Source of the DNA: Spirochaetes bacterium ADurb.BinA120
GTDB taxonomy: Bacteria > Spirochaetota > UBA4802 > UBA5368
Reading direction: 5' to 3'
DNA length: 34,132 nt
Assembly: GCA_002069125.1 (NCBI GenBank)
Contig: MVZN01000028.1
Span: 1 to 34,132, forward strand
The position numbers were made by a program, and so were the translations under genes. Numbering within the stretch: the first letter of the stretch is position 1; every line of letters begins with the position of its first letter. The notes under the pieces are model-generated. The model saw only the letters and a program-made list of their open reading frames with translations. It was not told the origin of the DNA and made no database searches. Shown here one piece after another: positions 1 to 34,132 of this stretch.

Positions 1-2
1 CG

Positions 3-251
3 CCAGAACGGATTTTACGGGATATCGCGGCCATCCCCGCCATGGCCAGGGGGACGCTCTGCGCCATGAGGAAGGCCGCGTCCGGGAAAACCTACTACAA
101 CCACCAGACGTGGTCAGGGGGGCGCAACGTCGTCAGATACGTGCCGCCGGGAAAGGTCCGGCCGCTCCGGCAGGCCATCGCCGGATACCGGAAGTTCCTC
201 AAACTGGCCGACGAATACGCCGAATCGGTCGCCAAACGGACGGAAATCTAG
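3..251 (+). CDS. DUF6788-like small protein, 5' partial
   Basis: Small protein of unknown function resembling the DUF6788 group, common in Verrucomicrobiota-type genomes and often near transposases. The frame is open to the window edge. Residues translated upstream of the ATG at 42 (ending IAAIPAMARGTLC) fit the N-terminal part of the family, so the true start probably lies outside the window and ATG42 is only an internal methionine. The recognisable core is YYNHQTWSGGRNVVRYVPPG followed by a helix containing QAIAGYRKFLKLADEYAE. No catalytic motif is seen. It lies 78-108 bp upstream of the beta-helix/metalloprotease gene on the same strand, and with it belongs to the foreign left-end segment. 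Family assignment is from memory of the pattern. Confidence 0.55.
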   Translation, partial: PERILRDIAAIPAMARGTLCAMRKAASGKTYYNHQTWSGGRNVVRYVPPGKVRPLRQAIAGYRKFLKLADEYAESVAKRTEI

Positions 252-359
252 GGTGAACAGCCGATAACCCTGCCGAAAACCAAAAATTTAGATGCGTCGG
301 CCCTGCGATCAAGCCGGCGATTTGTTGACATGGCTTCCGGCATGGCCTACCATTACGGC

Positions 360-3300
360 ATGAAAGCAATGTGGCATGTGGCGGTAATCGGATCGTTTTT
401 TTTGACGGCAGCGGCTCGCGCCGTGGCGCAAGACTGGGTGACTGTCCCTTTTGCCGGCCCCGACCGTACCCATTTGACGTACTTTGCCTCTGCCCCCGTA
501 GACGGCGAGGTTAAACTCGAAGCTCAAGATCCGGGCGGCGGGACGAGACAGCTTGATTTTGGGTCAGGCACGATTCAAGGTACGCTCCTTGACACAGATT
601 TGGCGGTTGGCAACATCCGTTACGCGGTCATGAAACGGGGACCCGATCCGGCGACAGGCGAGATGGGCGCGTGGTACCAGAGTTTCATCACCGAAGCGGT
701 GGCCGTTGACGGCGTCTCTGCCGGCGGCAGGTTGCTCTTCGACGAGGAACTGGAGAACGTGCGAATCCGCGGTGTTTTTGTACCGGCTGATTTCACCTTG
801 ACGCTGTCGGGCTCGCTGACGGCACCGACGAACGACACCACGGCGATCGAACTTTACGGCTCTTTGGTCCTGGACGGAGCCATCACCTTGCTGCCGCACG
901 TGCGCGGAGGCGAGCTGGACGACATCCCATTCCGCGTCGACCTCGCCAAGCCGACCAGCCTCGCCGGCGTGTCCGGAGGCGTCTTTCTCCTGAATGCGGC
1001 GGGATCGTCGCTGAATGCCTGCTCCGGCATCCGCATCGTCCCCTCCTTCGGCGGAACGCTGATCTCGGTCACCAACGCCGTCGTCGAGCTGCGCGAGCTG
1101 CCGGAGGGAACGACCTTGGAGATCTCGGACAGCGACTGCTCGTCCGGGGTCACGGCCGGCGGCGGCTACCTCTACGACCGCCAGTGCATCGACGGCACCC
1201 TGATTTTGGACGGTGTCGTCTGGAACGGCCCCTTCGAGGCGCGAGGGGCGGCCGATGTCAGTGCGACGGATTGCGATTTCCGCGGCGATGTGTCAGTCCA
1301 AAACGATGAAGGATCGACGGACGATGTCGTCTTCTCCGCCACCCGGTGCCGCTTCACCTCCTACGGGACCAGCCGTCCCGGCAGCGGATCGGTCAGGCTG
1401 AGCCAGTGCCTCTTCTCCGCGCAGGCCGGCGCATACGGCGGCGCGGCCGAGTTCGAAGATTGCGAGTTCGGCGGGGGCTTCCGATTGCAGAACCGCAGCG
1501 CGACAGTCATCACCCGCAGCCGCTTTCTGACGGCGCTGATCTTCGCCAACGACTACCCCGAATACGATACCGACATCCCGCGCTGGCACGAAGCCAACGA
1601 CCCCAGCCCGACCATCCAAGGCAATGCCTTCATGGACGATGTCGCCCTGCGCTATGAACACCTGACCGGGGTCGCCTCGCCTTCGGTTCCGATCACCATC
1701 GGCGCCAACTTCTACGGCAGCCCGGCTGGCTGGTACAACGACGTCTCCGGCCTGGAACGCGGCTTTTTACCCGACTCCTACCGCGCCCGTGTCCTCGGCA
1801 ACTCAAGTGCGGCCCCCGTCTTCGCCATCGCCACGCCGCTGACCCAGTCGCCCCTCGCCGCCGTGCGCCAGGACACGCGCGTCTTCCCCCGCTTCTGGCT
1901 GAACGGACACATTGCCGGCCAGAACACCATCAACCACCAGAACGGCACGCTCGACAACACGGCCAGCCACATTCTGATCAAGGGCCGCGAGACGCTGCTC
2001 TCCGTCGACCTCTCCTGCACGGAAGAGGCCCTCTCCGGCGTGCGCGTCTACGCCGAATGGGACGGCAAGCAGATCGAAGCCGAGCGCGCCGTATCCCGGG
2101 TGCGACGCGACCCCGCGCAATTTCCGCGTAACGACATCCGCTACGCGCGCAGCACGTTCTCTTTCATCCTGCCGCCCGTCCAGGATGCCACGATGCCCGT
2201 CGTCGTGCGGCTCGACGCCTCGGGTGTCGCCGGCTTCGATCCGGACGCCTATCCCGAGGAGGACGCCGCCCTGCTCGCCGGCACGGTGACTTTCAAGGAC
2301 CCGCCGTCGCGGCCTTTGCGCATCTGGGTGTTTCCGGTCGAGGTCTCCGGCCTCACCGGCTCCTGGGGCACCGGCAGCGCGGCGGCCACCGTCGAAACGC
2401 TCGGACGGGAAATCCCCAACCAGCTTGCCATACCGGCGGACAAGCTGCGCGTTGTCCAGAAACCCGTGCTCTCCGTCTGGTCGCCCACCACGTTCATCAC
2501 CTCGCTCGGCCTGCTCAACCGCGTTTCGGCCCAGCTCGCCTTCGGCCGCTGGGTCGTGAGCGGACTCGACCAGGCCCCCGACTTCATCGTGGCCGTCATG
2601 CCGCACGGCCTCATCACCGACGGCGCCGAGGGCGCCTCCTTCGTCGGCCGTCGACGCGTGCTCTTCGTCGACGAGCTGCGTGCCCGCGCCGCGCTGCACG
2701 AATTGGGGCACGGCGTCGGGCTCTGCACCTCGAAGGAGCAATACGACGCCTATCCGCCCGAGGGGCTCCCTGTCGAGCGGGCCACGGTTTTCCGAAACGC
2801 AGAGGCGGGCAGCGTCAACCGCATCCAGCACCAGCCGAGTTCCAGCAGCACCTGGTTTGACAGCAACATGATCGTTTACGACACGATGGGCGCGGGCGAC
2901 CCCTCCGCACCGCTCGTCGTGACCGTCGCCGCCTTCGACGACTGGGTGCGCGAGAACCTCGACGTTCCCGCGCCCACTGGAGTTCAGACCCTTCAGGCAG
3001 TCGACCTGTCCGACCCCTCCCCACTCGACATTCCCCCTGGCATGCGGCGGATTCTCCTTTCCGGAGCCACGGACTATTACTACGCTTTCAAGCCGAACAC
3101 TCTTCAGATCTTCGATGTCACGCGTCTGGATGGCGAGGCCCGACCGCCCAACAGCGGCAGCGTCTACACCTTCGCCGCCTACGACGCCGACGGCACCCAG
3201 ATCTTCTCGCAGGGATTCGTTCCGGCCTCCGAGGATCCCGAATGGGTCGGCACCTTCGATGTGCCGGCAGCCACCGCAGCCTGCCGGGTGATCAAAAGTT

Positions 3301-3767
3301 CGGACAGCTCGACCGCCATCGCCGTGACCGCGTCCGGCCTGCAGTCCGTCGCGCTGCTGGCGCCTGCCGCCTCCGGCACGCTCGGCGACACGCTTGCCGC
3401 TCACTGGAGCGTGGCGTTCACGAACACGCCCGCACCCGGCCAGATGCGCCACCTGCTCTTCTGGCGCACCGATCCCGCGCAGCCCTGGACGCTGCTGGCC
3501 GGCCCCACCGTTGCCACCAACGTGCTGACCCTGACCACGGCTCTGCCCGAAACGTCGACGCTCGCGCTGCGGCTCGTGACCTCCGATGGCGTGGAATCGG
3601 TGGAGCACATCGTGGACGGCATCACGGTCACGCCCCGCGCCCCGCGCGTCACGATCCGCGCGCCGCTCGGCGGCGCCGTCTCGCAAAGCAACGCCGTCTG
3701 GCGCTTGAGCGCTGAGGTCACCGAATTCCCGCCGCAAACGGCGGGCGGCATATATAGCCCCCAATGA
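360..3767 (+). CDS. Secreted beta-helix protein with metalloprotease-like domain, 3' end chimeric
   Basis: Predicted exported protein. ATG at 360 gives a classic signal peptide (MKAMWHVAVIG, hydrophobic core, Ala-rich end before QDW); ATGs at 330 and 342 are possible but would put an odd polar leader in front, and none has a clear ribosome site. Residues ~100-480 are rich in short hydrophobic strands with Gly/Asn/Asp turns, as in right-handed parallel beta-helices. Around residue 780 there is HELGHGVGLCT, a zincin HExxH motif with the metzincin Gly, then YDTMGAG about 70 residues on, a possible Met-turn; the third metzincin ligand (His/Asp) is Thr here. The C-terminal ~200 residues look like beta-sandwich repeats. 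The final residues after SAEVTE are read from the antisense of a CoA-transferase gene, so the natural C-terminus is missing. Substrate unknown. Confidence 0.6.
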   Translation: MKAMWHVAVIGSFFLTAAARAVAQDWVTVPFAGPDRTHLTYFASAPVDGEVKLEAQDPGGGTRQLDFGSGTIQGTLLDTDLAVGNIRYAVMKRGPDPATGEMGAWYQSFITEAVAVDGVSAGGRLLFDEELENVRIRGVFVPADFTLTLSGSLTAPTNDTTAIELYGSLVLDGAITLLPHVRGGELDDIPFRVDLAKPTSLAGVSGGVFLLNAAGSSLNACSGIRIVPSFGGTLISVTNAVVELRELPEGTTLEISDSDCSSGVTAGGGYLYDRQCIDGTLILDGVVWNGPFEARGAADVSATDCDFRGDVSVQNDEGSTDDVVFSATRCRFTSYGTSRPGSGSVRLSQCLFSAQAGAYGGAAEFEDCEFGGGFRLQNRSATVITRSRFLTALIFANDYPEYDTDIPRWHEANDPSPTIQGNAFMDDVALRYEHLTGVASPSVPITIGANFYGSPAGWYNDVSGLERGFLPDSYRARVLGNSSAAPVFAIATPLTQSPLAAVRQDTRVFPRFWLNGHIAGQNTINHQNGTLDNTASHILIKGRETLLSVDLSCTEEALSGVRVYAEWDGKQIEAERAVSRVRRDPAQFPRNDIRYARSTFSFILPPVQDATMPVVVRLDASGVAGFDPDAYPEEDAALLAGTVTFKDPPSRPLRIWVFPVEVSGLTGSWGTGSAAATVETLGREIPNQLAIPADKLRVVQKPVLSVWSPTTFITSLGLLNRVSAQLAFGRWVVSGLDQAPDFIVAVMPHGLITDGAEGASFVGRRRVLFVDELRARAALHELGHGVGLCTSKEQYDAYPPEGLPVERATVFRNAEAGSVNRIQHQPSSSSTWFDSNMIVYDTMGAGDPSAPLVVTVAAFDDWVRENLDVPAPTGVQTLQAVDLSDPSPLDIPPGMRRILLSGATDYYYAFKPNTLQIFDVTRLDGEARPPNSGSVYTFAAYDADGTQIFSQGFVPASEDPEWVGTFDVPAATAACRVIKSSDSSTAIAVTASGLQSVALLAPAASGTLGDTLAAHWSVAFTNTPAPGQMRHLLFWRTDPAQPWTLLAGPTVATNVLTLTTALPETSTLALRLVTSDGVESVEHIVDGITVTPRAPRVTIRAPLGGAVSQSNAVWRLSAEVTEFPPQTAGGIYSPQ

Positions 3768-3831
3768 AAAGAAAGTCCCCGTCATTTACAAAGCGCTGGA
3801 CCGCCTCGGACGTACTCATCACCTTGCTCAT
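3718..3831 (-). pseudogene. CoA-transferase subunit A (GctA/IpdA-like), cut off after ~35 codons
   Basis: The start of a family I CoA-transferase alpha subunit. ATG at 3831 is preceded by GGAGGGG with a short spacer. The translation begins MSKVMSTSEAVQRFVNDGD and continues to LFIGGY and PFAA, the typical opening of glutaconate-type subunit A proteins (MSKVM...AI..FV..GD...GGF...P.AA), where HEIIRQ would follow. Instead, after Gly-Ile-Arg the frame stops at 3718-3720, because the DNA switches to the foreign beta-helix gene. The family is normally ~260-320 aa, so about 90% is missing. It starts 57 bp after the glycyl radical enzyme stop on the same strand, so the two were probably co-transcribed. 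Its CoA acceptor cannot be told from this fragment. Confidence 0.75.
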
Positions 3832-3888
3832 GCGCCCCTCCAAGTATTCACTGCGATGACGGCGCCGGGACGACGCCCACTTGTACGG

Positions 3889-6270
3889 TTACAACTCGAA
3901 CTCCGTGCGGCTTATTATCTCCTCCTGTGCAAGCTCGGAAAGCCCCGTAAACTCCGCCGAGTAGCCGCTTACGCGCACCACCAGGTCGCGGTATTTTTCG
4001 GGCTCGCGCTGAGCTGCGCGAAGAATCTCGCTGTCGAGCATATTGAACTGGACCTGTACGCCGCCCTTCGAGAAATACGCGCGGATCAGTGAAGCTAAGT
4101 TCTCGTTCGATATTTTCTTTCCCTGGAAGCGCATATTCAGATTTACTCCGTTATACGCTTTATATAATGGAAGCTTGGTCACCGAGTTCATCAGGGCCGT
4201 CGGCCCGGAAACGGCGTTCCCCGTGGTCGGCGTGATGCCGTTGCCTAACACGTCGCCGGCGAATCGCCCGTCCGGCGTGGCGCCGGTGAAGGCTCCGAAG
4301 CTTATATGAAAGCCCACCGAGAAAATTCCCGGCCAGAACCTGCCTCCGCGGAAGTTGGGATGTCCGGTTACGATGTCGCAGTAATGCTCCATCACTCTGG
4401 CCGCCATCGCGTCGACCTCATCGTAGTCGTTTCCGTACTTCGGGATTCGGCGCAGAAAGTAGGCCCGCTTGTCCTCCTCGTCCTGCCAGTCGTCGGAGAG
4501 CCAGGACGCAAGCTCGCTTATCGAGAACCGCTTCTCTTCGAACACCGCGGTTTTGACCGCATAGAGGCTGTCCACGACGTTCGCAAAGCCCATCATCTGC
4601 ACCCCCGTGGAGTTGTACACGGCGCCGCCTCCCGTGAGGTCCAACCCCTTCTCCATGCAACCGTCGATCATCGCCGAGGCGAACGGCGACGGCACCAGGC
4701 CTGCGATGCTGCCGTCGAGGATCTCCATGCCGCGCGTCATCTGTTTTATGAAATGGCGCATCTGCGCGTCGTAGGCCTTCCATACATCGTCGAACGACGT
4801 GAAATCCGATGGCTCGCCCGTCTCTATTCCGGTGCGATACCCGAAGACGTTGTCGATGCCGTTGGAAAGGGCGAGCTCTACGCACTTGATGCCGTTGAAC
4901 TGCACGGCGAAGGTCGAACCAAAGCTCTTGCCCTGCGCGTTGGCCTCCAGGCAGCCCACTACGCCGTAATCGCGAGCGTCTTCGATGGAGTGCCCCGCGT
5001 CGACGAGCGAACGCACGACCGCCTCGTCGTTGAAGAAGTGCATGAGCACCCCGTCGCGCGCGTACTCGACCGCCCTGTCGAAGAATTCAGCCGGCGATTT
5101 TTTACACAGGCGAACGCCGAAATTGGGTTGAACGGTCCGGACGTCCGCGTACGCGTCGAGTCCGATATAGCTAAGCTCGTTCGTAGCGTCTTCGCCGTCG
5201 GGGCCCATGCCGCCCACGGTGACGTTCTGTGTGGTCTTGCCCTCCGTGCCCTCACCGCCGGGAATAAAGACCTCTTCGAGCACGTTCCAGATTTCGTTGG
5301 TCTTGATGAAGAGAAGGGACAAAAGCTCACGCGCCCTTTCGGGGGTGATGCGCCCCGCGTCCAGGTCGGCTTTGTAATAGGGGTAGAGCACCTGGTCTAT
5401 TCGCCCGAGCGAAATGGAATTGCCGCCCGATTCTATCTGCGAGATCAGATGGACGAAGTATACCGACTGCACCGCCTCGTGGAAAGTCCCGGCCGGATGC
5501 TCGGGCACGCGTTCACAGACACGAGCTATCTCCCGAAGCTCGGCGGCGCGACCGGGGTCGCGCTCCTTTTTGGCCATAGCGGCGGCCGCCTTAGCGTAAC
5601 GCCGGGCAAAAGAGACCGAGGCGTTCAACGAGCGTATCACCGCATCGTAAAAAATCCCCTTTTCGCCCTTCCGCTCGGAGTCCGAAAGACGATCCATGGC
5701 GGCCCTGGCGTCGGCTATAACTCCCGTAAGCCCCTTCGAAAGGACCCTCGAATGGTTCATGGTGAAATGCCCGATCCCATAGGTTATCTCGAGCATCATC
5801 GTGAAGATGTACTTGTCCATATCCGCGGAAACGTCCTCCGGCAGGAGCTCCTCCAGACGATTCTCCACCGTCCTGCCCTGCCAGAAGGGAAGAATCTCCT
5901 CCGCAAGCTCCCTCTTTTCCTCGGCCGTGATGAGCGCACGCTGAAGGATGCGAATGTCGAAGTTCTCCAGGTCCCCTTCGATCCATCTCGACTTGTTCTC
6001 GGGGAAAAGCGGCGCCCCCTTGAGCTTGGAGGTGCGACATCCGACGATGAGCTCGTCCTCCCGGATGATGACGCTTATATTGTTTAAAATGTGCTCGAGC
6101 GCGAGGCTCATGCGTGTAAGCTGATGCTTCTCCCAGTGGAGCTTCATCGATTCGGTGAGATATCGCGCGCGTTCGGCGCAGACCTCCTGGTGCGCGTCGA
6201 CTATCCGCCGGCGGAGCCGTTCCACCCGGGATGGGAGCGTTGAAATATCGGCGGCAGGCTGCGTATTCAT
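3889..6270 (-). CDS. Glycyl radical enzyme, CxE (eliminase/dehydratase-like) type
   Basis: A 793-aa oxygen-sensitive radical enzyme of the pyruvate formate-lyase superfamily. The C-terminal glycyl loop is RVSGYSAEF with the radical glycine at residue 769. The thiyl cysteine is Cys440 in VVGCLEAN; Glu442 gives the Cys-x-Glu motif found in glycerol/diol dehydratases, choline lyase and related eliminases, unlike the Cys-Cys of pyruvate formate-lyase. Length is full for the family. AAGGAGG lies six bases before the ATG. The residues after the CxE (ANAQGKSFGS) do not match the choline, diol, hydroxyproline or isethionate subclasses as I remember them, so the substrate is unassigned. No radical-SAM activase is in the window; it may lie past the broken CoA-transferase gene that follows. 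An SDR gene lies 116 bp upstream. Confidence 0.9.
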   Translation of the reverse strand: MNTQPAADISTLPSRVERLRRRIVDAHQEVCAERARYLTESMKLHWEKHQLTRMSLALEHILNNISVIIREDELIVGCRTSKLKGAPLFPENKSRWIEGDLENFDIRILQRALITAEEKRELAEEILPFWQGRTVENRLEELLPEDVSADMDKYIFTMMLEITYGIGHFTMNHSRVLSKGLTGVIADARAAMDRLSDSERKGEKGIFYDAVIRSLNASVSFARRYAKAAAAMAKKERDPGRAAELREIARVCERVPEHPAGTFHEAVQSVYFVHLISQIESGGNSISLGRIDQVLYPYYKADLDAGRITPERARELLSLLFIKTNEIWNVLEEVFIPGGEGTEGKTTQNVTVGGMGPDGEDATNELSYIGLDAYADVRTVQPNFGVRLCKKSPAEFFDRAVEYARDGVLMHFFNDEAVVRSLVDAGHSIEDARDYGVVGCLEANAQGKSFGSTFAVQFNGIKCVELALSNGIDNVFGYRTGIETGEPSDFTSFDDVWKAYDAQMRHFIKQMTRGMEILDGSIAGLVPSPFASAMIDGCMEKGLDLTGGGAVYNSTGVQMMGFANVVDSLYAVKTAVFEEKRFSISELASWLSDDWQDEEDKRAYFLRRIPKYGNDYDEVDAMAARVMEHYCDIVTGHPNFRGGRFWPGIFSVGFHISFGAFTGATPDGRFAGDVLGNGITPTTGNAVSGPTALMNSVTKLPLYKAYNGVNLNMRFQGKKISNENLASLIRAYFSKGGVQVQFNMLDSEILRAAQREPEKYRDLVVRVSGYSAEFTGLSELAQEEIISRTEFEL

Positions 6271-6386
6271 TCAGGCCTCCTTTTTGTCGATGGTGATGCA
6301 CACAGGCCGGCGGGATCGGTTCTCCATGTCGGCAAGGGCCTGTCCTTACAGATACAATAAGGCGGTTATTACGGAAAAGCGACTTT

Positions 6387-7217
6387 TTATACCTTTATAT
6401 CCATGTGATTCACCAGTATGGCGTCCTTTATCCTTGCGGGGAGATAGTTGTTGAGCCACAGGAAAAAACTGCTCATAAAATCGACCTGGTTGAAGAGGGC
6501 CGGTTTTTCGGCCTTCAACACTTTGAGTATCTTTTTCGCCGCGGCCTCCGGCGTGGGAGCGCTCTTTATCAGCTCGTCGTCCCGATCGATAAAACGGCGC
6601 GCCCGTTCGCGATAGGGCGAGCCCTCGGGAGGCAGAACATGTATCTTCGCGGCGAAGGTGGTGGAGACCTGCGCCGGCTCGATGAGCGCCACGCGAATGC
6701 CGAACGGCTCCACCTCATAGCGTAGCGAACACATGAGCCCGGTGATGGCGAACTTGCTCGCCGAATAGATCGATTCGAAGGGAAAGGGAATGCGCCCCAC
6801 CAGCGACGACATGGCGATGAGCTTTCCCCTGCGCCGCTCCCTCATGGAGGGGAGGAAGGCCTGGAATATGGCCGAGGCGCCGATCACGTTGATCTCTAGG
6901 CACCTGAGCGCCTTTTCAAGATCGGCCTCCTCGAAGGGGCTGAAAAAACCTATGCCCACGTTGGAGAGCACCGTGTCCACCCGATTGAAACGCTCGAGCA
7001 CACGGTTGCGGAAACGCAGGACCCCTTTGCGGTCGGTTATGTCGAGCGCCTCAAGATAATGGTCTCCGCCTATCGCGGAGAGCTCCTTTTCAAGCGACGC
7101 GACCCCTTTCTTGTCGACGTCGAATCCGGCCACGCTATCCCCCGATGCGGCGAGCATCTTCGCCACCTCGCGCCCCATTCCGTCCCCAAGCCCCGTTATA
7201 ACCACCACCTGTTTCAT
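6387..7217 (-). CDS. Short-chain dehydrogenase/reductase
   Basis: Classical SDR of 276 aa, an NAD(P)-dependent oxidoreductase acting on a hydroxyl/carbonyl group. The N-terminal Rossmann motif is TGLGDGMG (residues 8-15), NVG replaces the usual NAG, and the catalytic set is the Ser in MSSLVG with Tyr151 and Lys155 in YSASK. Asp33-Asp35 after beta-strand 2 (GFDVD) suggests preference for NAD over NADP, an inference. GGAGG precedes the ATG. The C-terminal ~40 residues contain a hydrophobic stretch (FMSSFFLWLNNYLPARI) that could associate with membrane. It sits between the epimerase and the glycyl radical enzyme on the same strand with gaps of 103 and 116 bp, so may share their pathway. Substrate cannot be inferred. 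Confidence 0.88.
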   Translation of the reverse strand: MKQVVVITGLGDGMGREVAKMLAASGDSVAGFDVDKKGVASLEKELSAIGGDHYLEALDITDRKGVLRFRNRVLERFNRVDTVLSNVGIGFFSPFEEADLEKALRCLEINVIGASAIFQAFLPSMRERRRGKLIAMSSLVGRIPFPFESIYSASKFAITGLMCSLRYEVEPFGIRVALIEPAQVSTTFAAKIHVLPPEGSPYRERARRFIDRDDELIKSAPTPEAAAKKILKVLKAEKPALFNQVDFMSSFFLWLNNYLPARIKDAILVNHMDIKV

Positions 7218-7281
7218 CGCCGACCCTCCTTTTTCCCACCGCTTTGTTTATTCGACATACCGTACATACCACAGACGACAT

Positions 7282-7297
7282 CCCCGCCTAAGCGGGG
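7282..7297. other. Short perfect hairpin between epimerase and SDR genes
   Basis: CCCCGC-ctaa-GCGGGG forms a 6-bp GC stem with a 4-base loop in the 103-bp gap. Read on the minus strand, the direction of both neighbours, no T-run follows it; the A-run at 7303-7307 would form a T-run before it. It is therefore unconvincing as a terminator of the epimerase transcript and may be a processing site or a repeat fragment. Confidence 0.4.
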
Positions 7298-7320
7298 CAG
7301 GCAAAAACGATCATAATGCG

Positions 7321-8304
7321 TTATTTCCGCGCGCGGTACCAGTCTCCCATCTGTTTCATGGACTCCCTGAAATCGGGATAGAGCATCCTATAGCCCGCGG
7401 CCTTCAGTTTCGAGTTATCGACCACGTAATCATGGTACAGGTATTTCACGGCGTCGTATTCGAGATCGGGAATGCGCCCCTTCCGTGCGGCCTTCGCCCC
7501 GTCTATTTTGGCCGCGAGCTTTACGAGCCATAGCGGCAGGTGCAGGCCGGGCATCTTCATGCCAAAGGCCTTCGCCGCCAGCCCAAGCGCCTCCTCTATC
7601 GAGGGATTGTAGTCCTCGGCGATGTTGTAGGCCTGTCCCACGGCCGAATCCAGATACGACAGGTGGTCCACCGCGCCCGCCACGTCCTCGGCGCGGATGT
7701 TCGAGAGGAGCTGCCTCCCGTTTCCCGGGATTGCGCTTATGTCCGTTGGCCGGGAAAAGGCCTTGCCCGCGCCGTCGTTGCAGCGAGGCCCGTACACGGT
7801 GCAAGGCCTCGTGATGATTGCCGGAAGCCCCTCCTTTATCCTGCCCCACACCACGTCCTCGCCGTCTCGCTTGCTGCGACCATAGGAATCGGCCGGCTCG
7901 CGCGGACCGTCCTCTTTGAACGGCGTCCCCTTGTAATAGCCATAGACGCTTGTGGAGCCGACATGAACGTAGCGCTTTACGCCATGCTCATGGGCAAGGG
8001 CGGTTATACGCTCGACCCCCAGAACGTTTGTCGGATAAAGCTTTTCATACGGAGTGGAAAAGTTGCAGATGGCGCCAAGATGAAAGATTCGGTCCACGCC
8101 CCCCTTGAAGAGAGGGGGCAGTGTTTCGGGTTTCGTTAGATCGGCGGGAACGTATTCCACTCCAAGCCTGTCGAAGAAGGATGTATCCTTGCGGGGACGC
8201 GCCGTTGCACGCACGCGGACCCCCTTTTTCGCCAGGTACTCCACCAGGTGGCTTCCCATAAAACCGGCAGCGCCGGTTACAAGCGTTATTCCGTTGAACT
8301 CCAT
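7321..8304 (-). CDS. NAD-dependent epimerase/dehydratase (extended SDR)
   Basis: Extended SDR of 327 aa. The Rossmann glycine motif is TGAAGFMGSH at residues 10-19, the active site is SYGRSK (YxxxK), with the upstream catalytic Ser/Thr in HVGSTSVYGY and the family's ITRPCTVYGPR after it. These resemble UDP-hexose 4-epimerases, dihydroflavonol reductases and 3-beta-HSD-like enzymes; the sequence alone does not choose between a sugar nucleotide and a hydroxysteroid/terpenoid-like substrate. A GAGGT element lies just upstream of the ATG. It is first in a minus-strand series with the SDR and glycyl radical enzyme, 177 bp after padR, so may be under the PadR regulator. Confidence 0.87.
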   Translation of the reverse strand: MEFNGITLVTGAAGFMGSHLVEYLAKKGVRVRATARPRKDTSFFDRLGVEYVPADLTKPETLPPLFKGGVDRIFHLGAICNFSTPYEKLYPTNVLGVERITALAHEHGVKRYVHVGSTSVYGYYKGTPFKEDGPREPADSYGRSKRDGEDVVWGRIKEGLPAIITRPCTVYGPRCNDGAGKAFSRPTDISAIPGNGRQLLSNIRAEDVAGAVDHLSYLDSAVGQAYNIAEDYNPSIEEALGLAAKAFGMKMPGLHLPLWLVKLAAKIDGAKAARKGRIPDLEYDAVKYLYHDYVVDNSKLKAAGYRMLYPDFRESMKQMGDWYRARK

Positions 8305-8481
8305 GAGGACCTCTCGGATTGAACTATTGCGGCATTACTTCCCATCTCCTTTGACACGGCCGTGGCCTTATCCGGGCGGAGGACCGACCTCCCGCATTAT
8401 CTCCGCCGGCAAGAAGGCGGATGACACGGCGCACGCCGGGCGGGTTTTGGCTCCATTCCGGCAGCATCCCTAATAGGGCCG

Positions 8482-9027
8482 TCACCTTGCCGTAAGGGCC
8501 GCCGATTCATTCTCTATCTCTTCGCGTACACGTCGCAGCCACGCCAGATACATCTCGTTGAAGCCGACGCCGAGTTCCGCGAGCATGCGCACGTATACCC
8601 CCTGCCTGCGCCAGCGCGCCTGGTTGCGCTCGCGGCGCTCGAGCTGCTCTTCGTACAGCTTGATCTGATCGTCGATGATCGAGAGCGCACGATCCGGCTC
8701 TCCGAAACCGAAGAAGGCAAAGCGCAGCAAAAAGGGATCGCGCAGCAGCATCGCGCGTTCCGGGGACTCGGCGAGCCAGCGCGCAAACTCCTCGCGCCCC
8801 TTCTCGGTGATGGAATAGCTCTTTTTGTGCGGCCCTCCATCCTCGGATGGAACCAGTTCGCCCATGGAGATAAGACCTCCATCCTCGAGATCCCGCAGGT
8901 TGGGATAGATCTGACCGAAGTTGATCGACCACATGTGGCCAAAATTTTTTTCGATGTGCTCCTTTATACGGTAGCCGTGCATATCGGTGTAATGCAAAAG
9001 CCCCAGGATGGCGTATTTTATCGACAA
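8482..9027 (-). CDS. PadR-family transcriptional regulator
   Basis: 181-aa regulator. The N-terminal winged helix starts SIKYAILGLLHYTDMHGY and continues with the PadR signature around INFGQIYPNLRDLEDGGLI and the wing GPHKKSYSITEKGREE. The C-terminal half (residues ~85-175) is a helical, partly coiled-coil region with LYEEQLERRERNQARW, as in the Vir_C/PadR C-terminal dimerisation domain. PadR proteins usually repress their own and adjacent genes and release DNA on binding small hydrophobic ligands. A strong inverted repeat lies 78 bp upstream, between this gene and the divergent EAL gene. The epimerase/SDR/glycyl radical genes follow on the same strand and are possible targets. Confidence 0.9.
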   Translation of the reverse strand: MSIKYAILGLLHYTDMHGYRIKEHIEKNFGHMWSINFGQIYPNLRDLEDGGLISMGELVPSEDGGPHKKSYSITEKGREEFARWLAESPERAMLLRDPFLLRFAFFGFGEPDRALSIIDDQIKLYEEQLERRERNQARWRRQGVYVRMLAELGVGFNEMYLAWLRRVREEIENESAALTAR

Positions 9028-9326
9028 CTCGTACCTCTCGCTTATGGCGCATGGTGAGCCTGAAGACTCATAAATTGATCAATTCAACCCGTCATTGAAT
9101 GTGGCACTATATATAATCTATATATATAGTATATATATAGTGTCAAGCTAAAAAAATAGCGACCAATAAAAATAATAGGTGTGATTAAAGGGCTTATTCC
9201 CCATCCGAAACGCCGGGGATGCTTTTATTTCTATTCTAGTTCTTTCATTTGACATTTTATCAAATCCATGCATTCACTTTTAGGCCGGAGCGCCCATGGC
9301 GGCCATTCCTATTGGAGAGATTATCA
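9028..9326. other. Divergent intergenic region padR / EAL gene
   Basis: About 300 bases without a gene. It is AT-rich for this genome. Apart from the inverted repeat at 9103-9144 it has a perfect TTGACA at 9249-9254, but the hexamer 17 bases downstream (ATTCAC) is a poor -10. A CATCC/GGATG stem at about 9201-9221 followed by TTTTATTT is weak. No riboswitch consensus was recognised. Confidence 0.35.
9103..9144. promoter_or_regulatory. Candidate PadR operator: 13-bp AT-rich inverted repeat
   Basis: GGCACTATATATA (9103-9115) and TATATATAGTGTC (9132-9144) are inverted copies with one mismatch, separated by 16 bases that are themselves an ATCTATATATATAGTA near-palindrome. The site lies between divergent padR (start 9027) and the EAL gene (start 9327). 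Position and symmetry suggest a regulator binding site that could also contain a -10 element for either gene. Binding by the adjacent PadR protein is an inference. Confidence 0.6.
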
Positions 9327-10694
9327 ATGCCCCGCGGTGAAATCCTTATCATCAAGTCCCCATCCCCCCATAGTGACCAGCTCGGGTCCCTGCTTACCGA
9401 ACACGGATATCGAGTCACACAACGAGCGTTCGGGCCGGCGGCCGACGCCGCTTCCGCAGCGAGTTACGATCTGGTCATCTATCATCTGGACGATTCCATC
9501 GCCGGCAAGTGCGCTCCTGAGGATCTTAACCCCGGAGTTGATACCCCGAGCCTGACAATAGTTCCGGCCGCGGCCGATTACGAATACCTTCTGGGCTGCA
9601 TTAAATGCGGAATGAGGCACTTTCTAAATTTTCCCTACGGCAGGCGTTCTCTCTTGAGGCGTATCGAAAGCATCATTGAATCCGGAAAAGAGGCCGCTCC
9701 CTCGGATGGGGGATCGTTCCGGCTTGTGCTGCCGTATGGGGAAGGCTTCGAGACAATCGAGATGGGACCGCGGCAACTGGCCGACTTTATCGTTTCATCG
9801 CTCGAAAACAACATTCATCGGACAAAGATGCTTCGCAGATCGTACGGATCGCGCAGACTGGTTGGCGAAGCCCCCGATTGCCGGGAAAGCGACGGGGAGC
9901 GACCCGCGGGCGCCCACCCCAATACCAGGCTGGAACAGGACCTGCTGGATGCAATCGAGCGCGACGAGTTCGAGATGTATTATCAACCCATCGTCGACAT
10001 GAACTCCGGGGCGATCATGGGATTCGAGTCTCTCATTAGATGGAGGCATCCCGAACGCGGGTTTGTTCCACCATCGGAGTTCATCCCCTTCGCGGAGGAA
10101 TCAGCCCTCATTCTCCCGCTTGGATTCATAGCGATCGAAAAGGCCTGCAGGCAGCTTAAGGAATGGATCGACGCCGATGCCGGCCCTTTAAGCGTATCCA
10201 TCAACCTCTCCGCCGTGCAGTTCATCCACCCGGAGCTCGCCGAACAGATCGCCGATATAGTCCGTAAAAACGGCCTGCCTCACGAGCTCGTACGCTTCGA
10301 AATAACCGAGAGCGTGCTTATGAACGACATGGATTCGGCCAACATGATGCTTTTAAAACTCAAGTCCATGAACTTCCGTCTGTACATGGACGATTTCGGC
10401 ACCGGCTATTCCTCGTTGAGCTACCTCCGACATTTCCCAATGGACGTCATTAAAATCGATCAATCGTTCATAAAATGGATGGGAGTGGACGATGAAAGCC
10501 ATGTCATAGCGAAGACCATCGTGGACCTGGCGCACAACCTCGGAAAGCTCGTCGTTGCCGAGGGAATCGAGACCGACGAGCATCTTGCCATGCTCCGAGA
10601 GATGCGCTGCGACTACGGGCAGGGCTACCTTTTCTCGCCGCCGATTGGCGCCGGAGAGGCCCGGGCACTCCTTGTAAAAAGGCCGCGCTGGTAA
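9327..10694 (+). CDS. EAL-domain c-di-GMP phosphodiesterase with degenerate receiver-like N-terminus
   Basis: 455 aa if started at ATG 9327, chosen because GGAGAG lies eight bases upstream; an in-frame TTG at 9249 extends it by 26 unlikely residues. Residues ~1-125 have the alternating alpha/beta pattern of a response-regulator receiver domain, but the acidic pair after strand 1 and the phosphoacceptor Asp are missing. Residues ~205-450 are an EAL domain: Glu234 in FESLIRW (the EAL signature reads ESL), NLS, the Glu-rich ITES, DDFGTGYSSL with Asp355-Asp356, IKIDQSFI and EGIET. The metal and catalytic residues appear intact, so an active c-di-GMP hydrolase is expected in the cytoplasm. No GGDEF domain is present. 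Input is probably protein-protein contact, not phosphorylation. Confidence 0.9.
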   Translation: MPRGEILIIKSPSPHSDQLGSLLTEHGYRVTQRAFGPAADAASAASYDLVIYHLDDSIAGKCAPEDLNPGVDTPSLTIVPAAADYEYLLGCIKCGMRHFLNFPYGRRSLLRRIESIIESGKEAAPSDGGSFRLVLPYGEGFETIEMGPRQLADFIVSSLENNIHRTKMLRRSYGSRRLVGEAPDCRESDGERPAGAHPNTRLEQDLLDAIERDEFEMYYQPIVDMNSGAIMGFESLIRWRHPERGFVPPSEFIPFAEESALILPLGFIAIEKACRQLKEWIDADAGPLSVSINLSAVQFIHPELAEQIADIVRKNGLPHELVRFEITESVLMNDMDSANMMLLKLKSMNFRLYMDDFGTGYSSLSYLRHFPMDVIKIDQSFIKWMGVDDESHVIAKTIVDLAHNLGKLVVAEGIETDEHLAMLREMRCDYGQGYLFSPPIGAGEARALLVKRPRW

Positions 10695-10792
10695 CCCCCG
10701 GCTCTGTTTCCCATTATTAAGAAAGCCAGATAGATCATGCACTGTTCCGAGGAACTCCAGACCGCCGGAAACTCTCCAACTCATCCCCCCAG

Positions 10793-10821
10793 CCCCCTTC
10801 TCTTCGGAGAAAAGAAGGGGG
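10793..10821. repeat. REP-like hairpin CCCCCTTCT/AGAAGGGGG
   Basis: Nine-base perfect arms (10793-10801 and 10813-10821) with an 11-base loop, about 100 bases after the EAL stop. It is preceded by ATCCCCCC, the complement of GGGGGGAT beside the hairpin at 12597-12615. It may act as a terminator-like fold for the EAL transcript, although only TTT follows. Confidence 0.5.
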
Positions 10822-10970
10822 AGTTTCGGCATCAGGCTCACTGAACATATCCGATATACAACAGGCAATAGCTAATCCAGCTAAATTAGCCAGGATGTAC
10901 CTCTGATATTTTTTTTCCGCCCGTTCTTATCGGACGTAAATGTATATCATCGGCCGGAGGCTCGTTAGCC

Positions 10971-10998
10971 GACACCCCTTCCCCTGTGAAGGGGTGTC
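10971..10998. repeat. Perfect 11-bp hairpin downstream of pcnB
   Basis: GACACCCCTTC (10971-10981) pairs exactly with GAAGGGGTGTC (10988-10998) over a 6-base loop. It begins 10 bases beyond the pcnB stop on the minus strand. It shares the CCCCTTC/GAAGGGG core with the hairpins at 10793 and 12597. No T-run follows on the minus strand, so it looks like a member of a dispersed palindromic repeat family that may protect the pcnB 3' end. Confidence 0.55.
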
Positions 10999-11008
10999 CG
11001 GGAGAGGA

Positions 11009-12421
11009 TCAGGCCGGCACGCCTCCGGCCGGAGGTTGCTGCTGCTGAGGATGACGCTTGCGCGGGCCTCGGGGACGGCGGCGCTTTTTAGGCTTTGGGG
11101 TGCCACCGGCATCTTCGGCTTTCGCTTCCGGGCGGGCGGCTTTCTCCGGTCTTTCCCGCCTGTCGGAGGCCGGTGGACGAACGGCCGAAGAGCGGGCTTC
11201 GGCAGGCTGAGAAACCTTTTTCCAATATGCGAGCTGCTCGGCGTGACGTCCCGTGGCCTCCACCAGGATTTCAAAAAAGAGTATGGCATGCGGAAAGTAT
11301 ATGTTCCCGGAGAATTTCTTCTCGAATCTTTTCCAGTTTTTTCCGCCGCCCGGCTGCATGAGGACCATCTGGCGCGCGGCGGTGTTGCATATATTGTCCC
11401 ACTCCATTCGCGGAAGGCGCATCCTTTGCGCCAGCTCGCCGAAACGCTCCTTGAGTATGATGTATGACTCCTGAAAGGACTGCCTGCCGCCCGTTGCGCC
11501 GGTCGCCTCGACGAAGAGGTCATAGAGAAGCGCCGTAACCAGCACCGAAACAGGAAGCTCCTCGCCCTTCATTCGGCGTCGGTCCACAACCGTTAGGCGC
11601 GCAAACAGGGCATCATGGTAGCGCCCGGGCGCAAGCTCGGGCAGCCACTCGGCCATGAGGCCGAAGTGGATGAGATTGCGCATGGTGCCTTCCGAGGCGC
11701 CGCAGCGGAGTATTTTTAAAAGCTCCTCGCGCAGCCGCTGATCGTTCGCCTCCTTTATTCTGTGCGAACACATGCGCGCTGCCTTGAGGTCGCGCGCCGA
11801 GGGCTTAAAGCCGAGCTGGGCGCAAAAGCGCGCCGCGCGGATGATACGCACCGGATCATCCGCGAACCGCCTGGCCGGGTCACCGATAGAGCGCAACAGC
11901 CTCTTTTCGAGATCGCGGAGTCCCCCCGTATAATCGACCACCGACGAGTCCGCGCTGTTGAAATAAAGGGAGTTGATCGTGAAGTCGCGCCTCTGGGCGT
12001 CCTCCTCGATAGAGCCGAACACGTTGTTCGCGGCGTAGCGCCCGCCATCCTTCAGCTCGTCCGGGTCGACCGCCGCTCGGAAGGTCGCCACCTCTACGAA
12101 ACGATCTCGGCTTATATAAACATGGGCCAGCCGGAAGCGCCTCCCTATGAGAAAGCAGCGCCGGAAGAGCTGTTTAACCTGCCTTGGCCGGGCGTCGGTG
12201 GCTATGTCGAAGTCCTTGGGCTTTTTACCCAGCAGGAGGTCCCTAACGCACCCGCCGACAAGGTATGCCTTATAGCCGCCGCGTCGAAGCCGGGCCATTA
12301 TCTCGAGAACCTCGGGCTCAATCGAACCACGCGACATTGCGTGCTTGTCGTCCGGCAGAATGATGGGATATTTTTTACGGAAGATGGACAGGGCAGAGAT
12401 CATAGGGCATGCCAGGATCAT
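11009..12421 (-). CDS. pcnB: Poly(A) polymerase PcnB
   Basis: 470-aa nucleotidyltransferase that adds 3' poly(A) tails to RNA and so promotes decay. Class II signature residues are clear: GGCVRDLLLGKKPKDFDIAT, with catalytic Asp70 and Asp72, then LIGRRFRLAHV, the segment that marks bacterial poly(A) polymerases apart from CCA-adding enzymes, then RRDFTIN and RRFADDPVRIIRAARF. The RNA-binding helical region follows to residue ~400. The last ~65 residues are a low-complexity, basic Pro/Lys/Arg/Gln tail, as in E. coli PcnB though of different sequence. No strong ribosome site precedes the ATG; internal ATGs at codons 7 and 29 are possible starts. It appears to be a single-gene unit. Confidence 0.95.
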   Translation of the reverse strand: MILACPMISALSIFRKKYPIILPDDKHAMSRGSIEPEVLEIMARLRRGGYKAYLVGGCVRDLLLGKKPKDFDIATDARPRQVKQLFRRCFLIGRRFRLAHVYISRDRFVEVATFRAAVDPDELKDGGRYAANNVFGSIEEDAQRRDFTINSLYFNSADSSVVDYTGGLRDLEKRLLRSIGDPARRFADDPVRIIRAARFCAQLGFKPSARDLKAARMCSHRIKEANDQRLREELLKILRCGASEGTMRNLIHFGLMAEWLPELAPGRYHDALFARLTVVDRRRMKGEELPVSVLVTALLYDLFVEATGATGGRQSFQESYIILKERFGELAQRMRLPRMEWDNICNTAARQMVLMQPGGGKNWKRFEKKFSGNIYFPHAILFFEILVEATGRHAEQLAYWKKVSQPAEARSSAVRPPASDRRERPEKAARPEAKAEDAGGTPKPKKRRRPRGPRKRHPQQQQPPAGGVPA

Positions 12422-12484
12422 TTATACTTTGTCTCGGCATTGTGAAGAAAGCGGTTAAATTTGTCAATCTTAGATTTTTGGGTG

Positions 12485-12513
12485 GGGGAATCCGCCCTGG
12501 CGGGCGAATCCCC
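12485..12513. repeat. Imperfect palindrome GGGGAATCC...GAATCCCC
   Basis: A GC-rich, imperfect palindrome centred on CCTGG in the gap between pcnB and the hydrolase gene. GGGGAAT and the complementary ATTCGCC/ATCCCC ends pair with mismatches. It is probably another intergenic repeat fragment, with no evidence for a function. Confidence 0.3.
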
Positions 12514-12596
12514 TCAGCCTCCGGCAGCGAGAAAACGTGTTGCTGTCGGAAAGAATTAAGGCTTTAATCTTCCGCAAAAAGTATCCTGTATAGAAG

Positions 12597-12615
12597 CCCC
12601 CTTCATCGAAGGGGG
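12597..12615. repeat. REP-like hairpin CCCCCTTC/GAAGGGGG
   Basis: Eight-base perfect arms (12597-12604, 12608-12615) with an ATC loop, followed by GGCGGAGCCGGGGGGAT. The core is shared with the hairpins at 10793 and 10971. It lies 69 bases past the stop of the YheT-like gene on the minus strand, and may act as its 3' processing barrier. Confidence 0.5.
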
Positions 12616-12684
12616 AACGGCGGAGCCGGGGGGATTCGATCAGCATCATGCGGAGCCAGAGGGAGGCCGCTTCTGTTCAGCCCT

Positions 12685-13647
12685 TCACTCCCCTCCAAAC
12701 CATCGCTCGAGCATTGGCCTGTACCACGATCCCAGCCTCGGCCCGTTTATATAGCCGCAGTGCCCGCCGTAGCGCTGCATGAGCACTCGGCTATACTCGT
12801 TCGTTCGGACCGCTTTAAAATCCGCCGACGGCACCACCGGATCGTCCGCGGACATCAGCACCGTTAGCGGCGCTCCCGCCCGATCGATATAGCCGGAGGT
12901 TAGAGTGTAATGGGCGAAGTAATCGGCGGCGTCGGCATAATCGGAATTTCGTCTGAGCAGGGCCTCCGTTATCTCCATGCAACTACCTAACTTAAGCTCC
13001 TCGCGGAAGTCCCACAGCTTCGGAAATAGTTCCTGTTTCTTACGAAGGGAACGTTTCCATTTTCTTACAAAATAGGCGCGGACAAGCGGGTTGCGGTCTA
13101 TGGCCTTTGTGCTCGCCATTGGGTCGAGCGGCGGGTTTATGGCCACAATATGCCGAAGGCCGGCCACAGGTTTCTCCGCGCAGCGCGCAGCGATTCGGAC
13201 GGCGAAGCTACCGCCAAGGGAAAAGCCCACCAGAAACGAGCGCTCTGACAGGCCGGCGGCGTAACGCACGGCCGCGAAATTCTCTTCCAGAAGAGTGCCG
13301 AGAAAAAGGCCCTCGTTGAGATGATGGCTCTCGCCGTGGTCGCGGTAGTTCAGCCGGAACATATCGTAGCCGCGGGCGTAGAGGTATTCCGCGGTGTTGA
13401 TGACGTATGCCGAGCGGGAGCTGCCCTCCCATCCATGCAGAATGATGACAATGCCCTTCGCGTCTCCGCTGCGCCGGCGCGACAGGAAGCCCTGCAGGCG
13501 CACACCCTCCCCCGCGTCCACTATGATCTCCTCCTCCACCGCCTCGACCGCCGTAAAGCGCGGATTCCGCATGGAGCTGGAATTCAGCACCGTCTGTAAA
13601 ATGGCTGGCCTTAAATACCACGGCGGCCTGAATTCGCTTTCGACCAT
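12685..13647 (-). CDS. YheT-like alpha/beta hydrolase
   Basis: About 320-aa alpha/beta hydrolase of the YheT/ABHD1-3 type, serine esterases or lipases of uncertain substrate. The oxyanion region is LHGWEG, then NYRDHGES; the nucleophile elbow is GFSLGGS with Ser near residue 143; the acid is in SADDPVVP and the catalytic His in YGGHCGYI. No signal peptide, so cytoplasmic. ATG at 13647 is taken; an in-frame GTG at 13656 lies four bases after GGGAG and is an equally defensible start. It begins 58 bases after the crotonase stop on the same strand, so it probably shares a transcript with the acyl-CoA genes upstream, consistent with lipid or acyl-ester hydrolysis. Confidence 0.87.
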   Translation of the reverse strand: MVESEFRPPWYLRPAILQTVLNSSSMRNPRFTAVEAVEEEIIVDAGEGVRLQGFLSRRRSGDAKGIVIILHGWEGSSRSAYVINTAEYLYARGYDMFRLNYRDHGESHHLNEGLFLGTLLEENFAAVRYAAGLSERSFLVGFSLGGSFAVRIAARCAEKPVAGLRHIVAINPPLDPMASTKAIDRNPLVRAYFVRKWKRSLRKKQELFPKLWDFREELKLGSCMEITEALLRRNSDYADAADYFAHYTLTSGYIDRAGAPLTVLMSADDPVVPSADFKAVRTNEYSRVLMQRYGGHCGYINGPRLGSWYRPMLERWFGGE

Positions 13648-13705
13648 GGGTTCCACCGGTCTCCCTTTCCCTTCAGCATGGAACTACATCGTCTGTTCCG
13701 GGTCC

Positions 13706-14434
13706 TTATTTGGGCTTCACCATCTCCGACATCTTTCCCACCCATTTGCCAAACTCGGCGCGCTCGTGGGCGTAGGAATTTTCAAGCGTTGCCCTGTCGC
13801 GGTATTCGATGAGTGATTTTACCGTCATCATCATGTCTCTGTTCACCGCGCATATCTGCCCGGCTATCTCCATGGCGCGCGGCATAAGCCTCTCTGCGGG
13901 CACCACCTCGTTTACCAGCCCGAAGCTTAACGCCTGTTCGGCGTTGATGTACTGGCAGGTCAGCGACATCTGCTTCGCCATGCGTCGCCCCACCGCCTGC
14001 TGAAGCAATTGGGTCATGCCCCAGCCCGGGTGTATGCCGACCTTAGCGTGCGTGTCGCCGAAGACGGCATTTTCGGAAGCGATCAGAAAATCGCAATTGA
14101 GCGCTATCTCGAAACCTCCGGTTATGGCGTGCCCGTTGATAGCGCCGATTACCGGTTTCTGGCATGCTCCTATAATGTCCGGATACTCCTTTCCATCGCC
14201 GCGCGGGTCGAACAGGTCCTCCTTCCCGAGTACGGAAAGGTCTATCCCCGTACAGAAGGACTTGCCGTTTCCCGTTATTATGGCTACCGTGATGGCGTCG
14301 TTACGCGCGACCTCGTCGATGGCGTCGTATAGCATGGCGAGAAGCTCCCGATTGAAGCAGTTGCGCTTCTCGGGGCGGTTGAGCGTGATGACTGCCGTTC
14401 CGTTTTCTACTTCGAACAATAAGGGTTTCTCCAT
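13706..14434 (-). CDS. Enoyl-CoA hydratase/isomerase family protein (atypical active site)
   Basis: 242-aa crotonase-fold protein. ATG at 14434 is chosen because AGGAGG lies just upstream; the open frame extends 30 codons further without support. Oxyanion-hole segments are GKSFCTGIDL and GHAITGG. Aligned by spacing with rat enoyl-CoA hydratase, the first catalytic Glu (144) is Glu109 in GGFEIALNCD, but the second (164) is His129 in FGDTHAKVG. Loss of one Glu is common in crotonases with isomerase, hydrolase or other activity, so hydratase function should not be assumed. It lies between the FadH-like reductase and the YheT-like hydrolase, pointing to acyl-CoA metabolism. Confidence 0.85.
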   Translation of the reverse strand: MEKPLLFEVENGTAVITLNRPEKRNCFNRELLAMLYDAIDEVARNDAITVAIITGNGKSFCTGIDLSVLGKEDLFDPRGDGKEYPDIIGACQKPVIGAINGHAITGGFEIALNCDFLIASENAVFGDTHAKVGIHPGWGMTQLLQQAVGRRMAKQMSLTCQYINAEQALSFGLVNEVVPAERLMPRAMEIAGQICAVNRDMMMTVKSLIEYRDRATLENSYAHERAEFGKWVGKMSEMVKPK

Positions 14435-14615
14435 GGTCTCCTCCTGTTTATACACGGACATCCGATTTTCTGAATCGCATGTGTACATGGGCAAAAAACG
14501 AGTCCCGTGTCGCGGACCGCGCATTAAGCCAAACTGAAAGCGCCGCGCCTGTATGCCAACCGGCTCCGCTCCTGAACCCGGACAACTCTACAAAGCCATA
14601 AAGGATAAAGCGAGA

Positions 14616-16547
14616 TTATAACTCCCTTCCCGCCTTCGCCCCTTCGTGTACGGCCTCTATCAGCCTGCGGGGCTCCACGGCATCACCGACCACTACACAG
14701 GGCACGCCTGAGGCTGCGCACGCCTCCTCGAGGGCGCGCTCGGAACGCGCCCCGAGCGCCGTCACCACCATGGCCGCGGGTTCGCTATAAGCCTTCCCTT
14801 CCATCTCATAGCGCACGGCGCCGCCGTCGATCGATGTGACCTTCGCTCCGAGCAGAAGCCTTCCTCCCTTCCTGAGCCTTCGGTGCAACCAGTAGCCGTG
14901 CGCCGTGTATGGCGGCACCGGCGGCGACTGGCTCATATCGAGCACCGTAACGGAGGCCCCCTGCGCCATAAGGAAGTCTGCGGTCTCCATCCCCACATAG
15001 CCCGCGCCGAGCACCACGGCCGGGCTTTCCATTTTGGCCTTTCCGATAAGCACGTCGCGCGCTTCTCGCACGCCGGGGCCGTCTATTCCGGGGATGGCCG
15101 GGGCCGCGGAGTCTGCGCCCGAGGCCAGCACCACGGCTTCGGGCTTTTCTGTTGCTATCATCTCCCCCGTTACGGCCTCGCCGAAGCGGAGTTTCACCCC
15201 GGCCTTCTCCGCCGTGCGAGCGGCCCATCTCGTCCATTTGGCAAGCCCTTCCTTGTGCGGCGGCCTGCTTGCGGATACGAGCTGTCCGCCCGGCTCTTCG
15301 TCGCGCTCAAAAACCGTCACGCTGTGGCCTCGCCCGGCGGCCGCAATCGCGGCCGAGAGGCCCGCCGGGCCGGCTCCTATAACCCATACTCGCTTCGATG
15401 CCGGGGCCTTTTCGTCCGTAAGACGGTACTCGAAACCGCAGTCGGGATTGATGGTGCATGTGGCGGAGCGCATCTCGAAATTGAGCCTGTCGATACAACC
15501 CTGGTTGCACGACAGGCACCATCGTATATCGTCGTACCGTCCCTCTTGCGCCTTGACGAGCGTGTCCGGGTCGGTGAGAAGCTGCCGGCCGAAACTTATG
15601 AGGTCGGCGTCGCCGCGGGCGATGGCGGCATCGGCCATGCGCGGATCGATTATTCGGCCGACTCCTATAACGGGCACATTGACGAGCTCTTTGATCTCCC
15701 GCGCCCGAAACAGGTTAAAGCCCTCCTCCATGTCCGAGGAGGCGATGGTGAGGTTTCCAGGCGTGGAATAGACCCCGAGCGACACATGGAGCGCATCGGC
15801 TCCCGCCTCCACAAGCCGCGGCGCGAGCCATTTCATATATGAGAGATCGTATCCATCGCGGATGAGCTCATCGCTCGACACCCGGATTATGACAGGATAG
15901 TCCACTCCGACCTTTGCCCGCACGGCGCGGAGCACCTTTATGGCGAAGCGGGCGCGGTTTTCGCCGCTCCCGCCGTACTCGTCCGTGCGTCTGTTTGAAA
16001 AGGGCGACAAAAATTGACCGATAAGATATCCGTGCGCGCCGTGTATTTCGACTGCGTCGAAGCCGGCTTCGCGCGCTCTCCCGGCCGCCTCCGCGTAAGC
16101 TCCGATCACCTCGCGTATGCGTTCCAGGGACATGGCCTCGCAGGGCTGGTTGAGGATGGCGCTCGGCAGATCGGAGGGCGCCTCGGGCATCGCGCCTATG
16201 AAGTCCTTTACGGTTTCTCTTCCGGCGTGATGTAGCTGCAGCGCGATTGCTGCACCGGCCGATTTTACCGCGGCCGCAAGGGAGGCGAGGCCCGGAATAT
16301 GCTCGTCGCTCCACGCCCCTATTTCGGTCGGGAAGCCTTTGCCGCGGCTGTCTATGGCGCAGACCTCGGTGATTACAAGGCCCACCCCGCCCCTGGCGCG
16401 GCGCTCAAGGTAGCGGATCAGCCTTTCATTGACCGTGCCGTCCTTGTTGCCGTAGCCGGTGCCCATCGGGGGCATTACAGCGCGGTTTTTGAGTTTCAAG
16501 GTGTTGATTGCAACGGGCGAGAAAAGGTGCTTTAGCGTCTCACTCAT
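14616..16547 (-). CDS. FadH-like NADH:flavin oxidoreductase / 2,4-dienoyl-CoA reductase family
   Basis: 643-aa multidomain enzyme. Residues 1-~335 form an Old Yellow Enzyme-type FMN barrel (LFSPVAINTLKLKNRAVMPP, the HHAGRE segment, EIHGAHGYLIGQFLSPFSN). Cys344, 347, 351 and 364 (CLSCNQGC...C) match the 4Fe-4S ligands of E. coli FadH in near-identical spacing. The C-terminal half has two Rossmann motifs, GAGPAGLSAA for FAD and GAGYVGMETA for NAD(P)H. The layout is that of 2,4-dienoyl-CoA reductase and trimethylamine dehydrogenase relatives; with the crotonase next door, reduction of unsaturated acyl-CoA is the likeliest role but not proven. GGAGG precedes the ATG. It starts 81 bases after the TetR gene, same strand. 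Confidence 0.9.
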   Translation of the reverse strand: MSETLKHLFSPVAINTLKLKNRAVMPPMGTGYGNKDGTVNERLIRYLERRARGGVGLVITEVCAIDSRGKGFPTEIGAWSDEHIPGLASLAAAVKSAGAAIALQLHHAGRETVKDFIGAMPEAPSDLPSAILNQPCEAMSLERIREVIGAYAEAAGRAREAGFDAVEIHGAHGYLIGQFLSPFSNRRTDEYGGSGENRARFAIKVLRAVRAKVGVDYPVIIRVSSDELIRDGYDLSYMKWLAPRLVEAGADALHVSLGVYSTPGNLTIASSDMEEGFNLFRAREIKELVNVPVIGVGRIIDPRMADAAIARGDADLISFGRQLLTDPDTLVKAQEGRYDDIRWCLSCNQGCIDRLNFEMRSATCTINPDCGFEYRLTDEKAPASKRVWVIGAGPAGLSAAIAAAGRGHSVTVFERDEEPGGQLVSASRPPHKEGLAKWTRWAARTAEKAGVKLRFGEAVTGEMIATEKPEAVVLASGADSAAPAIPGIDGPGVREARDVLIGKAKMESPAVVLGAGYVGMETADFLMAQGASVTVLDMSQSPPVPPYTAHGYWLHRRLRKGGRLLLGAKVTSIDGGAVRYEMEGKAYSEPAAMVVTALGARSERALEEACAASGVPCVVVGDAVEPRRLIEAVHEGAKAGREL

Positions 16548-16603
16548 GGCTTCCTCCGTATAAAGGGCGTGCGCATCCGCCCCGGCTTAAACTCCAGCAT
16601 TCG

Positions 16604-16624
16604 ATCCATAATCCATAATCCATA
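16604..16624. repeat. Three tandem ATCCATA units
   Basis: Three exact copies of a 7-base unit in the 81-base gap between the FadH-like gene and the TetR gene. It is too short to call anything but a small tandem repeat. Confidence 0.6.
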
Positions 16625-16628
16625 ATAA

Positions 16629-17231
16629 TCAATCGCCGCCGGTCCCCAAAAGCCGGAGAATAGCCCGCTTCATGTCGGAACGGAACGATTTCGCACTCCT
16701 TTCGCTAACGAAGAAATGCTTGAAGTGCCGGTAACCCTCGAGCATGGACATCAGAAGCTCCGCCCTCCTCGCCGGATCTCGCCTCTCTATGAGACCGGCA
16801 TCCATTAAAGCCCTCAATTCGCCGGACAGGAACCTTTTATAGAGCGAGTACAGCCGCCTTATTCGCCTATCGACCTCGGGGTTTCGGAAACTAATGGAAA
16901 TAACCGAGAAATCGGCCGCTATCTCGCTCACGCGATGCCACTCGTCCCCCACCAGGGTGTCAAGCAGGCGCCTGAGTCTGCGGGCCGGGTCGGCCGTGCG
17001 CGGCTTCATCCGGTCTATCAGGACTCCGTACTCATGTACTATATGGTCCACGGCCTCTATGATCAGGGTCTCTTTCGTGGAAAAGTAATGCATTATCAGG
17101 CTTGGATGGATTCCCATCCGCTTCGCGACCTTCCCGATAGAAGCGCCCTCTATCCCCTCTTCCACAAGTATTTCGAGAAAATTCCTGAGTATTTCGGGCT
17201 TGCGAAGCTCCGCGTTCTGGCGTTGTCTCAT
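16629..17231 (-). CDS. TetR-family transcriptional regulator
   Basis: 200-aa regulator. The helix-turn-helix is in the first 60 residues: ILRNFLEILVEEGIEGASIG, then VAKRMGIHPSLIMHYFSTKE with the typical TetR recognition helix. The remainder is the helical ligand-binding and dimerisation domain, with a basic RRLYSLYKRFL stretch. It opens a minus-strand series with the FadH-like reductase, crotonase and hydrolase genes, so a FadR/PsrA-like role as an acyl-CoA-responsive repressor is plausible. A perfect inverted repeat lies 19 bases upstream of the start. No good ribosome site is seen, so the transcript may be nearly leaderless. Confidence 0.9.
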   Translation of the reverse strand: MRQRQNAELRKPEILRNFLEILVEEGIEGASIGKVAKRMGIHPSLIMHYFSTKETLIIEAVDHIVHEYGVLIDRMKPRTADPARRLRRLLDTLVGDEWHRVSEIAADFSVISISFRNPEVDRRIRRLYSLYKRFLSGELRALMDAGLIERRDPARRAELLMSMLEGYRHFKHFFVSERSAKSFRSDMKRAILRLLGTGGD

Positions 17232-17250
17232 CGGGCAATCGACTCGCTTA

Positions 17251-17270
17251 TTAACTGTATATTCAGTTAA
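17251..17270. promoter_or_regulatory. Candidate TetR operator TTAACTG-N6-CAGTTAA
   Basis: Perfect 7-base inverted arms (17251-17257, 17264-17270) around TATATT, just upstream of the TetR gene and 43 bases before the -35 of the divergent kinase promoter. Size and position are typical for TetR autoregulation. The spacer could also serve as the -10 on the minus strand. Confidence 0.65.
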
Positions 17271-17312
17271 CAGATGCGCTGTCCCTTGTCAACAATAAAA
17301 TTCCGCAAAGTA

Positions 17313-17341
17313 TTGACCTTCCCGTGTATGGGGTATACAAT
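17313..17341 (+). promoter_or_regulatory. Sigma-70-type promoter for the kinase operon
   Basis: TTGACC (17313-17318), a 17-base spacer and TACAAT (17336-17341) give near-consensus -35 and -10 boxes. Initiation near 17348 would leave a leader of about 64 bases before the ATG at 17412. It lies downstream of the TetR palindrome, so regulation by TetR is uncertain. Confidence 0.6.
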
Positions 17342-17411
17342 CGGCCCGAATTGTCCGCCTTGCAGGACAGCCCCAAGGCCCGAAAAGGACCGGGGTGCGA
17401 AAAGGAACGAT

Positions 17412-18809
17412 ATGCCAAAAGCGCACATTGTAATTCTTAAAAACGCGATCGACATCTCACCCGGAATTGTGGATACCCTTCGCTCCAATGGTTGTTTTAT
17501 AGAGGTCGGCCTCGATGGGGACGGAACCGTTAAAACAGCGCAAGGGCAAAATCCGGACCTGGTGATCGCGGGGGATTCGGGCGGGCCTTCCTGCGCGCTC
17601 GACGCGGCCCTCTCGCTTCGAGACCGCTGCCATGCGCCCATCCTGTGGCTCTCACCCGCCGTCGGAGACGACGAGCGGGCGCGGGCGGCGCTCGTACCTC
17701 ATTTCTCGGTCCTCACCCCCCCCTGCACCACCTCGGCCCTGATGTACGCGGTCGACACGGCGCTGGGAAACTGGCGCCGCGAACGGGACATCGCGCGAAA
17801 GGCCGACCTCCACCGGCTTATCGTCGAGAGCGCAAGCAGCGTCATCCTGAATATGGATACTTCGGGACGTATCCTCTATCTGAACGACTTCGGCCTGAAG
17901 TTTTTCGACTTCTCCTGGAGCGATATCGAGGGGAAGAACGTCATCGGCACGATCGTTCCTCCGGTCGACACCGCGGGGAGAGACCTGGCCGCCATGATAG
18001 CCGGCATCGGGCGCAATCCCGACCGATATATGAAGAACGAGAACGAAAACACGCGCAGCGACGGAAGCAAGGTCTACATCGCGTGGACAAACCGGGCAAT
18101 CCACGACCAAAACGGCAACCTTGCGTCGATACTGTGCATCGGCAATGACATCACGGCGCGCAAGAAGGCCGAGGACGCCCTGGAACGCTCCCTCGAGGAA
18201 AAGAGCACCCTGTTGAAAGAGCTGCAGCACCGGGTCAAGAACAACCTCACCATCCTCTCCATGTTGCTCTCCATGGAAGCGAGGAATATGGACGACGGGC
18301 GCGCAAAACATGTATTTAATGAAATAATAAACCGCATAAAGACCATGGCCACGCTCTACGAGGGCCTGTACTCGTCCGACAATTTTTCGAACCTCGAGCT
18401 CGACCGATATTTGTCGCAACTGGCCCGCGCGCTCTTTAAAACCCTCATGCTTGACGGCCGGAACATAAGGCTCGTCACCGAGATGCAACCGGCCCCGATA
18501 GATCTCAAGCGCGCGGCGCCCATCGGGCTCATCCTGAACGAACTAATCACCAACGCCGCCAAATACGCGTTTGTCGGGAGGGGGGCCGGGACCATCTCCG
18601 TAAATCTGGACGTAAAGGACGGGCGCGCCATACTCACGATTGCGGATAACGGCAACGGACTCCCGGAGGGCTTTAGCCTCGAAAAATCGGCCGGGACCGG
18701 CCTGACCCTGGTAAAAACGCTAAGCCGGCAAACCGGCGGCGATTTCTCCATTGAAAGCGGCGACGGCACCGCCGCCAGGCTCTCGATTCCCCTCGGGAAG
18801 CCGGAATGA
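17412..18809 (+). CDS. PAS sensor histidine kinase, HisKA_2 type
   Basis: 465 aa from ATG 17412, supported by AAGGA six bases upstream; the open frame from 17274 would overlap the promoter. Residues ~1-125 are a receiver-like alpha/beta domain without the usual acidic pair. A PAS domain follows (~135-255, from VESASSVILNMDTSGRILYL to GNDITARKKAEDAL). The phosphoacceptor His273 lies in LQHRVKNNL, diagnostic of the HisKA_2 class of kinases. The ATPase domain has LNELITNAAKYAF, ADNGNG and GTGLTLV. No membrane segments, so cytoplasmic. The next gene, a hybrid kinase, starts 10 bases after the stop, and its N-terminal receiver may be the phosphate acceptor; this is inference. Confidence 0.92.
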   Translation: MPKAHIVILKNAIDISPGIVDTLRSNGCFIEVGLDGDGTVKTAQGQNPDLVIAGDSGGPSCALDAALSLRDRCHAPILWLSPAVGDDERARAALVPHFSVLTPPCTTSALMYAVDTALGNWRRERDIARKADLHRLIVESASSVILNMDTSGRILYLNDFGLKFFDFSWSDIEGKNVIGTIVPPVDTAGRDLAAMIAGIGRNPDRYMKNENENTRSDGSKVYIAWTNRAIHDQNGNLASILCIGNDITARKKAEDALERSLEEKSTLLKELQHRVKNNLTILSMLLSMEARNMDDGRAKHVFNEIINRIKTMATLYEGLYSSDNFSNLELDRYLSQLARALFKTLMLDGRNIRLVTEMQPAPIDLKRAAPIGLILNELITNAAKYAFVGRGAGTISVNLDVKDGRAILTIADNGNGLPEGFSLEKSAGTGLTLVKTLSRQTGGDFSIESGDGTAARLSIPLGKPE

Positions 18810-18818
18810 ACGGGCGCC

Positions 18819-21422
18819 ATGAAGCACCGCATTCTTATCGTCGACCGTGATCGTGAAACCCTGAGCCGCTGCGAGGAGATCCTCGGCCCCCTTGGCTACG
18901 AGACGAAGACAATGACCGGCCCTATCGACTCCGTCATCACGGCCATGGAGACGGAAAGGCCCGATCTGGTTCTAATGGACATCCATGTCCCGGATAGCGA
19001 CACCGATCTGGAGGCCGCCGGCTCCATAGGCCGTCGCCATGGACTACCGCTCATCTACCTTGTCGGTAAAGCCGATGCGGAAACCGTGGAAAAGTCGCGC
19101 GGTACCGACCCCTACGGCTATGTCCTCAAGCCGGTAAACGAACACCATCTCGTATCGAACATCGATTCGGCCATGCGCCGTCTCCAGCTCGAACGCGGGC
19201 TTCGCGAGAGCGAGCTCAAGTTCCGCACCCTTACCGAACACAACAACGCCCCGGTGTACGTAATCCAGGGCGAGCGCTTTATGTACGTAAACAGGGCCTT
19301 TACGAGGCTCCTCGAATACAGCGCCGATGAATGTTACCGCATGGCCTTCTGGGAGGTTATACATCCCGACCACCGTTCCCTGGTCAGGGAGCGCGGCTTC
19401 GCGCGCCAGCGCGGCGAAAAGGTGCCGGAACGGTACGAGGTGAAGCTTATCACAAAAGAGGGCGCAACCCTCTGGGCCGAGCTTAGCGTCGCCCTTATCG
19501 AGTACCAGGGCAAACCCGCGTCGCTCGGCACGGCCATCGACATCACGGGGCGAAAGATGGCCGAGGACGCGCTCCGGCACTCCGAGGAACGCTACCGCTT
19601 GCTGGTCGAAAACGCGAACGAGGCCATCGCCGTGTTCCAGGACACAAAGGTGCTTTTCGCCAACAGGAAAATGGCCGAGGCCACCGAATATCCCATCGAA
19701 GAGCTCCTGGGGCGCCCCATCCTCGACCTAATTCATCCGCTGGACAAGGAGCTCGTCGTCCGAAACCACATCAGGAGAATCCAGGGACAGGACCTTCCGG
19801 GCATATACTCCTTCCGGGTAATCACCAAAAGCGGACAGGTGAAGTGGGCCGAGATCAATACCGCCTTCATCGACTGGGAGGGTAAATCCGCCATACTCGC
19901 CTTCCTTACGGATGTCACCGAGCGCAAGCTGATGGAGGAGGAGATACGCCGCCATAACCAGCGCCTGGAATATCTGCTCACAGTCGCCAAGATCGGCATC
20001 GACATCATCGACGAGAACTTCAACGTCCTGTACATGGACCCGTCGTGGGCCGGCGTCTACGGCGATTACAGGGGAAGGAAATGCTTCGAATACTTCATGG
20101 GTCGCTCCTCGCCCTGCGACAACTGCGGCGTGCCGGAGGCCATCGATTCGGGACGGACCGTCGTCAGGGAGGAGGTCCTGGTTAAGGAAAATAACCGGAT
20201 CGTCGAGGTGCATACCATCCCCTTCGATGAGGGGGGGCAGAGGCTCGTGGCCGAATTCAACATCGACATCTCCGAACGCAAGCGGCTGGAGCAGCAACTG
20301 GTACACTCCCAGAAGATGGAGAGCCTGGGCCGTCTCGCCGGGGGCATAGCGCATGATTTCAATAACACGCTCCAGGCAATCATAGGCCTTTCGCACATCG
20401 CCCTTTCCGAGATCGCGGCCGGGAGGCCGTCCCCGGAGGAGCTCGATCACATTCTCGCGGCGTCTAAAAGGGCGGCGGGGCTGGTCAGGCAGCTTCTCGC
20501 CTTCAGCAGCCGCCAGACCATGGCCTGCGAGCACCTGGACCTCAACGCGATAATAGGCGACATGTCGGGGATGCTGCGCCGTATAATCGGCGAGCACATA
20601 GAGCTACATACCGAAACGGACCCCGACCTGTGGAGCATCTATGCGGACCCGGGCCAGGTGGAGCAGATCATCATGAACCTGTGCGTCAACTCGCGCGACG
20701 CCATGCCGGACGGCGGCAGCATCGTGATCAGGACCTCCAACGTGAGGTCGACCGGCGCCTTCGGCGAAAACGATGGGCATGTAATGCTGAGCATTCGCGA
20801 TACGGGAACGGGGATGGACAGGGAGATCATCGAACACGTTTTCGAGCCGTTTTTCACCACCAAGGAGACCGGCAGGGGCACCGGCCTGGGGCTGGCCACG
20901 GCATACGGGATAGTTAAACAGCACCAGGGTTGGATAGAGCTCGACAGCGCCGCCGGTACGGGCACGGTTTTCCGGGTATTCCTGCCCGCCTCCGCTTGGC
21001 ATTCCGCAAACCGTTTCGAGGAGGCCAAAACCTCCGAAAAACCCCCGCATGGCGCGGGCGCCGTCCTGCTCGCCGAGGACGACGAGCTGGTGCGCAACAT
21101 GGCCGTCAAGATCCTGCGAATGGCCGGATACAGGGTTTTCACCGCAATCGACGGCGCGGAGGCCGTCGATATCCACGGACGCGAGGGCGCCGGAATAGAC
21201 CTGTACGTTCTCGACATAGTCATGCCCAGGATGAGCGGAATTGACGCCTGCAGACATATACGAACCGAGAATCCCTCCGCCCGCGTAATACTTACCAGCG
21301 GCTACAGCGAGGAGGGCGTCGACAGGGAGAGCTTGAGCGGGGAAGGAATCACCTTCATCCAGAAGCCCTACGATCCCGCCGATTTCCTGGAAATTGTCCG
21401 ACGCATGATCGCCGGGGCCTGA
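18819..21422 (+). CDS. Hybrid histidine kinase: REC-PAS-PAS-PAS-HisKA-HATPase-REC
   Basis: 867 aa, cytoplasmic. N-terminal receiver has Asp9/Asp11, phosphoacceptor Asp54 in LVLMDIHVPD and Lys104. Three PAS modules span ~130-490; the third has a C-x9-C-x2-C pattern ending PCDNCG that recurs in a subset of PAS kinases. HisKA follows with His512 in GGIAHDFNN; the ATPase domain has N and G boxes (NLCVNSRDAMPDGG, DTGTGMD, GTGLGLATAYGI). The C-terminal receiver has Asp799 in LYVLDIVMPRMSG. A receiver at each end suggests phosphorelay input from the HisKA_2 kinase just upstream and output within itself. The ribosome site is weak (GGGCGCC), suggesting coupling to the upstream gene. Its last 55 bases overlap the converging EamA gene. 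Confidence 0.93.
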   Translation: MKHRILIVDRDRETLSRCEEILGPLGYETKTMTGPIDSVITAMETERPDLVLMDIHVPDSDTDLEAAGSIGRRHGLPLIYLVGKADAETVEKSRGTDPYGYVLKPVNEHHLVSNIDSAMRRLQLERGLRESELKFRTLTEHNNAPVYVIQGERFMYVNRAFTRLLEYSADECYRMAFWEVIHPDHRSLVRERGFARQRGEKVPERYEVKLITKEGATLWAELSVALIEYQGKPASLGTAIDITGRKMAEDALRHSEERYRLLVENANEAIAVFQDTKVLFANRKMAEATEYPIEELLGRPILDLIHPLDKELVVRNHIRRIQGQDLPGIYSFRVITKSGQVKWAEINTAFIDWEGKSAILAFLTDVTERKLMEEEIRRHNQRLEYLLTVAKIGIDIIDENFNVLYMDPSWAGVYGDYRGRKCFEYFMGRSSPCDNCGVPEAIDSGRTVVREEVLVKENNRIVEVHTIPFDEGGQRLVAEFNIDISERKRLEQQLVHSQKMESLGRLAGGIAHDFNNTLQAIIGLSHIALSEIAAGRPSPEELDHILAASKRAAGLVRQLLAFSSRQTMACEHLDLNAIIGDMSGMLRRIIGEHIELHTETDPDLWSIYADPGQVEQIIMNLCVNSRDAMPDGGSIVIRTSNVRSTGAFGENDGHVMLSIRDTGTGMDREIIEHVFEPFFTTKETGRGTGLGLATAYGIVKQHQGWIELDSAAGTGTVFRVFLPASAWHSANRFEEAKTSEKPPHGAGAVLLAEDDELVRNMAVKILRMAGYRVFTAIDGAEAVDIHGREGAGIDLYVLDIVMPRMSGIDACRHIRTENPSARVILTSGYSEEGVDRESLSGEGITFIQKPYDPADFLEIVRRMIAGA

Positions 21423-22270
21423 ACGGTCCCGCGCGCTTGAAACGCGCTGAAGGCCGTAACCGAAAACAGAACGACCGCTCCCCCGGCAAACGACCACGGC
21501 CCGGGCGTTTCCCCCAGGGCCAGGAAAACCCACAGAGGATTCAGGAGCGGCTCGACAGCCGGCACCAGGACCGCCTCGAGGGCCGTTACCCGCCGTATGG
21601 CCGCGGAATAGAGGATGTACGCCAGGCCGAGCTGAAAAATACCGAGGACCGCAAGCGGCGCAAGGCCCTCCCGCGGCGGCGCCTGGCTGAACATGAACGG
21701 CGCGCAGAGCAGGGCCGTGATGACGTTGCCCAGAAGGATCGATTCGATCGGGGAACCGTCCTTCTGCATGCGAAGCGATATGATCAGTACCGCAAAGCTC
21801 AATCCGCTCGCAAGCGCCAGGATGTTTCCGGACAAGCCGCCCTCCCCCAGCGAATCCATGAAGAAGAAGAACATTCCGCCCATCGCTCCGGCGAGGGCGG
21901 CCCACGCCCCCGGACCCGCCCGCTCCTTAAGCAGGAGACCGCCCAGTACGGCCACATAAAGCGGCGCCGTATATTGGAGCAGTATGGCGTTCGCGGCGGT
22001 TGTCAGCTTGTTCGCCAGGACGAAAAGTATGACGGTTGCGGTGTAGGCCGCGGCGCCTGTAATCTGCGCGGCCGACCAGGTAAAGCGGGGCCTGCGTATA
22101 TATATCATCAACACCGGAACCGCTATGGCGCTTCGCGCCCCCGCAATGGCGAGGGCGTCCCAGTCTATCGACTTGATGAGGAGCCCCGCGAGGCTCCACA
22201 GGACCGCCGCGCCTAGCAGGCATGCAAGCGCCGCGCTTCGCGGGAGTGTCTTTTCCCCGGTGCCGTTCAT
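21368..22270 (-). CDS. EamA/DMT-superfamily transporter
   Basis: 300-aa inner-membrane protein with about ten hydrophobic helices in two repeated halves, as in the EamA (DUF6) drug/metabolite transporter family. The first repeat begins ALACLLGAAVLWSLAGLLIK, and the second has the characteristic NILALASGLSFAVLIISLRM; the late helices include AVEPLLNPLWVFLALGE, the conserved proline-containing family motif. The substrate is not predictable; members export amino acids, metabolites or nucleotide sugars. AAGAAG lies six bases before the ATG. The last 18 codons (polar, RRTISRKSAGS) overlap the converging hybrid kinase gene antisense, so this tail may be a late addition. Confidence 0.9.
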   Translation of the reverse strand: MNGTGEKTLPRSAALACLLGAAVLWSLAGLLIKSIDWDALAIAGARSAIAVPVLMIYIRRPRFTWSAAQITGAAAYTATVILFVLANKLTTAANAILLQYTAPLYVAVLGGLLLKERAGPGAWAALAGAMGGMFFFFMDSLGEGGLSGNILALASGLSFAVLIISLRMQKDGSPIESILLGNVITALLCAPFMFSQAPPREGLAPLAVLGIFQLGLAYILYSAAIRRVTALEAVLVPAVEPLLNPLWVFLALGETPGPWSFAGGAVVLFSVTAFSAFQARGTVQAPAIMRRTISRKSAGS

Positions 22271-22305
22271 TACGGGCTTCTTTCAGGCGCCCCGGACGGT
22301 CCCGC

Positions 22306-25107
22306 TCAGCGCTTCACGGCCGCCATGGCGCGCTCGACGAGCATCTCGAAGATGTTTTTCTGGGTGAAAGAAAAGGAGGTGAACAGGGTAAATGCCTTGG
22401 TCACTACTTTGGAAAGGTCCACTTCGGTAACGAAATACGAATAGCCCCCATGCCGCTTTCGGAGCAGCGCAAGCTCTCCCGCAACCTGGAACAGATTGGC
22501 CCTGGTGAATTCGTTGGTATAGTTCCCGTTTGGCAGGCTGAAACTGTAGCCTATCTCGCCATCCTGGCGGGGATGCAAAAACAGGCGCATGGGAATTAGA
22601 TGGCTTCGCGCCTCGATTACCCCCCGATCAAGCTCCGGGTTCATTTCTGTCACGGTGCAGTTGTTACGCACGTCCTGCTCCAACCTGTAGACCTCCACCC
22701 TCTTCAGGCGCTCCGCCAGCTTCGACGATGGGTTCCGTGCGGCGGCGCTTTTGGCGGCGTTCTCGGCAAACAGGCACAGGCGCGCGAGATATTCGCTGTA
22801 GGAATCGAGCCCCTTTCGGAAAAAATGCACCGCCCCGCGCTCGTCGACGACAAAGAAATGGCAGTATTTGGCTGTCTTCCGGCAGTATATACGTATGGCG
22901 CCGTCATCGTCCTTTGCGGTTATGGCGCGCAGGTAATTGAACTCTGGAATCATGGGGTCGAAGCCGTAGCGGGCCAGCGCGCCTGTATTCATGCCCAGGC
23001 CCATGAGCATTCTGTCCTCCGACTCATACGGTGTCGCGGTAACCGTTTCGGCAGCGGCTGTTTTCCTGTTGGCGAAAACGAACAGGGTGTTCCCGAGCGT
23101 GGTGACGTAACGCTTCCGGGCCGGCGTACGGTCCTCTACGAACAGCTCGTGCATCCCTTTGAGGAGCGAGACGATGCGGTCGAAATCGCGGCTTGAGCCA
23201 TACGGCTGCGAGGACGAAAGCCGGAGCGCCCTCTCGAAGTCGTGGCGGGTTACGAGTGCGAGAGGTAGCGCCGAAACGGCGATCTTCGCGATATCGACCT
23301 CGCTCTTGAAGGTCTCGAATCTCGTTTCGCCCCAGCTGTTATGGTGGAGGAAGACGATGTCGTCTATCTTCTTGGAGTATTTTGAATATGGGTTGATGAT
23401 GATATAGCTGATAATGGGAAAGGGGTCGCGAACGAAATAACTGTTCTGGATCTGGAGCCGCTTGAAGGCGAAATGCACGGAGAGCTCGGAGATGAGTTCG
23501 CGTATATAGTTGGGGTCCACCGCGTGGATGCCCGACTGGATCTCGAGGCGGGTGTAATCCTTCTGGAAGATGCGGTTCATCGCGATCCAGGCGATAACGC
23601 CTATCAGTGTTTCGTCTTTGTGGAATATCACCTTGGCCGGATAATTTTTTACGATTATCCGCTTCGAGAGAAGGTAGAATTCCCTGCCGTCACGGTCGCG
23701 TACGAACTCTATGGTAAGCAGTTTTTCCTGCGGGTAATTTTTAAAGCTGAGCGAATTGTCGATTTTATCCGCCGAAACCGAGAAGTGCGATTGGATCTTT
23801 CGAGTTATGCCTTTCAGATCGTCGCCCGACAGCCTGTGCGCGATCTTGTTAGTTTCGATTGCGTTTAAAATATCGCGGTATCCGCGCAGAACATACTTCT
23901 TGGTGTCGCTCATCAGGCGGTTGACCGAGTCGATGTCCTGGTTTTCGAACTCGTCCATCTGCCTTATCGTGGACTCCGACCAGTTCCATTTACTGGTGTA
24001 GGCCTGCATGATCCGGGCCTTCTCCGAAAGCTCGATCTTTTCGTCGCCGTTCAGGAACCGCGACAGGCGCGGGTCCACTTTAAGATAGAAGCTTATTGTA
24101 AGAAGCTCGGTGGCGTTCGCGTCAACGATAATAGAGTTGTAGTAGTTGTACACCTGGTTGAACATGATGACGTAGGAGTCGATGTTCTGTACGGCGAGCT
24201 TACCGTCGTGCACGTTCTTTTTTATGATGTTGCTTATAAACGGGTTGCGCCCCGTGCTGTGCAGGTAGCGCTCGAGGAGGCCGAGCTTGATGATCGACTT
24301 GAATGGATTTCCCAGTGATTTCAACAACTGGAACAGCGCCGCGACGAGGAAATCCTCGCGCGGTATGGTGTAGAGATTTCCCAGGTCAACGATCTCGCCC
24401 GCGAAGCGCGAGTCGCGGGCGATTTCGAGCCACTCGAGATATGCCGCGTCATCGGACCCGGCGGGCACCATCCACCAGAACGGCGTTTTTCCGCTCACCA
24501 CGATGGAGCTTCGGAAAAACTCCTCCTTAAGCAGCTCGCCGAGCGAGGTGCCGGAGAAGTTTTCCTCGCTGTCGTCATCGAAAATATTGTTTCGGACCTT
24601 GTTGATGTCGTTCAAAAAAAAATGGACCTCTATGCCGAACCTTTCCTCTATCCAGTTCTCTATGGCCCGGCATTTTCCGCGGAACAGGCGCAGCGATTCG
24701 GGGTCCATACCCCCTTCGTCCGCGCAAACCCAGTAGTCGAAATCGGAATTGGAGGTGTATGCTATCGTGCCGCCGCTGCCCATCAGCGCGAACATCTGGA
24801 TGAAGGGAGTCTCCGGCCTTTGCACATTGATGGATACCGATGGAAAATGCGCTTGTAAAAAGGCCGCGCCGCGCTCACCCAGATGAAATCCGTGCATCCC
24901 CTGAGGCATCCTGTCGCTCTGAACAAAGCCCGGAAGACCGTAAAGGTTATAAGCGAGCAGGAAGGGGATAGCCTCGAAGAGATCGATGGTCTTCTGATCG
25001 GTTATGGACGAATACAGGCTCGCCGTCTTGATATTGTTGTAGCGGTGGAACTTCTCCCGGTTAGCCTCTATGGTACTTATTATCCGTGCTTTTTTATCGT
25101 TTTCCAT
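22306..25107 (-). CDS. cyaA: Class I-type adenylate cyclase
   Basis: About 933 aa from ATG 25107 (GGTGA five bases upstream; an in-frame GTG at 25116 is weaker). It converts ATP to cyclic AMP. The N-terminal region matches the enterobacterial CyaA class: a nucleotidyltransferase-fold core with LMGSGGTIAYTSNSDFDYWV (residues ~109-127; GS and two Asp that bind metal), then KCRAIENWIEERFGIEVHFF, MVPAG, and ALFQLLKSLGNPFKSIIKLG, which parallel E. coli CyaA in order and spacing. The C-terminal ~450 residues resemble the E. coli regulatory half only weakly. No membrane segment. It is preceded on its strand by an outer-membrane protein gene, with ~100 bases between them. No CRP-type regulator is in the window. 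Confidence 0.88.
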   Translation of the reverse strand: MENDKKARIISTIEANREKFHRYNNIKTASLYSSITDQKTIDLFEAIPFLLAYNLYGLPGFVQSDRMPQGMHGFHLGERGAAFLQAHFPSVSINVQRPETPFIQMFALMGSGGTIAYTSNSDFDYWVCADEGGMDPESLRLFRGKCRAIENWIEERFGIEVHFFLNDINKVRNNIFDDDSEENFSGTSLGELLKEEFFRSSIVVSGKTPFWWMVPAGSDDAAYLEWLEIARDSRFAGEIVDLGNLYTIPREDFLVAALFQLLKSLGNPFKSIIKLGLLERYLHSTGRNPFISNIIKKNVHDGKLAVQNIDSYVIMFNQVYNYYNSIIVDANATELLTISFYLKVDPRLSRFLNGDEKIELSEKARIMQAYTSKWNWSESTIRQMDEFENQDIDSVNRLMSDTKKYVLRGYRDILNAIETNKIAHRLSGDDLKGITRKIQSHFSVSADKIDNSLSFKNYPQEKLLTIEFVRDRDGREFYLLSKRIIVKNYPAKVIFHKDETLIGVIAWIAMNRIFQKDYTRLEIQSGIHAVDPNYIRELISELSVHFAFKRLQIQNSYFVRDPFPIISYIIINPYSKYSKKIDDIVFLHHNSWGETRFETFKSEVDIAKIAVSALPLALVTRHDFERALRLSSSQPYGSSRDFDRIVSLLKGMHELFVEDRTPARKRYVTTLGNTLFVFANRKTAAAETVTATPYESEDRMLMGLGMNTGALARYGFDPMIPEFNYLRAITAKDDDGAIRIYCRKTAKYCHFFVVDERGAVHFFRKGLDSYSEYLARLCLFAENAAKSAAARNPSSKLAERLKRVEVYRLEQDVRNNCTVTEMNPELDRGVIEARSHLIPMRLFLHPRQDGEIGYSFSLPNGNYTNEFTRANLFQVAGELALLRKRHGGYSYFVTEVDLSKVVTKAFTLFTSFSFTQKNIFEMLVERAMAAVKR

Positions 25108-25208
25108 GGCGATCACCGCTTGAAGATCGCTGGGCCGGAAAGCCCCGTGACATCAATTGAGACCGAAGGGGTGAAAATGTCAAGGCTTTGCGTCCAAGCG
25201 CCGGTCCG

Positions 25209-25790
25209 TCATAGGGAAAGCTTCAGGCCGACATTTACCGAATGGTTCCGGAAAAACTCCCTGTCGTTATTGTCATATTTACTGTTTAAAAACATGTACT
25301 CCGTGAAAAGCCAGAGCGGCCCGGTGAGCGCGAACGCCAGTCCGGCCCCCGCCGTGCTTGTCGAAAACAGCCGGCCCTTCGTTCGGCGCTGGCCGGCGTC
25401 CGGCTTTAAAATATAATGATCGTAGAATGAAAAGCCCCCTTTCCCATAGACGGCCAGGCCCGTATCCGGAATCGAGATCTGGAGCGCGAGTGAAAACCCG
25501 GTCGTTCTTCTGATAACGTCCATATCGCCTCCGTCCTTGCGCGTGTCGATAGTCGAAGAGTTGTGAAACAGCCCCGCTCCTATCTGGACCGGATACAGGG
25601 AGGCGGTCAGGTGGGCATGCCCGCCGAACTGGAGCCCTTTCGCCCTGTCGGTTTCGCGCTCCGGATAGTGTACGATATGGCTGCCTCGGGCGCAACCCCC
25701 ATAACCCGCTATCTCGACGATGGCGTGCGCCCCGGCCGGAATGAGCGAGCCAAACAGCACCATGATAATGATGATCCTGATTCCCTTCAT
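25209..25790 (-). CDS. Small outer-membrane beta-barrel protein
   Basis: 193 aa. Signal peptide at the N-terminus (MKGIRIIIIMVLFGSLIPAG, cleavage probably after AHA). The mature part is an alternating pattern of aromatic/hydrophobic and polar strands with Gly turns (LQFGGHAHLTASLYPVQIGAG, LAVYGKGGFSFYDHYIL, STAGAGLAFALTGPLWLF), consistent with an eight-stranded OmpA/OmpW-like barrel. It ends in HSVNVGLKLSL, near the usual terminal signature although the last residue is Leu, not Phe. GGAGG lies five bases before the ATG. It follows the 139-aa unknown gene by 44 bases and precedes the adenylate cyclase. Function unknown. Confidence 0.75.
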   Translation of the reverse strand: MKGIRIIIIMVLFGSLIPAGAHAIVEIAGYGGCARGSHIVHYPERETDRAKGLQFGGHAHLTASLYPVQIGAGLFHNSSTIDTRKDGGDMDVIRRTTGFSLALQISIPDTGLAVYGKGGFSFYDHYILKPDAGQRRTKGRLFSTSTAGAGLAFALTGPLWLFTEYMFLNSKYDNNDREFFRNHSVNVGLKLSL

Positions 25791-25834
25791 CGATACCTCC
25801 GGTTTAATCGGTTTAACCCGCGCCCGCCCGGGCG

Positions 25835-26254
25835 CTATTTCCCGAGCATGTATCGCAATTCTCCAAGCACCACTTCGAGAACCTCCTCCCGCTCGATCCT
25901 CTGCGCCGTCGACAGGAGCTCCAGGCTGTCACAGGGGGCGGTCCGGGTCATTGCGCGCGTCATGTAATGGAGGCGGTTGATCTTGCTGTGCAGCCATCCG
26001 GTCAGACCGGCCGGATCCTCATCGACCGTCACCCGTACGCGTTCCGGATCGTCACAATCGGCGATTGCCTTTAAGGCCTCCACGATAAAACGATAGCGGT
26101 GATCGTCCGGCATATAGTCGCCGTGGGCAAGGCGGACGATTCGCTTGAGCTCCGGGGGCGACCCGTCCAGCGGCCGCCAGGCAAGCCCGTATTCCGTCGC
26201 GCGAAGTTCGAAGAAGCCAAGGTAATCCCTGGCGGCCTGATGTAAGGTTCTCAT
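25835..26254 (-). CDS. Unrecognised 139-aa protein
   Basis: I do not recognise this protein. It has no signal peptide or membrane segment; it is highly charged and mainly helical. Residues ~78-139 contain DEDPAGLTGWLHSKI, then RLHYMTRAMTR, and end REEVLEVVLGELRYMLGK; the arrangement recalls small plasmid/phage-type hypothetical proteins but I cannot name a family. Codon use looks like its neighbours. ACGGAA nine bases upstream of the ATG is a weak ribosome site. It precedes the barrel protein gene by 44 bases on the same strand, so the two may be co-transcribed. Confidence 0.6.
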   Translation of the reverse strand: MRTLHQAARDYLGFFELRATEYGLAWRPLDGSPPELKRIVRLAHGDYMPDDHRYRFIVEALKAIADCDDPERVRVTVDEDPAGLTGWLHSKINRLHYMTRAMTRTAPCDSLELLSTAQRIEREEVLEVVLGELRYMLGK

Positions 26255-26583
26255 GCGCTAATTTCCGTATCTTTTCGATCGCGGCCGGCACTTTTTCCGG
26301 CAACCCAAATGTATCAAGCGCCGTCGGCCGGCGCAAGTATAAAAGCGGCTCTGTACGACAATCGCTTCGAGGATTTGGCCGGCGAAAACCCATCCGCTAA
26401 TCCTCGTCGCGCGGCATGGGCCGGCCTGAGGATGTCCAGGCGTGCGGCATTGGGATATGGATGACTGAAGTCGGGCCTTCTTTTTTGGGAAATGAATGGA
26501 CCATCCGGATTGGATGGCAAATTTGACACCCGGACCGGATTATTTTTCATTGCATCCATTTCCCGCACTCGATCTTAGCCAAT
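26255..26583. other. Divergent intergenic region before the penicillin-acylase-family gene
   Basis: About 330 bases without a convincing gene; open frames here are short and arginine/proline-rich. It contains CCATCC-ggatt-GGATGG at 26501-26517 and a perfect TTGACA at 26523-26528, but no convincing -10 at the right distance. It is upstream of two diverging genes, so it should hold both promoters. Confidence 0.4.
26501..26517. promoter_or_regulatory. Candidate operator CCATCC-N5-GGATGG
   Basis: Perfect 6-base inverted arms with a 5-base centre, ending 5 bases before a TTGACA hexamer (26523-26528) and 126 bases before the acylase start codon. Position suits an operator, but short arms can occur by chance. 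Confidence 0.35.
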
Positions 26584-26643
26584 ATGCTCTTGACGTCGCC
26601 CTCCTCCACAGGTATGATAGCCCATAAACCCGCGGTCAACACA

Positions 26644-29157
26644 ATGAAATCGAAAATAAAAGCCCGGACCATTCATGCGGCACTCGCCGCGAGCGCGCTC
26701 GCTCTCATCACCGCCTGCGCAACACTGTACGGCGTCTATTTCAAGACGCCCGACATATCCAGTGGCTCCATCTCCCTGGAGGGGGCGCGTGGCGAGATAG
26801 TCATACGGCGCGACTCTCTGGGGGTTCCTTTCATAGAGGCCGGCGATGAGGATGACCTCTTCTTCGGCGCGGGATTCGCCGCGGCGACCGACCGTATGTG
26901 GCAGATGGAGGTGATGAGGGCGGCGGGCCGCGGACGGCTAAGCGAATTCATAGGGCCCGAATCGCTCCCGCTCGACCGCTTCCTGCGCGCGCTTGGCATT
27001 GGCGACGCCGTCCGGGGGGCTATTCCCGCGCTCGATGCGCGCTCCAAGCGGATACTCGAACGCTATTCTATGGGCGTTAACGCCTTCATGCGCACTCAAA
27101 AACTTCCGGCCGAATTCTCCCTGACGGGCCATTCCCCCGGCCCCTGGACGCCCGAGGACTCGCTCTATGTCTTTGCCATGCTGAACCTCGGGATCTCTTA
27201 CAACTTCTGCGAGGAGCTCAACTTCCTTCCACTTGCGCACCGCGTGGGGCCCGACAGGGCCGCCTGGCTCACCCCGGTATACCCCGACGAGGGCCTGCCC
27301 TTCGACGAGGCCGCAAAGCTCGCCGAACTGCCGCATCCCATACTCGATGCGAAACGGAGCTTTACGCGCTCCGGCGGGTCGCTCTTTGCGTCTCTTTTTC
27401 CCGGTCCGCCGCCCGCCTCGAACAACTGGGCCATCTCCGGACGGCGCACGGCAAGCGGACGAAGCATTGTGGCGAACGATACGCACCTGGTAATTTCCAT
27501 CCCCAATTCGTGGATGATGATGCACCTGCGCTGCCCCGGATATGACGTGGCCGGCGTGGCCGTACCGGGGATACCCATCGTTACGCTGGGCTTCAACGGA
27601 CATGTGGCCTGGGGGGCAACGATGGTGATGGCGGACAGCCAGGACATCTTTGTCGAAAAGACGCGGGAGGCGGGGAGCGGCCGTGAGTACCTGTACCGCG
27701 GCCGCTGGCTCCCGGTCGTCGAGCGAAGGGAACTCATCCATATAAAGGGTAAAAAACCGGTCGAGGTCGTCCTGGGCCGCACGCAACACGGAGTGCTGAT
27801 CGACCGGGCGCTGGCCGATCTCCCGTTCGAAAGGGAGTCGCCGATTCAACCGATGAGGCTCCATGAGGGCTACGCCCTGGCCCTTCGCTGGCCTATCGAG
27901 GACGGCGCCGAGACCTTTCGCGGCTTCGACCTCCTGGGACGCGCGCGGAGCGCCGCCCAGGCGCGAGAGGCCATGCGCCATATAAAGAGCACTTATCTCA
28001 ACATCGTATACGGCGACGCCGACACCATCGCCTGGCAGGTAACCGGCAAATATCCGGTACGGAAAAAGGGAGGCGGCCAGCTTCCCTCTCCGGGATGGAA
28101 CGGAGAGTACGACTGGACGGGCTGGCTGCCCTTCGAGCGGCACCCGTACGCCATTAACCCGGGGCGCGGATACGTCGCGACCGCCAACCATCGTACTGTG
28201 CCGCGCGGACATCCCGAGCGCCTGAGCGCCTCATGGTACGGCCCTGCGCGCGCCGCGCGTCTAACCGAACTACTCGAAGGAGAACGCGCGGCCACACGCG
28301 AGCATTCCCTCCGCATCCAGACTGACGTTTTCTCGCCGACCGCGCGCGCGCTCCAGGCCCTGCTTGTACCCGGAGGGCGGCTTGAGCAGGCGGTAGAAAG
28401 AGAGATAACCTCATGGAGCGACAGGCGCATGGCCGAGCGCGCCCGCGAGGCGCTCGTACTGCTCGATCCCTCCCGTTTCGACGCGGTGCTTTCCGCCGAT
28501 TCGGCGTCGGCGGCCGTCTATGGCCTGTTTTTGCACTGCTTCACTCGCAACACCTTTCTCGACGAGCTTGGGCCCGACGACGGCCCCGTCTGGCAGGCCT
28601 TTATCGACGCCAACATTAGCTCGTATTCCGCCATGGAGGACCATTTGCTCCACCGCGACGATTCGCCCTTCTTTGACGACTGCGCAAGCCCTCGAAAGGA
28701 GGACAAGGCCGCTATCGTCGCCCGGTCGCTCTCCGACGCCATTCTGCTTGCCGAGAAACGCCTGGGAAAAAACCGAAAGCGATGGCGATGGGGGGCTCTC
28801 CACACCTATGCCTGGCGCCACGACGCGGCCCGCAAGGCGCGCTTTCTTTCCCCGCTCCTCGACCGAGGTCCATTCCCGGCGCCCGGCGACACCTCCACCC
28901 TCAATGTGGCCGGAATGGCGCACGGGGAGGGCTTCGACGTACTCTGGATACCGGCCATGCGCATGGTGGTGGACTTCGGCCTCGACGAGCCCGCTATGCT
29001 CAACATGACCCCCGGGCAGTCGGGGGATCCTTCCAGCCCCCATTACGACGACATGATCGGCCATTTCCTGGGCGGGGAAAACCACCCTCTTCCATTCCGA
29101 AAGGATAACGTCGAGCGGCAGTACACGAGGGTGTTTGGCATCCGCCCCGCTCCATGA
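26644..29157 (+). CDS. Penicillin acylase-family Ntn hydrolase, lipoprotein
   Basis: 837 aa from ATG 26644, chosen because it begins a lipoprotein signal (MKSKIK, hydrophobic core, lipobox ITAC); the frame is open 20 codons upstream. The Pfam penicillin amidase layout is evident: alpha chain with LGVPFIEAGDEDDLFFGAGF and the DRMWQME helix; linker; then ASNNWAISG, where Ser259 would become the N-terminal nucleophile of the beta chain after autocleavage, followed by NDTHL and FNGHVAWG. Members hydrolyse amides such as penicillins, acyl-homoserine lactones and cyclic lipopeptides; the substrate here is unknown. The mature protein should be tethered to a membrane facing the periplasm. The stop is 4 bases from the stop of the converging CULT gene. 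Confidence 0.92.
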   Translation: MKSKIKARTIHAALAASALALITACATLYGVYFKTPDISSGSISLEGARGEIVIRRDSLGVPFIEAGDEDDLFFGAGFAAATDRMWQMEVMRAAGRGRLSEFIGPESLPLDRFLRALGIGDAVRGAIPALDARSKRILERYSMGVNAFMRTQKLPAEFSLTGHSPGPWTPEDSLYVFAMLNLGISYNFCEELNFLPLAHRVGPDRAAWLTPVYPDEGLPFDEAAKLAELPHPILDAKRSFTRSGGSLFASLFPGPPPASNNWAISGRRTASGRSIVANDTHLVISIPNSWMMMHLRCPGYDVAGVAVPGIPIVTLGFNGHVAWGATMVMADSQDIFVEKTREAGSGREYLYRGRWLPVVERRELIHIKGKKPVEVVLGRTQHGVLIDRALADLPFERESPIQPMRLHEGYALALRWPIEDGAETFRGFDLLGRARSAAQAREAMRHIKSTYLNIVYGDADTIAWQVTGKYPVRKKGGGQLPSPGWNGEYDWTGWLPFERHPYAINPGRGYVATANHRTVPRGHPERLSASWYGPARAARLTELLEGERAATREHSLRIQTDVFSPTARALQALLVPGGRLEQAVEREITSWSDRRMAERAREALVLLDPSRFDAVLSADSASAAVYGLFLHCFTRNTFLDELGPDDGPVWQAFIDANISSYSAMEDHLLHRDDSPFFDDCASPRKEDKAAIVARSLSDAILLAEKRLGKNRKRWRWGALHTYAWRHDAARKARFLSPLLDRGPFPAPGDTSTLNVAGMAHGEGFDVLWIPAMRMVVDFGLDEPAMLNMTPGQSGDPSSPHYDDMIGHFLGGENHPLPFRKDNVERQYTRVFGIRPAP

Positions 29158-29161
29158 GGGA

Positions 29162-29617
29162 TCAGAGGCCCTCGGCAAGATATTTCAGGATAAGGCCGAA
29201 AAAACCACCGGCCCCCGAATCGTAGCGCCATCCGAGCTGAACCGCACATCCCCCGCAATGGGCATAGCGCCACGAATAACCCCCGAACCAGGCATGTGCG
29301 CGGGTGGGATCGCCCGAGACAAAACATCCCTCAGCCCGCGAAAAACAGCATATACGAAAAAGGGCGCCTTCCGGATTGAAGAACTCGTGCACGCTCGAGC
29401 CGTTCATCTCTATTATATCGTGCGGAGAGGCGATTACGCGGCCGCAGAATACGCAGACGAAGCGGCGGTCCGGCGACTCCTCCGCGCCGGGTTTGCCGTC
29501 GCCTCGGCTTTCTGGAAGGGCCGCTTCCGCGCCGGACCTCTTCGCACGGACGGGCGCTAACGGACCTAAAGGCCTCTTATCGCATGCAGGTCCCGTATGA
29601 AGTCCGAATCCGGTCAT
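29162..29617 (-). CDS. Stand-alone CULT-domain (cereblon-type) zinc protein
   Basis: 151 aa. Residues ~50-150 match the CULT domain of cereblon's thalidomide-binding region and the Magnetospirillum homologue MsCI4: zinc ligands Cys55, Cys58, Cys121, Cys124 in CVFCG and CGGC; the tryptophan cage Trp110, Trp116, Trp130 (AWFGGYSW, LGWRY), equivalent to human Trp380/386/400; and FNPEG, FRICCFS, and FFGLI near the end. Residues 1-50 are a disordered Pro/Arg/Ala-rich leader. There is no Lon N-domain and no DDB1-binding part. GGGGAGG lies six bases before the ATG. Bacterial members bind uridine-like and thalidomide-like ligands in vitro; their natural role is unknown. It stands alone, tail-to-tail with the acylase gene. 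Confidence 0.9.
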   Translation of the reverse strand: MTGFGLHTGPACDKRPLGPLAPVRAKRSGAEAALPESRGDGKPGAEESPDRRFVCVFCGRVIASPHDIIEMNGSSVHEFFNPEGALFRICCFSRAEGCFVSGDPTRAHAWFGGYSWRYAHCGGCAVQLGWRYDSGAGGFFGLILKYLAEGL

Positions 29618-29675
29618 TCCGGGCCTCCCCTCGAGGGTGTCGATTTCATCGCGCGGGTAAACATGATATCACCAC

Positions 29676-29725
29676 AAAAACACGGGCCCGGGAACACTCG
29701 ATCCCCGGGCCCGGCGCTCTTTTTA
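29676..29725. terminator. Intrinsic terminator, usable in both directions
   Basis: CGGGCCCGGG (29683-29692) pairs exactly with CCCGGGCCCG (29704-29713) over an 11-base loop. On the minus strand the stem is followed within three bases by five T (29680-29676), suiting termination of the outer-membrane gene that ends at 29746. On the plus strand CTCTTTTT follows. Confidence 0.8.
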
Positions 29726-29745
29726 TGCCGCTATATGGCGTCTTC

Positions 29746-30639
29746 TCAATTCGTCTTCGGGGCCAAAAAATCGCTCGAGAACGAGAATCCCACCAGGAAG
29801 TAAGGCACCGCGCCCACCCTGTCCGGATGCTTGAAATACCATCCGAGTATCATGAGGAGCGAAGGCTTGTTAAAGCTGCCGTAATCGTCGGTGCTAAACG
29901 ACCACGCGAACAGAGGCCCTACGCGCATGTGCTCGAGGCCGTTGCCGGGCAGCACCGCCGAATAACGGACTCCGAGCGTAAGCCTTCCGTTCATGTAGAT
30001 CAGGTCGGTGTCGTTTCCCCATATCATCTTTTCGTACGGCACCAGCGTGTCGAGCGTGGCGTCATAAAAGTATTTGTCGTCGTCCTCGAGATCCAGTTTC
30101 CAGTACTCGAAGGCGAACTTTGAACGGGCCGCGATCCTGCCGACCTTCATCTGGACCATCGGCTCGGCAAACAGGTGATGGCCGCCGGTGGAGTAGGCGT
30201 CGTCCTCGGTGTCCTTTCGCGCGTCGTCCGAGAAGTTTGCCTTCGAATTCGGATAGGACTGCAGATATCCCATCGTTCCGAAATATTTGAGGTACTCATA
30301 CCCCAGGCGCAGATTGAATATCCCTATCGGCTGAAAATCGATAAGCGGTCCCACCTTGAGATACGCGGGATTTAGCTTGGTGGAAAGCCCCAGCGCAAAA
30401 AATGTGTCGCGGAAGAGCGGCGACGTGCTGTCCGCCAGCCTTCGGCTGTACATTAGGCGGTTCTGTGTCTCAAGCCCGAGCGGATTGTAGCGCGCGATGG
30501 TGAGCGAGGCCAGGTACAGCCTGTCCTTTGGCGGGACCTGGATTGCGGGGGCGGCCTCTTCCTGCGCCGCCACCGGGACCAGGCACAGGGCGACGAAGGC
30601 GAGCACGCACAACATGATGGCGAATTTTCTGAAACGCAT
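29746..30639 (-). CDS. Outer-membrane beta-barrel protein
   Basis: 297 aa from ATG 30639, chosen because GGAGG lies four bases upstream; the open frame extends 34 codons into the promoter region. Signal peptide MRFRKFAIMLCVLAFVAL, cleavage probably near VAAQ. The mature protein is rich in amphipathic strands with Tyr/Phe/Trp (FNLRLGYEYLKYFGTMGYLQ, SKFAFEYWKLDLEDDDKYF, HMRVGPLFAWSFSTDDYGSF, VPYFLVGFSFSSDF), consistent with a 10-14 strand barrel. It does not end in the canonical Phe; the last residues are LAPKTN. No recognised family. It has its own promoter-like region and a strong terminator, so it is probably monocistronic. Confidence 0.75.
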   Translation of the reverse strand: MRFRKFAIMLCVLAFVALCLVPVAAQEEAAPAIQVPPKDRLYLASLTIARYNPLGLETQNRLMYSRRLADSTSPLFRDTFFALGLSTKLNPAYLKVGPLIDFQPIGIFNLRLGYEYLKYFGTMGYLQSYPNSKANFSDDARKDTEDDAYSTGGHHLFAEPMVQMKVGRIAARSKFAFEYWKLDLEDDDKYFYDATLDTLVPYEKMIWGNDTDLIYMNGRLTLGVRYSAVLPGNGLEHMRVGPLFAWSFSTDDYGSFNKPSLLMILGWYFKHPDRVGAVPYFLVGFSFSSDFLAPKTN

Positions 30640-30719
30640 GGCACCTCCATTTTTGTAAGTGTCGATGCGCAATCGGAAAAAGCGCCGCTTCGTTCCGCAC
30701 GGCGCGGAAACGAATGCGG

Positions 30720-30754
30720 GGATCGGTCCGATCCGCACCACGCCTATTATTATA
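30720..30754 (-). promoter_or_regulatory. Promoter and palindrome upstream of the outer-membrane protein gene
   Basis: On the minus strand a perfect TATAAT (30754-30749) would start transcription near 30741. Immediately downstream GGATCGG-T-CCGATCC (30720-30734) is a perfect 7-base palindrome covering the early transcribed region. No convincing -35 is seen at 17 bases. It could be an operator that blocks initiation. The leader would be about 100 bases. Confidence 0.5.
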
Positions 30755-30860
30755 AAAGCTCACTCCAATATGCTTTTTATATTACAGACGCGGAGGGAAT
30801 ACAATCACTTTTTGGGCCTCGCCATTAAATTAAACAGGCCTCAGCCGCCGGTGTCACGAT

Positions 30861-32348
30861 TTAATCCCCGGACGGCCGGGAAATGTCGTAACACTCGGAC
30901 GCTCCGTCTCTCTCGAAACGGCCAAGTATTTCGGCGCTCACCCTCTCCACCTCGTCCACCCGCGTAAGGATAAAGAGCACGTCCCCGGGAAGTATCACCG
31001 TGGAACCCCGGGGGGCTATTATCTCCTCACCGCGGTTTATCATGGTGATCGTCGTCCCTTTCGGCAGGTCAAGCGTGGATATGCGCGCTTCGCCCGCACA
31101 ATATTCCACGTCGACCGCCAGCTCCACAAGCTCGAGGTCGGTGTCGTGGATGGTCACGAGCTCCATGGCCTGGCTGGGCTTCGGCCTTAAGCGCCCGATC
31201 AGCCCGAGAAGACCGGCGAGCCTGCCGATCGTCGTTCCCTGCACAATTACGGACAGCACGACCGCGAAAAAAACCGTATTGAAAATCTGGTGTCCGTTGT
31301 CTATCCCGGCGGCCACGGGATAAGTCCCAAGCACTATCGGGACCGCGCCGCGTATTCCGCTCCAGCTCAGGAAAGCCCTCTCCCGCCAGTTAAATTTCTG
31401 GAACATGGTGCACACCAATACGGCGGCCGGACGCCCGATAAAGGTGATTACCAGAAATACGGCAACCCCCGGCACCAGTATCTGGATAAATTCTCCGGGA
31501 AAAACCAGAAGTCCCAGCAGGACGAAAAGAGCGACATTGGCGATGTTCGATAACGCGCCCACGAAAGTCGAAACTCCGGTTTTATAGGGGAATTTGCCGT
31601 TACCCATCACGAATCCGGCGAAGAAGGCGGATAGCATCCCGCTCGCGCCGAGCAGGTCCGCGGCCCCGAAGCCAAGGAGGATGACGCCTATGGTCAGTAT
31701 GTAAAAATATCCCCTATCGACATATTTGATCCGCTCGAACAGCAAGCATCCTATCCTGCCGACGATCAATCCGATCCCTATTCCGCCCAGCAGAAGCCAC
31801 GCGAAAGTCATCGCGGTTTTCAGGGGCCCGCCGGCTCCGGCCACAAAGAGGTGAACGATAAATGTCGTGGCTATGATGGCCATGGGGTCGTTGGCCGCGG
31901 ACTCTATCTCGGTTATGGACGCTATGCGCTGTTTTATGGGGCGGGTCCGAAGAATCGAGAATATGGCCGCGGCGTCCGTGGAGGATATTATGGCGCCCAT
32001 CAAGATAGCATTGAGCGGCTCCCAGCCCAGCAGCAGATGAAAGGCGGCGGCGGACACGAAGGCCGTAATCAGCACTCCAAGCGTGGCGAGCGAAAGGGAG
32101 GGGACAACTACCGGTCTTAGGTCCTCGCGCCTGGTCCCGTAGCCCCCGGCGAAGAGTATGAAGATCAGAGCGAAATTGGCCAGCTTCTGGGTTATTAGGG
32201 CGTCGTCGAAGTAGACCAGGCCGGTCACGTCGCTTCCGAAAACGATCCCCATTCCCAGGGCTATTATGATGAGCGGCATGTTCCATTGTCTGAACAGGGC
32301 CGCCATCAGGACAACGGCTATAAGGATGATGGCTGCGATAAAATACAT
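30861..32348 (-). CDS. CPA1 cation/proton antiporter (NhaP2/CvrA-like) with TrkA-C domain
   Basis: 495 aa from ATG 32348 (GAGGA about ten bases upstream; an in-frame TTG at 32357 is too close to it). About 12 membrane helices occupy residues 1-~385, with CPA1 motifs SSTDAAAIFSIL and ESAANDPMAI, whose Asn-Asp pair is the transport site, and WSGIRGAVPIVLG. Residues ~400-485 form a cytoplasmic TrkA-C (RCK-C) domain (LDLPKGTTITMINRGEE to GDVLFILTRVDEVE), usually a nucleotide or ligand sensor. This layout is that of NhaP2/CvrA potassium or sodium/proton antiporters, acting in ion and pH homeostasis. It ends 222 bases before the outer-membrane gene; no operon partner is evident. Confidence 0.92.
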   Translation of the reverse strand: MYFIAAIILIAVVLMAALFRQWNMPLIIIALGMGIVFGSDVTGLVYFDDALITQKLANFALIFILFAGGYGTRREDLRPVVVPSLSLATLGVLITAFVSAAAFHLLLGWEPLNAILMGAIISSTDAAAIFSILRTRPIKQRIASITEIESAANDPMAIIATTFIVHLFVAGAGGPLKTAMTFAWLLLGGIGIGLIVGRIGCLLFERIKYVDRGYFYILTIGVILLGFGAADLLGASGMLSAFFAGFVMGNGKFPYKTGVSTFVGALSNIANVALFVLLGLLVFPGEFIQILVPGVAVFLVITFIGRPAAVLVCTMFQKFNWRERAFLSWSGIRGAVPIVLGTYPVAAGIDNGHQIFNTVFFAVVLSVIVQGTTIGRLAGLLGLIGRLRPKPSQAMELVTIHDTDLELVELAVDVEYCAGEARISTLDLPKGTTITMINRGEEIIAPRGSTVILPGDVLFILTRVDEVERVSAEILGRFERDGASECYDISRPSGD

Positions 32349-32597
32349 TGGGCGCAATTCCTCGGGCTTTATGACTCAAATATACGACTCGCCCCGAGCT
32401 CGGCGCAATCCATTTTCATATTTCTCACTCACAATCCGGCCACCCGCCACAGCTCAAGAGCGTCTCTCCGGTGGACGTTATTAAATTAGTGTTGTTGCCA
32501 AACTCGGAATGATCGAAGTTTCCCCCCGCCGCAGGTGGAGGGAAAAGGGCTCTCCCGGTCAGTTATGCAACAAGTCTATTGAGGGATGCGGGCCTAA

Positions 32598-32624
32598 AGA
32601 GGGCGGCCTTTTCGGCCGCCCTCT
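32598..32624 (-). terminator. Rho-independent terminator of the dienoyl-CoA isomerase gene
   Basis: AGAGGGCGGCC (32598-32608) pairs exactly with GGCCGCCCTCT (32614-32624), 5-base loop, 22 bases beyond the stop codon on the minus strand. The following T-run is short (TTTAGG), so termination may be incomplete. Confidence 0.7.
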
Positions 32625-32646
32625 TCACTTCATCCTGTGCCCCGGC

Positions 32647-33468
32647 CTACTTCCCGGTGAACCTGGGCTTTCGTTTCTCCGAAAAGGCCGTAAAGGCCTC
32701 GAAGAGATCGTCGGAGGGAACGATGTTAGCGCTCATCGAGGCGACGTATTTGAGGCCGTCGTCGACAGTCTTACCGATACCGTAGTTCAGCACGACCTTG
32801 GACGCCTGTACCGCGAGCGGAGAGTTCCCCGCTATCTCGAGCGCCATGGCCTCGGCCTCCTTCATGAGCGTCGCCTGGTCCTTGTACACCTCGTTGACCA
32901 GAAGGATCTCTTTCGCGCGCTTAGCGGTGATATTGTTGGCCCGGTAGGCGAGCTCGCGCGCGTAACCCTGGCCCACGATATGCGGAATGCGCTGGAGAAC
33001 GCCGACATCCGCCACAAAGCCGACCGCGGCCTCGCGGAGCGAAAAGACCGCGTCTTCGGAGCAGAGCCTGATGTCGCAGGCCGTTATCATGTCGAGCCCC
33101 GCCCCTATGCAGATGCCGTGCACCGCGGCAATGACGGGTTTGCGGCAGCGCTCTATGCAGGTCATGGTCTCCTGGAGTTGGTAGATTTTCGGGATGAACT
33201 TCCATTTGGTTCCGCCCTTCTGGTTCTGGTCGGCGATTTCGGAAACGAACCCGCTCATCTCGACGAGGTCGATGCCGGCGCAAAAGCCAGGCCCCTTTGC
33301 GGCGAGGACGATCGCGCGGATGTCCGGGTCGTTGTCCAGGTCGGCGAACACCGCGGGGCTTTCGAGCCATGCGGGCGGATTCATGGCGTTCTTTTTCTCC
33401 GGCCGGTTGAGGTACACCCAGGCCAGCGGCGGCTTCTTTTCGACGAGATAGTACTTGTATTCACTCAT
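32647..33468 (-). CDS. Delta(3,5)-delta(2,4)-dienoyl-CoA isomerase-like crotonase
   Basis: 273 aa from ATG 33468, preceded by AGGGGG five bases upstream; the frame extends 12 codons more. The crotonase oxyanion-hole segments are GFCAGIDL and HGICIGAG. Asp126 (GAGLDMITACDIR), Glu146 (SLREAAVG) and Asp154 (VADVGVLQRIP) match the three catalytic acids of mammalian ECH1 (Asp176, Glu196, Asp204) with identical spacing of 20 and 8 residues. This identifies the enzyme as a 3,5-2,4-dienoyl-CoA isomerase for odd-position double bonds in beta-oxidation, and works with a 2,4-dienoyl-CoA reductase such as the FadH-like enzyme of this window. Cytoplasmic. The C-terminus PRFTGK is typical of the family. 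A terminator follows. Confidence 0.92.
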   Translation of the reverse strand: MSEYKYYLVEKKPPLAWVYLNRPEKKNAMNPPAWLESPAVFADLDNDPDIRAIVLAAKGPGFCAGIDLVEMSGFVSEIADQNQKGGTKWKFIPKIYQLQETMTCIERCRKPVIAAVHGICIGAGLDMITACDIRLCSEDAVFSLREAAVGFVADVGVLQRIPHIVGQGYARELAYRANNITAKRAKEILLVNEVYKDQATLMKEAEAMALEIAGNSPLAVQASKVVLNYGIGKTVDDGLKYVASMSANIVPSDDLFEAFTAFSEKRKPRFTGK

Positions 33469-33605
33469 GGCGACCCCCTGCTGATATGTTTTGATGGCCG
33501 CCAAAGCCTACAGGCTCATTCCGGGAAGTCAAGGGATTATCGGCTTTGAGCGGAATGGAATTTGCAAGCCGCTCAGTCAAGCCGGTCGTACCGGAGCCGC
33601 CCGTC

Positions 33606-33889
33606 TCATGCCGCCCCCTCCCCTCCGAGGGCGGCGAGCTCTACATCGAATTGCGTCGACAGGTCCTCGTAGCGCCGTGTAAAACCGTCCAGTTCCTCGT
33701 AGAGCGCGTCGATACGTTCGGCTCGGTCGTGCGCCGATTTCGAAAGCGATGCGATGAGGCCGCCGTCTCCCGCCTGCGACGCCTCTACGAGCGCCTCGTG
33801 CTCGGCCGCCGATGCGGACTCCTCCTCGGCTATGAGCTTCTCCATCTCGGCCATGCGCTTCTCCAGCGGCTTGAGCGCCTTCGCGCGCC
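33606..33889 (-). pseudogene. ABC-F ATPase C-terminal fragment, cut off at its 5' side
   Basis: About 94 residues of a charged coiled-coil: [20 protein letters not shown], then [20 protein letters not shown], and a final FDVELAALGGEGAA before the stop. Alternating Glu/Lys heptads and the late YEELD...YEDLS...FDVEL pattern fit the C-terminal domain of ABC-F ATPases such as Uup/EttA relatives, which act on ribosomes or DNA. The ABC domains are missing: beyond ~33890 the frame reads antisense to ispH, unrelated DNA. The body of this gene should lie outside the joint. Codon use agrees with the central genome. Identification relies on the coiled-coil alone, so another coiled-coil protein is possible. 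Confidence 0.55.
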
Positions 33890-33898
33890 GCGAGATGA

Positions 33899-34132
33899 TT
33901 GCCGTCGACGCGACCTGCCCGCTGGTGACCAAGGTGCACACCGAGGTCGCGAAGATGCACCGCGGCGGCCGTGAGCTGGTCATGATCGGACACGCCGGGC
34001 ATCCCGAGGTGGCGGGCACGATGGGGCAGGCCGACGACGGCATCTACCTCGTCGAGACCGTCGACGACGTCGCGACGCTGCAGGTGCGCGACCCGCAGCG
34101 GCTCGCCTACGTCACGCAGACCACGCTGTCGG
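33899..34132 (+). CDS. ispH: ispH (HMB-PP reductase), internal fragment
   Basis: 78 codons of 4-hydroxy-3-methylbut-2-enyl diphosphate reductase, the final 4Fe-4S enzyme of the non-mevalonate isoprenoid pathway. [14 protein letters not shown] has the cluster cysteine of the second conserved block; [10 protein letters not shown] holds the conserved His; [14 protein letters not shown] and AYVTQTTLS follow in proper order. The N-terminal third is absent, replaced by antisense of the ABC-F gene, and the frame is still open at the window end. The GTMGQ and AGHPEV residues are proteobacterial in style. The codon choice (high G/C in third positions) differs from the central body, so this end comes from another organism. 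Confidence 0.93.

Follow-up and report, generated by a model that had tools for sequence, protein, structure and literature searches.

What bacterial CULT proteins do by nature, and how the drug pocket of cereblon arose, is a long-standing question. Eukaryotic cereblon is a LON-CULT fusion, and for bacterial CULT proteins we found binding or degradation data in the literature only for drug, lactam and uridine-type ligands. The window, by which we mean the whole stretch of 34,132 nucleotides analysed here, carries on its reverse strand (29162-29617) an ATG-initiated gene for a protein of 151 amino acids, present in a single copy in the genome, which the original prediction described as a stand-alone CULT protein with an intact thalidomide pocket. 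What would such a protein bind in a bacterium, and with which partner would it work? Linkage at the level of the family makes the question of CULT function directly testable: a linkage to Lon proteases, an overlap with a PCMT gene and a motif in the N-terminal leader lead to a concrete proposal that can be tested, namely that bacteria have a reader of damaged C-termini.

Identity and predicted fold of the CULT protein

A phmmer search against PDB chains matched residues 53-150 of the ORF product (29168-29461, reverse strand) to MsCI4, the cereblon isoform 4 of Magnetospirillum gryphiswaldense (MGR_0879), with E = 2e-22, and to the CULT domain of human cereblon with E ~1e-9. The nearest relatives of CULT are the Yippee/Mis18 proteins (PF03226), which share the beta-tent and have one zinc site (Lupas et al., PMC4287342). 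This family was the sole Pfam rival and reached 16.6 bits, below the cut-off of 26.6; set against the 2e-22 to a CULT structure, this led us to reject a Yippee/Mis18 placement. MsrB was rejected as well, as neither the Pfam and NCBIfam output nor the PDB sequence matches with E of up to 1 contained it, and the NCBIfam search of the ORF returned no matching model. A profile search against Yippee and MsrB had been chosen beforehand as the test that could overturn the original prediction, and the protein was firmly placed in neither family.

AlphaFold2 run on the CULT domain alone gave a best model of five with a pLDDT of 83.5 (the remaining four had 36-58), and Foldseek comparison of this model returned the beta-tent fold. 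The predicted domain superposed on MsCI4 at a TM of 0.88 to 6r0q and 0.87 to 4v2y, with 42-44% identity in the structural alignment. Complexes of MsCI4 with thalidomide derivatives or glutarimide compounds, deoxyuridine and lactams head the PDB fold matches, most of them at TM 0.81-0.89, and human CRBN ranks after these at TM ~0.85 and 24-26% identity. Pfam found no LON_substr_bdg match in the 151-aa ORF, which agrees with the earlier statement that the protein has no Lon part; unlike human cereblon, it is without a LON domain, a DDB1-binding region and a ubiquitin system. In summary, the predicted product is a genuine single-domain, stand-alone CULT protein whose family membership is firm by sequence and model, and it is a further member of an already known family, ordinary as a protein.

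Zinc site and drug pocket

The residues named in the original prediction are all present: the two zinc motifs, C55-x2-C58 (29444-29455) and C121-x2-C124 (29246-29257), and the three cage tryptophans, Trp110 (29288-29290; human W380, MsCI4 W79, numbering as in PMC8900816), Trp116 (29270-29272; human W386) and Trp130 (29228-29230; human W400), all on the reverse strand. All seven are invariant in 55/55 homologues. The NPxG motif at the inserted hairpin is represented by N81, P82 and G84, and the tyrosine at the base of the cage is kept (Y132, corresponding to Y101 of MsCI4). The protein thus resembles MsCI4 in its single CULT domain, its zinc and tri-Trp residues and its cage-base Tyr, and differs from it at two residue positions and in belonging to another phylum. 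At the first, the query has Ala107 where MsCI4 (Glu76) and human cereblon (E377) carry a conserved Glu; at the second, it has His108, the residue found in human cereblon (H378), where MsCI4 has Phe77. With human cereblon it also shares the cage Trp residues and the zinc site. At position 127 the query has Gln, compared with His in 49 of the 55 aligned homologues.

In MsCI4, glutarimides are held by backbone hydrogen bonds at Phe77 and Trp79 and by a third bond from Tyr101 at the cage base (PMC8900816), and the protein also binds uridine and deoxyuridine (PMC4287342, PMC4449219). Homologue alignment, phmmer and fold comparison all point to an intact drug pocket in the query, predicted to have the zinc site, tri-Trp cage and beta-tent of MsCI4 and cereblon, and so bear out what had been proposed for it.

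Host and distribution

The genome assembly comprises 3.5 Mb in 216 contigs. A congener has, in its 16S gene, GGCGGCGCGTCTTAAACATG, a Leptospira/spirochaete signature, so that the host phylum is probably Spirochaetota. A CULT gene was present in 29 of the 59 sampled genomes of relatives, every one inside the order, and within the order about two thirds of those sampled were positive, while a sample of the phylum (n = 296) yielded only three further positives outside it. Among Desulfobacterota, the phylum of a Desulfofustis MAG, the gene was found in 30/297 and 39/395 genomes of two overlapping samples, or ~10%. The earlier remark that CULT proteins occur in "a few bacteria" hence understates their spread. 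A scan of genome contigs gave one match only, owing to the use of one protein as the query. The search for phage or plasmid carriage gave no match and no viral contig, and such carriage was rejected; together with the counts in order and phylum, this marks CULT as a chromosomal gene that is common, and no rarity, in the order. The alignment behind the CULT gene tree has too few columns for the tree to tell whether the gene passed from one phylum to the other. One congener copy (L041, G002:C101:629-829) contains two in-frame TGA codons, reflecting decay or poor assembly.

Neighbourhoods of the homologues

The survey of homologue neighbours proposed with the original prediction was run on 76 CULT loci, 60 of which were covered by all-against-all clustering of the neighbours. 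It showed Lon adjacency in relatives; the amidase gene adjoining the query was not shared beyond the genus. Most neighbourhoods differ between genera and are conserved only within them, and a universal operon partner was rejected, since the clustering of 60 loci gave synteny at the genus or family level only. Examples are an anti-sigma-like/sigma-like pair in one genus and hemC-cobA/hemD in Desulfofustis-like loci. In four Desulfobacterota loci (L002, L095, L099, L100), CULT follows a cobA/hemD-type fusion gene, with hemC ahead in three.

We singled out the association with Lon because cereblon itself is a LON-CULT fusion. In one genome of the query's own order (G037, L033), CULT lies directly upstream of a Lon gene with LON_substr_bdg and AAA domains, 140 bp away on the same strand. 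The canonical Lon at L033:822-3245 is split over two reading frames in the assembly, by sequencing error or decay. In five Desulfobacterota genomes of one order, the CULT locus contains a LonC-type protease, with the order CULT-LonC-BFN in L102, L104 and L129 (13 bp apart in L129) and LonC before CULT in L128 and L130; a sixth genome of that order (G614) has LonC elsewhere, away from CULT. The cluster of LonC, a bifunctional-nuclease-domain protein and CULT is conserved in all five loci, within which CULT shifts position. This retention of the linkage despite a changed gene order gives more weight to the Lon association. Adjacency to Lon thus amounts to 6/76 loci in two lineages, and linkage of a Lon-family protease to CULT is seen twice independently, in relatives and not at the query. 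Two independent adjacencies compare with 0.1-0.25 expected at the 3-5 Lon-type genes that each genome has, a difference of modest significance (Poisson P ~0.004-0.03). Degradation of unfolded protein by LonC requires no ATP (PMC3391209).

In another genome (G038, L016), the end of a PCMT gene overlaps the start of CULT. Human PCMT1 writes a C-terminal cyclic-imide tag, which is the cereblon degron (PMC11974815, PMC13001092). The PCMT family is multi-copy in nearly every genome of the order, and a single adjacency is therefore not significant (chance probability ~0.1 or more). Co-occurrence with PCMT was uninformative as evidence and was discarded, PCMT being above the cut-off in 57/59 genomes, most of which have several copies. 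Across families of the order (L173, L174, L175, L176, L178), a tig-clpP-clpX-lon cluster has a methyltransferase gene, a PtsI-like gene and PCMT nearby. The same tig-clpP-clpX-lon/PCMT synteny occurs in a CULT-negative genome (G016), and we rejected it as a CULT-specific feature. In the open-access papers that we consulted, neither the neighbourhoods of bacterial CULT genes nor the leader motif described below was mentioned.

The N-terminal leader and its motif

Residues 1-53 (29459-29617, reverse strand) form a leader that has no signal-peptide character and is predicted to be cytoplasmic. The original prediction had described it as a disordered extension absent from the short Magnetospirillum form. 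The difference in length stands (52-54 residues, compared with ~22 ahead of the domain in the MsCI4 construct), whereas its standing as a special or featureless trait does not, as most homologues have a leader with a motif. Full-length AlphaFold2 from a two-row input gave a pLDDT of 38 with no confident structure anywhere, and is thus uninformative about the leader.

Across the family, the leaders vary in sequence, yet they carry a short hydrophobic-basic motif ~30 residues before the first zinc Cys (for example PLLFKRDG, HLFRLPSDR, RLFFRQPDP and FFFKPD); in many of them, an acidic stretch comes next. We scored it as [FL][KRQ] at 26-36 residues before the first Cys, a regular expression chosen after viewing the first two sets. 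In these, it occurred in 13/15 non-redundant leaders of the own order, compared with 2.8 in shuffles (p ~2e-4), and in 12 of 20 Desulfobacterota leaders, compared with 3.8 (p ~2e-4). In a later, untouched hold-out set, it was found in 5/8, compared with 1.8 in shuffles (p = 0.012). Unrestricted EM motif discovery was noisy, with no clear gain over shuffles at equal effort. The CULT proteins linked to LonC have short leaders without the motif.

In the query, the motif position (residues 20-29, 29531-29560, reverse strand) reads LAPVRAKRSG, as compared with PPLLAKRPGP and APLLAKQPGP in the congeners. As judged from sequence, the motif is conserved in the family and degenerate in the query. That its position is kept across two phyla suggests a partner. 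The zinc domain of ClpX favours LKxh peptides (PMC7226468), which the motif resembles, and this offers a lead from sequence likeness alone.

Proposed function and alternatives

The original prediction named no function; the neighbourhoods of the homologues now supply a candidate. We propose, with a probability of about 0.4, that the CULT protein recognises cyclic-imide damage at C-termini and passes the proteins concerned on to a protease. The group held in the cage would be the one known from eukaryotes: an aspartimide or glutarimide, as a cyclic imide at the C-terminus, arising from backbone cleavage or from a PCMT-type methyltransferase. Uracil compounds would bind the cage as mimics. With the damaged end captured, the CULT protein may work as a scaffold adaptor, delivering the damaged protein to a protease of the AAA+ or Lon type. 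The leader motif of most family members, carried on an acidic and presumably flexible linker, could serve as the docking arm, and in one Desulfobacterota lineage the leader would have been lost and the gene kept beside LonC instead.

Gene linkage and the leader motif are the basis of this adaptor role, which says what the protein may work like. The likeness is to SspB-type ClpXP scaffold adaptors and lies at the family level, in a ligand-binding domain, a linker and a short docking-type peptide (PMC7226468). Neither the sequence nor the fold searches returned a match to SspB, and in the CULT proteins the peptide is N-terminal and its docking putative. Against the adaptor reading stand the position of the query itself, away from Lon, ClpX and PCMT, the modest significance of the Lon linkage, the degenerate motif of the query, the post hoc choice of the regular expression, and Ala107 in place of a conserved Glu. 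More tentatively, the whole family may represent a ubiquitin-free bacterial C-degron path, in which PCMT or backbone damage writes, CULT reads, and Lon or LonC (or ClpXP through the leader motif) destroys. Cereblon would then descend from this reader by fusion to a LON domain; already under the adaptor reading, it would be what eukaryotes made of the same principle, a LON-CULT protein that works with a ubiquitin ligase where bacteria would use a protease. A bacterial reader of damaged C-termini, if true, would bear on the origin of cereblon and on possible targeted degradation in bacteria.

The protein could instead bind cyclic-imide or other C-terminal groups and protect or sequester these ends, or aid their repair together with PCMT, with no proteolysis involved. 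This fits the same pocket evidence (the 55/55 alignment and the fold matches), the PCMT overlap in L016 and a stand-alone domain without an effector part, but we consider it unlikely, as the conserved position of the leader motif in two phyla suggests a partner and the Lon linkage also speaks against it.

We likewise give a low probability to a pyrimidine sensor, whose cage would bind uracil or uridine and report or buffer the pyrimidine status. Binding of uridine and deoxyuridine by MsCI4 and the presence of 4v31 among the fold matches point this way, as do the carA gene, for the first pyrimidine/arginine step, two genes downstream of CULT in L017 and L025, and a Dus gene adjoining CULT in L098. 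However, the carA linkage concerns 2/76 loci only, both in one order, the reported effects of uridine on MsCI4 are weak (p = 4.9e-2 in the thermal shift), no CULT protein was seen fused to a regulator or DNA-binding domain, and a uracil ligand leaves the Lon linkage unexplained. The reader that delivers damaged proteins to a protease remains our preferred reading.

Genes adjoining CULT in the window

As originally described, the CULT gene lies tail-to-tail with a gene for an amidase-like lipoprotein, a penicillin-amidase family protein of 857 aa on the forward strand (26584-29157; PF01804, E = 2e-202) with a lipobox-like LITAC at its N-terminus. The two genes converge with their ends 4 bp apart. 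A functional link implied by this arrangement finds no support beyond the genus, as the amidase is a CULT neighbour only in the congeners G003 and G004, and a partnership was rejected. Acyl amides, rather than cyclic imides, are what the penicillin-amidase family is known for. Least probable, and very doubtful, is a role in catabolism or detoxification, possibly linked with this amidase, in which the CULT protein would bind small cyclic imides, lactams or hydantoins: the cage binds valerolactam too (5ohb) and the adjoining product is of an amidase family, but only the amidase looks exported, the CULT protein having no signal sequence, the pair is conserved in the genus only, and no catabolic gene cluster recurs among the clustered loci.

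Upstream on the same strand lies a gene for an exported protein of 331 aa (29746-30741), a neighbour only within the genus. Between it and CULT, a terminator-like hairpin on the reverse strand (29683-29713; 13 pairs, loop of 5, T-rich tail) suggests that CULT forms a transcription unit by itself; terminator-like sites occur at 1.1 per region in shuffles, and the hairpin is therefore not significant by count. Further away, 330-3767 (forward strand) encodes a protein of 1145 aa whose N-terminus is signal-like and for which Pfam gave no match. The gene at 22306-25116 (reverse strand) encodes a Class I adenylate cyclase (PF01295, 1e-47; N-terminal domain, 2e-43), an enzyme type associated mainly with gammaproteobacteria and here present in a probable spirochaete, and a homologue is found in the same neighbourhood of the congener G003.
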